Below are positions 1 through 64,000 of a DNA stretch of 64,000 bases, in pieces. Below the pieces are notes generated by a model that saw only the letters and a program-made list of their open reading frames with translations, did not search any database and was not told the origin of the DNA. The stretch is from NCBI RefSeq assembly GCF_024055635.1, contig NZ_JAMXMB010000012.1, positions 1 through 64,000 of the forward strand, given 5' to 3'. Origin of the DNA: Microbacterium yannicii. Its GTDB lineage: Bacteria > Actinomycetota > Actinomycetes > Actinomycetales > Microbacteriaceae. The position numbers were made by a program, and so were the translations under genes. Position 1 is the stretch's first letter. Every line of letters begins with the position of its first letter.

Positions 1-47
1 CCGCGCTTCCCGGCTTCATGGCGTCTAGGGTGCAGCATGGCGGTGGG

Positions 48-198
48 TCAGACCAGGCGAGGGCTTAGGGCTGCCACGGTGGACTCCGCCGGGAGCAACC
101 CGATGCCGAGACCACGCGCGGCGGGGTCGACGTGCACGTCGCACACCCAGGCGATGGTCGCGTGAGCAGCGACCACACGGGCGCGCGGGCTCGCCTGA
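48..198 (-). pseudogene. GNAT acetyltransferase fragment
   Basis: Read on the minus strand, this stretch gives a short peptide with the sequence AWVCDVHVDPAARGLGIG, ending at a TGA at 48-50. This resembles the acetyl-CoA-binding motif A of GNAT N-acetyltransferases (DVxVxPxxRGxGIG). There is no start codon, no N-terminal strand and almost nothing after the motif, where an intact protein has another 60-80 residues. I read it as a broken remnant. It lies against two other remnants, so the window opens in decayed sequence. A chance match is possible because the fragment is under 50 residues. Confidence 0.4.
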
Positions 199-366
199 TC
201 AGACGATCGTCGTGACTCGGATCAGATCGGTTCTGGCCACGACCCGGCGGTGGGTGTCCGCGAGGGCAAGGCGCCGTGAGTCGTTCATGTATGCGGTCAA
301 CGCGCCCTCGTCGGGCAGGTGGATCACCTGCACTTCCAGGGGCCCGTCGCTGTCGTCGGCTCGACG
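199..366 (-). pseudogene. C-terminal fragment of a small DUF1330/EthD-like protein
   Basis: The minus strand encodes a tail containing EVQVIHLPDEGALTAYMNDS and ending RVTTIV before a TGA at 199-201. The pattern (beta strand, then an F/L-PDE-A-L-x-A-Y helix) is typical of small ferredoxin-like-fold proteins such as DUF1330 or EthD-type domains. The upstream half is missing: near 366 the homology stops and a plus-strand hydrolase fragment begins. It is probably a truncated pseudogene left by a deletion. Family assignment is by eye. Confidence 0.35.
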
Positions 367-560
367 GACCCTGCTTGATCGACGTGCCGACGGTCGTCCT
401 CGAGAGCGGGTCGGATGGCGTTGCGGGCCCGAGTCCCGCTATGGATCGCGGCTTGTTCACCGGTCCCCATGAGCAGCGATTCCTGGAGGGGATCGGTCAC
501 AACGTCCCGCAGGAAGATCCTGCGTCATTTGGCGAGGCGGTCCTGACACTGCTGCACTAG
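367..560 (+). pseudogene. C-terminal fragment of an alpha/beta-hydrolase
   Basis: From about 372 the plus strand reads VPTVVLESGSDGVAGPSPAM and later FLEGIGHNVPQEDPASF, ending at TAG 558-560. This is the usual end of an alpha/beta-hydrolase: the strand with the acid residue (D of SGSD), the catalytic histidine (GIGHNVPQEDP) and the last helix. The nucleophile elbow and the oxyanion region are absent. An in-frame GTG exists at 276, but the residues from 276 to 370 are antisense to the neighbouring fragment and not hydrolase-like. A deletion has probably joined the two gene ends near 366-372. Confidence 0.5.
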
Positions 561-570
561 CGATGGATCG

Positions 571-894
571 GTGCACGTCGGAGCCATTGTGCCCGCGACG
601 CCGTCACCTGGCTTGGGCACGTGCCCGGTCGAGTACGAGCTCGACGCGGCCGGGGAACCGATGCTTGACGCGACGGTGCTTCTTGCAGGCGCGCTCACGC
701 TAGCGCCTTGGTTGCCCCTCTTGTCTGGCTCGTCTCTGAGCGCTGGTGTCGCACGAGGTATCGGTCAGCGCGCGGACCTCGCTCTCATCGCCACCCGCAT
801 CCCCGGGGAGCGGATGGCGGAATGCAACGCGGCGCTGAACATCGCTCGGTCTGTGAGTGCACTGCTTGATGCAGCTCGAGGATCGCACGGCTAG
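571..894 (+). CDS. Hypothetical protein, possibly not real
   Basis: A 107-codon frame from a GTG with only a weak upstream purine run. The product has a hydrophobic stretch around residues 37-52 and an alanine-rich C-terminal helix (AECNAALNIARSVSALLDAA). I do not recognise the family. It converges with the oxidoreductase on the other strand and overlaps its stop by four bases, and it follows three gene remnants, so it may be another C-terminal fragment. The reverse strand shows no better frame here. Confidence 0.25.
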   Translation: MHVGAIVPATPSPGLGTCPVEYELDAAGEPMLDATVLLAGALTLAPWLPLLSGSSLSAGVARGIGQRADLALIATRIPGERMAECNAALNIARSVSALLDAARGSHG

Positions 895-1865
895 ATCCAA
901 GGGTCGAGAGCCAGCTTCCCGATGGTCTTCCCCTGCTCGAGCTGTTCGAGCAGCGCGGGACCGTGGGCGAGGGGATCCACGCTGGGAGCGCCGGGCGGGT
1001 AGATGCCTCTGGCGATCAGGTCGTACAACTCGGTGATCACCGAGTTGTACATGTCTGGGGCATCGGTGGCCAGCGCGCCGATGTGCAGCCCCTTCATCTG
1101 GGCGTGATGGGTGAAGATCAGGTCGTCGGTGGACACGGTCGCCGGGCCAGAGGCCTGACCGAAGACGATGACTCTTCCCGTGAACGGCTTCGCCAGGGCC
1201 AGGCTCGTGCGCAGCGTGGTTCGCCCGACGGACTCGAGCACGACGTCGACTCTTCCCACGCGCTGCAGGACCTCCTCAGCAAGGTCCGATCGTCGCCCAT
1301 CGAGGACGTCGTCGGCTCCGAGCACGCGCACTGCGTCGTGTTTTTCCGGGGCGGCGGTGGCGATCACCCGCGCGCCGAAGTGCCGTGCGAGTCGAACGGC
1401 GGCCTGCCCGACGCCTCCCGCTGCGGCATGGATCAGCACGATCTCGCCCTTCTGTATTTCGCCCAACGGGCGAAGCGCCGCCAGGGCAGTGGCCCAGTTC
1501 AGCACGAGACCGAGCGCAGCGGCATCCGTCCAACCCTCCGGCACGGGGTGAACGCCGGCGGCCGGCATCAGCATGTACTGCGCGAACGCGCCGCCGCCGG
1601 ACCCCACGACGTGCGATCCCAGCGGCAGCGGGTGGGCGATGCCGGCTCCGATTCCGACGACCTCTCCGGCCGCTTCGAACCCGGCGGTGTACGGAGCCAC
1701 GGGCCCACCCTCGTACAGCCCGTGGCTCTGCGAGACGTCTGCAAAGTTCAGGCCCGCTGCACCGACACAGATCACGTAGTCGTTCGGGCCAGGGACGGGA
1801 CGGGGCAGCTCGGTCAAGGTGAGGTCTGTGGGTCCACGGCGCGAGGACTGCACCAGCGCCCTCAT
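891..1865 (-). CDS. Zinc-free MDR oxidoreductase (NADPH:quinone reductase type)
   Basis: A 324-residue medium-chain dehydrogenase/reductase, probably a soluble NAD(P)H-dependent reductase of quinones or enones. It has the GroES-like N-terminal domain with GFEAAGEVV (62-70), then a Rossmann domain with HAAAGGVGQ (146-154), the dinucleotide-binding loop of the QOR branch. The cysteine and histidine ligands of zinc alcohol dehydrogenases are missing, which supports the quinone-reductase branch. I chose the ATG at 1865 because residues before it are not family-like; an in-frame ATG at 1904 is possible. It lies 97 bp downstream of the merR-type gene on the same strand, with an inverted repeat between them. 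Confidence 0.88.
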   Translation of the reverse strand: MRALVQSSRRGPTDLTLTELPRPVPGPNDYVICVGAAGLNFADVSQSHGLYEGGPVAPYTAGFEAAGEVVGIGAGIAHPLPLGSHVVGSGGGAFAQYMLMPAAGVHPVPEGWTDAAALGLVLNWATALAALRPLGEIQKGEIVLIHAAAGGVGQAAVRLARHFGARVIATAAPEKHDAVRVLGADDVLDGRRSDLAEEVLQRVGRVDVVLESVGRTTLRTSLALAKPFTGRVIVFGQASGPATVSTDDLIFTHHAQMKGLHIGALATDAPDMYNSVITELYDLIARGIYPPGAPSVDPLAHGPALLEQLEQGKTIGKLALDPWI

Positions 1866-1920
1866 CGAGGTCGCACGCTCGGAGCTGGTCAGGAGGCTGT
1901 TCATCTCGGCACGGTACGAC

Positions 1921-1938
1921 GTTGACACTGGCGTCAAC
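1921..1938. promoter_or_regulatory. Inverted repeat, candidate MerR operator
   Basis: GTTGAC-6 nt-GTCAAC is a perfect 6-bp inverted repeat between the merR-type gene and the oxidoreductase it precedes. On the minus strand it includes a TTGACG that could act as a -35 box. MerR-family activators bind dyads in the promoter spacer of their targets, so this is the likely control site for the oxidoreductase. A clear -10 box was not found. Confidence 0.45.
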
Positions 1939-1962
1939 ATCAAGCGTGTCGCTCGAGCACCC

Positions 1963-2331
1963 TTAACCCGCCAGGAGGTCGTCGAGTGCCGACAGCCGCG
2001 CCGTGAGCCGCTCGACCTGCACCGCGACCCGCTGGCGGTAGAGCTCGACCTCCGCTCGCAACGCATCCGGCACGGGAGCCGCGGGCTCTGTCGAAGCGGC
2101 GGGAGCGGACAGTACCCGCTGGATCAGAGCGGTCGGCAGCCCGGAGTCGAGCAACGAGCGCACCAGGAGGACACGGTCGACCGTGGCGGCGCAATAGTCG
2201 CGGTAACCATTCGCACACCGGCCGGGCTGAATCAGCCCCTCCTGCTCATAGAACCGCAACGACCTTGCGGTTGCGCCGGTGACCCGAGCCGCCTCGCTGA
2301 TCTGCACACGACCGACAACAAGCTGCGTCAT
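1963..2331 (-). CDS. MerR-family transcriptional regulator
   Basis: A 122-residue one-component regulator. Residues 8-28 form the winged-helix recognition part (QISEAARVTGATARSLRFYE), followed by the family-typical EQEGLI and the wing NGYRDY (41-46). Residues 75-118 are a helical, leucine-rich dimerisation segment. There is no cysteine metal site of the SoxR/CueR kind, so an organic effector is more likely. The ATG at 2331 puts the HTH eight residues from the N-terminus, as usual; the longer frame upstream is not family-like. It precedes the MDR oxidoreductase, the commonest MerR partner arrangement. Confidence 0.92.
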   Translation of the reverse strand: MTQLVVGRVQISEAARVTGATARSLRFYEQEGLIQPGRCANGYRDYCAATVDRVLLVRSLLDSGLPTALIQRVLSAPAASTEPAAPVPDALRAEVELYRQRVAVQVERLTARLSALDDLLAG

Positions 2332-2425
2332 CGCCTTCTTCCCTCCGGCACCGCTGCGGCAACGCCGAACTGCCGACGAGACCGTGCCGGCGGATCTAGC
2401 TGATCGAACAGCCACATCCGCCGGA

Positions 2426-2445
2426 TCGAATTCGCGTGAATTCGA
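2426..2445. repeat. Perfect inverted repeat in a 279-bp gene-free stretch
   Basis: TCGAATTC-GCGT-GAATTCGA is a perfect 8-bp inverted repeat between the minus-strand merR-type gene (start 2331) and the stop of the lacI gene (2611). It is AT-rich for this genome. It could be the promoter/operator of the merR-type gene, a terminator stem for the lacI gene, or remnant sequence. The rest of the gap holds a GCC trinucleotide run near 2490-2502 and a tRNA T-arm-like word at 2477-2489, and no gene that I can support. Confidence 0.4.
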
Positions 2446-2610
2446 GGTGCGAGATGGAGGTAGATGTCGCGCGTCTGGGTTCAATTCCCGCCGCCGCCGC
2501 CGCCGTCACCGTCAGCGTCGAAACCCTGCGAACCGTTGGAAACAGTGGGATCGTGGGGCTTGTGTCATGCTCGAAACGGCTTCCGAGCGAGAATGAGATA
2601 AGCCATCTGA

Positions 2611-3618
2611 TCAGACGGGCGCGGGCCCGGTGGACTCGCGCCAGATGACGCGGTGGATCGGCCGGGCCTCGGACGGTACAGGGTCGCCGCGCAGCGCGGC
2701 GATGAGCCGTTTCATCGCGCGTGAGCCCAGACCCTCGAGGTCGACCGCCACGCTCGTCAGCGCGGGGCTCATCAGACGACCGAGCTGCTGGTCGTCCCAT
2801 CCGGTGACGCTGAGGTCGTCGGGTACGCGCCACCCGCGGTCCATCGCCGCGCGGATGGCGCCGGCGGCCACGAGGTCGTTTGCCGCCATCACAGCGGTCG
2901 CTCGGTCGTGGTCGGGAAGGCTGCGGACGGCCGCCATTCCCGATTCCGCCGACCAGTCGCCCTCGATGACGCCGGTCGACTCCAGCCCGAGCGATGCGAT
3001 CGTCCCGAGATAGGTGTCGCGCCGGGCGCGGGCCGAGGCGAACTGCAGGTCGCCGGTGATGTGGAGGAACCGGCGATGGCCACGTTCGGCCAGGCCGCGG
3101 ATCAGGTCGACGAGTGCTGACGCATCCGCCAGCTCGCCGATGCCGCGCATCTCGTCGTCGAAGTCGGCCGATGCGACGATCGGCGTCCCGCTGGAGGCCT
3201 GCAGCTCGAGCGAGGCGAGCACCGGGGCGAACGAGACGATGCCATCGACCTGCCCGGAGTCGGCCAGCTCCGCCACGCGCTCCGTCCGTTCCTCGGCGCC
3301 CCCCTCGAGGGCCAGCACCTCGACCGCGTAGCCGGCCGCGTGCGCCGCTGTGCTGGCGCCGGCGAGCATGCGCGCGGGACTGTACGCGAGGGTCGGGACC
3401 ACGACGGCGAGCCGGCCGGTCCGGCGCGTGCGCATCGAGCGAGCGACGAGGTTCGGGCGGTAGTTCAGCTGGTCGACCGCGGCCTGCACGCGCGCCTTGG
3501 TGGCGGGCTTGAGCCCGTCGGGTGCGCGGAAGTAGCGCGAGACGGTCTGATGCGACACCTCGGCGAGGCGGGCGACCTCCATGATCGTCGGCCGTCGGTG
3601 CGGTGCGGTGTCGGTCAC
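2611..3618 (-). CDS. LacI-family transcriptional regulator
   Basis: A 335-residue repressor with the LacI HTH at residues 11-32 (TIMEVARLAEVSHQTVSRYF), hinge helix LNYRPNLVARSM (51-62), and a type 1 periplasmic-binding fold for the sugar effector. I start it at GTG 3618, which has AAGGAGG five bases upstream; the in-frame ATG at 3636 has no such site. It is divergent from the substrate-binding protein gene, and three palindromes lie between them, so it most likely represses the 3756-7184 sugar cluster and itself. Ligand unknown. Confidence 0.93.
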   Translation of the reverse strand: MTDTAPHRRPTIMEVARLAEVSHQTVSRYFRAPDGLKPATKARVQAAVDQLNYRPNLVARSMRTRRTGRLAVVVPTLAYSPARMLAGASTAAHAAGYAVEVLALEGGAEERTERVAELADSGQVDGIVSFAPVLASLELQASSGTPIVASADFDDEMRGIGELADASALVDLIRGLAERGHRRFLHITGDLQFASARARRDTYLGTIASLGLESTGVIEGDWSAESGMAAVRSLPDHDRATAVMAANDLVAAGAIRAAMDRGWRVPDDLSVTGWDDQQLGRLMSPALTSVAVDLEGLGSRAMKRLIAALRGDPVPSEARPIHRVIWRESTGPAPV

Positions 3619-3653
3619 GGGCGCCTCCTTCGACATCCATGTTGACACAGATT

Positions 3654-3712
3654 GTGAACCTTCACTATTCTCACTTCTCAATCGAGTGATCGATCACTAA
3701 GTGAAGGTTCAC
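3654..3712. promoter_or_regulatory. Triple palindrome, LacI-type operator region
   Basis: Two identical dyads, GTGAACCTTCAC at 3654-3665 and GTGAAGGTTCAC at 3701-3712 (each other's reverse complement, GTGAA-2-TTCAC), flank a perfect palindrome AGTGATCGATCACT at 3685-3698. The outer dyads are 47 bp apart centre to centre, about four and a half helical turns. They lie between the divergent lacI gene and the lipoprotein gene, as expected for cooperative LacI binding that controls both. Confidence 0.75.
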
Positions 3713-3755
3713 TCGACCGTTTTCTCCTCGCGACCAGCATTCCGAAAGGACAAAG

Positions 3756-5069
3756 ATGTTCACACGCAGAAAGGCGGGCGCCGTCGGCGCCGTGGCGATC
3801 GTCGCCTTCGCCGCGACACTGGCGGGCTGCACCGGCTCCGCCCCCGCCGGCGAAGCGGCGCCCACCTACGATCCGGACGAGAAGGTGACCCTGGACTTCG
3901 CGTTCTGGGGAAACGACGTCCGCGCCGAGATGTACAACGAGGCGATCGCCGCGTTCAACGAGGAACACCCGAACATTACGGTGAACCCGACGTTCCTCTC
4001 CTGGGATGAGTACTGGGAGAAGCGTCAGACCGAGGCCGCGGGCAAGAACCTCCCGGATGTGTTCCAGATGGACATGACCTATGTCCGCCAGTACTCGGAG
4101 AACGGGCTGCTCCTGGACCTCACGCCCTACGTCGGCGACATCATCGCCACCGACGGCTACGACGAGAGCGTGCTCAACATCGCATCGGTCAACGACATGA
4201 TCGCGGGCATGCCGGTCTCGACGAACGCCATCGGGATGTTCCAGAACGTGGTCCTCACCGACCAGGTCGGCGTCGAGCCCTTCGACGGTGGCGACTGGGA
4301 GGCGTACGACGAGTGGCTGCACCAGGCCGGGGATGCCGCCGAGGCCGCCGGACTCGAGGTATGGGGCGGTGCGGACCCCACCAGCTTCATTCAGCCGTTC
4401 GAGCTCGTTCTCCGCTCCGAGGGCAAGTCGGTCTTCACCGAAGAGGGTGAGCTCGGCTTCACCAAGGACGACCTCGCCGACTTCTGGAATCGCGGCGCCG
4501 AGTTGCGTGAGGACGGCGTCGTCACCCCGCAGCAGCGGATCCAGGAGGTCGCTCCCAAGGGCGCCTTCGACACCGCCCAAGCGCTCACCGAGATCGTGTG
4601 GGACAACTTCGGCGCTCCGTACCTCGCAAACCTCGGCGAGGCGTATCCCGAGCTGAACCTCGTCGCTCCTCCGGTCACAGAGGAAGGAGCCAAGGACCTG
4701 TACAAGAAGGCCGGCATGCTCATCTCCGTCGCGGCGAACACGGAGCATCCCGAGGCCGCCGCCCTGTTCACCGACTTCCTGGTGAACAGTCCCGAGGTCG
4801 GCGCCATCTTCGGGACGAACCGAGGGATGCCGGCGTCCCAGACGCAGCTCGAGGGCGTCGAACTCGACGACACCGCCCAGCAGATCATCGACTACGAGGC
4901 GTCGATCGCCGACCGCATCGGGGATCCCCCGCCGGTGCCGATCGTCGGCTACGGCTCGGTCGAGGCCAAGTTCAAGGCGCTCGGTCAGGAACTCGGATTC
5001 GGCACGATCACGGTGGACGAGGCGGTCGACCAGCTCTTCGCCGAGATCGACGTCATCGTCAATCAGTAG
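3756..5069 (+). CDS. ABC transporter substrate-binding lipoprotein, sugar type
   Basis: A 437-residue family 1 (CUT1-type) solute-binding protein. The N-terminus is a lipoprotein signal: MFTRRK, a hydrophobic core, then LAGC with the lipidated Cys at 25. The mature part starts with the family-typical LDFAFWGND and has the two-lobe pattern with AAFNEEHPNI near residue 67. It should be anchored outside the membrane and capture a sugar or oligosaccharide. GAAAGGAC lies a few bases before the ATG. No permease gene adjoins it: the next genes are a dehydrogenase and a DUF6807 protein, so it must share permeases encoded elsewhere. Confidence 0.93.
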   Translation: MFTRRKAGAVGAVAIVAFAATLAGCTGSAPAGEAAPTYDPDEKVTLDFAFWGNDVRAEMYNEAIAAFNEEHPNITVNPTFLSWDEYWEKRQTEAAGKNLPDVFQMDMTYVRQYSENGLLLDLTPYVGDIIATDGYDESVLNIASVNDMIAGMPVSTNAIGMFQNVVLTDQVGVEPFDGGDWEAYDEWLHQAGDAAEAAGLEVWGGADPTSFIQPFELVLRSEGKSVFTEEGELGFTKDDLADFWNRGAELREDGVVTPQQRIQEVAPKGAFDTAQALTEIVWDNFGAPYLANLGEAYPELNLVAPPVTEEGAKDLYKKAGMLISVAANTEHPEAAALFTDFLVNSPEVGAIFGTNRGMPASQTQLEGVELDDTAQQIIDYEASIADRIGDPPPVPIVGYGSVEAKFKALGQELGFGTITVDEAVDQLFAEIDVIVNQ

Positions 5070-5157
5070 CCCAGTGGTCGACGGGCGTGGCCGGAATGTC
5101 CCGCGCCGCGCCCGCCGGCACGCTCCACCGTCCAGCATCAAGAAGGAAACACAGGAC

Positions 5158-6273
5158 ATGTCCTCACCCCGCCCGCCCTTCCGCGTCGGCATCATCGGCA
5201 CGGGCGGCATCGCGCACGCCCACGCCGAGGCCCTGCAGAGCCTGGCCCCGCGCGTCGAGATCGCCGGCGTGGTCGACCTCGACCGCGCTCGCGCCGACGC
5301 GTTCGCCGAGCGCTTCGACGTCGACCGGGTCTACCTCGACGCCGCCGAGCTCTTCGCAAACGAGCAGCTGGACCTGGTGCACATCTGCACTCCGCCGCAG
5401 ACGCACACGCCGCTCGCGATCCAAGCGATGCGCGCCGGCGTCCCGTCGCTGGTGGAGAAGCCCACCGCGCTGAGCCTGGGGGAGATCGACGAGCTCGCGG
5501 CCGTGCAGACCGAGACGGGCGTGCCGGTGCTCACGGTGTTCCAGCACCGGTTCGGTGCGGCAGCCCGCCACCTCAAGGCCCTCGCCGAGGCGGGTGAGCT
5601 GGGCCGGCCGCTCGTGGCCACGTGTGAAACGTTGTGGTTCCGTCCCGACGAGTACTTCGACGTACCGTGGCGCGGGCGCTGGGATGTCGAGGGCGGCGGT
5701 CCGACCATGGGCCACGGCATCCACCAGTTCGATCTGCTGTTCGCGATCTTCGGCGCGTGGTCGGAGGTGAGCGCGTTCGCGGCCCGTCAGCTGCGGCCCA
5801 CCGACACCGAAGACGTCTCGATGGCGCTGGTGCGGTTCGAGAACGACGCGCTCGCAACGGTCGTGAACTCGCTCGTGTCGCCGCACGAGACGTCGCGCCT
5901 GCGCTTCGACTTCGAGTACGCCTCGGTGGAGGTGCAGCACCTCTACGGCTACACCAGCGAGGACTGGGCGTTCACCCCGGCAGTCGGGCATGAGCACCTG
6001 GCCACCCGCTGGGCCGAGCGCCTCGACTCCGGTGCGATCAGCGGCCACCGCGATCAGATCTCCGCGATCTTCGATGCGCTCGAGGCCGGCGCCGCCCCCG
6101 GCGTCGACCTCACCGAAGCGCGTCGCACCCTCGAGTTCGCCGCGGCGACGTACGCGTCGGCGTTCCGCCGGTCCGTCGTCGAGGCCGGCGAACTGACCGG
6201 CGACGACGCCTTCGTCCGATCCATGAGCGGCGGGATCGTGCCCTGGGCGCCCGTCAAGGAGGTTCTCGTATGA
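5158..6273 (+). CDS. Gfo/Idh/MocA-family oxidoreductase
   Basis: A 371-residue cytoplasmic NAD(P)-dependent sugar or cyclitol dehydrogenase. The Rossmann motif is VGIIGTGGIAHAHAEAL (10-26), and the family-typical lysine is in VEKPTAL (99-105). The C-terminal alpha/beta domain follows, with HGIHQFDLL as the usual histidine-containing segment that replaces the catalytic region. I start at ATG 5158; the frame extends upstream but that part is not family-like. It follows the binding protein by 88 bp and overlaps the next gene by four bases (ATGA), so the three form an operon. Such enzymes often oxidise inositols or glycosides as the first step of use. Substrate unknown. Confidence 0.92.
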   Translation: MSSPRPPFRVGIIGTGGIAHAHAEALQSLAPRVEIAGVVDLDRARADAFAERFDVDRVYLDAAELFANEQLDLVHICTPPQTHTPLAIQAMRAGVPSLVEKPTALSLGEIDELAAVQTETGVPVLTVFQHRFGAAARHLKALAEAGELGRPLVATCETLWFRPDEYFDVPWRGRWDVEGGGPTMGHGIHQFDLLFAIFGAWSEVSAFAARQLRPTDTEDVSMALVRFENDALATVVNSLVSPHETSRLRFDFEYASVEVQHLYGYTSEDWAFTPAVGHEHLATRWAERLDSGAISGHRDQISAIFDALEAGAAPGVDLTEARRTLEFAAATYASAFRRSVVEAGELTGDDAFVRSMSGGIVPWAPVKEVLV

Positions 6274-7184
6274 GCGCCCTGCGCATCACCCACGAGCTCG
6301 GTTCGTCCGTCACCGTCCGCGACGGTGAGGTGGAGCTGTTCACCTACGTCTATCAGCCGACCACTCGGGCGCTGGAGTCGCCGAAGCCGTACCTGCACCC
6401 GATCCGCACCCGCCGCGGTGACGTGGTGAGTCTGTTCCGTCCGCACGATCACGTGTGGCACAAGGGCATTGCATGGGCGCTGCCCGTCGTCGGCGATGAG
6501 AACTTCTGGGGCGGACCCACCTACGTGCACGGGCAGTTCTACGTGCAGCTTCCGAACAACGGCGTGCAGCAGCACGAGGGCAGGATCGAGCTGGAGGCCG
6601 GCGAGCGAGCCTCGGTCTCGCACGCGCTGCGCTGGATCACCGAGGATAGCCGCGTGCTCTTCACCGAGCAGCGCGGGCTCACCGCGGAGATCGTGTCGGA
6701 CGACGCCTGGGCGCTCACGTTCGACACGCAGCTGACCAACGTGTCGGGGGCCTCGATCGCGATCGGGTCGCCCACGACCAGGGGGCGTGAGAACGCCGGC
6801 TACGGCGGGCTGTTCTGGCGCGGCCCGCGCTCCTTCACCGACGGCACCCTCGTCGCGCCGGGTGCCGGCGGGGCCGGCGACGACCTCCGCGGATCGCGCC
6901 ACGAGTGGATGGGTTTCGTCGGACGCCACGACGACATCGACGCCACATCGCTCGTGCTGATGCTCGACGATGCCGCCAACCCGCATCACCCGCCGCAGTG
7001 GTTCGCGCGATCCGAGGAGTTCGCCGCCCTGAATCCCGCGCCGTTCTTCAGCGAAGAGGTCGTCGTCGACGCCGGCGAGACGGTGCGCTTCCGGCATGCG
7101 GTGGGCATCGCCACCGGGGGAGCGGATGCCGCGGAGCCGCTCGCCGACGCGCTGCGCGGCATCCTTCAGCCGGTCCTGGTCTGA
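6270..7184 (+). CDS. DUF6807 (PmoA-annotated) protein
   Basis: A 304-residue protein of the DUF6807 family, often mislabelled methane oxygenase PmoA. Supporting features are FRPHDHVWHKGIAWALP (57-73) with clustered histidines, GGPTYVHGQF near 80 and HEWMGFVGRHDD near 211. It has no signal peptide. The family is found beside Gfo/Idh/MocA dehydrogenases in sugar catabolic loci of actinobacteria, as here, where it overlaps the dehydrogenase by four bases. The biochemical role is not established. A metal-dependent or mutarotase-like sugar function would fit the context. Confidence 0.8.
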   Translation: MSALRITHELGSSVTVRDGEVELFTYVYQPTTRALESPKPYLHPIRTRRGDVVSLFRPHDHVWHKGIAWALPVVGDENFWGGPTYVHGQFYVQLPNNGVQQHEGRIELEAGERASVSHALRWITEDSRVLFTEQRGLTAEIVSDDAWALTFDTQLTNVSGASIAIGSPTTRGRENAGYGGLFWRGPRSFTDGTLVAPGAGGAGDDLRGSRHEWMGFVGRHDDIDATSLVLMLDDAANPHHPPQWFARSEEFAALNPAPFFSEEVVVDAGETVRFRHAVGIATGGADAAEPLADALRGILQPVLV

Positions 7185-7274
7185 GCGTGAGGAGAGGAGC
7201 GAACGTGGGCGACACCGCACCGAGCTTTCCCGGAGCGACCGGCGGCCCCGAAGGCGGGCCCGCTCGCGTTGTGG

Positions 7275-8519
7275 TTACCCGCCTTCCGGCACGTTGGAGG
7301 TGGCGCGTGCGCGCAACCCGAACGCGACGCCTGCCAGCGCCACCACGAAGACGCCGTACCCCACGACCACAGCGCCCAGGCCGACGACACCCACGAGAGC
7401 ACCGGCGATCACCGCGGGCACACCGAACGACAGATACGCCAGCACGTAAAGCGCGGCGAACGTGTCCGCCCGCTCGGCCGCCGGAATCCGCGGGGCGAGG
7501 GAGGCGATCACACCCGAGAACCCCGTGCCGAAACCCATCCCGGTCACTGCGGTGGCGATCAGGTAGAACGGCAGCGACTCGACAGCGAGCGCGATCAGCG
7601 ACAGGAGAGTCCCTATGCCGAGCGCGGCGGTGCCGAACAGCACCAGCGTCCGCGCGGTGCGCTTGCGCAGGAGGAACGCCGCCACGGCGCCGACGCCGGC
7701 GAGCAGCACGACTCCGAGTCCCTGCCAGAAGTGGGCCTCCCCGCCGGGCTCACCGCGGACGATGTTCGCACCGAGCGACAGGAAAAGCCCGCCCGTCGCC
7801 CAGCCGGCGACCACGGCGGGAGCTCCGCGCCAGAAATCCGCCCGGATCACCGACGGAACCGTCAACCGGAATCGCAGCGACCGCCATACTCCTGGCGTGC
7901 GCGGAGCGGTCTCCGGCACGATGAAGAACAGCACCGCGAGCACCACGTACGCAGCGCTCAGTGGAGCGAACACGTTCAGCAGCGCCTCGCCGCTCACGTC
8001 GAGCAGGACACCCGAGACCAATGCGCCGAGCGCAAGGCCGATGCCCGGACTCAGCGCGTTCCAGAGCCCCGCGACGCCCGCTCGTCCGTTCGGAGCGAAG
8101 TCGAGGGCCGTCGCCGACAAAGCTGAGATGAGCAGGCCGCTCGCCACCCCCTGCAGGATCCGGGCGAAGAACAGCAGTGCGACAGCATCCGCATGCCAGA
8201 ACAGGAACATGCTTGCCGCCAGCAGTAAGAAGCCTGCGATCACCACCGGTCGGCGGCCGACATGGTCCGACAGCGAGCCGGCCGTCAGCAGAGTGAGCAG
8301 CAGCGCTCCCGCATACACCGCGAATACGGCGCTGATGACGATGGCATCGAACCCGATGCTCTGCGCGAGCACCGGATAGAACGGCGAGGGCGCACTGGCC
8401 CCGACCATCATCAGGACCTGCGCCACGATCGCCAGGACGAATCCGAAATAGGTGCGGTGCGACGGTGCTTCGTCTCGCTCGGCACGCTCGACGACGGGGC
8501 TGGAGACGGTGTCGGTCAT
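7275..8519 (-). CDS. MFS transporter, DHA1-like
   Basis: A 414-residue major facilitator superfamily permease with about 12 hydrophobic segments. The loop between helices 2 and 3 has the signature GSLSDHVGRRPVV (near residues 81-93), and the APSPFYP segment in helix 1 recalls drug and small-molecule exporters. It probably expels a toxic compound by proton antiport. It is divergent from an ArsR-type regulator gene, with two copies of a GTTCRA-6-TCGAAC dyad between them, so expression is likely derepressed by that regulator's ligand. Substrate cannot be told from sequence. Confidence 0.9.
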   Translation of the reverse strand: MTDTVSSPVVERAERDEAPSHRTYFGFVLAIVAQVLMMVGASAPSPFYPVLAQSIGFDAIVISAVFAVYAGALLLTLLTAGSLSDHVGRRPVVIAGFLLLAASMFLFWHADAVALLFFARILQGVASGLLISALSATALDFAPNGRAGVAGLWNALSPGIGLALGALVSGVLLDVSGEALLNVFAPLSAAYVVLAVLFFIVPETAPRTPGVWRSLRFRLTVPSVIRADFWRGAPAVVAGWATGGLFLSLGANIVRGEPGGEAHFWQGLGVVLLAGVGAVAAFLLRKRTARTLVLFGTAALGIGTLLSLIALAVESLPFYLIATAVTGMGFGTGFSGVIASLAPRIPAAERADTFAALYVLAYLSFGVPAVIAGALVGVVGLGAVVVGYGVFVVALAGVAFGLRARATSNVPEGG

Positions 8520-8535
8520 GGCTGCTCCCTTGAGG

Positions 8536-8600
8536 GTTCGATTTTCCTCGAACTATCGGAGCGTACGTGCCTTTCCATGATTGTTCAACTATTCTCGAAC
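8536..8600. promoter_or_regulatory. Two ArsR-type operator dyads
   Basis: GTTCGA-6-TCGAAC at 8536-8553 is a perfect dyad, and GTTCAA-6-TCGAAC at 8583-8600 has one mismatch. Both lie between the MFS gene and the ArsR-type gene, centres 47 bp apart. The second ends one base before the regulator's ATG (8602), which suggests autorepression. The shared sequence and spacing mark it as a probable repressor site for both genes. Confidence 0.65.
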
Positions 8601-8601
8601 C

Positions 8602-8907
8602 ATGTCGGGAGATCTTCCGCACCCCGAGCGCTCCGAGATCCAGCTCACCGAGGTGCTCTTCGCGCTCAGCGACCCCGAGCGCCTCGCTATCGCGCGCCAG
8701 CTCGCCGATGGCCCCCTCGACATGGCCGCCTGCCATGCCACCGACCCGAGCCTGCCGAAGTCCACCAAGTCGCACTTCATGAAGGTCCTCCGCGAGGCCG
8801 GCGTCATCCGCAATGAACCGAACGGGCGCGGGCGGATGCTGACGCTGCGACGCGCGGAGCTCGACGAGCTGTTTCCGGGATTGCTGGACTCGGTGCTGCG
8901 GGGCTGA
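8602..8907 (+). CDS. ArsR-family winged-helix regulator
   Basis: A 101-residue regulator with the ArsR beginning LFALSDPERLAIARQLADG (19-37), a recognition helix STKSHFMKVLREAGVI (54-69) and a wing with NGRGRMLTLRRAEL. The metal motif of ArsR/SmtB (ELCVCDL) is absent; only Cys44-His45 are present, so it is more likely a sensor of an organic compound. I chose ATG 8602; a TTG seven codons upstream lies inside the operator dyad. It is divergent from the MFS exporter that it most likely controls. Confidence 0.9.
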   Translation: MSGDLPHPERSEIQLTEVLFALSDPERLAIARQLADGPLDMAACHATDPSLPKSTKSHFMKVLREAGVIRNEPNGRGRMLTLRRAELDELFPGLLDSVLRG

Positions 8908-9097
8908 GCCTGCCGCATCCTGGTCTGGCGGGGCGTGGGCCGCGGAACTCGTCGCGGCCGGGAGTGACGACGTTACAGAGTGGCTGGGCCTGTGAGGCAG
9001 ACGAGTTCAGCGGCCACCGGATCCGCCGCAGCTTGCGCCTCGAGGCGTTCGATGCTGCCATGGTGGCATCTGATCAAGCACTCGAGGGAGGCTGCAT

Positions 9098-9496
9098 ATG
9101 GGAACACTGGACAGCGACCCCACCGTTGCGGATCCGGCGCGGGCGTACATCTCCGCCGTCGGCGCACATGACATCGACAAGATCGAGACCCTGTTCGCCG
9201 AGGATGCGACGGCGAGTTTCGCCGGTCAGGTGCTGAGCAGGGCGGACTGGATCAACGGTCTCCGACGATTGTTTCCCGCGCTGCTGCGCAACGACATCCT
9301 CGAGGTCTTCACCGCCGCCACGCGCGCATGCATCGTCTACGACTTCGTCACCGACACGCCGGCCGGGGCGGTGCGGTGTGTGGAACTGGTGACGGTCAAC
9401 GACGGTCGGATCACCCAGGTCGAGTTGATCTTCGACCGGGTGGCGTTCGCGCCGGTCAACGAGGCCCTGGAGCAGCGGGCGAAATCGGTGGATTGA
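9098..9496 (+). CDS. SnoaL/NTF2-like protein
   Basis: A 132-residue single-domain protein of the NTF2-like fold. It starts with the long helix PARAYISAVGAHDIDKIETLFA (13-34), then the cone-forming strands with ELVTVNDGRITQVELIFDR near 95-113. GGGAGG lies seven bases before the ATG. Members are small isomerases, cyclases or ligand-binding proteins, and the catalytic residues vary, so no reaction can be given. It is a single gene 115 bp before the DUF1330 gene, not clearly in an operon. The 190 bp before it show no gene or dyad. Confidence 0.82.
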   Translation: MGTLDSDPTVADPARAYISAVGAHDIDKIETLFAEDATASFAGQVLSRADWINGLRRLFPALLRNDILEVFTAATRACIVYDFVTDTPAGAVRCVELVTVNDGRITQVELIFDRVAFAPVNEALEQRAKSVD

Positions 9497-9611
9497 CCGT
9501 GCGCGCTCTCCCATCCTGCTCTCATCGCGTGAGACGACGGTGGCCCGCAACGGCAGCTCGAGCCAGTACGAAAACGTCCCGCACTCCCATCCCGCGAACA
9601 CTGGAGGATCC

Positions 9612-9905
9612 ATGCCCAAGGCCTACTGGGTCAGTGCCTACCGCACCATTTCGGACCCTGAGAAGCTCGTTGCATACAACAAGCTGGCCGGACCCGCGGT
9701 CCGGCTCGGCGGCGGGCGGATCCTCGCGCGTGACGGTCGTGTCGCGGCATACGACGCCGGAATCGGCGGGCGCACCATCCTGATCGAGTTCGACAGCTTC
9801 GAAGCGGCCGTCGCAGCGCGCGACAGCGAGGCCTACCAAGAGGCGCTGGCCGCGCTCTCCGACGGGGTTGAGCGCGACTTCCGCATCATCGAGGGGCTCG
9901 ACTGA
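9612..9905 (+). CDS. DUF1330 domain protein
   Basis: A 97-residue DUF1330 protein with the complete family pattern: AYWVSAYRTISDPEKLVAYN at the start, then GGGRILARDG, an acidic strand TILIEFDSFEAAVAARDS, and the end YQEALAALSDGVERDFRIIE. The fold is a dimeric ferredoxin-like barrel related to EthD and ABM proteins. Enzymatic function is unknown for the family. GGAGG lies five bases before the ATG. The fragment at 199-366 may come from a protein of similar fold. Confidence 0.9.
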   Translation: MPKAYWVSAYRTISDPEKLVAYNKLAGPAVRLGGGRILARDGRVAAYDAGIGGRTILIEFDSFEAAVAARDSEAYQEALAALSDGVERDFRIIEGLD

Positions 9906-9913
9906 CAGCTCGT

Positions 9914-10438
9914 CTAGGTCGCCGCGGCATCCCATCCGTCTGTCTGCAGCGGCAGCTGCATGATCAGGAGGTCGAGCCACCGCCCGAACTTGGTTCCGAC
10001 CTGTCGGACCGTTCCCACCGCGGTGAACCCGGATCGTTCGTGAAGTCGGATGGATGCCGCGTTCCCGGCCTCGATGTTGGCGACCATGACCCGCATCCCG
10101 GCGTCCTGTGCGAGGCGCACGATCTCGGCGAGAAGCGTCGCGCCGATGCCCCGGCCCCGATGCCCCGCGGCCAGGTACACCGAATTCTCGACCGTGAAGC
10201 GATAGCCCGACTTCGGCCGCCACGGCCCGAAGCTGGCGTAACCGACGACCACGTCGTCCACAACAGCGACGACCACCGGAAAGCCGGCCGCCTCGCGCTC
10301 GGCGAACCAGGCCCTGCGTTCGACGAGATCCACCGGCTCATCGGTCCAGATGGATGTCGAGGTGCGGATCGCGTCGTTGTGGATCTCGAGAATGGCCTCG
10401 AGATCGGTCTCGTCGGCAGGCCGCAGTTGCACAGTCAT
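9914..10438 (-). CDS. GNAT N-acetyltransferase, Pat/Bar-like
   Basis: A 174-residue acetyltransferase of the phosphinothricin/methionine-sulfoximine type. It begins VQLRPADETDLEAILEIHNDA, has the W-T-x-E-P substrate-side segment (SIWTDEPVDL), the acetyl-CoA loop GHRGRGIGATLL and the conserved end FTAVGTVRQVGTKFGRWLDL. It should N-acetylate a small amine such as an amino-acid analogue. I start at ATG 10438 because it lies six bases after a TACTAT -10 box, giving a leaderless mRNA; the ATG two codons earlier (10444) is also possible. It is divergent from the XRE-cupin gene and shares its promoter region. Confidence 0.9.
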   Translation of the reverse strand: MTVQLRPADETDLEAILEIHNDAIRTSTSIWTDEPVDLVERRAWFAEREAAGFPVVVAVVDDVVVGYASFGPWRPKSGYRFTVENSVYLAAGHRGRGIGATLLAEIVRLAQDAGMRVMVANIEAGNAASIRLHERSGFTAVGTVRQVGTKFGRWLDLLIMQLPLQTDGWDAAAT

Positions 10439-10473
10439 GTGCATATAGTAGACGCATGTCGCAGATAGTAGAC
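10436..10473. promoter_or_regulatory. Back-to-back leaderless promoters with ATAGTAGAC repeat
   Basis: TATAGT at 10444-10449 on the plus strand ends six bases before the XRE-cupin ATG (10456). TACTAT on the minus strand covers almost the same bases (10445-10450) and ends six bases before the GNAT ATG (10438). The two -10 boxes therefore overlap. ATAGTAGAC occurs at 10445-10453 and again at 10465-10473 inside the regulator's first codons, 20 bp (two helical turns) apart. This looks like a direct-repeat operator for the XRE regulator that would shut both promoters. Confidence 0.6.
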
Positions 10474-11028
10474 ACCGCGTCCCGCGAAGTCGATGTTGCG
10501 GCGTGCGTGAAGGCGGCCAGACAGCAACGCGGATGGTCCGGAGCGCAGCTGGCGTCGGCGTCGGGTGTCTCGCGGGCGATGATCGACCGGATCGAACGGG
10601 GCGCCAGCAGCCCCACCGCGCTGGTCCTCGGCAAGCTCTCCGCCGCGCTCGGGCTCACGATCTCGTCTCTGCTCTCGCGACCGGTCGATGGGCCCGCGGC
10701 TGTCGTCCGCGATGGCGAGCGCGCGACCTGGACCGACCCCTCCACGGGATACCGGCGACGACAGGTGGTGGCAATGCCCGCGTTCCCCGTCGACGTGACC
10801 GAGGTGGTCTTGCCGCCCGGCGCCACGGTGAGCTATCCCGCAGGATCGTTCTCGTTCACGCGCCACCTGATCTGGGTTCTCGACGGCACTCTGACCTTCC
10901 GCGAGGGCGACGCCGTGCACGAGCTCGCGGCAGGGGACCGGCTCATCCTCGGCGCGGCGGCCGACTGCGACTACCGCAACGAGTCGGATCGCGACTGCCG
11001 CTACTGCGTCCTCGTCGCCCCGCTCTAG
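10456..11028 (+). CDS. XRE-family regulator with cupin domain
   Basis: A 190-residue regulator. Residues 13-68 are the XRE helix-turn-helix (VKAARQQRGWSGAQLASASG, then SRAMIDRIERG and SSPTALVLGKLSAALG). Residues about 108-188 form a small beta-barrel cupin (VVLPPGATVSYP, then HELAAGDRLILGAAADCDYR). Cupin-coupled XRE proteins sense small metabolites and often control transport or detoxification genes. It is divergent from the GNAT gene, its likely target. Its 3' end converges on jetC, where jetD is normally found. The start is the ATG that follows a TATAGT -10 box by six bases, so the mRNA is probably leaderless. Confidence 0.92.
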   Translation: MSQIVDTASREVDVAACVKAARQQRGWSGAQLASASGVSRAMIDRIERGASSPTALVLGKLSAALGLTISSLLSRPVDGPAAVVRDGERATWTDPSTGYRRRQVVAMPAFPVDVTEVVLPPGATVSYPAGSFSFTRHLIWVLDGTLTFREGDAVHELAAGDRLILGAAADCDYRNESDRDCRYCVLVAPL

Positions 11029-11114
11029 CGTGACTGCGTGCCGCTCAGCAGTGGCGGCGATCCCCGCTGAGCGCCGTCGAGTTCGGCGGGCCCGCCAGCC
11101 GTCCGCTCACTCAC
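11025..11114 (-). other. 29-codon coupled frame after jetC, possible jetD stub
   Basis: A GTG at 11112-11114 overlaps the end of jetC (GGTGAGTGA), the same coupling geometry used by jetA-jetB and jetB-jetC. The frame reads [17 protein letters not shown] and stops after 29 codons, inside the end of the convergent XRE-cupin gene. In complete type I Wadjet loci jetD starts here. The peptide is too short to recognise as JetD, so it is either a residue of a lost jetD or chance. Confidence 0.25.
11042..11073. terminator. Possible shared terminator hairpin
   Basis: CGCTCAGC (11042-11049) and GCTGAGCG (11066-11073) are perfect complements with a 16-nt loop between the convergent XRE-cupin and jetC genes. 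No U-run follows. It could end transcripts from both sides. The long loop makes the call uncertain. Confidence 0.35.
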
Positions 11115-14100
11115 CGGCCTCCGAGAGCGCCACCTTGGGCTTCGCCCATGAGCGGCCGTGGGTGTCTTTGAGGATGTCGTACTCGACGTCGACGTGCGGC
11201 TCGATGGCGCTGTACTTGTCGTTCGGTGCGCCGATGATGAGCTGGAATCCGAGACCCCGCCATGCGCCGATGGCACGCTTGGTGAAATGCGCGTCGGCCT
11301 TGATGAGGGCTTCGTCGAGGAAGACGGGGGCGTACCGCGGGCGTTCGGCGCCGGCATCCCCCAGCTGATATCGGAGGGCGGCGCCGACGATGAACGCGAT
11401 CAGCTCTTGGGACTCGCCGCCCGACTTCTCGCCGATGTGATCGTAGAGAGCGACATGCTGCGCGGTGGTCGCGTGGATGCGCTCCGCGCTGACCCGCACG
11501 TGATTGCGCACATCGACGAGTTCGGCGAAGTCCGGAGCGCTGCGGCGCAGGCGGTTGATCAACCGCGACATCCGGTGGTACGCGCGTTCGCGCTCCTCGT
11601 CGGTGGCGACGGCTTCGATCAGCGCGCGCACCTCGCGGAGCTCTCGGCGGAATCGCCGGCGCACCTCGGACTGGTTCTCGCGCGGCGTGATCTGCAGTCG
11701 GTGGTCATCGTCGTAGAACGGGAGGTCGCGCATGATCACGTTGATCGGCTCGATCCGGTCGCGGATCTCCCGCAGCGAACGGCTCAGCGTCGAGTCGAGG
11801 TTGGTGAGGTCGTTGCCCGAGAGCTTGAGCAGGCTGTCGCGCCACTCCGCCTCGAGCTCGTGCAGCCCGCTGGTCTCGAGATCGGTGAGGATGCGTTCGA
11901 AGTCGCCGAGCGAATGGTCGGGGTCGGCGAGAAGGTTCGGGTTGGGCCAGCGATCGAGGAACCCGCTCAGAGTGCGCCGCAGGCTCTCCCGCTGCTCCGC
12001 TACGGCCTCCTGGGCGGCGCGCTGATCGTCGCCGAACCGGCGCGCCGCGGAGTCGAGCGCCGCGTCGAACCGCGCCAGGTCCTGGGTGCGGGTCGAGGAT
12101 CCGCTCCGGTCGGGAACGAGGAACTGCGTGTCGAGGTACGACGCCTGATCGTCGGTCAGTGCACGCCCTGCGGCTTCTGCCGCATCGATCACGGACTGGG
12201 CGGCGTCGACCTCGTCGGTCGTGGTAGCCCAGGCATCGGCGAGACGCCGGCCCTCCGCCTTGGCGCCGCCGATCGCCTCGCGCAGTTCCGCGGCTTCGCG
12301 GCGCTTCTGCTCGATCTGCGACTGGATGCCGGCGATCGCGGGGTTCGCGGTGGTGACGTCCGCGATGATCGCCTGCCAGCGCGCGCGCTCGCCTTCGAGG
12401 GAGGCGACGTCGACCTCCTCCCACGCCAGGCCCTGGATCTTCGCGTAGGCCGCGAGCCGTGCGTCGAAGGCGTCGAGCTCGGCGCCGGCCTCGACGGCCG
12501 CCGTGCGCGCGGCCTCGAGCTTGGCGCGGACGGCTCCGAGCTGCGCAGCGAGTTCGCCCAGACGCCGGTGGGTCGAGAAGCCGAGGACGTTGGCGCGGCC
12601 GTGCCCGCCGTGTGCCCCACGCGAGCCGTGCGAGGTCTGCCCGGAGATGGTCAGCGTCATGCGGTGGGCGCTCAGGTCGTCGGCCGCGTCGACGCAGACG
12701 TAGCCGAACCGGCGATCCAGCTCCTCCTGCAGCCATCCCGTGAAGGGCGTGCTCTTGAAGTCGAGCCGGCCGGGCAGGGTCTGCGGGTCGCGGGCACCCA
12801 CGGCGGGGAGCCCGGTGTGAACGCCCTCGTACCGCAGGCGGTCGGCGGTGCGGACGGAGTCGATGGCGGCGCGGAACGCCGGCAGCAGTGCGACGTCGAT
12901 GAGCAGCGTCGTGGCGAAACCGCCGAGGGCGAGGTTGAAGGCCTCCCGCCACGGCTCGAACTCCGTGCGCACCTCGATGAGCTCGCCGACGAACGGAAGG
13001 TCGCCGGTGGCCAGGCCGGCCGTGCGGGCCAGCAGATCGCGGGACCGGCGGAGCCGGTCGGGGATGTTGTCGTCATGGCCTTCGGCGTCGCGCCGCTCGA
13101 CCTCGAGCTCGGTGACGCGGGTCGCGAGGGTGTTCCTCGCGCCGACCGCCGCCGCGTACGCCTCGCGAAAAGTCTCCTTCGCATCCGCATCGGCGGCGGC
13201 CTCACGGGCGCGCTGCGACAGCGTCTCGAACTCCGCCGCCGAGCCGACCTCGATCTGCAGCACCTCGAGCGCCGCGTCGAGCTTCTCGCGCTCCCGCGCC
13301 ACGCTCGTGAGCCGGTGCTCCACGCCCCGGAGCTCGCGATGGGCGGTCTCGAGCCGGTCGCCGCCCGCGGCGCGCAGCACGTCTCCAAGACCTTCCCGAG
13401 AGAGGTCCGCTGCCTCTGCCAGCGCCTGCTTCTCGCGTACGGCGGCTTCGGCGGCGCGGGTCCCGGCCTGCAGCTCCGCTTCGACGTCGCGCAGCAGGTC
13501 GAGGCGGCGGGAGGCGCGCCACAGCGTCGCCAGCGAATCCGGCTCGGTGAAGCGGCCGATGTCGTCGAGCAGGCGCAGCCGTTCGGCGGACTCTTCGATG
13601 CGCGCCCGCGCCGACCTGATCGGCTCCAGCGCGCGCACCTGCTGCTGCGCCGTCAGCATGCGACTGCGCGTGCTCTCGAGACCGTCGAAATGCGCCACGA
13701 CGGCGTCGGCGGTGGCCAGCGTCTCGGGTTCCTCGAGCACCATGCGCTTGTACAGGTCGTCGACGGTGGTGATCTGCTGGCCGGCCTGGATGCGGGCGAG
13801 GAGGCTCATCGCCTTGGCGCCCGCTCCCGCAGCCCCGATTCCGAGCACGGTGTGGAGCCGTGCGGAGAACTCCCGGTCGGTCGCGACGGTGTCGAGCCCG
13901 GCGCTCTTGACCGCGGCATCCGTCAGTCGCAGCGCAGCGGCCGCCTCGAGGGAGCTGAGATCGAAGGCGCCGGTGACGGTCGCGCGCACCCGCACGGTGT
14001 CTTCCACGACGCGTGCGGCCGCCGGGATGTACCAGGCACGCACCGCGGTGAAACGCGACCCGTCGTGGTCGAGCCACGTCATCGCGATCGCCGTCCAGGT

Positions 14101-14466
14101 GTCGGTGCCGTCTCCGCGGAGCACCGTCAGCTTCGTGCCGTCCTCCGTCCGGGTCTCGTCGGTCTTGCCCCGCCCGTACGAGAGGATGTTGCGCTGCTCC
14201 TGGCCCCGCGGCCGCCCGACGACCGCGCCGTTGGACGCGCCGTTGAACGGCGTCGTGTGCGGCATCATGAGGGCCACATACGCGTCCATCAGGGTCGACT
14301 TGCCGGAACCGGACCCGCCGCACAGCAGCGTGGCGGCCGGCGAGAACCGCACGCGGTGGGCTCCGTCGTAGCCACCCCAGTTGACGAGCTGCAGCTCATC
14401 GGCGACCCACTGCTGACCGCGAGAAGCCGCGGGGATGAGCCCGAAGAGGGTGTCCAGCATGGTCAC
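11107..14466 (-). CDS. jetC: Wadjet JetC, SMC/MukB-like ATPase
   Basis: An 1119-residue SMC-family ATPase, the motor of the Wadjet anti-plasmid complex, which extrudes DNA loops. The N-terminal Walker A is GGSGSGKST (50-58). Long alanine/glutamate/arginine-rich coiled-coil segments cover about 280-480 and 650-900, with a hinge-like globular part (about 500-620) between them. The C-terminal head has the signature KSGGESQ (1014-1020) and Walker B APVFLDEA (1046-1053, D1051 and E1052). All ATPase motifs are intact. GTG 14466 overlaps the jetB stop by four bases; an ATG follows two codons later. Family knowledge: JetC acts with JetA (kleisin) and JetB (KITE) and hands circular DNA to the JetD nuclease. 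No jetD follows here. Confidence 0.93.
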
Positions 14467-15290
14467 AGTGCGACCTCCGTGTCGTCGGCATCGATGTCGG
14501 CGTCGGTGTCGACGTCGGCGTCGTCGTCGTCCAGGTCGATCGGGACGGACTGCGCCGACTGCGTGTCGAGCCAGTCGCGCAGCGCGCGCAGGCGGTCGGA
14601 GCTGAGCAGGATCTCGACGAGCGCGTTGATCCGAAAGCGGCCCTCCGACTCCTCCTCGATGACGCCGTCCTGGCGCAGCCGGCCGACCGCGGCACGGATC
14701 GCCTTCTGCCGTCGGGCCGTGCTGCCGTCGGCCTCGGCGAAGTAGGTCAGGACCGTCTGCTCGATCTCCTCGATGTCGACACGTGCCGAGGACTCGCCGG
14801 CGGTCGTCTCGCGCTGGTAGACCGTGCGCAGATGCACCAGCACGAGGGTCTCGGCACGCGAGTACGCCTCATCGCGCAGGAGGATCGGGATCTCGAGTTC
14901 GTCCGACCGGATCTGCTCCTTGTACGCGACGCCGCGATCGTGGTCGACGACGAGACGCACGAAGAGGTCGTTGAGGCGCGACTCGATCGTGTGCTGATGA
15001 TCCATCAGCACCGTCCACTCGGCGCGGTTGCGCTCGGCCATCAGGAAGCGGCGCTGAAGAAGCCGCACGAGCACGCGGCGCACCTCGGGGTCGAGCACGC
15101 CCCGGTCGCCGGGGAAGAGCTCCTCGGGGTCGTGCTCCATCGCGACCGGATCGATGAACGGGACGTCGGGGATGGTGGCGGTGGCCGACCCGGTCTCCGT
15201 CTCGCTCGCGGCATCCGTGGCGATGCCGGTGTCGGGGTCGGCGGTGGCGAGCCCCGTAGTGGTGTCGGGAGCGGTCGCGAGGTCAGTCAT
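14463..15290 (-). CDS. jetB: Wadjet JetB, DUF4194 KITE-like subunit
   Basis: A 275-residue DUF4194 protein, the MukE/KITE-like winged-helix subunit that bridges JetA and JetC. The core runs from about residue 55 ([20 protein letters not shown]) through [12 protein letters not shown], where the GVAYK part is family-typical, to winged helices around [13 protein letters not shown] (205-217). The first 50 residues are a Thr/Asp/Ala-rich low-complexity tail, and the last 20 are a run of Asp-rich dipeptides, both longer than usual for the family. Start ATG 15290 overlaps jetA by eight bases; the stop overlaps jetC by four. This is strong evidence for translational coupling of the three subunits. 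Confidence 0.9.
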
Positions 15291-16752
15291 TCTCGATCTC
15301 TTTCACAGTGCTGGCGGTCACGGCGCCGAACGCGAACCGGCGGCTCGAGCCGTCGGGCCGTCGCGCCTCGGCGACGGAGACCTCCTCGCTCTCGGTCATG
15401 CCGTTGCGGTGGGCGATCTCCAGCAGTCCCAGGAGATCGACGGGGCGGCGGGTGTCGTCCGCGGCGCCCTCGAAGGCGGTGGCGAGGTCGAAGCGGTCGC
15501 CGAGCGTCGCGACGTACTCCTCGAGCTCGGCGTACCGCGGGCCGCCCCAGGCGCGGGTGTCGGCATCCACGAATTCGATGTCGTCCGGCGCAGGCAGCGG
15601 CGCGGGCGCGCCGGGTGGGCGGAGGTCGCTGAGCGACTGCCGGAGGTGCCCGATGTCGGAGACCGGGAACGTGTGCAGCGGTTCGACGCGGTCGCCGGGC
15701 CGGGAGTCCTGCATCCACACCTGCAGCCCCGACATCACGCCGCGGAGCAGCTCGTCGACCTGACGATCGCGGATCGGGTCGTGGGTGCGCACCTGCGCCG
15801 TGATCACCTGCGACGCGCGGCGCTGGGCGGTGAGCACGTCCTGCACGCCCTTCTCGACCTGCCGGCCGATCGAGTCGAGATCGCTGCGCTGCCCCGGCCC
15901 CATGAGTCTCGAGAACGGCTGTGCGAGGAGGGTGCGCAGCTGCGTCGTCAGGCGGTCGATGTGCTCGGGGTCGCCGATGAGGCGCAGCGCCCCTTCGAAC
16001 GCCCGCCCTTCGGGTGTCGACTGCATGACGTGCTGACCCCGCTGCAGGTACTCGCGGAGGATCTCACCCGTGGGACGGATGTCGCGGCGCAGGTCCGCGA
16101 CGACATCCCGCTGCATCGCGTTGATCGACTCCGCGACGCGCGAGAAGTCGGCGGGCAGCTCGCGCGCGAGGTGGAGGACGTTCTCAGCCTCCTCGAACAG
16201 CTGCTCGTCGTCGATCGGCTCGGCCTCGTCGTTTCGCAGCCGGGCGATCTCCGCGTCCAGCGCGTCACGCTCCTCCAGCAGCAGGGCGATGCGTGCCTCC
16301 GGATCGGATTCCGCGTCGCGCGCCAGCCGCTCGACGGCGTCGAGCAGTGTCCGCACCCGCGATCGTGACACCCGCGCCCTCCCGCCGCCGGTGCGGCCCG
16401 CGATCTCGAGCGCCCCCACGGCGTGAGCGGTCAGCCGGTAGACCTCGACATCGTCCTCGAGCTGGGGTGCCAGCCATCCGACCCGCACCCAGTTGCGGCA
16501 GATCTCGCGGGCGGTGCCGACCGGGAGGCGGCGTTCGTCGTCGTCGTAGCCTGCGGCGCGCAGCTCTTCGATGGCCTCGCCGATCTCGACATGGGCGTCT
16601 GCGACGGCGACCGACCGGCGCTCGGCGGTGAACACGATCGACAGCACGGCCACCACGAACGGCGCGTAGCGGCCGTGGAGAAGATCGAGAGTCGGATCCT
16701 TGAACGCCAGCACCGAACGCTGGTAAGCCGCCTCGGCGCGCGTATTCGACAT
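15283..16752 (-). CDS. jetA: Wadjet JetA, DUF3375 kleisin-like subunit
   Basis: A 489-residue DUF3375 protein, the MukF/kleisin-like subunit of Wadjet type I. It starts with the DUF3375 pattern [22 protein letters not shown] (18-39), where a winged helix is expected. A central helical part follows (about 150-330, rich in Glu and Arg), then a C-terminal winged helix with [15 protein letters not shown] near 445. The ATG at 16752 is right for the family. The minus strand has TAATCT seven bases before it, so the operon may start as a leaderless mRNA. It is first in the jetABC operon; no regulator gene adjoins it. Confidence 0.92.
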
Positions 16753-16903
16753 CCTTGCCAGATTAGCCGGGCTACCGAGACTCCCCCGGATCGTGCGCGA
16801 CTTCGGCTCGGATGAGGGAACCGCCGCCGAGCGGCTCGTCGCCCTGGTGGAAGAGCGGCTGCGGGACGCCGGGGTGCGTATCCCGCGGCCCATTGCCGAC
16901 TGA
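16727..16903 (+). pseudogene. 3' end of an unrecognised gene, cut at the Wadjet boundary
   Basis: A plus-strand open frame of 58 codons with good codon bias (RIVRDFGSDEGTAAERLVAL, then VEERLRDAGVRIPRPIAD) ends at TGA 16901. It has no plausible start: a stop at 16724 lies inside antisense jetA. It looks like the last helix of a protein whose front part is gone. If so, the jetABC block has displaced the rest of the gene, and its left edge is close to 16750. The family is not recognisable. The rest of the gap to 17024 shows nothing else. Confidence 0.3.
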
Positions 16904-17024
16904 CTGCCACTGTCGCAGACTGCCACGTCGTCACATCCGCGGTTCTCGCCTGGTCTTTTCTTGCAGGGGCTGCCGGCCGGCAACGGTCGGCGAACGCCCG
17001 CATCCAAGACCGAAAGGAACTGTC

Positions 17025-17975
17025 ATGACTCAGCATGTTCTGGAGGCGGAGGCCCGCGCCTTCGCCGACGCCGCCTCCCAGCCGCCGTTCCTCGCCGACC
17101 TCGGCGTCGACGGTGCGCGCAAGGTCTTGGACGATGTCCAGGCCGCCCCGATCGCCGAACCGGATGTCGCGGATGAGTGGACCACCGTGCCGGCCGACGT
17201 CGGCGATGTGCGCGTGCGCATCGTGAAGCCGCAAGGCGCCACCACCGACCTCCCTGTGATCCTCTACGTGCACGGCGGCGGCTGGGTGCTGGGCAATGCG
17301 GGCACCCACGACCGCCTCGTCCGCGATCTTGCGACGGGCACCGACGCCGCGATCGTGTTCGTCGAGTACGACCGGTCGCCCGAAGCGCGTCACCCGGTCG
17401 CGGTCGAACAGGTGTACGCGACGGCGCGCTGGGTCATGAGCGAGGGGACGACCAAGGGCCTCGACGCCTCCCGTCTGGCCATCGCCGGCGACTCCGTCGG
17501 AGGGAACATCGCAGCGGTCGTCGCGATCCTCGCGAAGAAGCGCGGTGACGTCGCATTCATCCACCAGTCGCTGTACTACCCGGTCACCGACGCCGGCCAG
17601 AACACCGCCAGCTACCGCGAGTTCGCCGAGGGATTCCATCTGCGCGCCGATGCGATGGCCTGGTTCTGGGACTGCTACCTTCCCGACCACGATGCCCGCA
17701 AGAACGTCACGGCGTCCCCGCTGCAGGCCCCGGTCGACGAGTTGAAGGGCCTCCCCGAGACCTTCCTCATCGTCGACGAGAACGATGTGCTCCGCGACGA
17801 GGGCGAAGCCTACGGGCGGAAGCTCATCGAGGCCGGTGTCCGCACCACCCTCGTGCGCTACGACGGGACGATCCACGACTTCATGATGCTCAACCCGCTC
17901 CGCAGTTCCGCTGCCAGCACGGCCGCGATCGAACAGGCCATCCATGTCCTCCGCAAGGCCTTCGCCGCCGCATGA
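17025..17975 (+). CDS. Alpha/beta-hydrolase, HSL (family IV) esterase
   Basis: A 316-residue cytoplasmic carboxylesterase of the hormone-sensitive-lipase family. It has the oxyanion motif YVHGGGWVLG (81-90), the nucleophile elbow GDSVGGN (155-161, Ser157; the usual Ala is Val), the acid Asp254 in DENDVLRDEG and His284 in GTIHDF. It should hydrolyse short acyl esters. GAAAGGAAC before ATG 17025 fits a ribosome site; the frame open upstream is not family-like. The next gene overlaps its stop by four bases. Confidence 0.92.
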   Translation: MTQHVLEAEARAFADAASQPPFLADLGVDGARKVLDDVQAAPIAEPDVADEWTTVPADVGDVRVRIVKPQGATTDLPVILYVHGGGWVLGNAGTHDRLVRDLATGTDAAIVFVEYDRSPEARHPVAVEQVYATARWVMSEGTTKGLDASRLAIAGDSVGGNIAAVVAILAKKRGDVAFIHQSLYYPVTDAGQNTASYREFAEGFHLRADAMAWFWDCYLPDHDARKNVTASPLQAPVDELKGLPETFLIVDENDVLRDEGEAYGRKLIEAGVRTTLVRYDGTIHDFMMLNPLRSSAASTAAIEQAIHVLRKAFAAA

Positions 17976-18613
17976 GCTCTCCAGACTCGAGCAGGAGCGA
18001 TCGTGCGGAGCCGGTGATGGCGGATGCCGAACCCGACGCCTCTGCATTCAACAGCGCGGTGGGCACTGAGCTCTTCGTTCTGCAGTCGGTCGCGAGCTCG
18101 ACGATCAGCGAAGCCGGGACGCGCAGCACGATCTATCTGTCGACGCTGTCCGGCGGGCTCGTGGCGATCGGGTTCGCGGGCGGATCACCGGGGTTGCTGG
18201 CCAGTCTCGCCTTCACCGTCCTGCCGACGATCTTCATGCTCGGGTGGTTCACCGTCGTGCGGCTGGTCGACACCAGCGTCGAGAACATCACGGTGCGCCG
18301 GCGCATGGAGCGGATCCGGGAGCACTTCGTCAGCCTCCACCCTTCCGGGCCGGATCTGATCTCGCTCGACAACCCGCGCACCGGCGAGTTGGGGGTGCGC
18401 TACTCCCACTCGTCGTTCCTCTTCACGATGGCGAGCATGGTCGCGGCCGTGAACTGCGTGCTCGGGGGAGCCGTCGTCACCCTCGCGCTGATCTTCGGAG
18501 GAGGGTGGGAGATAGTTCCTGCCCAGATCGCCGGGGTGGCCGTGGGTGTGCTGCTTCTCACCGCGACGCTCGCCTATGAGCGCCGACGCATTCGCGCGGC
18601 CTACCCGGAGTGA
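17972..18613 (+). CDS. Four-helix membrane protein, function unknown
   Basis: A 213-residue integral membrane protein with two helical hairpins: hydrophobic segments at about 52-71 and 74-97, then 147-175 and 182-203, with a soluble loop of about 50 residues between them. The N-terminal 30 residues are polar and acidic. No catalytic motif is visible and I do not recognise the family. ATG 17972 overlaps the esterase stop (ATGA), so both are made from one mRNA; a second ATG at codon 16 is possible. A membrane-linked role with the esterase is possible but unsupported by sequence. Confidence 0.7.
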   Translation: MSSPDSSRSDRAEPVMADAEPDASAFNSAVGTELFVLQSVASSTISEAGTRSTIYLSTLSGGLVAIGFAGGSPGLLASLAFTVLPTIFMLGWFTVVRLVDTSVENITVRRRMERIREHFVSLHPSGPDLISLDNPRTGELGVRYSHSSFLFTMASMVAAVNCVLGGAVVTLALIFGGGWEIVPAQIAGVAVGVLLLTATLAYERRRIRAAYPE

Positions 18614-18662
18614 CGTCGGGGGACACTTGCCTGACCACTCCCTCGAAAGGAAGCAGGATCCC

Positions 18663-18857
18663 ATGGAAGATCCACGCGCTGATGCACCCGACGATCTCAC
18701 GGGGACAGTCGATGACCGGCAGGAGCAACTCGCACTCCTCCCTGCCGACGCGCTGTCTGCGGACTGGCTTCGGCGACAGCTCGACAACGCGCTCGCCGCG
18801 TGGTCCGCGGCGGAGACGGAACTCGACATCTCGAAGGAGGCGCACACCGACTACTGA
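18663..18857 (+). CDS. Small acidic hypothetical protein
   Basis: A 64-residue frame with a good ribosome site (GAAAGGAAG before the ATG). It is rich in Asp, Glu, Ala and Leu, and its C-terminal half (SADWLRRQLDNALAAWSAAE) should be an amphipathic helix. It follows the membrane protein by 49 bp on the same strand and may be the last gene of that unit. No family recognised. The ribosome site and codon bias are the main reasons to accept it. Confidence 0.5.
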   Translation: MEDPRADAPDDLTGTVDDRQEQLALLPADALSADWLRRQLDNALAAWSAAETELDISKEAHTDY

Positions 18858-18926
18858 CAGCAGGCGGGGTGCGGGATCCGGCCAGGACGCACGACGACCT
18901 GATCGAAGGCGGGGCGCTGCGCAGCG

Positions 18927-19295
18927 TCAGCCGAGCTCGTCCGCGAGCAGCGAGCGGTAGATCCGCCGTGCGTCGGTGTGGACCGCCGTGCCCCTGTCGG
19001 TGATCTCGACGACCATCGAGCGACGGTCGAACCCGCACTCCGCCCGCTGCACGAGACCGGCCTTCTGGAGCCGATCGACGATGCGTGACAGCGCGCTCTG
19101 GGTCATCGGCGTGCGCTGCACCAGGTCTCGCATGAGGCACTGCTCCTGACGAACCTCGGCGACCAGGTCGAGGATCTCGAACTCGCTGAGTCCGAGGTCG
19201 CACTGCTCGTCGAGCGCGCGCTCCAGAGCGGATGCGGTCGAGAGGTATGTGGACTGCAGGGAGCGCCATCGCTCCACCACGTCTTTCTCGGCCAT
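18927..19295 (-). CDS. MarR-family transcriptional regulator
   Basis: A 122-residue MarR protein. The winged-helix domain includes LGLSEFEILDLVAEV, DLVQRTPMTQSALSRIVDRL (recognition helix) and the wing ECGFDRRSMVVEITDRG with the conserved D-R-R. N- and C-terminal helices for dimerisation are present. ATG 19295 follows a minus-strand TAGGAT -10 box by six bases, so I prefer it to the GTG two codons upstream. It is divergent from the DHA2 exporter gene that it most likely represses. ACATATGT in its promoter spacer is a candidate operator. Confidence 0.92.
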   Translation of the reverse strand: MAEKDVVERWRSLQSTYLSTASALERALDEQCDLGLSEFEILDLVAEVRQEQCLMRDLVQRTPMTQSALSRIVDRLQKAGLVQRAECGFDRRSMVVEITDRGTAVHTDARRIYRSLLADELG

Positions 19296-19301
19296 GACCA
19301 C

Positions 19302-19382
19302 ATCCTAGCCGGAAACATATGTCGCGGCATTGCATGCTGGCGAATCCAATGTTGACGCAACCTATGACGTGACATGTATCTT
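19302..19382. promoter_or_regulatory. Divergent promoters of MarR and DHA2 exporter
   Basis: On the minus strand TAGGAT (19302-19307) serves marR, with palindrome ACATATGT (19315-19322) in its spacer. On the plus strand TTGACG (19352-19357) and TATCTT (19377-19382, 19-bp spacer) could serve the exporter. The latter would make the exporter start GTG 19389, leaderless, instead of ATG 19374. The dyad is a plausible MarR binding site. All assignments are by eye. Confidence 0.45.
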
Positions 19383-20834
19383 GTGCATGTGACCTCAACA
19401 ACCATCCGGGTCGTTCCCGGTTCCGACACCCCGACCCAGCGCTGGACGACGCGCACGTGGCTGCTGCTCCTCGTGGTGTGCATCGTCATCGCGCTCGACG
19501 GGCTGGACGTCTCCATGGTCGGCGTCGCGCTGCCGGCCATCGGCACCGAGCTGTCGCTCGAGACCGGCACCCTGCAGTGGATCGTGTCGGCCTACGTGCT
19601 CGGCTACGGCAGCCTGCTGCTGCTCGGCGGGCGCCTCGCCGACCTGCTCGGCCGCCGCCGCATCCTGCTCATCGCCCTCACCGTGTTCGCCCTCGCCTCG
19701 CTCGCCGGCGGGCTCGTGAGCGACCCCGCGATCGTGATCGCCTCGCGCTTCGTCAAGGGCATCGCTGCCGCGTTCACGGCACCGGCCGCCTTCTCGCTCA
19801 TCACGACGAACTTCGCCGAAGGCCCTTCACGCAACCGCGCGATCTCGATCTTCACCACGTTCGCGGCCAGCGGGTTCTCGCTCGGCCTCATCGTCGGCGG
19901 GCTCATGACCTCGCTCAGCTGGCGCTGGACGTTCCTCTTCTCGGTGCCGTTCGCGGTGGCGGCGGTGGTGCTCGGCCTGTTCTTCATCCCACGCGACCAC
20001 GTCGCGAAGACCGGCGGCCACGACATCTGGGGCGCCCTCACCCTGGCGGTGGGCATGCTCACGCTCGTCTACACGATCGTCTCGGCGCCGGAGGCGGGCT
20101 GGGGCTCGCTCCAGACGATCCTCGGCCTGGCGGTCGCGGCTGCCGTGCTGGCAGCGTTCGCGATGATCGAGCTGCGGGCGCGGCATCCGCTCATCCGCTT
20201 CGGCATCCTGCGCGAGGGGTTCGTCGCGCGAGCCAACATCAGCGCGATCGCCCTGTTCGGGTCGTACGTGAGCTTCCAGTTCATCCTCACGATCTACCTG
20301 CAGTCGGTGCTCGGCTGGCCGCCGCTCAGCATGGCGCTCGCCCTGCTGCCGGCGGGACTCGTGGTGGTGGCGACGGCCCCGTTCGCCGACCGGCTGATCG
20401 ATCGGTTCGGATCGCGGCTGCTCATCACCGTGGCCCTGGGCGCCCTTTCGCTGGGCTACCTGCTCTTCCTGCGTGTGGGCACCACGCCGGTGTACACGGT
20501 CGACATCCTGCCGTCGGTGCTGCTCCTCGGTGCCGGGTTCGCGCTGGGGTTCCCGGCCATCCAGGAGCGCGCGACCGCGGGCATCTCGAACGACGAGCAG
20601 GGGCTCGCCGCGGGGCTCGTGCAGAGCAGCTCGCAGGTGGGCGCGGCGCTGGTCCTCGCGGTGACGTCGGCCCTCATCGCGGGCGGCGACCTGGCCGCCG
20701 ACGCGAGCGCGGCGCAGATGCTGGACGGATTCCGCCCGGGGCTCATCTTGTCGACCGCCGTCGCACTCGCCGGGTTCGCCGTCGCGCTCGCGCCCCGGCG
20801 GCGGCCGCGCGCGGTCGACGCGGGCGTGAAATAG
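19374..20834 (+). CDS. DHA2-family (EmrB/QacA) MFS multidrug exporter
   Basis: A 486-residue permease with about 14 hydrophobic segments, the DHA2 number. Motifs: IALDGLDVSMVGVALPAIG in helix 1 (the D-x-x-x-V-x-VALP of drug exporters), GGRLADLLGRRR in loop 2-3 and ASGFSLGLIVGGLMT (antiporter motif C region). It should extrude lipophilic drugs by proton antiport from the membrane. The start is either ATG 19374 or, if the -10 box at 19377 is real, GTG 19389. The divergent MarR gene is its likely repressor; a strong hairpin follows at 20862. Confidence 0.92.
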   Translation: MYLVHVTSTTIRVVPGSDTPTQRWTTRTWLLLLVVCIVIALDGLDVSMVGVALPAIGTELSLETGTLQWIVSAYVLGYGSLLLLGGRLADLLGRRRILLIALTVFALASLAGGLVSDPAIVIASRFVKGIAAAFTAPAAFSLITTNFAEGPSRNRAISIFTTFAASGFSLGLIVGGLMTSLSWRWTFLFSVPFAVAAVVLGLFFIPRDHVAKTGGHDIWGALTLAVGMLTLVYTIVSAPEAGWGSLQTILGLAVAAAVLAAFAMIELRARHPLIRFGILREGFVARANISAIALFGSYVSFQFILTIYLQSVLGWPPLSMALALLPAGLVVVATAPFADRLIDRFGSRLLITVALGALSLGYLLFLRVGTTPVYTVDILPSVLLLGAGFALGFPAIQERATAGISNDEQGLAAGLVQSSSQVGAALVLAVTSALIAGGDLAADASAAQMLDGFRPGLILSTAVALAGFAVALAPRRRPRAVDAGVK

Positions 20835-20861
20835 TCGCGAACGGTCCGCTCGGCACCACGT

Positions 20862-20901
20862 CGCCCTCGAACCGCCCGACACCTCGGGCGGTTCGAGGGC
20901 G
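20862..20901. terminator. Strong 18-bp hairpin between convergent genes
   Basis: An exact 18-bp stem closes a CACC loop (20880-20883); the left arm starts CGCCCTCGAACC at 20862 and the right arm ends at 20901. It lies between the stops of the DHA2 exporter and the convergent ABM gene. There is no U-run, as is common in high-GC actinobacteria. It probably ends transcription in both directions. Confidence 0.8.
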
Positions 20902-20930
20902 CGCGGGCGCGACGGTGCTCCGACTCGGGT

Positions 20931-21248
20931 CTACGACACCTGAGTCCAATGGCGCACGACGTCGTCGCGCTCGACGAGGAACCGATCGTCCTCGGGGTAG
21001 TAGACGGCGGTGTCGATGTCGGCGCCCGCGAAGCCCGTGATCGCCTCGAAGCTCTCCCAGCGCGAGACCGTCACGATCTCGGTCGTGCCGTCGCCGAGGT
21101 CGCGCGTCAGCATCCACGCGTCGAGATTCCCGGGCGTCTCGCGGTACTCCGCCATGCCGGTGCGCTCGATGTAGGCCACGTACTCGTCCACGTCCTGGGT
21201 ACGCACACTGCCGCGCCACATCCGGACGATGCTTCTCTGCTCTGTCAT
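20931..21248 (-). CDS. ABM-like (antibiotic biosynthesis monooxygenase fold) protein
   Basis: A 105-residue protein of the dimeric ferredoxin-like fold: IVRMWRGSVRTQDVDEYVAY at the start, then PGNLDAWMLTRDLGDGTTEI and the typical VSRWESFEAITGFAG. The C-terminus YYPEDDRFLVERDDVVRHW matches a subgroup annotated as antibiotic biosynthesis monooxygenase. Such proteins may degrade haem or oxidise small phenolics, or have no known reaction. I start at ATG 21248; the frame upstream is not family-like. It stands alone between the exporter terminator and the symporter gene. Confidence 0.78.
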   Translation of the reverse strand: MTEQRSIVRMWRGSVRTQDVDEYVAYIERTGMAEYRETPGNLDAWMLTRDLGDGTTEIVTVSRWESFEAITGFAGADIDTAVYYPEDDRFLVERDDVVRHWTQVS

Positions 21249-21344
21249 GCCGCCATTGTGAGCGGAACCCGGATGCCGCGCACCCGTGTGGGCCGACACA
21301 TGTCACCCGATTGCCGCCAGCCAGCCGGTCCCACGAGAGGCGCC

Positions 21345-22841
21345 TCAGTCCTGGTGAAGGTGGTCGCGGTGCTTGTCGGCCTGATGACGCTTGGTCTGGA
21401 GGTCGATCGGACCGGTGACGCTGAGCTCGTCCTCCCAGCACTCGATGCCGCTCACATCGGGAAGGAGCGCGCGGGTGAAGACGGGATCCCGGCCCGCCCG
21501 GCGCTGCGCGGTGTAGTCCTTGAGCAATCGGAACGCGATGCCTGACAACAGGCCGATGGCGATGAGGTTGGTCAACGCCATGAGTCCCATCACGCCGTCC
21601 GCGAAGTTCCAGACCAGATCGGCACCGGCGACCGAGCCGGCGAGCACGGCGACGACGACGAGGATGCGATAGCCGGTGAGCACCGAGCGGCGCGTGGTGA
21701 TGAACTCGATGTTCGATTCGCCGTAGTAGTAGTTGCCGAGGATCGACGAGAACGCCAGCAGGAAGATGATGACGCTCAGCGCGATGTTCGACCACTCCCC
21801 GAGAGTGCCGACGAGCGCACCCTGCGTGAGCCCTATCCCGCGCTCGGCACCGCCGAGGTCCGGAACTGAGACGAGGATGATGAAGGCGGTGATGGAGCAG
21901 ACCAGGAAGGTGTCGAAGTAGACGCCGAGCGTCTGCACGAGTCCCTGCTTGACGGGGTGGGTGACGGCCGCGCTCGCCCCGGCGTTGGGTGCCGAGCCGA
22001 GGCCGGCCTCATTCGAGAACATGCCGCGCTTCACGCCGGTCAGCACGATGTAGCCGAACGCTGCGCCCACGACCTCGTTGTATCCCCACGCCTGCGAGAA
22101 GATCTCGGCGAACACGGGGCCGATGCGGTCGACGTGAAGACCGACGACGACCAGGCCCAGCAGCAGATAGGCGAGCGCCATGATAGGCACGAGCAGCTGT
22201 GTGACAGAGGCGATGCGGCGCACGCCGCCGAAGACGACGAGGCCGGTGAGGACCGCGATTCCGATGCCGATGCCCCACGGGAGCCATGCCGGGCCGCCCC
22301 CGACGCTGGAGGTCACGGTCGCCGAGATCGTGTTCGCCTGCAACGAGCTGAACGCGAAGGGGAAGCAGACGATGAGGATGATCGCGAACCACACCCCGAG
22401 CCAGCGGGCCTTGAGACCGCGCTGCATGTAGTACGCCGGTCCGCCGCGGAAGCTGTCGGTGTCACGTACCTTGAACAGCTGCGCCAGGGACGACTCGATG
22501 AAGCTGGACGCGCCGCCGATGAACGCCATGACCCACATCCAGAAGACAGCCCCCGGGCCGCCCACCGCGATCGCCGTTCCGACGCCGGCGATGTTGCCGA
22601 CGCCCACGCGCGACGCCGCCGAGATGGTGAACGCCTGGAATGCCGAGACCGACTGCGGTTCGCCGGTCGCGGTGCGTGGGGTCTTGTCGGTGAGAGTCCG
22701 GAACATCTCCGGGATCAGGCGGAACTGCACGACGCCCGAGCGGATCGTGAAATACAACCCGAGGAAGACGACGACGGGCAGCACCACCCAGGTCCACAGA
22801 TTGTCGCCCCAGGTCAGCAGCCACTCGTTCACGTCGTCCAT
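21345..22841 (-). CDS. AGCS-family sodium:alanine/glycine symporter
   Basis: A 498-residue amino-acid:cation symporter of the AGCS family (APC superfamily, about 10-11 membrane helices). Typical segments are FTIRSGVVQFRLIPEMFR near 31-48, SRVGVGNIAGVGTAIAVGGP (77-96) with the Gly-Asn-Ile substrate/sodium-binding loop, and GMFSNEAGLGSAPNAGASAA near 272. It should import alanine, glycine or D-alanine with sodium. It is divergent from the sulfatase gene by 189 bp; no shared dyad was seen there. The C-terminal tail after residue 440 is polar and His-rich (TKRHQADKHRDHLHQD). Confidence 0.93.
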   Translation of the reverse strand: MDDVNEWLLTWGDNLWTWVVLPVVVFLGLYFTIRSGVVQFRLIPEMFRTLTDKTPRTATGEPQSVSAFQAFTISAASRVGVGNIAGVGTAIAVGGPGAVFWMWVMAFIGGASSFIESSLAQLFKVRDTDSFRGGPAYYMQRGLKARWLGVWFAIILIVCFPFAFSSLQANTISATVTSSVGGGPAWLPWGIGIGIAVLTGLVVFGGVRRIASVTQLLVPIMALAYLLLGLVVVGLHVDRIGPVFAEIFSQAWGYNEVVGAAFGYIVLTGVKRGMFSNEAGLGSAPNAGASAAVTHPVKQGLVQTLGVYFDTFLVCSITAFIILVSVPDLGGAERGIGLTQGALVGTLGEWSNIALSVIIFLLAFSSILGNYYYGESNIEFITTRRSVLTGYRILVVVAVLAGSVAGADLVWNFADGVMGLMALTNLIAIGLLSGIAFRLLKDYTAQRRAGRDPVFTRALLPDVSGIECWEDELSVTGPIDLQTKRHQADKHRDHLHQD

Positions 22842-23030
22842 GGTGGTCAGTATGGCGAACGGGCACCGAAGGGCAAAGCATCTGCTGCGGGTGGTCGGCA
22901 GACCGCCTCACACCCCCGTGAGGCTCCTGCGCGCAGTGCGACAGCGCTGCGCAGCCGCAGGGGTGCAGCTGGATCAGCCCCTCTGCTAGCTTCCGAGAGG
23001 TACGCCGATTCACTCGAGGAGACGCAGACA

Positions 23031-24512
23031 ATGGCCGAGAAGCCGAACATCATCCTGTTCATGTCCGACGATGTCGGGTGGGGCGACCTCGGCTGTTACG
23101 GGGGCGGTGAGAACCGCGGTGCACCGACACCGAACCTTGATCGCCTTGCGGCCGAAGGCCTGCAGTTCATGTCCTTCTACGGGCAGCCGAGCTGCACTCC
23201 GGGACGGGCGGCCGCGCTGACCGGGCGCCTTCCGATCCGCAGCGGGATGACGACGGTGGCGTTCCCCGGCCAGGGCGGCGGGCTTCCCGCCGCGGAGTGG
23301 ACGCTGGCGAGCGTGCTGAAGAAGGCGGAATACGACACGTGCCAGATCGGCAAATGGCACGTCGGTGAGGCCGACTATGCGATGCCGACCGCGCACGGGT
23401 TCGACGAGATGTACAACACGACGCTCTACCACCTGAATGCGTACACCTACACCGACAAGACCTACAACCCCGACTTCCCGTTCGACGATGAAGCCACCAT
23501 GAAGATGTGGGGCAACGTGCTCGGCGCACTCGAGGGCAAGGCCGGCGAACCCGCCCACGAGGTCGAGAAGATCGATTCCTCCAACATCCCGTTCATCGAC
23601 GAGAAGTCCACGGCCCACGCGCTGGACTACATCGAGAGCCACGCAGACGGTGAGAATCCGTTCTTCCTCTACCTGAACACCGCGAAGGTGCACCAGCCGA
23701 ACCTGCCGCACCCCGATTTCGAGGGCGCGTCGCTGGCGAAGTCGAAGTACCTCGACTCCCTGGTCGAGCTCGACCATCGCGTGGGGCAGGTCGTCGACAA
23801 GATCCGCGAGCTCGGTATCGCCGAGAACACCCTCATCATCTGGACGACCGACAACGGCGCCTGGCAGGACGTCTACCCAGACTGCGGCTACACGCCATAC
23901 CGGGGCACGAAGGGCACCGACTACGAAGGCGGCAGCCGTGTGCCCGCCATCGCATGGTGGCCCGGCACGATTGAAGCCGGCCGCCGCAACTCCGAGATCG
24001 TCGGGTCGCTGGATCTGATGGCCACCTTCGCGAGCATCGCGGGGGTCGACCTGCCGACCGAGGACCGCGAGGGTCAGCCGACGATCTTCGACAGCTACGA
24101 CCAGACGGCGCTTCTCAAGGGCGAAGGTTCCTCCACGCGCGACCACTGGCTCTACATGACCGAGACGGAGATGATCCCCGGTGCCATCCGCGTCGGCAAG
24201 TGGAAGGCCGTCTGGAACATCCGCGACGGCTGGCGCGGCCCGGCCTCGTACACGGCGATCGTTCCGGAGCTGTTCGACCTGTGGCAGGACCCGCAGGAAC
24301 GGTACGACATCTTCATGACGAGCTATGCGGAGAAGACCTGGCAGGCGCCGCAGATGGCCGCACGCCTGCTCGCTGTGCTGCCCACCTACAAGGAATACCC
24401 CAACCGTCCGATCCAGACCGCGGGCATCAGCTACGCCATCTTCGAATACGACGACGCGCAGGTGCAGGAGCGGGTCGCCAAGATGATGCACGGGCTGTCA
24501 TCGGCCGGTTGA
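23031..24512 (+). CDS. Type I sulfatase (arylsulfatase family)
   Basis: A 493-residue formylglycine-dependent sulfatase. The metal-binding start is NIILFMSDDVGWGDLGC (6-22, Asp13-Asp14), and the maturation motif is SCTPGRAAALTGR (54-66) with Cys55, which a formylglycine-generating enzyme would oxidise. Later motifs are GKWHVG, the H-Q-P-N segment at TAKVHQPNLPHP and TTDNGAW with the second metal pair. No signal peptide is visible, so it acts in the cytoplasm or leaves by another route. GAGGAG lies about ten bases before the ATG. The 3' end overlaps the convergent mannosidase gene by 15 bp. Substrate (aryl or sugar sulfate) is unknown; no maturase gene is in this window. Confidence 0.93.
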   Translation: MAEKPNIILFMSDDVGWGDLGCYGGGENRGAPTPNLDRLAAEGLQFMSFYGQPSCTPGRAAALTGRLPIRSGMTTVAFPGQGGGLPAAEWTLASVLKKAEYDTCQIGKWHVGEADYAMPTAHGFDEMYNTTLYHLNAYTYTDKTYNPDFPFDDEATMKMWGNVLGALEGKAGEPAHEVEKIDSSNIPFIDEKSTAHALDYIESHADGENPFFLYLNTAKVHQPNLPHPDFEGASLAKSKYLDSLVELDHRVGQVVDKIRELGIAENTLIIWTTDNGAWQDVYPDCGYTPYRGTKGTDYEGGSRVPAIAWWPGTIEAGRRNSEIVGSLDLMATFASIAGVDLPTEDREGQPTIFDSYDQTALLKGEGSSTRDHWLYMTETEMIPGAIRVGKWKAVWNIRDGWRGPASYTAIVPELFDLWQDPQERYDIFMTSYAEKTWQAPQMAARLLAVLPTYKEYPNRPIQTAGISYAIFEYDDAQVQERVAKMMHGLSSAG

Positions 24513-27500
24513 CGCAGCCGCTTCCCCGGCCGGGCGGCGATAGCGCAGCGTGACGATCTCGAACGGTCGCAGTTCGAGCGTCGTCCGCGAAGCGTCCCAC
24601 CGCTCCCCGGCCGGGCGCTCGAGCATGTCCGTGCGCTCGCAGCCCGTGGCGTCGAACAGCGCCGTCACGGTGACGGAACCGCGGCCGCCCGCGGATTCGT
24701 AGAGCCGCAGGACGACATCGCCGGAAGCGTCCTCGGCGAGCTTGACGGTCTCGGCGACGACGGTCGCGCTGCGGATGTCGAAGAGCGCAGCGGCCCCGTG
24801 GTCGCCGGTCACCCGCCGCACCGCCCGGTTGAGCCGGTAACCCTCGGCGACGGCATCCCGGATGCCGGCATTCGGCCGCAGCGCGACCCGCAGCCTGTGC
24901 GAGCCCTGGTCGGCCACCGGGTCGGGATAGCGGGGTGCCCGGATGAGCGACATGCCCAGTGTCGTGGAGCGCCCGCCTCCGGTCCGCGGCGTCCTCCGGG
25001 CGTCGTGACCATGGGTGGAGTCGTTGGCCACGGCGACGCCGTAGCCCGGCTCGCCGACATGCACCCAGCGATGTGCGCAGAACTCGAAGCGCGCGGCCTC
25101 CCACGAGGTGTTCTCGTGCGTGACGCGATGGACGTGGCCGAACTGGGTCTCGGCGGCGGTGACGTCGGCGTGCACATCGATGTCGACGTACAGCTTCAGC
25201 AGCTTCTGACTCTCGTGCCAGTCGATGACCAGCTCGAGGTCGAGCGCCGGCGCCGCGGGCGCCAGGGTGAGCCGCTGCGTGACGTGCGACGCTCCGAAGG
25301 AACGCGCGACGACGACCGTCACGGAGCCGTCGTCGCCGGTCTGCACCTCGAGGGACTCGGGGGCTTCGGCGTCGAGCGGGGTGGCGTTGCGGCGGTAGTG
25401 GTCGTCGATGTCCCAGGCGTCCCACTCGTTCGGGGTGTCGCGGTGCAGAACGAGCCGGTTCGCGGCGCCGCCCGGCGCCACCGCCTCGCGGCCTGAGGCG
25501 GCGTCGACGAGCGAGACCACACGGCCGCGCCCGTCGATGACGGCGCGCAGCACGCCGTTGTCGACCACCCACCCGTCGTCGGGCCGGCGCTCCCAGGTGG
25601 CGGAGGCTTCCGCCTCGGCGAGCGTGCCGATGGCGAACGCCTCGACGCCGCCTGCAGTCCCCGGAGTGGACGCGGGCAGCGGCATCGGGTTGGCGAGGAG
25701 TGCGGTGGATCCGGTTCCGACGAGGGCCGCCAGACTCCGGTCGACGAGGGTCGTCAGCTCATCGCGGATCCGTGCGTGATCGCGCTCTGCCTCGCGGTGG
25801 ACCCACGCGATGGAGCTTCCGGGGAGGATGTCGTGGAACTGCAGCAGCAGCACGTTCTCCCAAGCCCGCCGCAGTTCGTCGTACGGGTAGGGCTCACCCG
25901 TGCGGACCGCGGCGGTCGCCGCCCACAGCTCGGCCTCGTGCAGCAGCTGCTCGCTGCGACGGTTGCCCTGCTTGGTGCGCAGCTGCGAGGTGTAGGTGCC
26001 ACGGTGCAGTTCGAGGTACATCTCGCCCGCCCACACCGGCGCGTCCGGATACTCGGCCTCGGCATCCGTGAAGAAGCGGCGGGGCGCGGCGATCTCGACG
26101 CGGGGGAGCCCCTCCAGGTCGCGCGACCGCTCGGCCGCGGCCAGCATCTCGCGGGTCGGTCCACCTCCGCCGTCGCCGAACCCGAACGGCACCAGTGAGG
26201 TCGTCGCGGCGCCGGCGTCCTTGAAGTTGCGCTCCGTGTGCAGCAGCTCAGCGGGAGTCAGCTCGGAGTTGTACGTGTCGGCCGGGGGAAGGTGGGTGAA
26301 CACGCGCGTGCCGTCGATCCCCTCCCACCAGAAGGTGTGGTGCGGCAGCTGGTTCACCTGACTCCACGACAGCTTCTGCGTGAGGAACCAACAGTTGCCG
26401 GTGCCGCGCACGATCTGGGGCAGAGCCGCCGAGTAGCCGAACGAGTCCGGCAGCCAGACCTCTTCCGTCTCGACGCCGAGGCGCTCGCGGAAGAACCGCT
26501 TGCCGTGGACGAACTGCCGGATCATCGACTCGCCGCCGGGCATGTTGGTGTCGGACTCGACCCACATGCCCCCGACCGGCACGAACCTGCCGGCCTGCAC
26601 CTGCTCCCGCACGCGCGCGAACAGCTCGGGGTAGTGCTGCTCGAGCCAGGCGTACTGCTGTGCGGAGGAGGCCGCGAACACGAATTGCGGATGCCGCTCC
26701 ATCAGCTCGAGCGCGTTGGAGAAGGTCCGCGCGACCTTGCGGATCGTCTCGCGGGTGGGCCACAGCCACGCAGAGTCGATGTGGGCGTGGCCGACGGCGA
26801 CGATACGGTGGCTCGACGCATGCGCGGGGGAGGCGAGGAGCCGTGCGATGGTCTCGCGGGCGAGTGCGGCCGTGCCCGCGACGTCGTCGGGGTCGACGAC
26901 GTCGAGCATCCGCTCGAGTCCGCGCACGATCGTGTGGTGCCGCGGGGAGTCCTGCGGAAGCTCGCCGAGCAGACCGCTCAGCACCTGGATGTCCTGCAGC
27001 AGCTCCCACGCCGTCTCGTCACGGCGCACGAGGCCGATGGCGCCGAGCCGGTATAGCGCGTCGTCGCCCGCCGTCTGCTTGTCGCCCAGCGGCGTCGCGG
27101 CGAACGTCCACTCGCCGGCGAGGTCGGGGTTGGCGGCGGCCTCGATGTAGAGGGTGAGCTCGTCGGCGTCGGCGCCGATAACTGCGGCGTCGAGCGGCAG
27201 GTGGTGGCTGCGCGGCGACACCGCCTTGACGATGCTGCCGTCCGGGCGATATGCGAGGCCTTCGACCTGGAAGCCGGGGCGGTCGGCAGTGAAGCCGAGA
27301 TCGCAGACGATCTCGGTGTGCTGCGGGCTCCAACCCTCGGGAAGGCGCCCCGAGATCCGGAACCACGTCGAGCTCCACGCGCGGCCCCAGGTCCAGCCGG
27401 CCGGAGTCGCTTCGTACTCGTGATCGACGGCCTCGGCGAACGGGACCGGCTCGTCGGGGACGGACCAGTGCTCGACCCGCAGCGCCTGGAAGTCGGGGTA

Positions 27501-27572
27501 CACCGCCGGCGCGAGCCGCTCTCGGGTGAACCTCTGCAGGCGTGCCTGCACATGCGACCGGTCGTCGTGCAC
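24498..27572 (-). CDS. GH38 alpha-mannosidase
   Basis: A 1024-residue retaining alpha-mannosidase, cytoplasmic (no signal peptide). Zinc ligands and fold motif: AVGHAHIDSAWLWP (259-272, His262, His264, Asp266). The nucleophile is Asp376 in EVWLPDSFGYSAALPQI, and the third metal region is QFHDILPGSSI (579-589). Residues about 1-240 are the N-terminal jelly-roll domain of the bacterial/yeast-type enzyme; the C-terminal 400 residues are the usual beta-sandwiches. It should trim mannose from imported oligosaccharides. It is divergent from the small esterase with an AACCGGTT operator-like dyad between them, so it is probably co-regulated with the 28.4 kb operon. Confidence 0.95.
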   Translation of the reverse strand: MHDDRSHVQARLQRFTRERLAPAVYPDFQALRVEHWSVPDEPVPFAEAVDHEYEATPAGWTWGRAWSSTWFRISGRLPEGWSPQHTEIVCDLGFTADRPGFQVEGLAYRPDGSIVKAVSPRSHHLPLDAAVIGADADELTLYIEAAANPDLAGEWTFAATPLGDKQTAGDDALYRLGAIGLVRRDETAWELLQDIQVLSGLLGELPQDSPRHHTIVRGLERMLDVVDPDDVAGTAALARETIARLLASPAHASSHRIVAVGHAHIDSAWLWPTRETIRKVARTFSNALELMERHPQFVFAASSAQQYAWLEQHYPELFARVREQVQAGRFVPVGGMWVESDTNMPGGESMIRQFVHGKRFFRERLGVETEEVWLPDSFGYSAALPQIVRGTGNCWFLTQKLSWSQVNQLPHHTFWWEGIDGTRVFTHLPPADTYNSELTPAELLHTERNFKDAGAATTSLVPFGFGDGGGGPTREMLAAAERSRDLEGLPRVEIAAPRRFFTDAEAEYPDAPVWAGEMYLELHRGTYTSQLRTKQGNRRSEQLLHEAELWAATAAVRTGEPYPYDELRRAWENVLLLQFHDILPGSSIAWVHREAERDHARIRDELTTLVDRSLAALVGTGSTALLANPMPLPASTPGTAGGVEAFAIGTLAEAEASATWERRPDDGWVVDNGVLRAVIDGRGRVVSLVDAASGREAVAPGGAANRLVLHRDTPNEWDAWDIDDHYRRNATPLDAEAPESLEVQTGDDGSVTVVVARSFGASHVTQRLTLAPAAPALDLELVIDWHESQKLLKLYVDIDVHADVTAAETQFGHVHRVTHENTSWEAARFEFCAHRWVHVGEPGYGVAVANDSTHGHDARRTPRTGGGRSTTLGMSLIRAPRYPDPVADQGSHRLRVALRPNAGIRDAVAEGYRLNRAVRRVTGDHGAAALFDIRSATVVAETVKLAEDASGDVVLRLYESAGGRGSVTVTALFDATGCERTDMLERPAGERWDASRTTLELRPFEIVTLRYRRPAGEAAASTGR

Positions 27573-27652
27573 CTTTGCTCCTCACTGCGAGGGCGTCCGT
27601 CTCCGCAGCGGAGTTGCCCGCCGACGAGCGTACATGCAACGCTGTCAGGCAA

Positions 27653-27664
27653 CAACCGGTTTCA
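27653..27664. promoter_or_regulatory. CAACCGGTTTCA operator-like site
   Basis: CAACCGGTTTCA lies between the divergent mannosidase and esterase genes, 11 bases before the esterase ATG. Its exact reverse complement recurs at 28353-28364 before the next operon. The core AACCGGTT is a palindrome with a central CG, typical of LacI-family operators. The lacI gene at 38017 is the nearest candidate regulator. Confidence 0.55.
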
Positions 27665-27674
27665 AAGGTGTGAC

Positions 27675-28325
27675 ATGACGATCAGAGCCCTCGTTCTCCC
27701 CGGTGGGAGCTATCGCAACCATGCGCCTCACGAGGCCGAGCCCGTCGCCGCTTGGCTGGCGGGACTCGGCATCGAAGCGGACATCCTGCGGTACCCCGTG
27801 GGGATGCCGCATCCCGCCGCGCACGAGGCGATCGGCGCCCGCATCGCCGAGTTGCGCCACACCGGCGCCGATCGCGTGCTGCTCGTCGGCTTCTCGGCCG
27901 GGGGGCATGCCGCCGGGCTGGCAGCGCTTCGGCCGGCCGACGCGTCCCGCCGCGTCGACGGGCTGGTGCTCGGCTATCCGGTCGTATCGCTGGAAACGCA
28001 CTCTCATCAGGGATCGAGGGAAGTCCTCCTGGGCGACGACGACACGCCGGAACGGCGAGCCGCTCTCTCGTTGGAGCGCCTGGTGACCACGGAGGCGCCG
28101 GTGTCCTTCCTCTTCCACTCCTTCGACGACCAGAAGGTGCCCGTCGAGCACTCGCTCCTGCTGTCGTCGGCGCTGCAACGAGCAGGAACGCCCCACGAAC
28201 TCCACCTCTACCCTCTCGGCGGGCACGGCTGTGGCCTCGGCGGCGACCTCGTGCCGTGGACCGGAGCGTGCGCCGCGTGGCTGTCTCGCGAGGGCTGGCT
28301 GCCCCAGCATCCCAGTCCAGCTTGA
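27675..28325 (+). CDS. Small alpha/beta-hydrolase, esterase-like
   Basis: A 216-residue hydrolase of the acetyl-xylan-esterase-like/BD-FAE group. The oxyanion turn is LPGGSYRNHAPHE (8-20), the nucleophile elbow is VGFSAGGHAA (71-80, Ser74), the acid is Asp151 or 152 in HSFDDQKVP, and the base is His184 in LGGHGCG. It should remove acetyl or similar groups from imported sugars inside the cell. It starts 11 bp after an operator-like site and its stop codon overlaps the TTGACA -35 box of the next operon, so it is transcribed separately but under the same type of site. Confidence 0.87.
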   Translation: MTIRALVLPGGSYRNHAPHEAEPVAAWLAGLGIEADILRYPVGMPHPAAHEAIGARIAELRHTGADRVLLVGFSAGGHAAGLAALRPADASRRVDGLVLGYPVVSLETHSHQGSREVLLGDDDTPERRAALSLERLVTTEAPVSFLFHSFDDQKVPVEHSLLLSSALQRAGTPHELHLYPLGGHGCGLGGDLVPWTGACAAWLSREGWLPQHPSPA

Positions 28326-28364
28326 CACCAGATCGGTTTCCGGCCAGAGTTATGAAACCGGTTG
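28322..28364 (+). promoter_or_regulatory. Promoter and TGAAACCGGTTG operator of the 28.4 kb operon
   Basis: TTGACA (28322-28327) is a consensus -35 box that includes the stop codon of the esterase gene. AGTTAT (28347-28352, 19-bp spacer) is the best -10 I can see, and is weak. TGAAACCGGTTG (28353-28364) follows directly and is the reverse complement of the site at 27653. It would cover the transcription start, so binding should repress. The substrate-binding protein gene begins 74 bp later. Confidence 0.55.
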
Positions 28365-28437
28365 AGATTTGTATCGAGATCCGCGTGCCCGCCGAATTGT
28401 GCAGGTGCACACCCGAACTACGAAGGAGTAGAGGCAA

Positions 28438-29844
28438 ATGACACAGCAGCGCTGGGTCCGCGTGGGCGGACTCATCACCGGCATCGCCGTCACGGGACTG
28501 CTCGTGAGCGGATGCGCGGGCGGCGGCACGCCCTCGTCGACACCGTCGGCCGAGGCGGTGACCTGCGACCCCGACGCTGATGTGACGATCACCGTGGGCG
28601 AGCGCCCGACGTCCGACCAGACGGCGAACCTCGAGGCGTGGGAGAACGCGGTCGCGCAGTTCGAGGAGGACCACCCGAACATCACGATCGACGACGAGGA
28701 GACCAAGTACGACGTCTCGACGTTCCCGGCCCTTCTCGTCGGGGGAACCCTGCCGACCACCCTGCAGGTGCCGTTCACCGACATCCAGTCGCTGATCGAG
28801 CGCGGCCAGGCGGCCGACATCACCGCGTACGTGGAGAACGACGACGTGCTGAGCCACCTGAACCCGCAGCTGAAGGCCGTCACGGAGGACGCTGACGGCC
28901 GCACCTACGGCGTCGTCCGCGCCGCGTACACGATGGGCCTGATCTACGACCGCGCGCTGTTCACCGAGGCCGGGCTCGATCCCGACGCGCCGCCCGCGAC
29001 CTGGGACGAGGTGCTGGATGCCGCGGCGACGATCACGGAGGAGACGGGACAGACCGGCTTCATCATCCCGACCACCGGCAACACCGGCGGCTGGCTGCTG
29101 ACCTCGATGTCGTACTCCAACGGCGACCTCGTGGAGGAGGTCGACGGCGACGACACGACCGTGACCCTCGCCACGCCGGGGATGGAGGCGAGCCTGCAGT
29201 TCCTGCACGACGTGCGCTGGGAGGAGGAGGCCGCGGGCGCCAACTACCTCTACGACAACAACGCCATCCGCGACGACATCGCCGCCGGTTCCATCGGCCA
29301 GAGCCTCAACGGGGCGAACCTGTACAACAGCCTCGTCATCGGCCGAGGCATGCCGAAGGAGGACTTCGGGCTCGCACCGTTCCCGACCGGCGACGACCCC
29401 GTGGGCGTGCTCGGCGGCGGCAACATCCAGTGGTACAACCCCAAGGCCACGCCCGACCAGCTGTGCGCCGCGCTCGAGTGGACGAAGTTCTACTTCCTGA
29501 ACCGGTACGTCGACGAAGAGGCGGCCGTCACCTGGGCCGAGGCGCAGGTGGCGGATGACCTGCCGGTCGGCCTGCCCGAGGTGCCGGTCGTCTCGGACGA
29601 CCAGTATCAGACGTACCTCGGCTGGATCGAGCCGTACATCAATGTTCCGCGAGAGAACTACACCGCGTACCTCGACAGCCTGGCGACGGCGACGATCCTG
29701 CCTGAGCCCGCCAAGAAGGCGCAGGAGCTCTACGCGGCGCTCGATCCGGTGGTGCAGGCCGTCCTCACCCGCGAGGACGCGGACTTCGACGAGCTGCTGA
29801 CCTCGGCTGAGACACAGGTCCAGGACCTGGTCGACGCCGGATGA
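28438..29844 (+). CDS. CUT1 sugar ABC transporter substrate-binding lipoprotein
   Basis: A 468-residue family 1 solute-binding protein. Lipoprotein signal: a hydrophobic core ending LLVSGC with Cys26. The mature part has the usual NLEAWENAVAQFEEDHPNI helix (about 62-80) and the C-lobe segment with WTKFYFLNRY. It should bind an oligosaccharide outside the cell. GAAGGAG lies ten bases before the ATG. It is first gene of an operon that continues with two permeases, a secreted glycosidase, a dehydrogenase, an esterase and a LacI regulator. A perfect hairpin follows its stop, before the permease genes. Confidence 0.95.
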   Translation: MTQQRWVRVGGLITGIAVTGLLVSGCAGGGTPSSTPSAEAVTCDPDADVTITVGERPTSDQTANLEAWENAVAQFEEDHPNITIDDEETKYDVSTFPALLVGGTLPTTLQVPFTDIQSLIERGQAADITAYVENDDVLSHLNPQLKAVTEDADGRTYGVVRAAYTMGLIYDRALFTEAGLDPDAPPATWDEVLDAAATITEETGQTGFIIPTTGNTGGWLLTSMSYSNGDLVEEVDGDDTTVTLATPGMEASLQFLHDVRWEEEAAGANYLYDNNAIRDDIAAGSIGQSLNGANLYNSLVIGRGMPKEDFGLAPFPTGDDPVGVLGGGNIQWYNPKATPDQLCAALEWTKFYFLNRYVDEEAAVTWAEAQVADDLPVGLPEVPVVSDDQYQTYLGWIEPYINVPRENYTAYLDSLATATILPEPAKKAQELYAALDPVVQAVLTREDADFDELLTSAETQVQDLVDAG

Positions 29845-29850
29845 TCCGTT

Positions 29851-29879
29851 CCGGTGGCCGCGGCAGCCGCGGCCACCGG
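29851..29879. terminator. Intercistronic hairpin after the binding-protein gene
   Basis: Two perfectly complementary 14-base arms (29851-29864, starting CCGGTGGCC, and 29866-29879) meet at a single A. The hairpin lies between the binding-protein stop and the permease GTG at 29917. It is probably an attenuating or mRNA-protecting structure that lets the binding protein be made in excess over the membrane parts. No U-run follows, so full termination is less likely. Confidence 0.7.
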
Positions 29880-29916
29880 ACGCATCCGGCACGAGAACAT
29901 CGACGGGAGACACAAC

Positions 29917-30900
29917 GTGACCGCAACCGCCCCGCCCTTCGTCGGCCGTCCGGCCGACGCGGACGCCACCGGCAGCCCGCCGCCCGCTGCGCCCCGGCCG
30001 CGCAGAGGACCGCGCGCGCGGTTCCTGGTCTGGGTGCGCAACGGCGGCGTGCCGACGCTCGTCATGTTCCTCCCGCTGCTGCTCACGTTCGGCTACTTCG
30101 CGTGGTGGCCGATCCTGAAGAGCCTCATCCTGGCGTTCCAGCAGACCGACCTCATCAACGATCCCACCTGGGTGGGAGTGCGCAACTTCGAGCGCGTGCT
30201 GGCCGACCCGCTGCTCTGGACGGCCGCGGGCAACACCGTCTGGTTCGCCGTCCTGGCGCTCCTCATCGGCTTCCCGCTGCCGATCCTGATGGCGATGGTG
30301 ATGGCGGAGCTGCGCCGCAGTCGCCAGATCTCGAGCGTGCTCGTCTACCTGCCGGTCATCATCCCGCCCGTGGTCAGCGTCCTGCTGTGGAAGCAGTTCT
30401 ACGACCCCTCGTCGTCCGGCCTCTTCAACACCGTGCTCGGCTGGTTCGGACTCGGCCCGATCGGCTGGTTGCAGGACCCGGCGCTCGCGATGCCGAGCAT
30501 CGTGATCCAGGCCACCTGGGCGACGGCGGGCACCGCCACGATCATCTACCTCGCCGCGCTCATGTCGATCCAGGCGGAGCTCTACGACGCCGCCGAGGTC
30601 GACGGGGCGTCGATCCTCCAGCGCACCTGGCATGTCACGCTGCCGCAGCTGCGCAGCGTCATCCTGCTCATGCTCCTGCTGCAGATCATCGGCACCATGC
30701 AGGTCTTCACCGATCCGTTCGTCATGACCGGGGGCGGACCCGAGAACCGGACCGTGACGCTGCTCATGCTCATCTACAACTACGCCTTCCTGTCAGGCGA
30801 CTTCGGCAAGGCGACGGCCCTGAGCCTGATGCTCGCGGTGGCGCTGAGCCTGGTCTCGGCGATCTACCTCCGACTGACGCGGAAATGGAGCGAATCGTGA
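29917..30900 (+). CDS. Sugar ABC transporter permease, MalF type
   Basis: A 327-residue CUT1 permease with six hydrophobic segments after a Pro/Arg-rich N-terminal tail of about 40 residues. The ATPase-contacting EAA loop is ELYDAAEVDGASILQRTWHV (near 227-246), followed by the family-typical LPQLRSVI. I start at GTG 29917, preceded by GGGAGA; the frame upstream runs through the hairpin and is not family-like. It pairs with the next permease, whose start overlaps its stop (GTGA). No ATPase gene is in the operon; CUT1 systems often share an MsiK-type ATPase encoded elsewhere. Confidence 0.94.
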   Translation: MTATAPPFVGRPADADATGSPPPAAPRPRRGPRARFLVWVRNGGVPTLVMFLPLLLTFGYFAWWPILKSLILAFQQTDLINDPTWVGVRNFERVLADPLLWTAAGNTVWFAVLALLIGFPLPILMAMVMAELRRSRQISSVLVYLPVIIPPVVSVLLWKQFYDPSSSGLFNTVLGWFGLGPIGWLQDPALAMPSIVIQATWATAGTATIIYLAALMSIQAELYDAAEVDGASILQRTWHVTLPQLRSVILLMLLLQIIGTMQVFTDPFVMTGGGPENRTVTLLMLIYNYAFLSGDFGKATALSLMLAVALSLVSAIYLRLTRKWSES

Positions 30901-31835
30901 GCTTCGTCACGACCACGGTCCGCGCGATCGGCAAGAGCAAGGCGGCGGCGAAGGACGCCGACGACCGCACCAACGTCTCGGCCCTCGATCGGTCGCGCCG
31001 ATCCGTGCGCCTCACGACCCGGATCCTCGCGGTGGTCCTCATCGCCTGCCTGATCGTCGTGTCGTTCGGGCCGCTGCTGTGGCTCTTCAAAGCGGCGCTT
31101 TCGACCAGCCAGGACATCCTGAAGTACCCCTTCGAGTGGTGGCCGAGCGGCATCCAATGGCAGAACCTGCCCGACGCGTGGTCGCAGATCCGCATCGGCC
31201 AGTACCTGCTGAACACGGTCTGGATGGCGGCAGGATGCTGGTTCTTCGGCTTGCTCGTCGCCCTCACCGGCGGCTACGGCATCTCGATCCTCAAGCCTCG
31301 CTACGCGAAGGTCGTCAACGCGGGCGTCCTGGCGACCCTGTTCATCCCAGGGGTCGTGTCGCTGATCTCGCTCTACGTCACCATCCTCGACGTGCCGCTG
31401 ATCGGCGTGAACCTGGTCAACACGTACTGGGCCGTGTGGCTGCCGACCGCGGCCAGCGCCTTCAACGTGCTGCTCGTCGCACGCTTCTTCGACCGCCTGC
31501 CGAGGGACGTGTTCGAGGCGGCGAAGATCGACGGCGCCGGCGTCTTCCGGGTGTTCTGGTCGATCGTGCTGCCGATGTCGCGCCCGGTGATCGGCGTGGT
31601 GTCGCTCCTGACGATCGTCGGCTCGTGGAAGGAGTTCCTCTGGCCGCTGCTGGTCCTGCCCTCGCCCGATCTGCAGCCGCTCTCGGTCGGGCTGTACCGC
31701 GTCAGCGACACCGCTCCTACGAGCCTCCTCATGGCGGGCATGTTCATCTCGGTGATCATCCCCATCGCGCTGTTCCTGATGTTCCAACGTCAGTTCCTCC
31801 GCAGCGCCGGCCAGGCCGGCGCGATCAAGGGGTGA
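30897..31835 (+). CDS. Sugar ABC transporter permease, MalG type
   Basis: A 312-residue CUT1 permease with six predicted helices. The EAA loop is DVFEAAKIDGAGVFRVFWSI (near 205-224), then VLPMSRPVIGVV, both typical of MalG. It ends MFQRQFLRSAGQAGAIKG; the AGAIKG end is usual for this family. GTG 30897 overlaps the previous stop and has GGAG six bases upstream; an in-frame ATG at 30885 lacks such a site. It should form the membrane channel with the upstream MalF-type subunit. Confidence 0.94.
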   Translation: MSFVTTTVRAIGKSKAAAKDADDRTNVSALDRSRRSVRLTTRILAVVLIACLIVVSFGPLLWLFKAALSTSQDILKYPFEWWPSGIQWQNLPDAWSQIRIGQYLLNTVWMAAGCWFFGLLVALTGGYGISILKPRYAKVVNAGVLATLFIPGVVSLISLYVTILDVPLIGVNLVNTYWAVWLPTAASAFNVLLVARFFDRLPRDVFEAAKIDGAGVFRVFWSIVLPMSRPVIGVVSLLTIVGSWKEFLWPLLVLPSPDLQPLSVGLYRVSDTAPTSLLMAGMFISVIIPIALFLMFQRQFLRSAGQAGAIKG

Positions 31836-31865
31836 CCACGGCGGTCACCCGGATCGGATCACTCC

Positions 31866-34800
31866 ATGTCTCACACGCACCGGCGCATCGTCGCGCCCGC
31901 TGCGGCCATGCTGACGGCGTTCGCCATGGTCGTCGGCATCCTGTTCGCCACCCCCTCGCCCGCGCAGGCGAGTCTCACCGAGTCCGACTCGTTCGAAGGC
32001 TGGACCACGACCGTGTCGGGCACCCCCGACTTCGTGGTGTCGGCGGACACCGCGGTCGTCCACGACGGAGCCACCTCGGCGCGGATCGAGTACGCCACGG
32101 CCTACTCGAACAGCTACGTCGACCTCCGGCAGAGCATCCGGGCGACCGGCGGAACCAGCTACGCGATGAGCGCCTGGGTGAAGACGGAGAGCCTCTCTTC
32201 GACGGGCGCCGCCTACTTCGTCCTCAGCGGCGACCATTCGCAGCGCGTCGAGCTTCCCGCCGGCACGAGCGGTTGGACGAAGCTCGAGTGGACGTACACC
32301 CAGCCGCTGGGCAGCATGACGTTCGTCATGCGTCTGCTGGTGCGCGGGACGGGGACCGTGTGGGTGGACGACGTACGGATGGCCGCACCGGCGAGCCAGG
32401 CCAACCTCGTGATCAACCCGTCGTTCGAGGAGCATGACCCGCCGCCCGGCACGCTGGCCTTCACGGACGCCGCACTCGTCTACGGCGTCGGCGACGCGCA
32501 CATCGGCGTGACCACGCTGGCGAGCAGCGTGACGTGGGACGTGCGGGCGTCCTCGGGGCAGCGCATCGACTCCGGCGTGGAAGCGGTCGCCGACGGCGCC
32601 GCATCCATCGACCTGGCCGCGCTGCCGGCCGGCTACTACTCGATCACGATGTCGGTGACCGCTCCGGTGGCGGCGACGCGCACGGCGACGCTGGCGATCG
32701 TCGAGGACGCCGAGGAAGCGGCATCCGCCGATCATCCGGTGGGGCTGGCCGTCCATGTGAACCGGTACTCGGTCGATCAGGTCGACAGCCTGATGGGTCC
32801 GCTCGCTGCGGGGACTCTCCGCGAGGGCCCGTCCTGGGACACCATCGAGACGTCGCCCGGGGTCTACCAGTTCCCCGCGCACTTCGATGCGCAGCTCGCC
32901 GCCGCCAAGGCCCGCGGCGAACGACCGCTGGTCATCCTCGCGTACTTCAGCCGCTGGTACGACGGCGGCAAGACGCCGAGCTCCCCCGAGGGGATCGCGG
33001 CTTTCGCGAACTACGCGGCCGCGGCGGCCGAACACTACGGCTCGGACGTGGACTACGAGATCTACAACGAGTTCAACCACACCTTCAACAATGGCGCGTG
33101 CGGCATGACAGCCGCCTGCTACATGGACCTCCTGGTGCCGGCCGCCGCGGCCATCCACGCGGCGGCGCCGGGGGCCCGCGTCGTGGGTCCGGTCAGCGCC
33201 GGCGCCAAGTGGGACTTCATGGAGGACCTCTTCGCCCTCGGGGCGCTCGAGCACCTCGACGTCGTCAGCTATCACACCTACGACTTCCCGGTGGCACCCG
33301 AAGGGCGCACCGAAGCCGGCGTCTCGACGCTGCGCGCCCTCATCGAGCAGTACGCGCCGGGCTCAGGCATCCCGATCTGGCTCAGCGAGCACGGCTGGAC
33401 GACGACCACCGGTGGCACCACCGAGCAGCAGCAGGCCGCCTACATCGTGCGGTCGGCGGCGCTCCTCGAAGCCGCGGGCGTCGACCGCGTGGTCTATTAC
33501 GAGCTGATCGACTCGGGCGCCAATCCTGCGGAGCAGGAGCACAACTTCGGCATCTCGCGGCTGCCCACCGACGGCGGCACGGCGCTCACACCGAAGCCCG
33601 CCTACCCCGCACTCGCGGTGTTCAACCGCCTGACCTCCGGTCGCGAGCTCTCGGGCCTGCAACGCCTCGACGGCGCCATCGTGGCGGAGTATACGGATGC
33701 CGCGGGCGACATGCTGCGGATGATGTGGGCGACCGGCGACCCGGTGACGCTGGCGGTGAGCACCGGGAGCGACGCGCGTCTCGTCAAAGGCGACGGCAGA
33801 TCGTGGCGCGCCCAGCCGAACGGACGCGTCGAGGTCACCGTCGGCGCGAACCCCGTCTACCTGACGGGCACACGGGCGACGCCGACCCGCGTCGCCGACC
33901 CGGCCGTCTCCATCGACACGCCCGACCAGATCCCGCTCCATGGCACGGCGAGCGTGCCCGTCACGGTGGATCGCGCGGCCCTCGGCGTCACGGGCGACGT
34001 GTCGGTCTTCGGGCCGGTCGGCGGCGGCGCGACGCTCACCGGCACCGCCGGCGAAGCGGCCGGCTCGGTGACGCTGGCGCCGATGCGCGAGCTCGGCGCC
34101 CACCCCGTCGCGTACACCGTGCGCAGCGGCGACGCGGTCATCGCGTTCGTCGACGACAGCGCGACCGTGGTCGAGAACCCCGTGCTATCGCTCGGACCGG
34201 TCGCCGGCGCGGACGGCGTCGGTCTCGCGCTGACCGTCCAGAATCTCGCCGGAGCGCCGACGACAGGAGTCGACGACATCGCGTGGACCGTCGGGCCGGC
34301 ATCGGGCACGCAGGCGGCGGTGCAGGTCGCGGGCGGCGAGACGGCCGCGTTGGATCTGGACCTCGGAGACATCGACACGTGGCAGCCCTACCCGTTCACG
34401 GTGCGCGCCACGGCCGGGTCCGAGGAGCGCCGGCTGGCGGGAACGACGGCGCTCGCGCCGATCGCGGCGGCGCCGTCGGACGGCACCGCCGTGGACTGGC
34501 GGGCACGCGGCACCTACGTGCCGCTCAGCGGATCCGTCGCGACGGCCGACGACCTCGGCGGAACCTTCGCGGTCTCGTGGAGCGCCGACGGACTGCGTGT
34601 GCGCGCCGATGTGCAGGACGAGGACCACACCGCCGCAGCGACGGTCGACAGGCTCTGGGCGGGGGACTCCCTGCAGTTCGCCGTGGCCAGGGGGCTGCCC
34701 GGCGCCGACCCCGCATCGCGTGTGGAGCTGGGTGCGTATCTCGGGGCGGATGGCCCGGGGGTCTACCGCTACACCGCGCCCGTCGGTGTCCTCGATGCTC

Positions 34801-35606
34801 CCGCCGCGATCACACGTGACGGCACGACGACCGCGTACGACGTCACGGTGCCGTGGGATGTGCTCGGGGTCGACCCCGCCGCCGGCGCCTTCTCTTTCTC
34901 GATCCTCGTCAACGACAACGATGGCGGCACCCGCGAAGGGTTCTACGAATGGGGCAGCGGCATCGGCTCCGGCAAGAATGCAGCGCTGTTCGTGCCGGTC
35001 ATCCCCGTTGCGCCGACCCGCGCGGCCGAGGTGACCGCGATCGAGGTCGACGGCAAGCCGCTCGACGGGTTCGTGCCCGATCGCACCGAATACACCGTGC
35101 CCGCGCTCGCCGGAGGCCCGCTGCCCGTCGTCACCGCGACCGCAGAGGCCGGCACCCGTGTCGAGGTGACGCAGCCGGCGGACGCCCCCGGCACCGCGAC
35201 CGTGGTCGCCTCGGCGGACGGCCGGCCGAGCACGACCTACACGATCGCCGTCGAGCGCGTCACGGGCGACGACGCCTCGGTCGAGGCATCCGTCCGCACC
35301 ACGTGCCTCGGCGAGCGGGTGCAGTACCTCGTCTCGGTGCGCAACACCGCCGAGTTCACGTCGGATATCCGCGCAACCTCGCCGTTCGCCGACGAGAAGC
35401 GATCCGGTGTGCCCGCGGGCGGGACCAGGGTGATCGAACTGCGGTCCACGGAGGCGATGACGGATGCCGGACGCGTCCGGGTCGCGGCCTACGTGCCCTA
35501 CCGCGCACCCGACCGTGCCGCGTCGTACACGACCGTGGAGGTGCCGGTTCCTGCGCGTGACTGCGCGCGCGCCGGCGCCCAGCCAGACCAAGGAGACCTT
35601 GAATGA
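31866..35606 (+). CDS. Secreted multidomain glycoside hydrolase (clan GH-A, GH39-like)
   Basis: A 1246-residue secreted enzyme. Residues 1-36 are a Sec signal peptide ending PSPAQA. Residues 37-180 look like a carbohydrate-binding jelly roll (EGWTTTVSG to VWVDDVRM). Residues about 290-620 form the TIM barrel: acid/base Glu402 in YEIYNEFNH and nucleophile Glu508 in PIWLSEHGW. Residues about 870-1040 resemble a family 9-like CBM (DEDHTAA, WAGDSLQFAV), and about 1055-1135 a cadherin-like beta-sandwich. There is no sortase motif or membrane anchor. Family number is uncertain: GH39-like xylosidase or another endo-acting GH-A enzyme. It follows the permeases by 30 bp and overlaps the next gene by four bases. 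Confidence 0.82.
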   Translation: MSHTHRRIVAPAAAMLTAFAMVVGILFATPSPAQASLTESDSFEGWTTTVSGTPDFVVSADTAVVHDGATSARIEYATAYSNSYVDLRQSIRATGGTSYAMSAWVKTESLSSTGAAYFVLSGDHSQRVELPAGTSGWTKLEWTYTQPLGSMTFVMRLLVRGTGTVWVDDVRMAAPASQANLVINPSFEEHDPPPGTLAFTDAALVYGVGDAHIGVTTLASSVTWDVRASSGQRIDSGVEAVADGAASIDLAALPAGYYSITMSVTAPVAATRTATLAIVEDAEEAASADHPVGLAVHVNRYSVDQVDSLMGPLAAGTLREGPSWDTIETSPGVYQFPAHFDAQLAAAKARGERPLVILAYFSRWYDGGKTPSSPEGIAAFANYAAAAAEHYGSDVDYEIYNEFNHTFNNGACGMTAACYMDLLVPAAAAIHAAAPGARVVGPVSAGAKWDFMEDLFALGALEHLDVVSYHTYDFPVAPEGRTEAGVSTLRALIEQYAPGSGIPIWLSEHGWTTTTGGTTEQQQAAYIVRSAALLEAAGVDRVVYYELIDSGANPAEQEHNFGISRLPTDGGTALTPKPAYPALAVFNRLTSGRELSGLQRLDGAIVAEYTDAAGDMLRMMWATGDPVTLAVSTGSDARLVKGDGRSWRAQPNGRVEVTVGANPVYLTGTRATPTRVADPAVSIDTPDQIPLHGTASVPVTVDRAALGVTGDVSVFGPVGGGATLTGTAGEAAGSVTLAPMRELGAHPVAYTVRSGDAVIAFVDDSATVVENPVLSLGPVAGADGVGLALTVQNLAGAPTTGVDDIAWTVGPASGTQAAVQVAGGETAALDLDLGDIDTWQPYPFTVRATAGSEERRLAGTTALAPIAAAPSDGTAVDWRARGTYVPLSGSVATADDLGGTFAVSWSADGLRVRADVQDEDHTAAATVDRLWAGDSLQFAVARGLPGADPASRVELGAYLGADGPGVYRYTAPVGVLDAPAAITRDGTTTAYDVTVPWDVLGVDPAAGAFSFSILVNDNDGGTREGFYEWGSGIGSGKNAALFVPVIPVAPTRAAEVTAIEVDGKPLDGFVPDRTEYTVPALAGGPLPVVTATAEAGTRVEVTQPADAPGTATVVASADGRPSTTYTIAVERVTGDDASVEASVRTTCLGERVQYLVSVRNTAEFTSDIRATSPFADEKRSGVPAGGTRVIELRSTEAMTDAGRVRVAAYVPYRAPDRAASYTTVEVPVPARDCARAGAQPDQGDLE

Positions 35607-36997
35607 CCGCACCCACCCGCTACGCGATCATCGGCACCGGAGGCCGCGCACAGATGTACATCGATGCGCTGACAGGACCGTACGCCGACCGCGCCGCGCT
35701 CATCGCGTGGGCGGACCCGAACCCGGGCCGTCTCGACTGGAACGAGCAGCGAGTCCTGGCGGCGGGTCGCCCCGCACCGGCGCGCATCGATGCGGGGGAG
35801 CTGTCGGCCTCCGTCGAGCGGCTCGGCATCGAGCGGGTCATCGTCACCGCACCCGACTTCGCCCACGCCGACCTGGTCGTCGCCGCCCTCCGCGGCGGCG
35901 CCGACGTGGTGGTCGAGAAGCCGCTGACGACCGACGCGGACGGCGTCCGCCGCATCGCGGAGGCCGTCGAGACGACCGGCCGCGCGGTGACCGTGACCTT
36001 CAACTACCGGTACTCGCCGCGCAACGCTGCGCTCAAGCGCATCACCGCGAGCGGCGAGATCGGCGAGGTCACGTCGGTGCACTTCGAATGGCTGCTCGAC
36101 ACGTCGCACGGCGCCGACTACTTCCGCCGCTGGCATCGGCAGAAGCACAACTCGGGCGGTCTGCTCGTGCACAAGTCGTCGCACCATTTCGACCTGGTGA
36201 ACTGGTGGCTCGCCGACCTGCCCGTTCGTGTCTTCGCCAGCGGCGGGCTCCGCTTCTACGGCGCCGAGAACGCGGCGCGACGAGGGCTGGGTGAGAGGCC
36301 CGAGCGCGGCTCCGTGGATGCCGGCCGGCGGGATCCGTTCGCGCTGGACCTGCGCGAGCACGAGGTGCTGCGCGGGCTGTACTACGAGCAGGAGCAGTAC
36401 GACGGCTATCTGCGCGACCGCGACGTGTTCGACGAGGGCATCACGATCGAGGACAACCTCTCGCTGATCGTCGACTACGCGCGCGGCGCGAGCATGACCT
36501 ACGCGCTCAACGCCCACTCCCCGTGGGAGGGGTACACCGTCGCCGTCAACGGCACCGAGGGACGCGCAGAGCTAGCGGTGGTCGAGCGCGGTGCCATCCT
36601 GCTCGATGGAACCGGGCGGCAGCACGTCGTCGATCCGAGCGCGCGCCCCGAGTCCGTCGCCGATGAGACCGGCCGTCCGGTCGGCGACCGGCTCACGGTG
36701 CAGCGGCACTTCGAGGCAGCGCGCGAGGTGGCCATCCCGCATGCTGCCGGCGGACACGGCGGAGCCGACGACGCGCTGCTGCGCGACCTGCTGATCGGGG
36801 CGGATGCCGATCCTCTGGGCCAGGCCGCGACCTGGCTCGACGGCGTCCGGGCGATGGCCGTCGGCGTGGCCGGCAACGACTCTCTCGCAGGCGGGGGACC
36901 GGTGCTGATCCACGACCTCCCGTTCGGTGCCGCCGCGACGGCTTTCGGCACTGCCGAAGCGCGCGACAGCGTCGGCGCCACGGCGGCATCCCGATGA
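35603..36997 (+). CDS. Gfo/Idh/MocA-family oxidoreductase
   Basis: A 464-residue cytoplasmic dehydrogenase. Rossmann loop YAIIGTGGRAQMYIDAL (7-23) and the family lysine in VVEKPLTTD (102-110); the catalytic-region segment is SSHHFDLVNWWLADLP (near 192-207). It is longer than usual because of an insertion near 225-290 that contains REHEVLRGLYYEQEQYDGYL, a pattern seen in a subgroup acting on plant-polymer sugars. ATG 35603 overlaps the glycosidase stop (ATGA), and its own stop overlaps the esterase start. Substrate not predictable. Confidence 0.92.
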   Translation: MTAPTRYAIIGTGGRAQMYIDALTGPYADRAALIAWADPNPGRLDWNEQRVLAAGRPAPARIDAGELSASVERLGIERVIVTAPDFAHADLVVAALRGGADVVVEKPLTTDADGVRRIAEAVETTGRAVTVTFNYRYSPRNAALKRITASGEIGEVTSVHFEWLLDTSHGADYFRRWHRQKHNSGGLLVHKSSHHFDLVNWWLADLPVRVFASGGLRFYGAENAARRGLGERPERGSVDAGRRDPFALDLREHEVLRGLYYEQEQYDGYLRDRDVFDEGITIEDNLSLIVDYARGASMTYALNAHSPWEGYTVAVNGTEGRAELAVVERGAILLDGTGRQHVVDPSARPESVADETGRPVGDRLTVQRHFEAAREVAIPHAAGGHGGADDALLRDLLIGADADPLGQAATWLDGVRAMAVGVAGNDSLAGGGPVLIHDLPFGAAATAFGTAEARDSVGATAASR

Positions 36998-38007
36998 CGC
37001 GGTTCGACCGTCCACTCGAGGAGCTCCGGCGCTTCGCTCCGGAGGTCGCCGAACCCGACGACTTCGACCGTTTCTGGGCCGAGACCCTCGGAGAGTCGCG
37101 GGCGGCGGGCGGCCCCGTCACGCTCGCAGACGCGGACGTCCCGCTGCGCGCCGTCGAAGCGCGCGAGCTGGTCTTCCCCGGATTCGCGGGGGATCCTGTG
37201 CGGGCGTGGTACCTCCGCCCCGCGGGAGCGAGCGCCGACCTCCCCGCGGTGGTCGAGTTCCTCGGATACGGCGGCGGGCGAGGGATGCCGCAGCAGCGGC
37301 TCACCTGGGCCGCCGCCGGTTTCGCCCACATCGTCATGGACACGCGCGGACAGCCGGCGGCCGACACCGTCGACCCGCATGGTTCGGAGCCCAGTGTGCC
37401 GGGGTTCCTGACGCGCGGCATCCCCGACCCCGCGACGTACTACTACCGCCGAGTGTTCACCGACGGCGTCCGGTGCGTGGATGCGGTGCGCGGCCTCGCG
37501 GGCATCGACCCTTCCGCCGTCGCGGTCGCCGGCGGAAGTCAGGGCGGCGGCATCGCGCTCGCCGTCGCGGGACTGCGCGACGATCTCGTGGCCGCGATCG
37601 TGGACTACCCGTTCCTCTGCCACTTCCGTCGCGCCATCGGGATGACCGGACGCGAGCCCTACCAGGAAGTCGTCCGCTATCTCGCGATCCATCGCAACCG
37701 CGCCGACGCGGTGTTCCACACGCTGTCGTACTTCGACGGCGTCAACTTCGCCCAGCGCGCGACCGCGCCGGCGCTCTTCTCGGTCGGTCTGCCGGATCCG
37801 GTGTGCCCGCCCTCGACGGTGTTCGCGGCGTACAACCGGCACGCGGCATCCGTGAAAGAGATCGCGACGTTCGAGTTCAACGAGCACGAGGGCGGCGGGG
37901 CGGCGCACTGGCCGCGGCAGGTGGGCTTCCTGGAGGAACAGCTGGCAGTCGAGGGTCGCGCCGACCGGGCGTTCCGCGTCCCCGTGCTCGCGGGCTCCGG
38001 TCAGTAG
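36994..38007 (+). CDS. CE7-type acetyl xylan esterase / cephalosporin-C deacetylase
   Basis: A 337-residue AXE1-family esterase. Motifs expected for CE7 are all present: MDTRGQ (115-120), the nucleophile elbow GGSQGGG (180-186, Ser182), the acid Asp268 in GLPDPVCPP, and His298 in NEHEGGG. It has no signal peptide, so it should deacetylate imported xylo- or other acetylated oligosaccharides in the cytoplasm. It overlaps the dehydrogenase by four bases and is followed nine bases later by the lacI gene. This fits the transporter and the secreted glycosidase as one degradation pathway. Confidence 0.93.
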   Translation: MTRFDRPLEELRRFAPEVAEPDDFDRFWAETLGESRAAGGPVTLADADVPLRAVEARELVFPGFAGDPVRAWYLRPAGASADLPAVVEFLGYGGGRGMPQQRLTWAAAGFAHIVMDTRGQPAADTVDPHGSEPSVPGFLTRGIPDPATYYYRRVFTDGVRCVDAVRGLAGIDPSAVAVAGGSQGGGIALAVAGLRDDLVAAIVDYPFLCHFRRAIGMTGREPYQEVVRYLAIHRNRADAVFHTLSYFDGVNFAQRATAPALFSVGLPDPVCPPSTVFAAYNRHAASVKEIATFEFNEHEGGGAAHWPRQVGFLEEQLAVEGRADRAFRVPVLAGSGQ

Positions 38008-38016
38008 GATCACGAG

Positions 38017-39012
38017 ATGGTCACGCAACGCGCTGTGCGCTTGAGCGACGTCGCTGCGGTGGCGGGCGTGTCGAAGGCGACGGCGTCCAAGGCGCTCAAC
38101 GACAGTCCTGTCGTGTCCGCGGCGACGAAGGCCCGCGTGAGGGAGGCGGCCGAGCGGCTCGACTTCCGGCCGAACGCGCTCGCCCTCTCGTTCGCATCGG
38201 GCCGCAGCCGTACGGTGGGCCTCCTGACGCATCGGGCGACGGCGACCTTCTCGCGCGCCGTCGTCATGGGCGCGATCCTCGAACTCGGTCGCCGGGAGCG
38301 CGCCGCGCTCGTCTTCGACGGCCGTATCAACGCGCACCACGAGATGACCGAGAGCATCCGCACCCTCCGCGACCGGCGCATCGACGGGCTCCTCGTCGTC
38401 GGCGCGGGGTTCGGGCGGGTCACGCCGTCCATCACGCATCAGTTCGAGGTTCCCGTGACCTACGCGTTCGCGGCATCCGACAACCCGGACGACTCCGTGT
38501 TCGCGCCCGACAACGAGCAGGCCGGGTACCTGGCCGCACAGCACCTGCTCTCTCTCGGGCGCACGCGCATCGCCCATGTCACGGCGGATGCCGACGACCT
38601 CGCCGTCCGCCGTCGTGAGACCGGCTTCCGTCGTGCGCTCACCGAGGCGGGCCTGCCGCTGCTTCCGACCCTCTACGGCAGTTGGCGCCGGGAGTGGGGC
38701 GAGCACGCCGTCGGTGCGCTGCGGGAGTCGGGCACGGACTTCGACGCCGTCTTCTGCGGCAACGACCACATCGGCTTCGGGGTGCTCGACGCGCTGGAGG
38801 CCGCCGGACTGGATGTGCCCGGCGACGTCGCCGTGGTCGGCGTCGACAACTGGGAGGAGGTCATCCTCGATCAGAACCTGCGGCGCCTGACGACGGTCGA
38901 TCTCGACCTGACCGGTGTCGGCCGGGTGGCTGCCGACAACGTCATCGAGCCGGCATCGACGGGTGGCGAACGCTTCGTCGAGCCCCGACTCGTCCTCGGG
39001 CCATCGACCTAG
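38017..39012 (+). CDS. LacI-family transcriptional regulator
   Basis: A 331-residue LacI protein. HTH at 7-30 (VRLSDVAAVAGVSKATASKA), hinge helix RLDFRPNALALSFA (near 47-60), then the two-lobe effector domain with GLLVVGAGFGRV and VVGVDNWEEVILDQNL. The ATG is nine bases after the esterase stop, so it is the last gene of the 28.4 kb operon and probably autoregulated. It is the only LacI gene in the 28-64 kb region, so it is the leading candidate for the AACCGGTT sites at 27653 and 28353 and perhaps for the related 16-bp sites at 42.7-57.4 kb. Confidence 0.93.
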   Translation: MVTQRAVRLSDVAAVAGVSKATASKALNDSPVVSAATKARVREAAERLDFRPNALALSFASGRSRTVGLLTHRATATFSRAVVMGAILELGRRERAALVFDGRINAHHEMTESIRTLRDRRIDGLLVVGAGFGRVTPSITHQFEVPVTYAFAASDNPDDSVFAPDNEQAGYLAAQHLLSLGRTRIAHVTADADDLAVRRRETGFRRALTEAGLPLLPTLYGSWRREWGEHAVGALRESGTDFDAVFCGNDHIGFGVLDALEAAGLDVPGDVAVVGVDNWEEVILDQNLRRLTTVDLDLTGVGRVAADNVIEPASTGGERFVEPRLVLGPST

Positions 39013-39026
39013 GAGGGCAGAGGGGG

Positions 39027-39521
39027 ATGTCGCTGACCAGGCCTGCGGATCAGCACTGGCGCTCTCCGACCAGCGGGTTCCGTCGCTGGGAGAAGTCGGC
39101 GGAGCTAGGCCGCGGCGACGAGGTCTGGCGTTGGGCGTGCCGCGAGGTGCTGCAGTGGGGGATCAAGACCCGCAGCGGGTTCACGGTGACGCCGGACGAG
39201 AGGGTCACCGAGGGAGACCGGCCGATCATCATGGCACACCCGTTCGGCCTGGCCGTCCGGGAGCCCGTCGAGGTCGTCGAGGTGGTGGAGACGAGCGACC
39301 GTGTCGGATTCGCGTACCGGACGCTGCCCGGCCACCCCGTGAGCGGCGAGGAGGCGTTCATCGTCCACCGCGACGGCGATGCGGTCATCCTGACGGTCCG
39401 CTCCCTCACCCGCGCCGGCAGGGAGTGGGGATGGCGGGCCGCCTACCCCGTGCTGCTGGTGGCGCAGCAAGTGGCGCGCCGGCGCTACTTCCGGGCGCTG
39501 CGCGTGCGCGCACCGCGCTGA
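39027..39521 (+). CDS. DUF1990 family protein
   Basis: A 164-residue DUF1990 protein. Supporting segments are RGDEVWRWACREVLQWGIKT near 29-48, then RPIIMAHPFGLAVREPVEVV and VGFAYRTLPGHPVSGEEAF, the family-typical GHP-x-x-GEE motif. The fold is related to START-like ligand-binding domains; function is unknown. ATG 39027 has GGGGG directly before it and AGGAGGG about 15 bases before it. It follows the lacI gene on the same strand by 14 bp and may be co-transcribed, but its role need not be linked to sugar use. Confidence 0.85.
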   Translation: MSLTRPADQHWRSPTSGFRRWEKSAELGRGDEVWRWACREVLQWGIKTRSGFTVTPDERVTEGDRPIIMAHPFGLAVREPVEVVEVVETSDRVGFAYRTLPGHPVSGEEAFIVHRDGDAVILTVRSLTRAGREWGWRAAYPVLLVAQQVARRRYFRALRVRAPR

Positions 39522-39583
39522 TCGACACCTGCGCTGCGCGTGCGCACCGGGTCGATGGTCACGCGTGGCGCGATCATCCGGCG

Positions 39584-40057
39584 TCACCCTTCCGTTGATG
39601 CACTGCTGCCGGTGAGACGCCCGAGCAGCGTGACGAGCTGCGAGAGATCCTCGGTGCTCCAGCGCTCGGTGCGATCGTGGAGCTCGGCACCTCTGTCGGC
39701 CAGCGCATCGGCCACGCGGACCCTTCCGGATTCGGTGAGGTCGACGATCACCCCGCGCCGGTCGTCCGGGTCGGGGGACGCCGAGACGAGGTCCAGCCTC
39801 CGCATCCGGCCGATCAGGGTGCTGGTCGAGCTCCGGTCCATGCCGACCGCCTCGGCGATGACGCTGGGCTTGGCGGGGCCGAATGCGTAAAGCCAGCGGG
39901 CGATATGGAAGGCGGCCGGCTGAAGACCCTCGTGGAATCGGGCGGCGCTGCGTTCTGTGAGGGCGCGCGTCGCGCTGAGCAGCGCGTTCACCTGCTCTCC
40001 GAGCGCGAGTTCGAGGCGTTCCCTCTCATCGGAAGGCGTTCGGGAACTAATTTGCAT
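39584..40057 (-). CDS. MarR-family transcriptional regulator
   Basis: A 157-residue MarR protein. The winged helix includes FGPAKPSVIAEAVGMDRSST with recognition helix STSTLIGRMRRLDLV and the wing PDPDDRRGVIVDLTESG, with the conserved D-D-R-R. The ATG at 40057 follows a minus-strand TATAGT by six bases, so the mRNA is probably leaderless; the long frame upstream is antisense to the SDR gene. It is divergent from the SDR gene, and CAAACTATA repeats lie between them, so it probably controls that gene and itself. Confidence 0.92.
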   Translation of the reverse strand: MQISSRTPSDERERLELALGEQVNALLSATRALTERSAARFHEGLQPAAFHIARWLYAFGPAKPSVIAEAVGMDRSSTSTLIGRMRRLDLVSASPDPDDRRGVIVDLTESGRVRVADALADRGAELHDRTERWSTEDLSQLVTLLGRLTGSSASTEG

Positions 40058-40060
40058 ATC

Positions 40061-40102
40061 CAAACTATAGCCCCCTACAGTGATGGAGATCGGCAAACTA
40101 TA
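40061..40102. promoter_or_regulatory. CAAACTATA direct repeats between MarR and SDR
   Basis: CAAACTATA occurs at 40061-40069 and 40094-40102, 33 bp apart, in otherwise GC-rich DNA. The first copy contains the minus-strand -10 box of the marR gene (TATAGT at 40064-40069). The second could provide a -10 box for the SDR gene. A regulator bound at both would control the divergent pair. Confidence 0.5.
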
Positions 40103-40142
40103 TCCGACTCTCGCCGATCGCAAGACAGGAAGAACCGCCCTC

Positions 40143-41045
40143 ATGCCCCAGTTGCAGACCGTTGTCCTCACCGGCGCTACCAGCGGCCTCGGCCGCCTCG
40201 CCGCGATCTCGCTCGCACGGCGGGGCTTCCGACTGGCCCTGCCTGCGCGCGACGAGCAGAAGGCGGCCGAGACGCGAAGCGAGATCGAGGCCGCTGCGCC
40301 GGCCGCGCTGGTCGGTATCCACCTGGGCGATCTGTCGCGCATGGAGGACGTGAGGCGTGTCGGCACCGAGATCCGCGAGCGTTACGAACGGATCGACGTG
40401 CTGATTAACAACGCCGGGCTGCACGCGTTCGAGCAGCGGGCCACGTTGGACGGCTATCCGCAGATGGTCGCCGTCAACTACCTTGCACCGTTCCTGCTGA
40501 CTGTGACTCTGCTGCCTGCACTCAGGGGCGCCACGCCGTCGCGGATCGTCAACGTCGCCTCCGAGGCATCCCGCCGGCATGGCACTCTCGCCCTCCCCGG
40601 CGACCTCACCGACACCACCCCGTTCACCGCCAGAGGATCATCGGCGGTCTACGGCAAGACGAAGCTCATGAACATCATGTTCACCATGGAGCTGGCGCGG
40701 CGGCTCGCCGGCACAGGTATCACGGTCAACGCCCTCGACCCGGGCTTCAACGTGACCGGCCTCGGGCGGGAGTTGCGTTTCGCGGCGCCGCTGGAGCGTG
40801 TCTTGAAGAGTCTTCGCATCGGCGACCCTCGTCGCGGTTCCGGCCTCATCGTCGACCTCGCCACGGCCCCGGAGTTCAGTCGGGAGACCGGCGCCTATGT
40901 CACCGCGCGCGGCCGCAAAAGGATCACGCCGAGTGCGCCGGGCGACGACCCGGCGATGCAGCGCGAGTTGTGGGACGCGACGACGGCGCTGCTGGAGCGT
41001 CCCGCCCGCGCGGAACCATCCGGCGCCGGCGCGGGTGCTGCGTAG
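40143..41045 (+). CDS. Short-chain dehydrogenase/reductase
   Basis: A 300-residue classical-type SDR of the retinol-dehydrogenase-like branch. Cofactor motif TGATSGLGRLAA (10-21), NNAGLHAF near 88-95, and the active-site YGKTK with Tyr near 176; SSAVYGKTKLMN is typical. NALDPGFNVTGLG follows the usual P-G region. It should reduce or oxidise a carbonyl/alcohol with NADP(H). I start at ATG 40143; the ATG at 40080 lies in the operator region. The divergent MarR gene is its likely regulator. Substrate unknown. Confidence 0.9.
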   Translation: MPQLQTVVLTGATSGLGRLAAISLARRGFRLALPARDEQKAAETRSEIEAAAPAALVGIHLGDLSRMEDVRRVGTEIRERYERIDVLINNAGLHAFEQRATLDGYPQMVAVNYLAPFLLTVTLLPALRGATPSRIVNVASEASRRHGTLALPGDLTDTTPFTARGSSAVYGKTKLMNIMFTMELARRLAGTGITVNALDPGFNVTGLGRELRFAAPLERVLKSLRIGDPRRGSGLIVDLATAPEFSRETGAYVTARGRKRITPSAPGDDPAMQRELWDATTALLERPARAEPSGAGAGAA

Positions 41046-41047
41046 GT

Positions 41048-42643
41048 TCAGGGACGGGGTCGACGCAGCAGCGAGATCCGGACCGTCCGAAGGTCGTCGC
41101 CGTAGAACATGAAGTGCCGCTCGTCGCCGTTGAGGGTGCGACGACGAACCCACAGGCCGTCGCGGAGCACCTCCTCCTGCAGCTCATCGATCTCGACGAT
41201 CGCGTCCTGACGCGCGAACGAGAGGGACGCCGACGTCGCGGTGACGAGGAATTCGTCTTCGCCCGTCCGCAGGACCAGCCCGTAGCCGACCTTGTCCTCG
41301 GCGTTGGAACCGGTGCCGGTGCCGAAGATCCCGCGGGTGTCGAACGGGCCGTTGATCGTGACCTCGAACCCGCCGATGTCGACGCGCTGCTGCTCGCCGG
41401 TGCTGACCCGGAAGCCGTGGATGCGATCCTCGGCATGCGCCCGCACGATCTCCCCCGAGAGAGCGTTGAGAACCTCGTACGCTCGGAACACTTCGTGCCC
41501 CGCGGGCAGATCCTCGATCCCGAAGGGGTTGAAGCCGATCGCGCGGTAGGCGCCGACGGCGATGAACGCGAGTGCAGCCTCCGGCTTCGCCTCGGGCACA
41601 TAGATCGGGTTGCCGTCGATCGCATACTGGGCGAGCGTGCCGTCGAAGTCGTCGACATAGATGTCGGGTGAGAGGAAGGCGAGCGTGGGTGCGCCGATCT
41701 GCCAGACGTCGAGCATCCGTGCGACCGGGCCACCGCTCGGATACCGGCCGGGCTCGAGGGCGTTGGGCTGCGGCCCGAGCCATGCGTTCGCGAACACCGG
41801 CAGGGCATGCCGTGCGATGCCGGCACGTGCCACGGCATCGACATAGCGGCTGAAGCCCCAGCTCATGAAGATCTCGCCGCCCTCGCCATCGGTGCCGAAG
41901 ACCTCGGCCCAGGTTCCGGACGCGCGCGCGCCGTTGCGCTCCCAGACCGCCCGCACATGAGGGTGCAGGCGCTCGCCGCGGGCGGCCAGCCCGTCGAGCA
42001 GTTCGGCGGGCACCGCGGCACCCCACGCAGCCGCCGCGTGCGGCGAGCGGTCACGGCTGTCGCCGAGCAGTCCGACCTCGTTCTCGACCTGCACCGCGAT
42101 GACGGTGCCGTGGACGTCGACCTCGGCGATATGGGCCATGAGCTCTGCGAAGGCGCGGGCATCGGCATCCCGAAGCCGCTCGTCGAACACGCTGAGGACC
42201 GGCGCGTCGAGCGTGAAGCGGCCCGTGAGCAGGTTGGCAGGGTCGCGCTCGGCGCGGGTGAAGCGGTCGTCGTCGCGGCGCACCCAGCTCGGGGCGTACG
42301 TCGACTCGGCATTCTTGTACGCGCCGAACCAGATGAGGACGAGACGGATGCCGCGCCGCTGCGCCTGTGCGATCTGATCGTCGACGGCGGTGAAGTCGAA
42401 GCGGCCCTCGTCGGGTTCGACGAGCTGCCAGCTGGCGGTGCCGATGACGGTGCCCACACCGTTCGCGGCAAGGTGATCCCAGACAGGGGCCATGTACTCG
42501 GGACTCGAGGCGCTGGAGTTGTGAAGCTCGCCGCCGAGGGCGAGATACGGCTCGCCGTCGACGAACAGGTGAGTGGCGGCCCCATTGCGCCGCACCGTCG
42601 GCAGCGGCCGCCGGCCCGTCGGCTTCGTCGTCGTGTCGGTCAC
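41048..42643 (-). CDS. GH35-like beta-galactosidase with DUF5597-type C-terminus
   Basis: A 531-residue cytoplasmic glycosidase of clan GH-A. It begins with HLFVDGEPYLALGGELHNSS (25-44), as in GH35/DUF5597 proteins. The acid/base is Glu189 in VQVENEVG (184-191), and a nucleophile candidate is Glu351 in PIYVPEAKPE. The C-terminal part is a beta-sandwich. It should release galactose or a related sugar from short oligosaccharides. I choose GTG 42643 (AGGAG ten bases upstream) because the longer ATG at 42709 lies inside an operator and before the expected transcription start. It follows the tetR gene on the same strand but has its own promoter. Confidence 0.82.
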   Translation of the reverse strand: MTDTTTKPTGRRPLPTVRRNGAATHLFVDGEPYLALGGELHNSSASSPEYMAPVWDHLAANGVGTVIGTASWQLVEPDEGRFDFTAVDDQIAQAQRRGIRLVLIWFGAYKNAESTYAPSWVRRDDDRFTRAERDPANLLTGRFTLDAPVLSVFDERLRDADARAFAELMAHIAEVDVHGTVIAVQVENEVGLLGDSRDRSPHAAAAWGAAVPAELLDGLAARGERLHPHVRAVWERNGARASGTWAEVFGTDGEGGEIFMSWGFSRYVDAVARAGIARHALPVFANAWLGPQPNALEPGRYPSGGPVARMLDVWQIGAPTLAFLSPDIYVDDFDGTLAQYAIDGNPIYVPEAKPEAALAFIAVGAYRAIGFNPFGIEDLPAGHEVFRAYEVLNALSGEIVRAHAEDRIHGFRVSTGEQQRVDIGGFEVTINGPFDTRGIFGTGTGSNAEDKVGYGLVLRTGEDEFLVTATSASLSFARQDAIVEIDELQEEVLRDGLWVRRRTLNGDERHFMFYGDDLRTVRISLLRRPRP

Positions 42644-42708
42644 AGCAGCATCACTCCTCATCGGGGGGATCGCCGCGGACCCCGTCGTCCCCTCGATGGT
42701 GACAGGCA

Positions 42709-42725
42709 TGGCAATCGGTTGTCAA
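42709..42725 (-). promoter_or_regulatory. 16-bp regulon operator over a TTGACA -35 box (site a)
   Basis: TGGCAATCGGTTGTCA at 42709-42724 matches the palindrome TGGCAAYCGRTTGYCA shared with sites at 45627, 48963, 51761 and 57306. On the minus strand it contains a perfect -35 box TTGACA (42720-42725) directed at the beta-galactosidase gene. Binding would block polymerase. No strong -10 box is visible at 17-18 bp. Confidence 0.75.
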
Positions 42726-42753
42726 ACCTTGCATTCGCGCCATCGCCGCGTTC

Positions 42754-43341
42754 TCAGTCCAGCGCGTTCGGCCCGAGCAGGATGCGGATGTGCGCCTCGA
42801 TGAGTGAACGGATATCGAACGGCGGCCCCTGCATCCATTGGAGCTGGAGCCCTTCCCAGGCGGCCAGCAGCAGATGTGCGACCATGTCGGCGTCGACGCT
42901 CACGGGAACACGGCCGAGGTCTTGGAGGCGACGGATGTCGGTCGACACCACGCCGATCGAGCGCGCCCAGCGCTCCTGGAAGAAGGCATTGGCGGGATGC
43001 TCGGGATCGGCCGCCGCGCCGGCCAGCTCGTTGTAGAGGCGGGCGTAGTTGGTGCGCTGCACGCCGATCTCAGCACGGCTGCCCATCTCGGCGATGGCGC
43101 CCGCTTCGTGCCCGCGCGCGTGGATGTTCTCGTCGTCGTGCTGCCGCAGCGCGGCGATGAGCAGGCTCTCCTTGGTGGGGAAGTGGTAGTACACCGTCGG
43201 TTCGCTCGTGTGTGCGAACTCTGCGATCTCGGTGATCGCGACGTTGCGGTGCCCCTTCTGCCGGACCAGTTCCAGCGCGGCCGCGCTCAGAGACCGCCGA
43301 CGAACGTCGGATTTCGCGTAGGGCCCGCGCTTCGTCGACAT
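42754..43341 (-). CDS. TetR-family transcriptional regulator
   Basis: A 195-residue TetR protein. The HTH covers about 33-58 (VAITEIAEFAHTSEPTVYYH then FPTKESLLIAAL), preceded by the usual helix 1 (RRRSLSAAALELVRQKGH). The C-terminal part is a helical ligand-binding domain with no recognisable subgroup motif. ATG 43341 is divergent from the glycosidase gene at 43447. A perfect TGACTCA-4-TGAGTCA palindrome between them is the likely operator. TetR control of a glycosidase is less common than LacI control and makes this gene the local specialist. Confidence 0.92.
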   Translation of the reverse strand: MSTKRGPYAKSDVRRRSLSAAALELVRQKGHRNVAITEIAEFAHTSEPTVYYHFPTKESLLIAALRQHDDENIHARGHEAGAIAEMGSRAEIGVQRTNYARLYNELAGAAADPEHPANAFFQERWARSIGVVSTDIRRLQDLGRVPVSVDADMVAHLLLAAWEGLQLQWMQGPPFDIRSLIEAHIRILLGPNALD

Positions 43342-43409
43342 CCTGGCTCGCTCTCCGTGCTTTTCAGGGGTGGCGCCTGCAATGCTATGCTCATCGCCAA
43401 ATTAATAGC

Positions 43410-43427
43410 TGACTCAGTATTGAGTCA
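43410..43427. promoter_or_regulatory. TGACTCA-4-TGAGTCA palindrome, TetR operator
   Basis: A perfect 7-bp inverted repeat with a GTAT spacer at 43410-43427, between the divergent tetR gene (start 43341) and the glycosidase gene (GTG 43447). The spacing (18 bp overall) suits a TetR dimer. It ends 19 bases before the glycosidase start, so it would cover the promoter or start of that gene. Confidence 0.75.
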
Positions 43428-43446
43428 ATGAAGGCGAGGATGCCCC

Positions 43447-45594
43447 GTGACCATCGACCGACGCCGGCTGGTGCGCAGGCACAACCCCGTGTACACATCC
43501 GCTCATCCGGTCGCGGTGATGACGGTCGGCAACGGAGACATCGCGATGTCGGTCGACGTCACCGGCCTGCAGACGTTCGCCGCCTTCCACGAGATCGTCC
43601 CCGACCCGAAGCGTGTCGTGGCAGACGGCATCTCGGGGCTCCCCGAGCAGGTGCTGCGACCATTCGACAGCGATGATTTCCAGATCCCCTTGCGGACGCA
43701 GTCCAGCTGGTGCTGGTACCGCACGCGGACAACGCGCGACTTCCGCCTGGCGCAGGCTGAGACCGTCTACGAGACGAGCCGGGGGCCGGTTCCCTACCTC
43801 GACCGCATGGGTCTTCAGCGAGCCGGCGACCCCATCGCCGAAGAGTTCGAGGCAGGGGCGTGGTTCCACTACAACCCCCGGAGGGCTCACCTCGGGCGGC
43901 TCGCACTCGTGCGTCCCGACGGTCAGTCGTTGAGGCATCCGTCGCTCGTGTCGGATGTGCGGACGGAACTGGATCTGTGGTCGGCAGCCGTGCATGCCGA
44001 GTACACGCTCGAAGGGGAGCGCGTGGTGGTCACGACGCTCGCGGACCCCACGGCGCACGCCTTCGCCGTCCGCGTCGAGTCGGCGCTCCTTACCCGGGGC
44101 TGGGGGGTCGCATGGGTCTTCGACGAGCAGCCGGACGAGTTGGCGCCGTTCGAACTCCCGCTAGAGAGCGGGACGACCTGGACGGCCGACGGACCGCAGC
44201 GCGGCATCGCGGAGCGTGTCGTCGAGTCCAGCCGCTACGTCGTCCGCATGGAGGCGACGGGCTCGCTCGCGGAGGGCGCCGATCGTGTCGTCGCGACGGC
44301 GCGCGACCGCTCTCGGCTGGAGGTGGTCGTCGCGCTGGCACCCGACCGAGCGCGGTTGCCGGCGACCGCCTCGTTCGAAGAGGTGGGCGAGCGCGCGGAG
44401 CGCTGGTGGCGGCGCCACTGGTGCGAGGGGGGCGCCCTCAGCTTCGACGGCAGCTCGGATGAGCGAGCGCAGGAGCTCGAGCGCCGCATCGTCCTCTCGC
44501 AGTACCTCCTGGCGATCAACTGCGCGGGATCGACTCCGCCCGCGGAATCGGGTCTCACGTACAACACCTGGACCGGCAAGTTCCACCTCGAGATGCACTG
44601 GTGGCACGCGGCGCAGTTCGCGCTCTGGGGGCGCGGTCATCTGCTCGAACGCAGCCTCGGCTGGTATCACGGTGCCCTGGAACGAGCGCGCGAGACCGCG
44701 GCGCACCAGGGCTACCGCGGTGCGCGCTGGCCGAAGCAGACCGATCCCTCAGCCCGTGAGTCGCCGAGCAACATCGGCGTCTTCCTCGTCTGGCAGCAGC
44801 CGCACCTCATCTACCTCCTCGAACTGCTGCGAGCGGAAGGGCGCGATGACGAGTTCCTGCAGAGGCACTACCCGCTCATCGAGGCGACCGCCGACTTCAT
44901 GGCCGACTTCGTGGAGGAGCGCGACGGCCGGTTCGTGCTGCCCGCCCCGCTCATCCCGGCACAGGAGAGCTACCTGGCCGACCGCGCACGCACCGAGAAC
45001 CCCACTTTCGAGCTCGCCTACTGGTCGTGGGCGCTTCGCCGAGCCAACGAGTGGCGCGCGCGACTCGGACTGCTGCCGCGGTCCGACTGGCACCGGATCG
45101 CCGAGAACATGCATGCCCCGTATGTGCTCGCCGACGGCACCTACGCCGCCATCGCGACGACCCCCTATCTGATCCGCACAGACCACCCGTCGATGCTCAT
45201 GGCGGCGGGGTGGCTGCCCGACACCGACCTCATCGACCTGGCGATCATGCGCAGAACGCTCGACGGGGTATGGAACGACTGGGACCTGCAATCGAGCTGG
45301 GGCTGGGACTACGCCGTGATGGCGATGACCGCTGCGCGACTCGGTGATCTCTCCGGCGCACTGGATGCGCTGCTGCACCCGTCGCCCAAGAACGTCTTCC
45401 TGAGCAACGGCCACAACCCGCAGATGCCGGGTTTTCTCACCATCTACCTTCCCGCGAACGGCGGCATCCTGGCGGCCGCCGCACATGTGGCGGCGGCGGT
45501 GCAGAGCGGGCAGCGGCTACCGGATGGCTGGAGCATCGAGGCCGAGGGTCTGGAGATCTGGCGACGATTCGCCAATTCGATAGTGACCTATTGA
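43447..45594 (+). CDS. (Alpha/alpha)6-barrel glycoside hydrolase, GH65-like
   Basis: A 715-residue protein without signal peptide. The N-terminal 270 residues are beta-rich with VAVMTVGNGDIAMSVDVTGL (22-41), as in the super-sandwich domain of GH65/GH95-like proteins. The rest is alpha-helical with PPAESGLTYNTWTGKFHLEM and WWHAAQFALWGRGHLLERSL near 375-405, and ends with SSWGWDYAVMAMTAARLGDL. The family number is uncertain; a catalytic acid may be in GKFHLEMHWW. Start GTG 43447 has GAGG eight bases before it. It is divergent from tetR and should be induced by that regulator's ligand. Confidence 0.75.
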   Translation: MTIDRRRLVRRHNPVYTSAHPVAVMTVGNGDIAMSVDVTGLQTFAAFHEIVPDPKRVVADGISGLPEQVLRPFDSDDFQIPLRTQSSWCWYRTRTTRDFRLAQAETVYETSRGPVPYLDRMGLQRAGDPIAEEFEAGAWFHYNPRRAHLGRLALVRPDGQSLRHPSLVSDVRTELDLWSAAVHAEYTLEGERVVVTTLADPTAHAFAVRVESALLTRGWGVAWVFDEQPDELAPFELPLESGTTWTADGPQRGIAERVVESSRYVVRMEATGSLAEGADRVVATARDRSRLEVVVALAPDRARLPATASFEEVGERAERWWRRHWCEGGALSFDGSSDERAQELERRIVLSQYLLAINCAGSTPPAESGLTYNTWTGKFHLEMHWWHAAQFALWGRGHLLERSLGWYHGALERARETAAHQGYRGARWPKQTDPSARESPSNIGVFLVWQQPHLIYLLELLRAEGRDDEFLQRHYPLIEATADFMADFVEERDGRFVLPAPLIPAQESYLADRARTENPTFELAYWSWALRRANEWRARLGLLPRSDWHRIAENMHAPYVLADGTYAAIATTPYLIRTDHPSMLMAAGWLPDTDLIDLAIMRRTLDGVWNDWDLQSSWGWDYAVMAMTAARLGDLSGALDALLHPSPKNVFLSNGHNPQMPGFLTIYLPANGGILAAAAHVAAAVQSGQRLPDGWSIEAEGLEIWRRFANSIVTY

Positions 45595-45642
45595 TTTTAG
45601 CTCGGAGCTGATGGACAATGGCCGTGTGGCAACCGATTGACA
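45591..45642 (+). promoter_or_regulatory. Promoter with regulon operator (site b)
   Basis: TTGATT (45591-45596), a 17-bp spacer and GACAAT (45614-45619) form a promoter whose -35 box overlaps the stop of the upstream glycosidase gene. TGGCAACCGATTGACA (45627-45642) begins at about +2. It is the reverse-complement form of the operator at 42709. Binding would prevent transcription of the transporter operon that starts 150 bp later. The 150 bp between show nothing else. Confidence 0.75.
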
Positions 45643-45792
45643 GCTCACTCACCGACAGCTGAGTGGTCGGGCCACACCGCGTGATCGCAACGACACGCAA
45701 CCGCACAGCGGAGACGCCTCCATGGCCACCGACCATGACTCGGAGGACCAGGCTCGCGCTCTCCATGGCTTTCAAAGATGAGGACCGATCCC

Positions 45793-47085
45793 ATGAACAC
45801 ACTCAGGACCCGACGTCGCGGCGCACTCCTCGCCGGATCGCTGTCGATAGTGGCGGCGCTCGCGATCACCGGATGCGCTCCTGCCGCACCGGCGGACGAC
45901 CCCACAGCGGGAGAGGAGGACATCGAACTGACCTTCCTCAACCAGTCGCGTGGTCAGGAAGCGGCGCTCACCCAGCTGGCCGAGCAGTACACCGACGAGA
46001 CCGGGGTCAAGGTCACCATCGACTCTCCCGGCCCTGCGGACTACCTGCCGAAGCTGCAGGCGCGGGCGCAGTCAGGTGACATGCCCGACATCTACTCCTC
46101 GTTCGCCGCCACCGATATGGCCCCGTTCTACAAGGCGGGTTGGGCCATGGACCTGACCGATGAACTCGAGGCCGGCTGGAGCGAGGACTTCAGCCCCGAG
46201 GTGATCGAGATGTCGACGTTCCAGGACGGCAACAACCTCGGCGTTCCTGCGGGCATCTACAGCGTGCACTGGGAGACGCAGACCTACGGCATGATGGTCA
46301 ACCCTGCGCTGACCGACATGACCGCCGACGACGCGCCGGCGACGATGGAGGAGTTCATCGACGCCAACGAGGACGACGGCAGTTTCTCGATCGCGGCGTC
46401 ACTGACGCCGATGCTCGTCCAGGCGCTCGCCTCGAACTGGCTGACGGACGAGGAGATCGAGGCGACCTTCAACGGTGAGGAGAGCTGGGAGAGCGAGGGG
46501 TGGCACAACGCCTTCCAATTCCTGGTGGACCTGAAGGAGGCCGGCGTCATCGCCAACGGCGCTCTTCCTGGTGGTCAGGACGACAACCCCAGCGTCGAGA
46601 CGGCCTTCTTCACGCAGACGCTGGGATCGATCTTCGACGCGTCGCCGGGTGTGTCGGTCGGCTTCCGGACCAACCCCGAGTTCACGGACTACTTCTCGAT
46701 CGGCATCCTCGGAGCCGACGACGCACCGCTCGAGCCTCGCTCGCCCGGAGTCCCCGGAAAGGGCGCGGTCATCAACCCGAAGGGCGAGCACCCCGAGGCA
46801 GCGCTGGACTTCGTCAAGTGGCTCACCGAACCCGCGCAGCAGCAGGTGTTCGCAGAGGTCGGCCTGATCCTCCCGACCAACCCCGAGCTGCTCGCCAGCG
46901 GTGATGTGCCCGAGCAGCTCGGCGGCTTCGCCGAGGGCGTCGCGTCGCTGCAGGTCATGTCCACGACTTTCACCACCGATGTCCGGAGCGCCATCGTCGC
47001 CGAGGCCCAGCGCCTCGTGCTCGGTGAGACGACGGTGGATGACGCACTGGCCACCATCCAGGCGGCTCAGGATCGATCGTCGTGA
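45793..47085 (+). CDS. CUT1 sugar ABC transporter substrate-binding lipoprotein
   Basis: A 430-residue family 1 solute-binding protein. Lipoprotein signal with Arg-rich start (TLRTRRRGALL) and LAITGC, Cys28. The mature part begins IELTFLNQSRGQEAALTQLA. I choose ATG 45793 with AGGA eight bases before it; the ATG five codons upstream lacks a site. It should bind an oligosaccharide made by the rhamnosidase/GH43 group. It overlaps the first permease gene by four bases, with no hairpin between, unlike the other two ABC operons here. It follows operator site b. Confidence 0.94.
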   Translation: MNTLRTRRRGALLAGSLSIVAALAITGCAPAAPADDPTAGEEDIELTFLNQSRGQEAALTQLAEQYTDETGVKVTIDSPGPADYLPKLQARAQSGDMPDIYSSFAATDMAPFYKAGWAMDLTDELEAGWSEDFSPEVIEMSTFQDGNNLGVPAGIYSVHWETQTYGMMVNPALTDMTADDAPATMEEFIDANEDDGSFSIAASLTPMLVQALASNWLTDEEIEATFNGEESWESEGWHNAFQFLVDLKEAGVIANGALPGGQDDNPSVETAFFTQTLGSIFDASPGVSVGFRTNPEFTDYFSIGILGADDAPLEPRSPGVPGKGAVINPKGEHPEAALDFVKWLTEPAQQQVFAEVGLILPTNPELLASGDVPEQLGGFAEGVASLQVMSTTFTTDVRSAIVAEAQRLVLGETTVDDALATIQAAQDRSS

Positions 47086-48014
47086 CCTCACAGTTCACGC
47101 TGTCCGTGCGGCGTCCCCTCCGGACGCCGCACGGGCGGCGCGGCATCCGCCGCAACCTCCTCGGCTGGACGTTCCTGGCACCGGCCATCGCCCTGATCGG
47201 CGTGTTCACGATCACGCCCTTCGCACAGGCGATCCTGCTCAGCTTCCAGTCGTGGGACGGCGTCAGCCCCGATACGCCGTGGGTCGGACTGGCGAACTAC
47301 GAGTTCGTCATGAGCGACCCGATCTTCTGGACGTCGATGCGGAACGTCCTGCTGTTCGGTGTCATCGGCTTCTTCGTGGGCAACGGGCTGGCGCTGTGCC
47401 TCGCGCTCGCCGTCAATTCGACCACCCGCGGCACGACCTTCTTCCGCACGGTGTTCTACCTGCCGGGCGTGCTGTCCGTGGTCGTCGTCGGCCTCCTGTT
47501 CGGCTTCATCCTGGCGCCCGGCTCGGGCGTGCTGAACCGGCTGCTCGAACTCGTCGGTCTCGGTTCGTGGGCCCAGAACTGGCTGGGTGATCCGGCATTC
47601 GCCCTCATCTCCGTCGCCGCGGTGTTCGTCTGGTACCACTGGGGGTTCGCGTTCCTGCTGTTCCTCGCGGGGCTCCAGGACGTGCCGAAGGAGCTCTACG
47701 AGGCGGCGGAGCTGGACGGAGCGAACCGGTGGACGAAGTTCCGGTACGTGACCTGGCCGCAGCTGGCGCCGGTGACGTCGATCGTCAGTCTGCTCACACT
47801 GCTGGCGGCCCTGCAGATCTTCGGAACCGTGCAGGTGCTCACCAACGGCGGTCCGGGCTATCACACGATGGTGCCGACCCTCGCGATCTACAACGAAGCG
47901 TTCGTCAACTGGCGCTACGGCAGCGCCGCCGCGATGTCGGTCATCTTCGGCGGCGCGCTCGTGCTGCTGTCGCTGATCCAGCTCGCGATCACGGGACGGA
48001 GGTCCCGCGCATGA
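47082..48014 (+). CDS. Sugar ABC transporter permease, MalF type
   Basis: A 310-residue CUT1 permease with six hydrophobic segments after an Arg-rich N-terminus (SVRRPLRTPHGRRGIRRN). The EAA loop is ELYEAAELDGANRWTKFRYV (near 205-224), followed by TWPQLAPVTSIV. GTG 47082 overlaps the binding-protein stop. It ends ITGRRSRA, overlapping the next permease start by four bases (ATGA). It forms the channel with the MalG-type partner. The ATPase is not encoded nearby. Confidence 0.94.
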   Translation: MTSQFTLSVRRPLRTPHGRRGIRRNLLGWTFLAPAIALIGVFTITPFAQAILLSFQSWDGVSPDTPWVGLANYEFVMSDPIFWTSMRNVLLFGVIGFFVGNGLALCLALAVNSTTRGTTFFRTVFYLPGVLSVVVVGLLFGFILAPGSGVLNRLLELVGLGSWAQNWLGDPAFALISVAAVFVWYHWGFAFLLFLAGLQDVPKELYEAAELDGANRWTKFRYVTWPQLAPVTSIVSLLTLLAALQIFGTVQVLTNGGPGYHTMVPTLAIYNEAFVNWRYGSAAAMSVIFGGALVLLSLIQLAITGRRSRA

Positions 48015-48928
48015 CCCTCACCAACGACAATCCCGACACGCGCGCCGCGACGGCGGCATCGGGCCCCGAGAGCAAGAGCACCTCCGAGAAGGCGATCCGT
48101 CGTCGTCGCCGCCTCCCTCTCCACACCATCGGCCTGTACGGACTGCTCGCGATCGCCGCGCTGACGGCCTTGTTCCCGCTTCTGTGGATGCTGTCAGGGT
48201 CCCTCCAGTCGCTCACCGAGCTGCTGACGAACCAGAGCTTCCTGCCGAGCGACCCGCAGTGGGGCAATTACGTCACAGCCTGGGTGCAGGGCGACCTCGG
48301 CACGTACCTGCGCAACAGCGTGATCTACACCGCGGCGGCCGTGCTCGGCATCCTCCTGGTGTCGAGCCTTGCCGGTTACGCGCTGGCGCGGCTCGAGTTC
48401 GCCGGAAAGGGCGTCTTCACCTTCGTCATCCTCGCGGTCATGATCATCCCGGCACCCGCTATGTTCCTCGCGCAGTACAAGCTGCTCATCTCGCTCGGCC
48501 TGACAAACAGCCCGGTCGGCTATGTGCTGATCCTGATCACGTCGGGCGTCCCGATGTCGACCCTCATCATGCGGAGCTTCTTCGTCAGCCAGCCGCGCGA
48601 CCTCGAAGAGGCTGCCGCGCTGGACGGCGCTGGGCCGCTCCGCATCTTCTGGAGCGTCATCCTTCCTCTGGCCCGGCCGGGTCTCGCCGCCGTCGCGGTG
48701 ATCCAAGGGCTCGGTGCGTGGAACGAGTACCTCATGGCTCTCGTGCTGTTCGACGACAACGAGCTCATGCCGATCCAGCGCGGCCTGACCGCGTTCACGT
48801 CGGCTGAGACGCCCCAGCAGCAGGTGCTGCTCGCCGCCACCGCGATCTCGATCGTGCCGGTCGTCGTGTTCTACCTGATGGCCCAACGACACATCGTCAA
48901 GGGCATCGGTGCGGGCGCCATCAAGTAG
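48011..48928 (+). CDS. Sugar ABC transporter permease, MalG type
   Basis: A 305-residue CUT1 permease with a polar 35-residue N-terminus and six membrane helices. EAA loop: DLEEAAALDGAGPLRIFWSV (near 197-216), then LPLARPGLAAVAV. It ends with AQRHIVKGIGAGAIK, the typical MalG tail. ATG 48011 overlaps the preceding stop. It is last gene of the site-b operon; operator site c lies 35 bp after its stop and belongs to the next unit. Confidence 0.94.
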   Translation: MTLTNDNPDTRAATAASGPESKSTSEKAIRRRRRLPLHTIGLYGLLAIAALTALFPLLWMLSGSLQSLTELLTNQSFLPSDPQWGNYVTAWVQGDLGTYLRNSVIYTAAAVLGILLVSSLAGYALARLEFAGKGVFTFVILAVMIIPAPAMFLAQYKLLISLGLTNSPVGYVLILITSGVPMSTLIMRSFFVSQPRDLEEAAALDGAGPLRIFWSVILPLARPGLAAVAVIQGLGAWNEYLMALVLFDDNELMPIQRGLTAFTSAETPQQQVLLAATAISIVPVVVFYLMAQRHIVKGIGAGAIK

Positions 48929-48958
48929 ACGGGGCCGGACGAGCAGCTGACCGCGATG

Positions 48959-48978
48959 TAGGATGCAATCGGTTGCCA
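48959..48978 (+). promoter_or_regulatory. -10 box and regulon operator (site c)
   Basis: TAGGAT (48959-48964) is a good -10 box, and ATGCAATCGGTTGCCA (48963-48978) overlaps its end and the start point. It is one mismatch from the consensus TGGCAAYCGRTTGYCA at position 1-2. The SDR gene begins 65 bp later. No clear -35 box was seen, so an activator may also be needed. Confidence 0.7.
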
Positions 48979-49043
48979 ACTTCGCTCGCGCCGACTCATC
49001 CCAGCTGTCGACGTCGTGCCACTCACTCGACAGAAGGATCCAG

Positions 49044-49847
49044 ATGGACATCGACAAGAAGGTCTTCGTCGTCACCGGCGCGGGAAACGGCATCGCCCGC
49101 GAGGTGACGCTGCGCCTCCTCGCCGGGGGTGCTTCGGTCGCCGGCGTCGACCTCAGCGAGAAGGGGCTGGAGGAGACCGCGGCCATGGCGGCGGCCGGTC
49201 CGCGCTTCTCGGCGCACGTCGTGAACATCACCGACCGGGAGGCCGTCGAGGCGCTTCCTGCTGCCGTCCAGTCGGCGCACGGCGCCGTGGACGGCGTCGT
49301 CAACGTGGCCGGCGTCATCCAGAAGTTCGTCAAAGTCGTCGACCTGCCGTTCAGCGAGATCGAGAAGGTCATGAACGTGAACTTCTGGGGCGTCATGAAC
49401 ATGTGCAAGGCGTTCCTGCCGGTTCTCCTCTCGCGGCCCCAGGCGTCGCTCGTGAACATCGCCAGCATGGGCTCGTACGCCGCGGTGCCCGGTCAGGCCG
49501 TGTACGGCGCATCCAAGGCTGCGGTGAAGCTGCTCACCGAAGCCCTCTACGCCGAGCTGCTCGACTCGAACGTGGCTGTGACGGTCGTCTTCCCCGGGGC
49601 CATCGCGACGGGGATCGCGGCGAACTCGGGCGTCACGCTGGCGCCGGAAGGGGCATCCGCGCAGAACTCGGCGTACAAGACGTCAACACCGCAGAAGGCG
49701 GCGCAGGTGATCGTCGACGCGATCCGCACGGGGAAGTTCCGGGCGACGATCGGCTCCGACGCCGCCGGCATGGACAAGCTCGCTCGACTGAACCCGAAGC
49801 TGGCGACGACGGTCATCGCCAAGCAGATGGCGGGGCTGCTCGGGTGA
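49044..49847 (+). CDS. Short-chain dehydrogenase/reductase
   Basis: A 267-residue classical SDR. Cofactor loop VTGAGNGIAREV (10-21), VNVAGV in place of N-N-A-G, and the active site with Ser (NIASMGSYAAV) and YGASKAA. GAAGGA lies about eight bases before ATG 49044. It overlaps the GH43 gene by four bases and lies under operator site c, so its substrate is probably a sugar or sugar acid from the same glycan, for example a rhamnose or galacturonate derivative. The sequence does not allow a precise choice. Confidence 0.9.
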   Translation: MDIDKKVFVVTGAGNGIAREVTLRLLAGGASVAGVDLSEKGLEETAAMAAAGPRFSAHVVNITDREAVEALPAAVQSAHGAVDGVVNVAGVIQKFVKVVDLPFSEIEKVMNVNFWGVMNMCKAFLPVLLSRPQASLVNIASMGSYAAVPGQAVYGASKAAVKLLTEALYAELLDSNVAVTVVFPGAIATGIAANSGVTLAPEGASAQNSAYKTSTPQKAAQVIVDAIRTGKFRATIGSDAAGMDKLARLNPKLATTVIAKQMAGLLG

Positions 49848-51628
49848 CACGCGTCTGGAGCAATCCGCTCGATCTCTCGTATCGATACCAGGACGTCCGC
49901 TTCTCCGGGTGGGTGGGCGGGGTCCATCTGGGCGATCCCCGCCGGAGTATTCACCGAGAGGCGGCTGATCCGTCGATCGTCAGATATCAGGGGCGCTATT
50001 TCCTATTCGCCTCGATGTCGCGCGGATACTGGCACTCCGATGACCTTGCCGAGTGGCACTATCGACCGACCGAGAAGCTCCCGCCGTTCGATTACGCCCC
50101 GGATGTCCGAGAGATCGACGGTGCGCTGATCATCAGCGCGTCCCGGAAGACGGGCAACTCGCCCTTCTTCCGGAGCGTGGACCCGCTCGCCGACGACTTC
50201 GCGGAGGTCGCGCCCGGCACGTTCTCGTTCTGGGATCCCAGCATCTTCCAGGACGACGACGGGCGCATCTATCTCTACTGGGGCTGCGACAACGTGCAGC
50301 CGTTGTACGGGCTGGAACTGGACAGTGGACTGGAGCCGATCGGCCAACCGGTGCCCCTCGCCGCGAGCGATGTCGAACGACGCGGGTGGGAGCGCACGGG
50401 GGAGGACTACGTCGTTCCCGAGCCGAAGACCGAGCGTGAACGCATGGTCGCCCAGTTCGCCGGACGTGCGCCGTACATCGAGGGCGCGTGGATGACGAAG
50501 GTGGGCGACACCTACTACCTCCAGTACGCGGCGCCCGGCACGCAGTGGAACACGTATGCGGACGGGTACCTCACCTCAGATTCGCCGTTGGGACCGTTCA
50601 CGTACTCGAGCAGCAGCCCCTTCTCGTCCAAGCCGGGGGGTTTCATGACCGGGGCCGGCCACGGCAGCACCTTCCAGGATGAGTGGGGAAACTGGTGGCA
50701 TGCGGCGACGATGCGCATCAGCGTGAACGACGTCTTCGAGCGACGGATGGGCATCTTCCCCGCTGGGTTCGACGAAGACGGAGTGCTCTTCTGCAACCAG
50801 AGCTTCGCCGACTACCCGCTCGTCGTGCCGGACGGCGCATTCGACCCCCGAGCACGGCTCGAGCCGGAGTGGATGCTGCTCTCGTATCGTGCCTCCGCAA
50901 AGGCGTCGTCGACGGCTCCGGGCCACGACGCGGCGCTGGCCACGGACGAGGACGCCCGCGACTGGTGGGCGTCGACAGCTCCGGGCGTCGGAGAATGGCT
51001 CGCGGTGGACCTCGGCCAAGCCCAGCATGTGCACGCCGTGCAGGTGAATCTGGCGGATCAGGCGCTGGCCGACACCGCGCCGCCGCTCGACGTCGGCGCC
51101 GACAGCGGGCACACCTGGCGCGGCATCTACGAGACGCACACCCCTGCCGCGTTCCTGCTCGAGGGCTCGCTCGATGGCGAGACGTGGGAGACGCTCCACG
51201 ATGGAAGCGTCTCGGGCGAGGATCGGCCCCACGCCCTCGTGATTCTCGACCGACCCAAGATGCTGCGGCACGTTCGGGTGACGGCGCAGACTCTGCCGTT
51301 CGACGGGGCGTTCGCGGTGAGCGGTCTCCGCGTGTTCGGCCGTGGTGAAGGGGAGGCGCCGCCGCAGGTCTCGCCTCAGGCGGCGCGCATCGATGCACGG
51401 ACGGCCCGCCTGAGCTGGACGCCCGCTCCGGCCGCGATGGGATACAACGTCCGGTACGGGTCGCACCCCGACAAGCTCTACCGGAGCTGGCTGCTCTACG
51501 AGCGGGATCACCTCGATGTGCCCTCGCTCAACGCCGATGAGCAGACGTGGTTCGCGGTGGATTCGTTCAACGAGAACGGGGTGACCCGCGGCGAGCCCGT
51601 GCTCGCCGTGGCAATCGACGCCCCGTGA
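49844..51628 (+). CDS. GH43 glycosidase with C-terminal binding modules
   Basis: A 594-residue cytoplasmic five-bladed propeller glycosidase of GH43. The catalytic set is Asp42 in REAADPSIVRYQGRYF, Asp131 in SFWDPSIFQDDDGRIY and Glu213 in PYIEGAW. Residues about 340-500 form a discoidin-like carbohydrate-binding domain (GEWLAVDLGQAQHVHAVQVN), and the last 90 residues resemble a fibronectin III domain (ARLSWTPAPAAMGYNVRYG). GTG 49844 overlaps the SDR stop. Likely an arabinosidase, xylosidase or galactosidase acting on imported fragments; the subfamily cannot be fixed by eye. Confidence 0.88.
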   Translation: MTRVWSNPLDLSYRYQDVRFSGWVGGVHLGDPRRSIHREAADPSIVRYQGRYFLFASMSRGYWHSDDLAEWHYRPTEKLPPFDYAPDVREIDGALIISASRKTGNSPFFRSVDPLADDFAEVAPGTFSFWDPSIFQDDDGRIYLYWGCDNVQPLYGLELDSGLEPIGQPVPLAASDVERRGWERTGEDYVVPEPKTERERMVAQFAGRAPYIEGAWMTKVGDTYYLQYAAPGTQWNTYADGYLTSDSPLGPFTYSSSSPFSSKPGGFMTGAGHGSTFQDEWGNWWHAATMRISVNDVFERRMGIFPAGFDEDGVLFCNQSFADYPLVVPDGAFDPRARLEPEWMLLSYRASAKASSTAPGHDAALATDEDARDWWASTAPGVGEWLAVDLGQAQHVHAVQVNLADQALADTAPPLDVGADSGHTWRGIYETHTPAAFLLEGSLDGETWETLHDGSVSGEDRPHALVILDRPKMLRHVRVTAQTLPFDGAFAVSGLRVFGRGEGEAPPQVSPQAARIDARTARLSWTPAPAAMGYNVRYGSHPDKLYRSWLLYERDHLDVPSLNADEQTWFAVDSFNENGVTRGEPVLAVAIDAP

Positions 51629-51733
51629 ACCTGATCCGCGCTACATGAGCTGTCCACCGTTGAGGCGCTCGGGACGATGCGTGCGCCGAGAACGTGGATG
51701 CCGGTGAGCAGGGCTCCGTACACGCCGGTCGCC

Positions 51734-51776
51734 TTGCGTCAGGCCACGGTCCAAGCTAGTGTGCAATCGGTTGCCA
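51734..51776 (+). promoter_or_regulatory. Promoter with regulon operator (site d)
   Basis: TTGCGT (51734-51739), a 17-bp spacer and TAGTGT (51757-51762) make a promoter, and GTGCAATCGGTTGCCA (51761-51776) covers its end and start point. The rhamnosidase gene starts 46 bp later. The operator differs from site c only in its first base. The 100 bp between the GH43 stop (51628) and this promoter hold no clear gene. Confidence 0.75.
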
Positions 51777-51822
51777 TGTTCGCATTCGGACACGGGCCGG
51801 CCGGTGAATCCCAGGAAAGACG

Positions 51823-54474
51823 ATGATGACTTCTGCTCCCTACGACCTCGCGATCGACAGTGGCGGGGACCGGTTCCCCGTGACCGGTGCGGCGCCGCGT
51901 CTCTCCTGGAAGCCGCCGCGTCTCGCCGACGGCGGCGACAGCTACGAGCTGGAAGCGACCGTCGACGGTATCGCGGCTCTCCGGGCCGTCGTGACCGGCC
52001 ACCGCTACCTGGGCTGGCCTTGGCCGGCACCCACGAGCCGCCAGCGTGTCGCGTGGCGTGTGCGCGCGGTGTCCGCCGACGCCGGCTCGGAGTGGTCTGA
52101 GCGGCACGAGTTCGAGGTCGGCCTGCTCGACCAGGACTGGACGGCACGGTGGATCAGCCCCGTCCACACCGACGACCCGGGCCCCGGTCGCCGGGCCGCC
52201 CACACCCTCGCGGTCTCGTTCGAGCTGCCGGTGGGTGTCGCATCGGCTCGCCTCTATTCCACGGCGCTCGGCGTGTACGAGGCGTTCGTGAACGGCGAGC
52301 GAGCCGGCACGGCTCAGCTCTCACCCGGGACGACGTCGTACGACCGCACGCTGTACGCCCAGGCATCCGATGTGGGCGACAGCCTGAGGACGGGAGCCAA
52401 CCGGCTCGAGATCGTCCTCTCCGACGGCTGGTACCGCGGACAGGTCGGCGCCTTCCGGACTCCTGCCGAGTGGGGGGACGCGCCCGGCGCCCGCGCCGAG
52501 CTGCACGTCGCTCTCGAAGACGGGTCGACACGGGTCGTCCGCACCGACGGCGACTGGACGAGTGCGCCCTCGGTCATCACCCAGGCCGACCTCATGGCGG
52601 GCCAGACGACCGACTTCCGCGCGGGGACGGCGCCCGCGGTGCCGGTGCTCGTCGACCAGGTCGCTGCTCCGCCGATCGCCTGGTCGCCCGCCCCGCCGGT
52701 GCGCGTGGTCGAGTCGCGTGCCGTGGTCTCGGTACGGGAGGTGCGCGACGGCGTGTGGGTCGCCGACTTCGGGCAGAACGCCTCCGGCTGGGTCACGCTG
52801 CGCGACCTGGGCGCGGCAGGCACGACGACCGTGCTCGAGTACGGCGAGTTCCGCGACGCCACCGGCGACCTGTCGACGTCGCACCTCGACTCCCACCGCC
52901 CTGACGCCACGATGGTGTTCGTCCAGCGGGACGAGGTCGTCTCGGCGGGCCATGACGCGGTGTTCGAGCCGCGACACACCATCCACGGCTTCCAGTACGT
53001 GCGGATCACGCGGGAGGGGGCGTTCGACCCGAAGACCCTCGAGATGCAGGTCGTCCACACCGACCTGGCCCGCACCGGTTCCTTCGCGTGCAGCGACCCG
53101 GACCTCACGCGGCTGCACGAGCTGGCGGACTGGAGCTTCCGCGGCAACGCCGTGGACATCCCGACCGACTGCCCCACGAGGGAGCGACTGGGCTGGACCG
53201 GCGACTACCAGATCTTCGCCCCGACGGCGACGCGGCTCTACGACGTCAGCGGCTTCACCCGGAAGTGGCTGCGCTCCGTCCGCGACGACCAGCTCGACGA
53301 CGGCCGGATCGCCAACTTCTCGCCCGACGGCAGGCGGGTGAAGCTTCACACCGACGCGCAGTTCGCCATGATGACGGGCTCCGCCGGCTGGGGCGATGCG
53401 ATCACCGCCGTCCCGTGGGAGATGTACACCGCCTACGGCGACCGGAGCGTGCTCGCCGACAACTGGGACGCCATGGTGCGATGGGTGCACTGGGCTCTCG
53501 CCACCGCCTCGGGCTCGCGGCATCCGTCCCGCGTCCAGCGATCGAGCGAGCCGCAGCCCCACGAGCAGTACATCTGGGACGGCTCCTTCCACTGGGGCGA
53601 GTGGATCGAGCCCAAGCGCAAGCGCGCCGACGGCACGCTCATCGACCCCGTGCAGGACAACCCGCAGGCCTGGTTCATGGCCGACAAGGGGGAAGTGGGC
53701 ACTGCCTTCCTCCACCGCTCCCTCGACACTGTCGCGCGTGCGGCGGCGATCCTCGGACGCGACGACGACGCCGTCGAGTTCGGTGAGCTGGCCGCACGAG
53801 TCCGCGACGCGTGGCGCACCGAGTTCCTCGCCGCGGACGGGCGCACCGTCGCCGACACTCAGGCCGCGTACGTGCGGGCGCTGTCGTTCGGTCTCATTCC
53901 GGACGACCTCCGCGAAGCGTCCGCAGCGCGCCTGGTCGAGCTGATCCGCGAAGCGGGCGGCCACCTCGGCACAGGGTTCCTGTCGACGGGGGACCTGCTG
54001 CCGGTGCTGGCAGAGAACGGATACACGGATGTCGCGTACGACGTCCTCCTGCAGCGCACCTCGCCGTCGTGGCTCAACATGATCGACAAGGGCGCGACGA
54101 CGATCTGGGAGGACTGGGACGGCATCGACGACCAGGGCGACGCCCACGAGTCCCTCAACCACTACAGCAAGGGCGCAGTGGTGCGGTTCCTCCACACCCA
54201 TGTGGCAGGGCTTCGCCAGGCTCCCGGATCGATCGCCTGGGAGTCCGTGATCGTGCAGCCGACGCCGCACCCCACGCTCACGTGGGCCAAGACGACGCAC
54301 GAGTCGCCGCAAGGCCCCATCAGCGTCCACTGGCACAGCGATGGCGACCGATTCGAGGTCGAGGTCGACCTCCCCGCCGGCACGCACGGCACGCTCGTGC
54401 TGCCGGACGGCGCGGAACGCGCGCTCTCACCCGGGCGCATCACCGCCTCGACCACGACGGAGGTCCTCGCATGA
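51823..54474 (+). CDS. Alpha-L-rhamnosidase, GH78
   Basis: An 883-residue GH78 enzyme, inverting, cytoplasmic (no signal peptide). The N-terminal beta domains include the PRLSWKPP start and the WISP motif (WTARWISPV), then the substrate-side strands with FVNGERAGTAQLSPGTTSYD. The (alpha/alpha)6 domain has the signature IPTDCPTRERLGWTGD (446-461), and WEDWDGIDDQGDAHESLNHY near 766-785 carries the proposed general-base region. The end is a beta-domain. It cleaves terminal rhamnose from glycans. AGGAAAGACG lies before ATG 51823. First gene of the site-d operon, coupled to uxaC. Confidence 0.95.
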   Translation: MMTSAPYDLAIDSGGDRFPVTGAAPRLSWKPPRLADGGDSYELEATVDGIAALRAVVTGHRYLGWPWPAPTSRQRVAWRVRAVSADAGSEWSERHEFEVGLLDQDWTARWISPVHTDDPGPGRRAAHTLAVSFELPVGVASARLYSTALGVYEAFVNGERAGTAQLSPGTTSYDRTLYAQASDVGDSLRTGANRLEIVLSDGWYRGQVGAFRTPAEWGDAPGARAELHVALEDGSTRVVRTDGDWTSAPSVITQADLMAGQTTDFRAGTAPAVPVLVDQVAAPPIAWSPAPPVRVVESRAVVSVREVRDGVWVADFGQNASGWVTLRDLGAAGTTTVLEYGEFRDATGDLSTSHLDSHRPDATMVFVQRDEVVSAGHDAVFEPRHTIHGFQYVRITREGAFDPKTLEMQVVHTDLARTGSFACSDPDLTRLHELADWSFRGNAVDIPTDCPTRERLGWTGDYQIFAPTATRLYDVSGFTRKWLRSVRDDQLDDGRIANFSPDGRRVKLHTDAQFAMMTGSAGWGDAITAVPWEMYTAYGDRSVLADNWDAMVRWVHWALATASGSRHPSRVQRSSEPQPHEQYIWDGSFHWGEWIEPKRKRADGTLIDPVQDNPQAWFMADKGEVGTAFLHRSLDTVARAAAILGRDDDAVEFGELAARVRDAWRTEFLAADGRTVADTQAAYVRALSFGLIPDDLREASAARLVELIREAGGHLGTGFLSTGDLLPVLAENGYTDVAYDVLLQRTSPSWLNMIDKGATTIWEDWDGIDDQGDAHESLNHYSKGAVVRFLHTHVAGLRQAPGSIAWESVIVQPTPHPTLTWAKTTHESPQGPISVHWHSDGDRFEVEVDLPAGTHGTLVLPDGAERALSPGRITASTTTEVLA

Positions 54475-55919
54475 GCACCATCACCCCACCGACCACCTCG
54501 CCGCTGGGCGCGGCCGTCGCCGACGACCGGCTCGAGCCTCGCGACCCGCACCGCCTCTTCCCCGGCGACCGGCGCACGCGCGACATCGCGCGGGGGCTGT
54601 ACGAGAGGGTCGCGACGGCGCCTATCGTCTCGCCGCACGGCCACGTGCCCGCGGAGTGGATCGCGCGCGACATCCCGTTCACCGACCCCACGGCGCTGCT
54701 GGTCAGCCACGACCACTACGTGACGCGGCTGCTGCACGCGTCGGGCCTCGACCTGGACGAGCTCGGCGTCGGCGGGCATCCGGTCGATCCGCGCGCGGCA
54801 TGGCGGCTCTTCGCCGAACGCCAGGCGGTGTTCGCCGGCACCGCGACGGGCTACTGGATCGACGAGGAGCTGCGGAACGTCCTCGACATCGACGTGGCGC
54901 TCTCCGCCGAGACGGCCGACGCCGTGTACGACCGCATCCAGGCGAAGCTCGACACTCCCGCCTTCCGGCCGCGTGCGCTGTTCGAGCGGTTCGGCATCGA
55001 GGTCCTGGCGACGACCGATGACCCGCTGGACGACCTGCGCTTCCACGGCGAGATCGCCGCGAGCGGCCTCCCTGGACGCGTGCTGCCGACCTTCCGTCCT
55101 GATCGCTATCTCGATCCCGACTCGCCCGAGTTCGCGACCGACATCGCGCGGCTGCTGGCGAGCGAAGGACAGGAGACGAGCTTCCGCGGCTACCTCACCG
55201 CCCTCGAGGCGCGGCGCGCGCACTTCATCCGGCACGGCGCGACCTCGGCCGACCACGGCATCGAGGATCCGGCGACGGTCGACCTGACCGGCGACGAAGC
55301 CGCGAGGCTCTTCCAGCTCGCCGTGTCGGGGCGTGCCGACGCCGCCGAGCGCCAGGTCTTCCGCGGCCACATGCTGCTGCAGATGGCGCGCATGAGCGTC
55401 GACGACGGCCTGGTGATGACGGTGCACGCGGGAGTGGTGCGCAACCACAGCACCGCGACGTTCCGCCGCTTCGGCGCCGACACCGGGCACGACTTCCCCA
55501 GGCGCACCGACTTCGTGCGGGGCCTGCGACCGCTGCTCGAGCGCTTCGGACTCGAGAAGTCCTTCCACCTGGTGCTGTTCGCCGTCGACGAGACGGTGTA
55601 CTCCCGTGAGATCGCTCCGATGGCCAGCTTCTACCCGAGCGTCTACATCGGGGCGCCGTGGTGGTTCCTCGACGCACCCGATGCGATGGCGCGCTTCCGC
55701 TCCGCGGTCACCGAGAGCGCCGGGTTCTCGCGGGGCTCGGGGTTCATCGACGACACCCGCGCCTTCCTGTCGATCCCCGCGCGTCACGACACGGCGCGCC
55801 GGGTGGATGCCTCGTTCCTCGCCCGTCTCGTGAGCGAGGGGCGCCTCACCGAGGCCGCAGCCGGCGCGGTCATCGACGACATCGCGGGGCCGCAGCCCCG
55901 GCGGGTGTTCAAGCTGTGA
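54471..55919 (+). CDS. uxaC: Uronate isomerase (glucuronate/galacturonate isomerase)
   Basis: A 482-residue UxaC-type amidohydrolase-fold isomerase that converts glucuronate to fructuronate and galacturonate to tagaturonate. Motifs: VSPHGHVPAEW (53-63) with metal-binding histidines, the family-typical EVLATTDDPLDDLRFHGEI, and TVHAGVVRNHS (near 321-331). The C-terminal FIDDTRAFLSIPARHD is also conserved. ATG 54471 overlaps the rhamnosidase stop by four bases. Together with the next gene it makes the first two steps of the bacterial uronate (Ashwell) pathway. The later genes (dehydratase, kinase, aldolase) are not in this window. Confidence 0.95.
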   Translation: MSTITPPTTSPLGAAVADDRLEPRDPHRLFPGDRRTRDIARGLYERVATAPIVSPHGHVPAEWIARDIPFTDPTALLVSHDHYVTRLLHASGLDLDELGVGGHPVDPRAAWRLFAERQAVFAGTATGYWIDEELRNVLDIDVALSAETADAVYDRIQAKLDTPAFRPRALFERFGIEVLATTDDPLDDLRFHGEIAASGLPGRVLPTFRPDRYLDPDSPEFATDIARLLASEGQETSFRGYLTALEARRAHFIRHGATSADHGIEDPATVDLTGDEAARLFQLAVSGRADAAERQVFRGHMLLQMARMSVDDGLVMTVHAGVVRNHSTATFRRFGADTGHDFPRRTDFVRGLRPLLERFGLEKSFHLVLFAVDETVYSREIAPMASFYPSVYIGAPWWFLDAPDAMARFRSAVTESAGFSRGSGFIDDTRAFLSIPARHDTARRVDASFLARLVSEGRLTEAAAGAVIDDIAGPQPRRVFKL

Positions 55920-57259
55920 CGGGTCGCTCCACCGGGCTCGCGACGCCGACGACCGGCCTCCACAGGTCACGGCCCGCGCCGCCCGTCCGCATCGTCCACC
56001 TCGGACTCGGCGCTTTCAGCCGATCGCACACCGCGTGGTACACCGACCGTGCCGTCGATGCGGAGGACTGGGGCATCGCCGCCTACACGGGGCGCAGCGC
56101 CGCGCTCGCCGCGGCGCTCAGCGCGCAGGACGGGGTGTACACGCTCATCGAGCGCTCGGCCGAGGGTGACCGACCCGAGGTCGTCGAGAGCATCGTGCGG
56201 GCGCGGCCCGGCGACGACGTCGCCGGACTGCTCGCCGACATCGCCGCCCCGGCGACCGCCATCGTGACGCTCTCGATCACCGAGGCCGGCTACCGCGCAG
56301 GCGCGGACGGGCTCCCCGACGACGGCGACCCGCTCGTGGTGGCCGACCGCGCCCGGCTCGCGCAGCTCGAAGCCGGCGACTCGGACGCGGCCCTCGGCCT
56401 CCAGACCGTGCTGGGGCGGCTCGTCGCGGGCCTCGATGCCCGGCGCCGCGGCGGTGCAGGTGCGCTGGCCGTGGTCTCGTGCGACAACATCCCCGACAAC
56501 GGCGGACATGTGGCGCGGGCACTGCTCGGGCTCGCGGCATCCGTTCCGCTGACGGCGGAGTGGTGCGAACAGAACGTCTCGTTCGTCTCGAGCTCCGTCG
56601 ACCGGATCACGCCCCGGATCGAGCCCGACGAGATGGCGTGTCTGACAGAGCGGTACCGGGATGCCGCGCCCGTCGTCGCGGAGCCGTTCAGCGACTGGGT
56701 GCTCTCGGGCGACTTCCCGGCTGGTCGTCCCGCCTGGGAGACGGCCGGAGCCCGATTCACCGACCAGCTGGAACCGTGGGAGGCGCGAAAGCTCTGGCTG
56801 CTCAACGGTGCGCACACGATCCTGGCGTGCCTCGGCGTCGTCCGCGGCCACACTCTGGTGTCGGAGGCGATCGCGGATCCGGTGTGCAGGAGCGCGGTCG
56901 AACGCTTCTGGGACGATGCCGAGCCGAATCTGCCGCGTCGGCTGGGCATCGCGGGCTATCGTCGCGCCCTCCTCGCACGCTTCGCCAACCCCCGCATCTC
57001 GCATCTGCTGTCGCAGATCGCACAGGACACGACGACGAAGGTCCGGCTGCGCATCGTTCCGGTTGCTGAACGCGAGCGCGCTGCCCGTCGAGGGGCCGCG
57101 GGGTGCGCCGGCGCACTGGCTGCCTGGCTCGTCGCGGAGGACGAGGCATCGGCGAGCGTCGCCGGTGTGCGTGACCGCATCGAGCGCGTGAGCACTTCCC
57201 TGGCCGAGGATGACGAATTCGTCGCGTCGGTCACCCGAGCGCTGACGCTCGCCCGGTGA
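55916..57259 (+). CDS. uxuB: Mannitol dehydrogenase family, fructuronate reductase
   Basis: A 447-residue polyol/uronate dehydrogenase of the mannitol dehydrogenase family. The Rossmann start is VHLGLGAFSRSHTAWY (27-42), the family motif VVSCDNIPDNG (near 186-196) is present, and the catalytic lysine is Lys292 in KLWLLNGAHT. Next to uxaC the likely reaction is reduction of fructuronate to mannonate with NADH; a tagaturonate reductase is possible. GTG 55916 overlaps the uxaC stop. It closes the rhamnosidase operon, so release of rhamnose and use of the uronate it caps are made together. Confidence 0.9.
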   Translation: MTGRSTGLATPTTGLHRSRPAPPVRIVHLGLGAFSRSHTAWYTDRAVDAEDWGIAAYTGRSAALAAALSAQDGVYTLIERSAEGDRPEVVESIVRARPGDDVAGLLADIAAPATAIVTLSITEAGYRAGADGLPDDGDPLVVADRARLAQLEAGDSDAALGLQTVLGRLVAGLDARRRGGAGALAVVSCDNIPDNGGHVARALLGLAASVPLTAEWCEQNVSFVSSSVDRITPRIEPDEMACLTERYRDAAPVVAEPFSDWVLSGDFPAGRPAWETAGARFTDQLEPWEARKLWLLNGAHTILACLGVVRGHTLVSEAIADPVCRSAVERFWDDAEPNLPRRLGIAGYRRALLARFANPRISHLLSQIAQDTTTKVRLRIVPVAERERAARRGAAGCAGALAAWLVAEDEASASVAGVRDRIERVSTSLAEDDEFVASVTRALTLAR

Positions 57260-57305
57260 CATCCGGCTGAGGTGCGCGCCGAGAAGTAACGGCTCGATCA
57301 CTTTC

Positions 57306-57400
57306 TGGCAATCGGTTGTCGAACGGGATGAATGCTGGTTTACTGGCGGTCAGCCCTCGCTTCGCACCTTCCCGGAGACGTGAGCGACAAGCGGTTGCAT
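57306..57400 (+). promoter_or_regulatory. Promoter with two regulon operators (sites e and f)
   Basis: TGGCAATCGGTTGTCG (57306-57321) overlaps a -35 box TTGTCG (57316-57321), 17 bp before TTTACT (57339-57344). A second, weaker copy CGACAAGCGGTTGCAT lies at 57385-57400, 79 bp downstream, before the binding-protein start at 57429. Two sites flanking the start point would allow a DNA loop. The rest of the gap after the uxuB stop (57260-57305) is empty. Confidence 0.7.
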
Positions 57401-57428
57401 GAAGCATTCATTCAAAGGAGTCTGGATC

Positions 57429-58991
57429 ATGTCGATACCCCGTACCGGCCGACGGCCGCTCAGGTTCGCAGCGTTGGGCGCTGCGGCGCTCGCCGCCGCC
57501 CTCGCCCTGTCCGCCTGCAGCGGCTCGCCGGAAGCGGCGCCCTCCGCGTCTGCCGGTTCCGTGGCTGAGAAGGATCTCGCCATCGCGGCGGTGTCGGGAC
57601 CCAACTCGCTCGACCCGGCGCAACTCGTCGACGGACAGCAGCAGTTCGTGTGGTCGTCGATCCTCGACACGCTCCTCGCAAAGGAGAACAACACCGGCGA
57701 GCTCATCCCCAACGCCGCCGAGAGCTGGCAGTACAACGAGGACGGTACCGAGCTGACGCTCACGCTCCGCGAGGGTATGACCTTCAGCACCGGCGACCCG
57801 GTGAACGCCGACGCGGTCGTCGCCACGATGCTGCGTAACAAGAACACCCCCGGCGTCGTGCAGGTGAAGTACGGCGCCGTCACCGATGTCACAGCCGAGG
57901 ACGACCTCACCGTGAAGGTGACGTTCAGCTCGTTCGACCCGCAGTTCCTCTCGAACCTGACCGGAGGCGCCGGCGCCATCGGCGACCCCGCGACTCTCGA
58001 TGACGAGCGGACCGCGACCGACCCGGTCGGATCGGGCCCGTTCACGCTCGACGTCGCGAAGACAGTGCCCGGCAGCACCTACGTGCTCACCAAGCGTGAC
58101 GACTACTGGAACGCCGACGCGATCCCGTTCAAGACGTTCACCGTCCGTGTTCTCCAGGACCCGACGGCGTCGTTCAACGCGCTGCAGGCCGGAGAGATCA
58201 ACGCCGCCACCGTGCAGACCCAGCTGCTCGGCCAGCTGGGCGACGAGTATGCGATCCAGCAGATCGACGCGCAGGCAGTCGCATATCTCGACATCCTCGA
58301 CCGCGGCGGGGAGAAATGGCCGGCCCTCGGCGACGAGCGTGTGCGCCAGGCGCTCAACTACGCGATCGACCGCGAGGGCGTCCTGAAGGGCATCTTCAGC
58401 GGCGTCGGCATGGTGACGGAGCAGATCTTCAGCCCGTACGGCCAGGTCTACGACGAGTCGCTCAACGAGACGTACGACTACGACCCCGAGAAGGGCAAGG
58501 AGCTCGTCGAGGAGGCGGGCTACGCCGGCGAGACCTTCCAGATCCCGAGCACGTTCCTCTCGACCTCCCTCGAGCCGACCCTCACGCAGGCGTTCGCCGA
58601 TGTCGGGCTCACGCTGGAATGGGTGCCGGTGCCGCCGCAGCAGGCGCAGTCCGCGCACCTCTCGGGCGACTACCCGCTCAGCTTCCAGTTCACGGGCTTC
58701 AACTCCGACCCGGCGGACGCCGCCTCGCACTACGGCGCCAGCGGCTACGCCAATCCGCGGGGCTACACCGACGACACCATCGATGAGCTCTTCGGCACCA
58801 TCAACTCGACCGTCGATACCGAGGCCGCCCTGCCGGCGTACCAGGAGCTCAACGCGTATGCCGTGGAGCAGGCGTTCGAAGTGCCGATCGTGTTCGTCGG
58901 CGCGACGTGGGCCGGCCGCGACGGGATCGTGATGGTCGATGACGGCCGCAGCTCGGTGCCGACCGTGCGACTGTTCGGCGTCAGCGAGTAA
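57429..58991 (+). CDS. Family 5 ABC substrate-binding lipoprotein
   Basis: A 520-residue solute-binding protein of the oligopeptide/dipeptide (SBP_bac_5) type. Lipoprotein signal with Arg-rich start and LALSAC, Cys30. The mature part has AAVSGPNSLDPAQLVDGQQQ (42-61) and ESWQYNEDGTELTLTLREGM, the family-typical strand, then FSTGDPVNADAVVATM. Family 5 proteins also bind oligosaccharides in several bacteria, and the operators and GH43 downstream suggest this here. ATG 57429 has AAGGAG nine bases upstream; the longer ATG is inside operator f. A hairpin follows the stop. Confidence 0.94.
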   Translation: MSIPRTGRRPLRFAALGAAALAAALALSACSGSPEAAPSASAGSVAEKDLAIAAVSGPNSLDPAQLVDGQQQFVWSSILDTLLAKENNTGELIPNAAESWQYNEDGTELTLTLREGMTFSTGDPVNADAVVATMLRNKNTPGVVQVKYGAVTDVTAEDDLTVKVTFSSFDPQFLSNLTGGAGAIGDPATLDDERTATDPVGSGPFTLDVAKTVPGSTYVLTKRDDYWNADAIPFKTFTVRVLQDPTASFNALQAGEINAATVQTQLLGQLGDEYAIQQIDAQAVAYLDILDRGGEKWPALGDERVRQALNYAIDREGVLKGIFSGVGMVTEQIFSPYGQVYDESLNETYDYDPEKGKELVEEAGYAGETFQIPSTFLSTSLEPTLTQAFADVGLTLEWVPVPPQQAQSAHLSGDYPLSFQFTGFNSDPADAASHYGASGYANPRGYTDDTIDELFGTINSTVDTEAALPAYQELNAYAVEQAFEVPIVFVGATWAGRDGIVMVDDGRSSVPTVRLFGVSE

Positions 58992-58995
58992 GACC

Positions 58996-59030
58996 ATCCG
59001 GGGATGCGGGCACCGCCCGCATCCCCGGAT
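58996..59030. terminator. Intercistronic hairpin after the binding-protein gene
   Basis: Two perfectly complementary 16-base arms (58996-59011, starting ATCCGGGGATG, and 59015-59030) close an ACC loop. It lies between the binding-protein stop and the permease ATG at 59049, as in the 29851 hairpin. No U-run follows. It probably tunes the excess of binding protein over permease. Confidence 0.7.
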
Positions 59031-59048
59031 CAACCCCAGGGAACGACG

Positions 59049-59990
59049 ATGATCTCCTACACGCTGCGCCGGCTCGGCGCGGGGCTGATCCTGATCCTGC
59101 TGGTGACGTTCATCACCTTCCTACTGCTCAGCACCTCGTTCGAAGACGTCGCGAAGACGATCCTCGGCCAATCGGCCACGCCGGAGGCCACGGCGGCGCT
59201 GATGCAGGCGAAGGGCTGGGACCGGCCCGTACTCGTGCAGTACTTCGACTGGCTGGGGGCAGCGGTACGCGGTGACTTCGGGACCTCGGTGTACACATCG
59301 CTCCCCGTCGGCCCCACGGTGTTGCAGCGACTGGCGGTGACCCTCTCGGTCATCATCCCGGCGCTCATCCTGACCGTCATCATCTCGACAGTCCTCGGTG
59401 TCTGGGCTGCGGCCCGCGGAGGCGTCGCCGACCGACTCTCGCAGGGGATCTCGCTCATCGGCTACATCGTCCCCGGGCTCCTGCTGGCCATCGGCCTGGT
59501 GGTCATCTTCGCCGTCCAGCTCAAGTGGCTGCCGGCCACCGGCTACACGCCTCCCGGCGAGGACCCGGCCGCCTGGGCACGCAGCATCACCATCCCGGTC
59601 ATCGTGCTCGTCATCGGAGGCGTCGCGAACATGGCCGCCCAGGTGCGTGGCCGCATGATCGACGAGCTCCGTCGCGACTACGTCCGCACACTCCGCACGC
59701 GGGGTACTTCGACGACCTCGATCGTGCTGCGGCATGCCCTGCGCAACGCCGCCAGCCCCGCGCTGACCGTGATGTCGCTCGAGTTCATCGCGATGTTCGG
59801 CGGCGCACTGATCATCGAGAACGTCTTCGCGCTGCCGGGCTACGGCAGCTTCGCGTTCAACGCCTCCCTGCAGGGCGACATCCCCGTGATCCTCGGCATC
59901 ACCGCCTTCGGCGTGCTGCTCGTCACGGTGGTGAACCTCCTCACCGACCTGGCCAACGGCTGGCTCAACCCGAAAGCGAGAGTCCATTGA
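59049..59990 (+). CDS. ABC transporter permease, DppB type
   Basis: A 313-residue permease of the oligopeptide family. It starts ISYTLRRLGAGLILILLVTF, has the segments DRPVLVQYFDWLGAAVRGDF (near 60-80) and the EAA-like loop RRDYVRTLRTRGTSTTSIVL (near 211-230), then LRNAASPALTVM. Six membrane helices are expected. ATG 59049 lies 18 bp after the hairpin. It pairs with the permease half of the next, fused protein. Confidence 0.94.
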   Translation: MISYTLRRLGAGLILILLVTFITFLLLSTSFEDVAKTILGQSATPEATAALMQAKGWDRPVLVQYFDWLGAAVRGDFGTSVYTSLPVGPTVLQRLAVTLSVIIPALILTVIISTVLGVWAAARGGVADRLSQGISLIGYIVPGLLLAIGLVVIFAVQLKWLPATGYTPPGEDPAAWARSITIPVIVLVIGGVANMAAQVRGRMIDELRRDYVRTLRTRGTSTTSIVLRHALRNAASPALTVMSLEFIAMFGGALIIENVFALPGYGSFAFNASLQGDIPVILGITAFGVLLVTVVNLLTDLANGWLNPKARVH

Positions 59991-60007
59991 GCGACGACCG
60001 TGGACCC

Positions 60008-61807
60008 ATGATGGAGGCGATGACGACGCCGAGCACCGAGCTCATCGTCGCCATCGAGGATGCGGCGACCGCTTCCCGGACGCCGATGTGGAAGCGCCTG
60101 CTGAAAGACCCGCAGTTCGTGATCACGGCGAGCATTCTGCTGCTCATCTTCCTCATGGGCGTCCTCACCCCGCTGCTGACGCAGCAGGGACCGAACGACG
60201 CCGACCTCTCGATGGTCAATGCACCGGTCGGCACCCCCGGCTACCCGCTGGGCGCTGACGAATCCGGCCGCGACATCTGGACGCGACTCCTGCACTCCAT
60301 CAACACGGCCGCCATCTCCGCCCTCATCGGTGCCGGCGTTGCGCTGACGGTCGGTGTGATCGCGGGCCTCATCGGCGGGTACTTCGGCGCGGTGACCCGG
60401 GCGTCGACGGAGTGGCTGTTCAGCCTCATCATGACCTTCCCCGGCATCCTGCTGCTGATCATCCTCATGCCGGTGACCGGAGGCGATTATCGCTTCACGA
60501 TGCTGATCTTCGGCGTGCTGCTCTCGCCGGGGATCTACCGCATCGTGCGCAACCTCGTCGTCGGCGTCAAGAACGAGCTCTACGTGGATGCCGCGCGGGT
60601 CTCGGGCCTGGGCAACATGCGCATCCTCAGCCGTCACGTGCTCTTCGTCGTCCGCGGCCCGATCATCATCGCCGCGGCGTTCATGGCGGGTTCCGCCATC
60701 GCCGTGCAGTCCGGGCTCGCGTTCCTCGGCGTCGGCTCGCTGCAGATCCCGAGCTTCGGCTCGATGATCTCCTCCGGCTTCCGCAACCTCTACATCGCTC
60801 CCACGCAGTTCCTGTGGCCCAGCCTGCTGCTCGGCGTCATCACCGCCTCGCTGGTGCTCCTCGGCAACGCGCTGCGCGACACCCTCGAAGGCTCCAAGCC
60901 CACACCGGTCAAAGTGGGCACCGGCCAGCGTGTGGCGACGGGTGCCGACGTCGCGCCCCGCGGGTCGGGCGCGCTGCTCGAAATCACCGACCTCGGAATC
61001 GCGTACCGGGGTCCCAGCGGTCAGCCGCGCGAGGTGGTCCGCGGGGTATCCCTGTCGGTCGCGCGCGGGCAGGTCGTCGGCGTCGTCGGAGAATCCGGTT
61101 CGGGCAAGACGCAGACGGCGTTCGCCACGCTCGGCGTGCTCCCGGCGGAGGCGGTCATCACGCGCGGGTCCATCCTCTTCGACGGCCAGGAGCTGGTGGG
61201 TCTGACCGACGCGCAGATGCGGCCGCTCCGCGGCAAGGCGATCGCGTACATCCCGCAGGAGCCGATGTCGAACCTCGACCCCTCGTATCGCGTGGGCTCC
61301 CAGCTGGTCGAAGGAGTGCGCTCCGCGCTCGGGGTGTCGAAGCGCGAGGCCAAGGCCCGCGTGCTCGCGCTGCTGGAACGGTGCGGCATCGCCGACCCTG
61401 CGCGCACCTTCGACTCCTATCCGCACCAGATCTCCGGCGGCATGGCGCAGCGCGTGCTCATCGCGGGCGCCGTCGCCAGCCGGCCGCAGCTCCTCATCGC
61501 GGACGAGCCCACCACCGCGCTGGACGTCACCGTGCAGGCAGAGATCCTCGATCTGCTCCGCGATCTGCAGTCCGAGCTCGACATGGCGATCCTCCTGGTG
61601 ACCCACAACTTCGGTGTCGTGGCGGACCTGTGCGACCGCATCGTCGTGATGCAGAAGGGGACCGTCGTGGAGGCGGGATCGGCGCTCGAGATCTTCCGGC
61701 ATCCGCAGGAGGACTATACGAAGATGCTGCTCGGCGCGATCCTCGACGATGGGTCGGTCCGTGCCGACGAGCCGGCGGCTGCGCCGGTGGAAGGGATCCT
61801 GCGATGA
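60008..61807 (+). CDS. Fused DppC-type permease and DppD-type ATPase
   Basis: A 599-residue single chain with two usually separate subunits. Residues 1-295 are a DppC-type permease with six helices and the EAA loop YVDAARVSGLGNMRILSRHV (192-211). Residues 295-322 are a linker. Residues 323-599 are a complete ATPase: Walker A GESGSGKT (361-368), Q loop IPQEPMSN, signature QISGGMAQR (474-482), Walker B LLIADE (495-500) and VTHNF switch. There is no stop or restart between the halves. The start is uncertain: ATG 60008 is used; TTG 59987 overlapping the dppB-type stop is possible. Confidence 0.9.
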   Translation: MMEAMTTPSTELIVAIEDAATASRTPMWKRLLKDPQFVITASILLLIFLMGVLTPLLTQQGPNDADLSMVNAPVGTPGYPLGADESGRDIWTRLLHSINTAAISALIGAGVALTVGVIAGLIGGYFGAVTRASTEWLFSLIMTFPGILLLIILMPVTGGDYRFTMLIFGVLLSPGIYRIVRNLVVGVKNELYVDAARVSGLGNMRILSRHVLFVVRGPIIIAAAFMAGSAIAVQSGLAFLGVGSLQIPSFGSMISSGFRNLYIAPTQFLWPSLLLGVITASLVLLGNALRDTLEGSKPTPVKVGTGQRVATGADVAPRGSGALLEITDLGIAYRGPSGQPREVVRGVSLSVARGQVVGVVGESGSGKTQTAFATLGVLPAEAVITRGSILFDGQELVGLTDAQMRPLRGKAIAYIPQEPMSNLDPSYRVGSQLVEGVRSALGVSKREAKARVLALLERCGIADPARTFDSYPHQISGGMAQRVLIAGAVASRPQLLIADEPTTALDVTVQAEILDLLRDLQSELDMAILLVTHNFGVVADLCDRIVVMQKGTVVEAGSALEIFRHPQEDYTKMLLGAILDDGSVRADEPAAAPVEGILR

Positions 61808-62643
61808 GCCTTCTCGAGATCGGTGACCTTCGCGTCGCCTTCCCCGGTCGCGGCTGGCGGGCGAAGCCCGTCGAGGTGCTGCACGGCGTCTCCCTCGACG
61901 TCGGCCAGGGGGAGACCCTGGGCCTGGTGGGGGAGTCGGGTTCCGGAAAGACGACCATCGGGCGCGCAGTGCTCGGGCTCGTCAAGCCCTCCGGCGGTCG
62001 CATCCTGTTCGACAGCGAGGACATCACCGCTGTCGGCACGCGGGAGCGGCGTCGCCTGGCGAGAGACATCCAAGTGGTGTTCCAGGACCCGTACACCTCC
62101 CTCAATCCCTCGCTCACAGTCGGCGACATCCTCGCGGAGCCGCTCGTCGTGCAGGGCGCGACTGCGAAGGACGCGCGGGCACGGGTGCGGACGCTGCTGG
62201 ACCAGGTGGGACTGCCTGCGGATGCCGCGGAGCGACTCCCGCGCGAGTTCTCCGGCGGTCAGCGCCAACGTGTCGCCATCGCGCGCGCGCTCGCGCCGAA
62301 GCCGAAGCTCATCGTCTGCGACGAGCCGGTCAGCGCCTTGGATCTCTCGACGCAGGAGCGGGTCCTCGACCTCTTCATCGACATCCAGCGCTCCACCGGT
62401 GTCGCCTACCTCTTCATCTCGCACGACCTGACGGTCGTCCGTCACATCAGTCATCGCGTGGCGGTGCTGTACCGAGGAGACCTCGTCGAGACCGGGCCGG
62501 CGGCCCGAGTGACGTCGGACCCCGAGCACGATTACACGCGACGGCTGCTTCTGGCATCACCCGTCGCAGATCCGGTGGTTCAGCAGCAGCGGCGTGAGGA
62601 ACGTCGCAAGCTGGTGGCGGCCGAGAGAGCAGTGACGGCCTGA
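61804..62643 (+). CDS. ABC transporter ATPase, DppF type
   Basis: A 279-residue ATPase of the oligopeptide family. Walker A GESGSGKT (43-50), Q loop VVFQDPYTSLNP, signature EFSGGQRQR (148-156), Walker B LIVCDEP (169-175) and the H-loop ISHDL. The C-terminal tail after 250 is short compared with typical DppF, which usually carries a Cys cluster (iron-sulfur in some) near residue 300; that part is missing. ATG 61804 overlaps the fused gene by four bases. It forms the second ATP-binding half next to the fused ATPase. Confidence 0.93.
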   Translation: MSLLEIGDLRVAFPGRGWRAKPVEVLHGVSLDVGQGETLGLVGESGSGKTTIGRAVLGLVKPSGGRILFDSEDITAVGTRERRRLARDIQVVFQDPYTSLNPSLTVGDILAEPLVVQGATAKDARARVRTLLDQVGLPADAAERLPREFSGGQRQRVAIARALAPKPKLIVCDEPVSALDLSTQERVLDLFIDIQRSTGVAYLFISHDLTVVRHISHRVAVLYRGDLVETGPAARVTSDPEHDYTRRLLLASPVADPVVQQQRREERRKLVAAERAVTA

Positions 62644-62644
62644 C

Positions 62645-64000
62645 ATGACACAGCGCCCCATCCTTCCCGGATTCCACCCCGACCCCTCGATCTGCCGTGT
62701 CGGCGACGAGTATTACCTCGCCACTTCCTCTTTCGAGTACTTCCCCGGTGTGCCGATCTTCCGCTCGCGCGACCTCGTCGAGTGGACGCAGCTGGGGAAC
62801 GTCCTCGATCGTCCGTCGCAGCTGAACGTGCGCGCCGGGCTCACCGGGGCGAGCGGCGGGATCTACGCGCCGACGTTGCGCCATCAGGGCGGCCGATTCT
62901 GGATGACGACGACGAACATCCATGACATCGCGCGAGGGCAGCTCATCGTCCACTCCGACGACCCGGCGGGCCCGTGGAGCGAGCCGGTCTACACCGAGGG
63001 ACTCCTCGGGATCGATCCCGACCTCTCGTGGGACGACGACGGAGTATGCCGGCTCACCTGGAGCGACGTCATCCGCCCCGGCATCTCGCAGGCGGTCGTC
63101 GATCCCGCCACCGGCGCGGTGCTCTCGGAGCCCCAGACGGTGTGGGCCGGCACGGGCGGTGCCCACGCCGAAGGCCCCCATCTGGTGCGCCGGGGAGACT
63201 GGTGGTACCTGCTCGTGGCGGAAGGCGGCACAGGCCCTGGTCACATGGTGACCATCGCGCGCTCGCGACAGCCAGAGGGGCCGTTCGAGCCCTCGCCCAC
63301 CAATCCGATCCTCACTCATCGCAGCACGAGCGCCGACGTCCAGTCGACCGGGCATGCGGACCTGGTGCAGCTCGCCGACGGCACCTGGGCGATGGTCTTC
63401 TTGGGGACCAGACCCCGCGGCACGTTCCCCCGTTGGCATACGAACGGCCGAGAGACCTTCCTCGCGGGAGTCGACTGGGTGGACGACTGGCCCGTCGTCG
63501 ACGAGAGCCGCTTCGACGTCGCCGAGCTCGACACGGCCTTCGACGACCGCTTCGAAAGCGCCGCACTGGACGCGCGGTGGATCGCGCCCGGGGTCATGCC
63601 GGCGTCGTTCGCCGTGCCTGGTGAGGGCGGGGTGACGCTGAGCCGCGGTGCGTCGGGAGAAGCCCGCCCGCTGGTCACGCGCGTCCGCGATGAGACGTGG
63701 TCGGCTCGAGCCGATGCCCTCGGTGACTTCGCGCTGTCCGTCCGGATCGATGATGCGCATCGTGTGAGCATCGAGCGCATCGGCGACGAACTGGTCGTGC
63801 GCGGGGTGATCGGCCCGCTCGACGGAGTCCTCGCCCGCGCCGATGCGCCCCGCTCCGCCTACTCGCTCGAGATCCGCGCAGAGGAGTTCGAAGCCGAGCG
63901 CGGGGCGCGGCGGGGCCCGGATCTCGTCAGGCTCGGGTACGCGACCGACGAGTTCGTCGAACTCGCGCAGGTGGACGGCCGCTACCTCGCCACCGAGGTG
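62645..64000 (+). CDS. GH43 beta-xylosidase-like glycosidase, cut by the window end
   Basis: An open frame of 452 codons with no stop before the window edge; the start ATG 62645 follows the previous stop by one base. The catalytic set is complete: Asp13 in GFHPDPSICRVGDEYYLATS, Asp124 in LGIDPDLSWDDDG and Glu176 in GAHAEGPHLV. After residue 305 a C-terminal beta-sandwich begins (DTAFDDRFESAALDARWIAP), typical of the beta-xylosidase/arabinofuranosidase branch. It is cytoplasmic and the last visible gene of the site-e operon. It should split imported xylo- or arabino-oligosaccharides. The 3' end is unknown. Confidence 0.93.
   Translation, partial: MTQRPILPGFHPDPSICRVGDEYYLATSSFEYFPGVPIFRSRDLVEWTQLGNVLDRPSQLNVRAGLTGASGGIYAPTLRHQGGRFWMTTTNIHDIARGQLIVHSDDPAGPWSEPVYTEGLLGIDPDLSWDDDGVCRLTWSDVIRPGISQAVVDPATGAVLSEPQTVWAGTGGAHAEGPHLVRRGDWWYLLVAEGGTGPGHMVTIARSRQPEGPFEPSPTNPILTHRSTSADVQSTGHADLVQLADGTWAMVFLGTRPRGTFPRWHTNGRETFLAGVDWVDDWPVVDESRFDVAELDTAFDDRFESAALDARWIAPGVMPASFAVPGEGGVTLSRGASGEARPLVTRVRDETWSARADALGDFALSVRIDDAHRVSIERIGDELVVRGVIGPLDGVLARADAPRSAYSLEIRAEEFEAERGARRGPDLVRLGYATDEFVELAQVDGRYLATEV

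Follow-up and report, generated by a model that had tools for sequence, protein, structure and literature searches.

A type I Wadjet motor that lacks the JetD nuclease in Microbacterium yannicii and in most of its JetC clade

The locus and the absence of JetD

The window, a stretch of 64,000 nucleotides at the start of contig NZ_JAMXMB010000012.1 of Microbacterium yannicii, carries a type I Wadjet operon on its minus strand (Table 1). The preliminary description had placed intact, overlapping jetA, jetB and jetC genes here, and the Pfam, PADLOC and PDB matches and the ATPase motifs all agree. jetB shares 8 bp with jetA and 4 bp with jetC. The PADLOC models JetA1, JetB1 and JetC1 scored 716, 360 and 1663 bits respectively, and the proteins matched the JetA, JetB and JetC chains in the PDB at E values of 1.7e-14, 7.4e-6 and 9e-43, the last over residues 18–1091. 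The Pfam domains of JetC were AAA_29 and SbcC_Walker_B, with Walker A, the signature SGGE and Walker B VFLDEA present. JetB also passed the MksE profile PF21980 (35.3 bits, cut-off 27), with DUF4194 the better fit, and the match of JetC to the MukB N-terminal profile was weak (21.1 bits, below the cut-off of 23). An NCBIfam search gave no match for jetA or jetB and, for jetC, a single sub-cut-off match to SMC.

Table 1. Features of the operon and its jetD position
Feature	Position	Strand	Evidence
jetA, kleisin subunit (DUF3375), 489 aa from the start used	15283..16752	-	PF11855, E 6.7e-111
jetB, KITE subunit (DUF4194), 275 aa	14463..15290	-	PF13835, E 2.3e-39
jetC, SMC/MukB-like ATPase, 1119 aa, motifs intact	11107..14466	-	PF13555 and PF13558
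Possible jetD stub (GTGA overlapping the jetC stop, then first jetD codons)	11097..11110	-	GTGAGCGGACGGCT vs GTGAGCGAACGGCT
XRE/HTH_3-cupin regulator, convergent, in jetD position	10354..11028	+	PF01381, E 7.9e-14

As had also been described, jetD is missing from the operon, and the next gene after jetC is the convergent regulator, whose cupin match (PF07883) falls just under the cut-off. This gene is not a conserved partner, and no single gene recurs at this place in most relatives. The genome-wide nuclease search that the preliminary description had proposed returned no match to JetD_C (PF09983) or DUF3322 (PF11795) in the 4,444,727 bases (42 contigs, completeness 100) of the genome, while both domains were detected in the positive control, Corynebacterium glutamicum. 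With the JetD/MksG nuclease missing from operon and genome alike, the cutting step that defines the system would be impossible by the known route.

Throughout, a locus was scored as having no jetD if no profile match at E 1e-6 was found in any ORF whose start lay up to 2.5 kb past jetC, given a minimum of 1.5 kb of sequence there. A diverged jetD overlooked by Pfam was considered and rejected, as a jetD profile derived from the relatives and tblastn with eight JetD queries, run over as much as 4 kb past jetC, found the jetD-less loci empty beyond the known broken copies. A conserved replacement effector was likewise not found in most loci: in neighbour clustering, for which genes were called with a simple codon-usage script, the commonest neighbour family occurred in 11 of 66 Microbacterium loci and, in the wider locus set, the commonest besides jetD was present in 16 loci. 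Assembly error, which had been raised as a way in which the description could fail, is unlikely, since the arrangement recurs in relatives that were assembled independently and Microbacterium psychrotolerans carries a jetD deletion scar at the same point.

It is improbable that JetABC works with a nuclease supplied in trans, either the JetD of another Wadjet system or an unrelated enzyme. JetD_C was found somewhere in 11 of the 66 Microbacterium genomes with a window-type jetA, in two of them beside the operon, and locus L272 has a phospholipase-D-like reading frame at the position taken by jetD in its close relative L271. Against this, the remaining 55 genomes had no JetD_C, M. yannicii itself has neither nuclease domain, no neighbour is common to most loci, and JetDs belonging to other Wadjet classes share only 23–35 % identity with those of this clade.

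Phylogeny of JetC and the history of jetD

Relatives were collected as a first set, the best 80 of 150, and through a wider screen with matches in 168 of 396 genomes. From the latter, 60 loci were taken among the matches listed, comprising every new listed match at 35 % identity or more except G355, together with 18 weaker outgroups; five further loci were added on account of JetD_C seen beside jetC. L152 was excluded, as it had no match, and 17 loci were dropped for contig ends, absence of jetC, frame shifts or stop codons (L090, L097, L099, L103, L121, L125, L140, L147, L148, L153, L154, L155, L156, L158, L221, L226 and L227), with L097 restored to the JetC set as a C-terminal fragment. The states of L097 and L299–L303 were assigned by hand. 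The 221 sequences reduced to 193 distinct ones, and two IQ-TREE trees of 54 chosen rows each were calculated. For jetD, the first tree comprised 22 of 41 JetDs plus two pieces and the second comprised 17 rows.

The window JetC was placed, with good support, in a clade of 145 tips that includes, among others, Microbacterium, Leucobacter, Corynebacterium and Cellulomonas. Of these tips, 129 had no jetD following jetC, eight had an open jetD, four had a broken or partial copy and four were unscorable, a count in which jetD-bearing tips are enriched by the choice of the five added loci. The comparison with relatives called for in the preliminary description thus shows the same absence across most of the clade, a state that it had not foreseen and that was probably reached by repeated loss.

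In the few complete relatives jetD adjoins jetC directly, and broken or partial copies were found in L161, L234, L300 and L303. M. psychrotolerans (L238) has a clear deletion scar, in which a match of 43 bp at 95 % identity runs from the end of jetC into the start of jetD, and a second one, 69 bp at 84 %, lies in the jetD of L096 close to its 3' end. The 14-base stretch at the end of the window jetC is a possible jetD remnant. Its counterpart, GTGAGCGAACGGCT, is found in the jetD of L096 and in the L238 scar, and nine of the 11 bases past the window jetC stop are identical to L096. Only three of 147 jetD-less loci score at least nine stub bases, namely L238 (11), the window (9) and L133 (9), the last of which is not close to L096 on the tree. 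As a blastn match to L238 the window stub has an E value of 0.26, so that it is suggestive only.

The jetD genes of the clade form one lineage, with SH-aLRT support of 100 for seven rows in the first jetD tree and 98 for a second set of seven rows, and the jetD tree tracks the JetC tree in broad outline only. From these topologies, jetD looks ancestral in the clade and repeatedly lost. Under equal-cost parsimony 10 changes suffice, compared with 30 under strict loss, so jetD may also have been regained by transfer inside the clade. The finer jetD branching is unstable: L097 falls outside the rest in the first tree and beside L096 in the second, whereas its JetC does not group with that of L096. 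In L299, jetD lies next to leuS, and its JetC stands apart from the other JetCs of genus g14.

Selection and genomic setting of the motor

Substitution rates were estimated with our own Nei–Gojobori script for 31 selected pairs (20 jetD-less, eight jetD-bearing and three mixed), over the stretches that tblastn aligned; some of these pairs fall outside the JetC clade of the window. JetC dN/dS was 0.07–0.15 in 18 of the 20 jetD-less pairs and 0.22 and 0.48 in the other two, and 0.09–0.39 in the eight jetD-bearing pairs. The high values were treated as unreliable (L258/L259, 0.29–0.48; L081/L082 and L281/L283, 0.22–0.39; dN 0.15–0.35). On the window branch, which includes time preceding jetD loss, dN/dS was 0.08–0.12 over jetA, jetB and jetC. 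These estimates indicate that JetABC without JetD remains under purifying selection, with dN/dS of about 0.1.

The ATPase motifs were intact in 129 of 129 jetD-less relatives, counting only loci with full-length jetC, and among jetD-less loci adjacent to leuS, JetC identity drops to about 50 % without decay. These observations, together with the low dN/dS, weigh heavily against a dead defence system on its way out, with jetD the first gene to go and jetABC now decaying. Such decay would fit the many lineages in which jetD is broken or missing and the few motor genes that are interrupted (jetC by frame shifts in L097 and L140 and by a stop in L226; jetB, apparently, in L070 and L079), and it is the least probable of the explanations considered.

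Within Microbacterium, a window-type jetA was present in only 66 of 198 genomes, with variable neighbours, and in genus g41 the window type was present in 38 of 60. This occupancy and the changing neighbours resemble those of an accessory or mobile system more than those of an essential condensin. Loci L097 and L106 are 93 % identical, but only across jetABC, and have dissimilar flanks, which points to transfer. In the related genus g14, JetC was present in 18 of 18 genomes, 17 of them without an adjacent jetD, and JetD_C was not found in 14 of the 18. The motor in the g14 family often lies between leuS and degV: among 13 jetD-less loci, leuS was the immediate upstream gene in 10 and the second gene in one, and in nine degV also lay within five genes downstream. 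LeuS and JetC identities are correlated (Spearman 0.88, 11 loci, none of 2000 permutations as high).

These two settings bear on the possibility that JetABC without JetD is still directed against plasmids, silencing or sequestering circular DNA by loop extrusion with no cutting. The patchy, mobile-like operon of Microbacterium is as expected of a defence system, and a review (PMC10586767) includes discussion of nuclease-free restriction of extrachromosomal DNA through compaction by eukaryotic Smc5/6. Full occupancy of the g14 genomes, at a housekeeping site where examined, would be unusual for a defence gene, and we consider silencing unlikely, if the strongest of the alternatives. A plasmid-borne anti-Wadjet decoy was also considered and is unsupported, as a JetC relative (E ≤1e-30) was present in four of 72,556 plasmid records, none at 60 % identity.

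Coexistence with SMC-ScpAB was judged by ScpA (PF02616) alone, in 12 genomes. ScpA was found in M. yannicii and in 10 further genomes without jetD; the twelfth genome searched, G112, does not belong to this jetD-less set.

Likely role of JetABC without JetD

The window shares with type I Wadjet, MksBEFG and EptABCD (JetABCD) the JetA, JetB and JetC families, the A-B-C order, the gene overlaps and the ABC ATPase motifs; unlike these systems, neither the operon nor the genome has the JetD/MksG nuclease. The three-part architecture is common to MukBEF, which is distant in sequence. MukBEF is described as having taken the place of Smc-ScpAB in enterobacteria (PMC10586767), whereas M. yannicii retains ScpA. 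In the open-access literature searched, no report of a Wadjet lacking JetD was found, and the published parallel is MksBEF of Pseudomonas aeruginosa. Like the window, it combines kleisin, KITE and SMC without a nuclease gene, alongside SMC-ScpAB. Roles in chromosome layout and segregation are described for it (PMC7485682), and JetD loss is given as its likely origin in a review that treats as unresolved how Wadjet is evolutionarily related to the other SMC complexes (PMC10586767). For MksBEFG of C. glutamicum, one report (PMC7083940) gives no role in chromosome organization. Unlike P. aeruginosa MksBEF, the window system has proteins that are called by the type I JetA1, JetB1 and JetC1 models, and its actinobacterial clade still has some members that keep jetD.

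We therefore favour, with a probability of about 0.6, the prediction that the window encodes an MksBEF-like loop extruder that descends from type I Wadjet and works without a nuclease. The ancestor of the locus would have been a complete jetABCD operon from which jetD was deleted, while the JetA kleisin, JetB KITE subunit and JetC SMC ATPase were retained by selection. JetABC would still form an ATP-driven loop extruder that has lost the ability to cut. The many relatives keeping the motor without the nuclease suggest that it now does a non-cutting job, most likely DNA organization, in which it would be a second condensin next to SMC-ScpAB, in the way reported for P. aeruginosa MksBEF. The preliminary description had offered three options, and its reading holds in part: a MukBEF-like condensin without cleavage appears best supported by the genomic comparison, and a JetD in trans and an inactivated defence locus are both disfavoured.

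A Wadjet match of only three genes should not be taken for an active defence system. What JetABC does without its nuclease could be tested in matched sets, for example L096, which has jetD and a JetC 93 % identical to that of the window, against L238 and the window, both of which lack jetD. The JetD-less state is not a local oddity of the window; it is a clade-wide feature of its JetC relatives, which display jetD loss at several stages (open, interrupted, scarred and absent) while selection has maintained the motor. More tentatively, at slightly under even odds, the Wadjet motor of Actinomycetota may have parted from its nuclease many times and yet been kept, becoming near-core at a housekeeping site in at least one lineage. 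The clade would then be a living series from plasmid defence to chromosome maintenance, a step that has been suggested to explain how MksBEF and MukBEF arose, and jetD would decide between immunity and housekeeping.

The operon and its distribution in Microbacterium

The preliminary description had placed overlapping jetA, jetB and jetC genes at 11107-16752, with a convergent XRE-cupin gene at the jetD site. Both points held: the three genes lie there on the minus strand, their identities are supported by Pfam, PADLOC and PDB sequence searches, and a convergent HTH-cupin gene comes next. The overlaps within the operon are 8 bases for jetA/jetB and 4 bases for jetB/jetC; NCBIfam gave no model naming JetA, JetB or JetC. 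The proposed genome-wide check for jetD was run as profile searches of the organism's own genome (4.44 Mb in 42 contigs, with a completeness of 100), in which neither JetD_C nor DUF3322 was matched and the single DUF3375 match was the jetA of the window.

Features of the jetABC locus in the window
Feature	Position	Strand or orientation	Basis or context
jetA	15283-16752	-	Pfam, PADLOC, PDB sequence searches
jetB	14463-15290	-	Pfam, PADLOC, PDB sequence searches
jetC	11107-14466	-	Pfam, PADLOC, PDB sequence searches
HTH-cupin gene	10354-11028	convergent to jetC	gene next after jetC

Among 198 Microbacterium genomes, DUF3375 was matched in 90 (87 over the curated cut-off) and JetD_C in 27. A jetA of the window type (>60 % identity) was found in 66, of which 55 had no JetD_C genome-wide. 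For the other 11, JetD_C adjoined the window-type operon only in G101 and G042 (loci L096 and L097), the remainder having it at other loci, in the case of G102 and G106 only as short weak matches. Six more Microbacterium loci (L141-L146) with another class of JetC (35-37 % to the window) were also without jetD after jetC, and jetD was present in L095 and L100, on a related branch.

The closest named relative among those listed was Microbacterium psychrotolerans (JetC 92 %). Its locus, L238, shares window positions 16928-20822, upstream of jetA, at 86-89 % DNA identity; after the jetD site, no window match of at least 60 bases was found in the 8 kb of L238 compared.

The history of jetD in the JetC clade

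Loci were pooled from Microbacterium, the 80 best of 150 named relatives and places from 396 genomes of the order, and five further loci in which JetD_C adjoined jetC were added by choice. Broken, cut and identical rows were removed before the JetC tree was built. FastTree placed the window inside a clade of 145 tips (support 1.0), whose named members include Microbacterium, Leucobacter, Corynebacterium, Tessaracoccus, Arenivirga, Gulosibacter, Agromyces, Actinomyces and Cellulomonas. This comparison across relatives, also proposed earlier, found jetD missing after jetC in 129 tips, open in 8 and broken or partial in 4, with the contig ending too early in 4. Broken or partial genes were seen in L161, L234, L300 and L303. 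A strict-loss reading of the clade gives 30 losses and equal-cost parsimony 10 changes. A second, distant jetD-less branch was represented by L289-L292 of family f12, whose JetC is 27-28 % identical to that of the window. In L292 (3342-9221) an opposite-strand gene at 4308-5690, transporter-like by eye, separates jetB from jetC, and with the window JetA as query jetA was not recognised in L290 or L292.

The absence of jetD in the clade looks like loss rather than primary absence. The clade's jetD genes formed one lineage separate from sister-clade JetDs with an SH-aLRT of 100 (seven rows, two being pieces of broken genes), and a single lineage was also recovered in the other tree, from a different set of seven rows (98). 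In this second tree the L299 JetD was the first branch, as its JetC was in the JetC tree among the clade's jetD-bearing rows, and the JetDs of genus g41 (L250, L301, L302) grouped with a support of 90. The trees disagreed on finer branching. The L097 jetD lay outside the others in the first (82) and beside L096 in the second (80), unlike the L097 JetC, which sits in another Microbacterium group.

In L238, the tree neighbour of L096, a 43 bp match (95 %) spans the end of jetC into the start of jetD. After it, 69 bp align at 84 % with a segment close to the jetD 3' end, and approximately 1 kb between the two matches is lost. At the corresponding place the window reads GTGAGCGGACGGCT and L096 GTGAGCGAACGGCT, and past the stop codon 9 of 11 bases are identical. 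At least 9 matching bases occur in only 3 of 147 jetD-less loci, namely L238, the window and L133. The 14-base stretch of the window is suggestive of a jetD stub rather than proof of one, because L133, which is not close to L096 on the tree, also reaches 9 and the blastn E value is 0.26. The close relatives L271 and L272 have both flanks in common; L271 carries jetD, and at its place L272 (7950-10000, where the jetC 3' end differs) holds a reading frame that looks phospholipase-D-like by motifs recognised by eye.

Constraint, descent and possible mobility of jetABC

Earlier it had been argued that intact coding speaks against long decay, and both substitution rates and ATPase motifs support this. 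The JetC dN/dS (Nei-Gojobori) was 0.07-0.15 in 18 of 20 jetD-less pairs (0.22 and 0.48 in the other two) and 0.09-0.39 in eight jetD-bearing pairs; on the window branch, which also spans time before the loss, dN/dS was 0.08-0.09 for JetA, 0.11-0.12 for JetB and 0.08 for JetC. Walker A (GxSGxGKST), SGGE and the Walker B DE were conserved in all 129 jetD-less clade members, a set holding only loci with full-length jetC. By the test applied, jetA was good in 127 (one cut by the contig, one just under the length limit), as was jetB (127/129; L070 and L079 appear interrupted). Judged from these sequences, jetABC is unlikely to be decaying and its motor genes are retained under constraint.

Interrupted jetC genes outside that set were found in L140 and L097 (frame shifts; L097:4489-11313 belongs to the small number of operons whose jetD is open) and L226 (stop). 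L106, a near-copy of L097 that is 93 % identical in DNA across jetABC, lacks jetD, carries an intact jetC and lies between other flanks. Near-identity over jetABC between unlike flanks suggests that the operon moves as a unit. The main rival explanation for its retention, that JetABC silences plasmids without cutting, fits the patchy, mobile-like spread within Microbacterium.

In genus g14 (family f9) the motor is near-core, with JetC present in 18/18 genomes and JetD_C absent from 14; of the other four, three have JetD_C at what its coordinates show to be a second Wadjet locus, and G632 (L299) has it directly after this jetC. Among 13 loci without jetD that were examined in g14 and four genera related to it, leuS is next upstream in 10 and second in 1, and degV lies within five genes downstream in 9 of those 11 leuS loci, often with genes between. 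In L265 the order is VKOR, leuS, jetA, jetB, jetC, degV, comEA-like (SLBB + HHH), a competence gene and the DNA polymerase III delta gene, then rpsT on the other strand; jetC and degV are 8 bp apart. Identities of LeuS and JetC over the 11 loci were correlated (Spearman 0.88; 0/2000 permutations as high), the pattern expected from long vertical descent. L299 also has leuS just upstream, yet the JetC of this locus clusters with the clade's other members, so a replacement at the leuS site may have happened. In g41, full-length JetC at 56-60 % identity was found in 38 of 60 genomes; JetD_C adjoins it in four (one with an early stop), and a fragment in a fifth.

Predicted role without the nuclease

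A nuclease-free relative is known in the MksBEF of P. aeruginosa, which is said to have probably arisen by JetD loss (PMC10586767) and has a reported role in chromosome layout and segregation (PMC7485682). Among the open-licence papers searched, none was found to describe an actinomycetotal clade of type I Wadjet without jetD. The sequences show that jetD is absent, that relatives have lost it and that the motor genes are kept under constraint. By analogy with the JetABCD and MksBEF literature, JetABC would still extrude loops but have lost cutting. ScpA of SMC-ScpAB is present in the organism's own genome, and the retained job of JetABC is most likely the organization or segregation of chromosomal DNA beside it.
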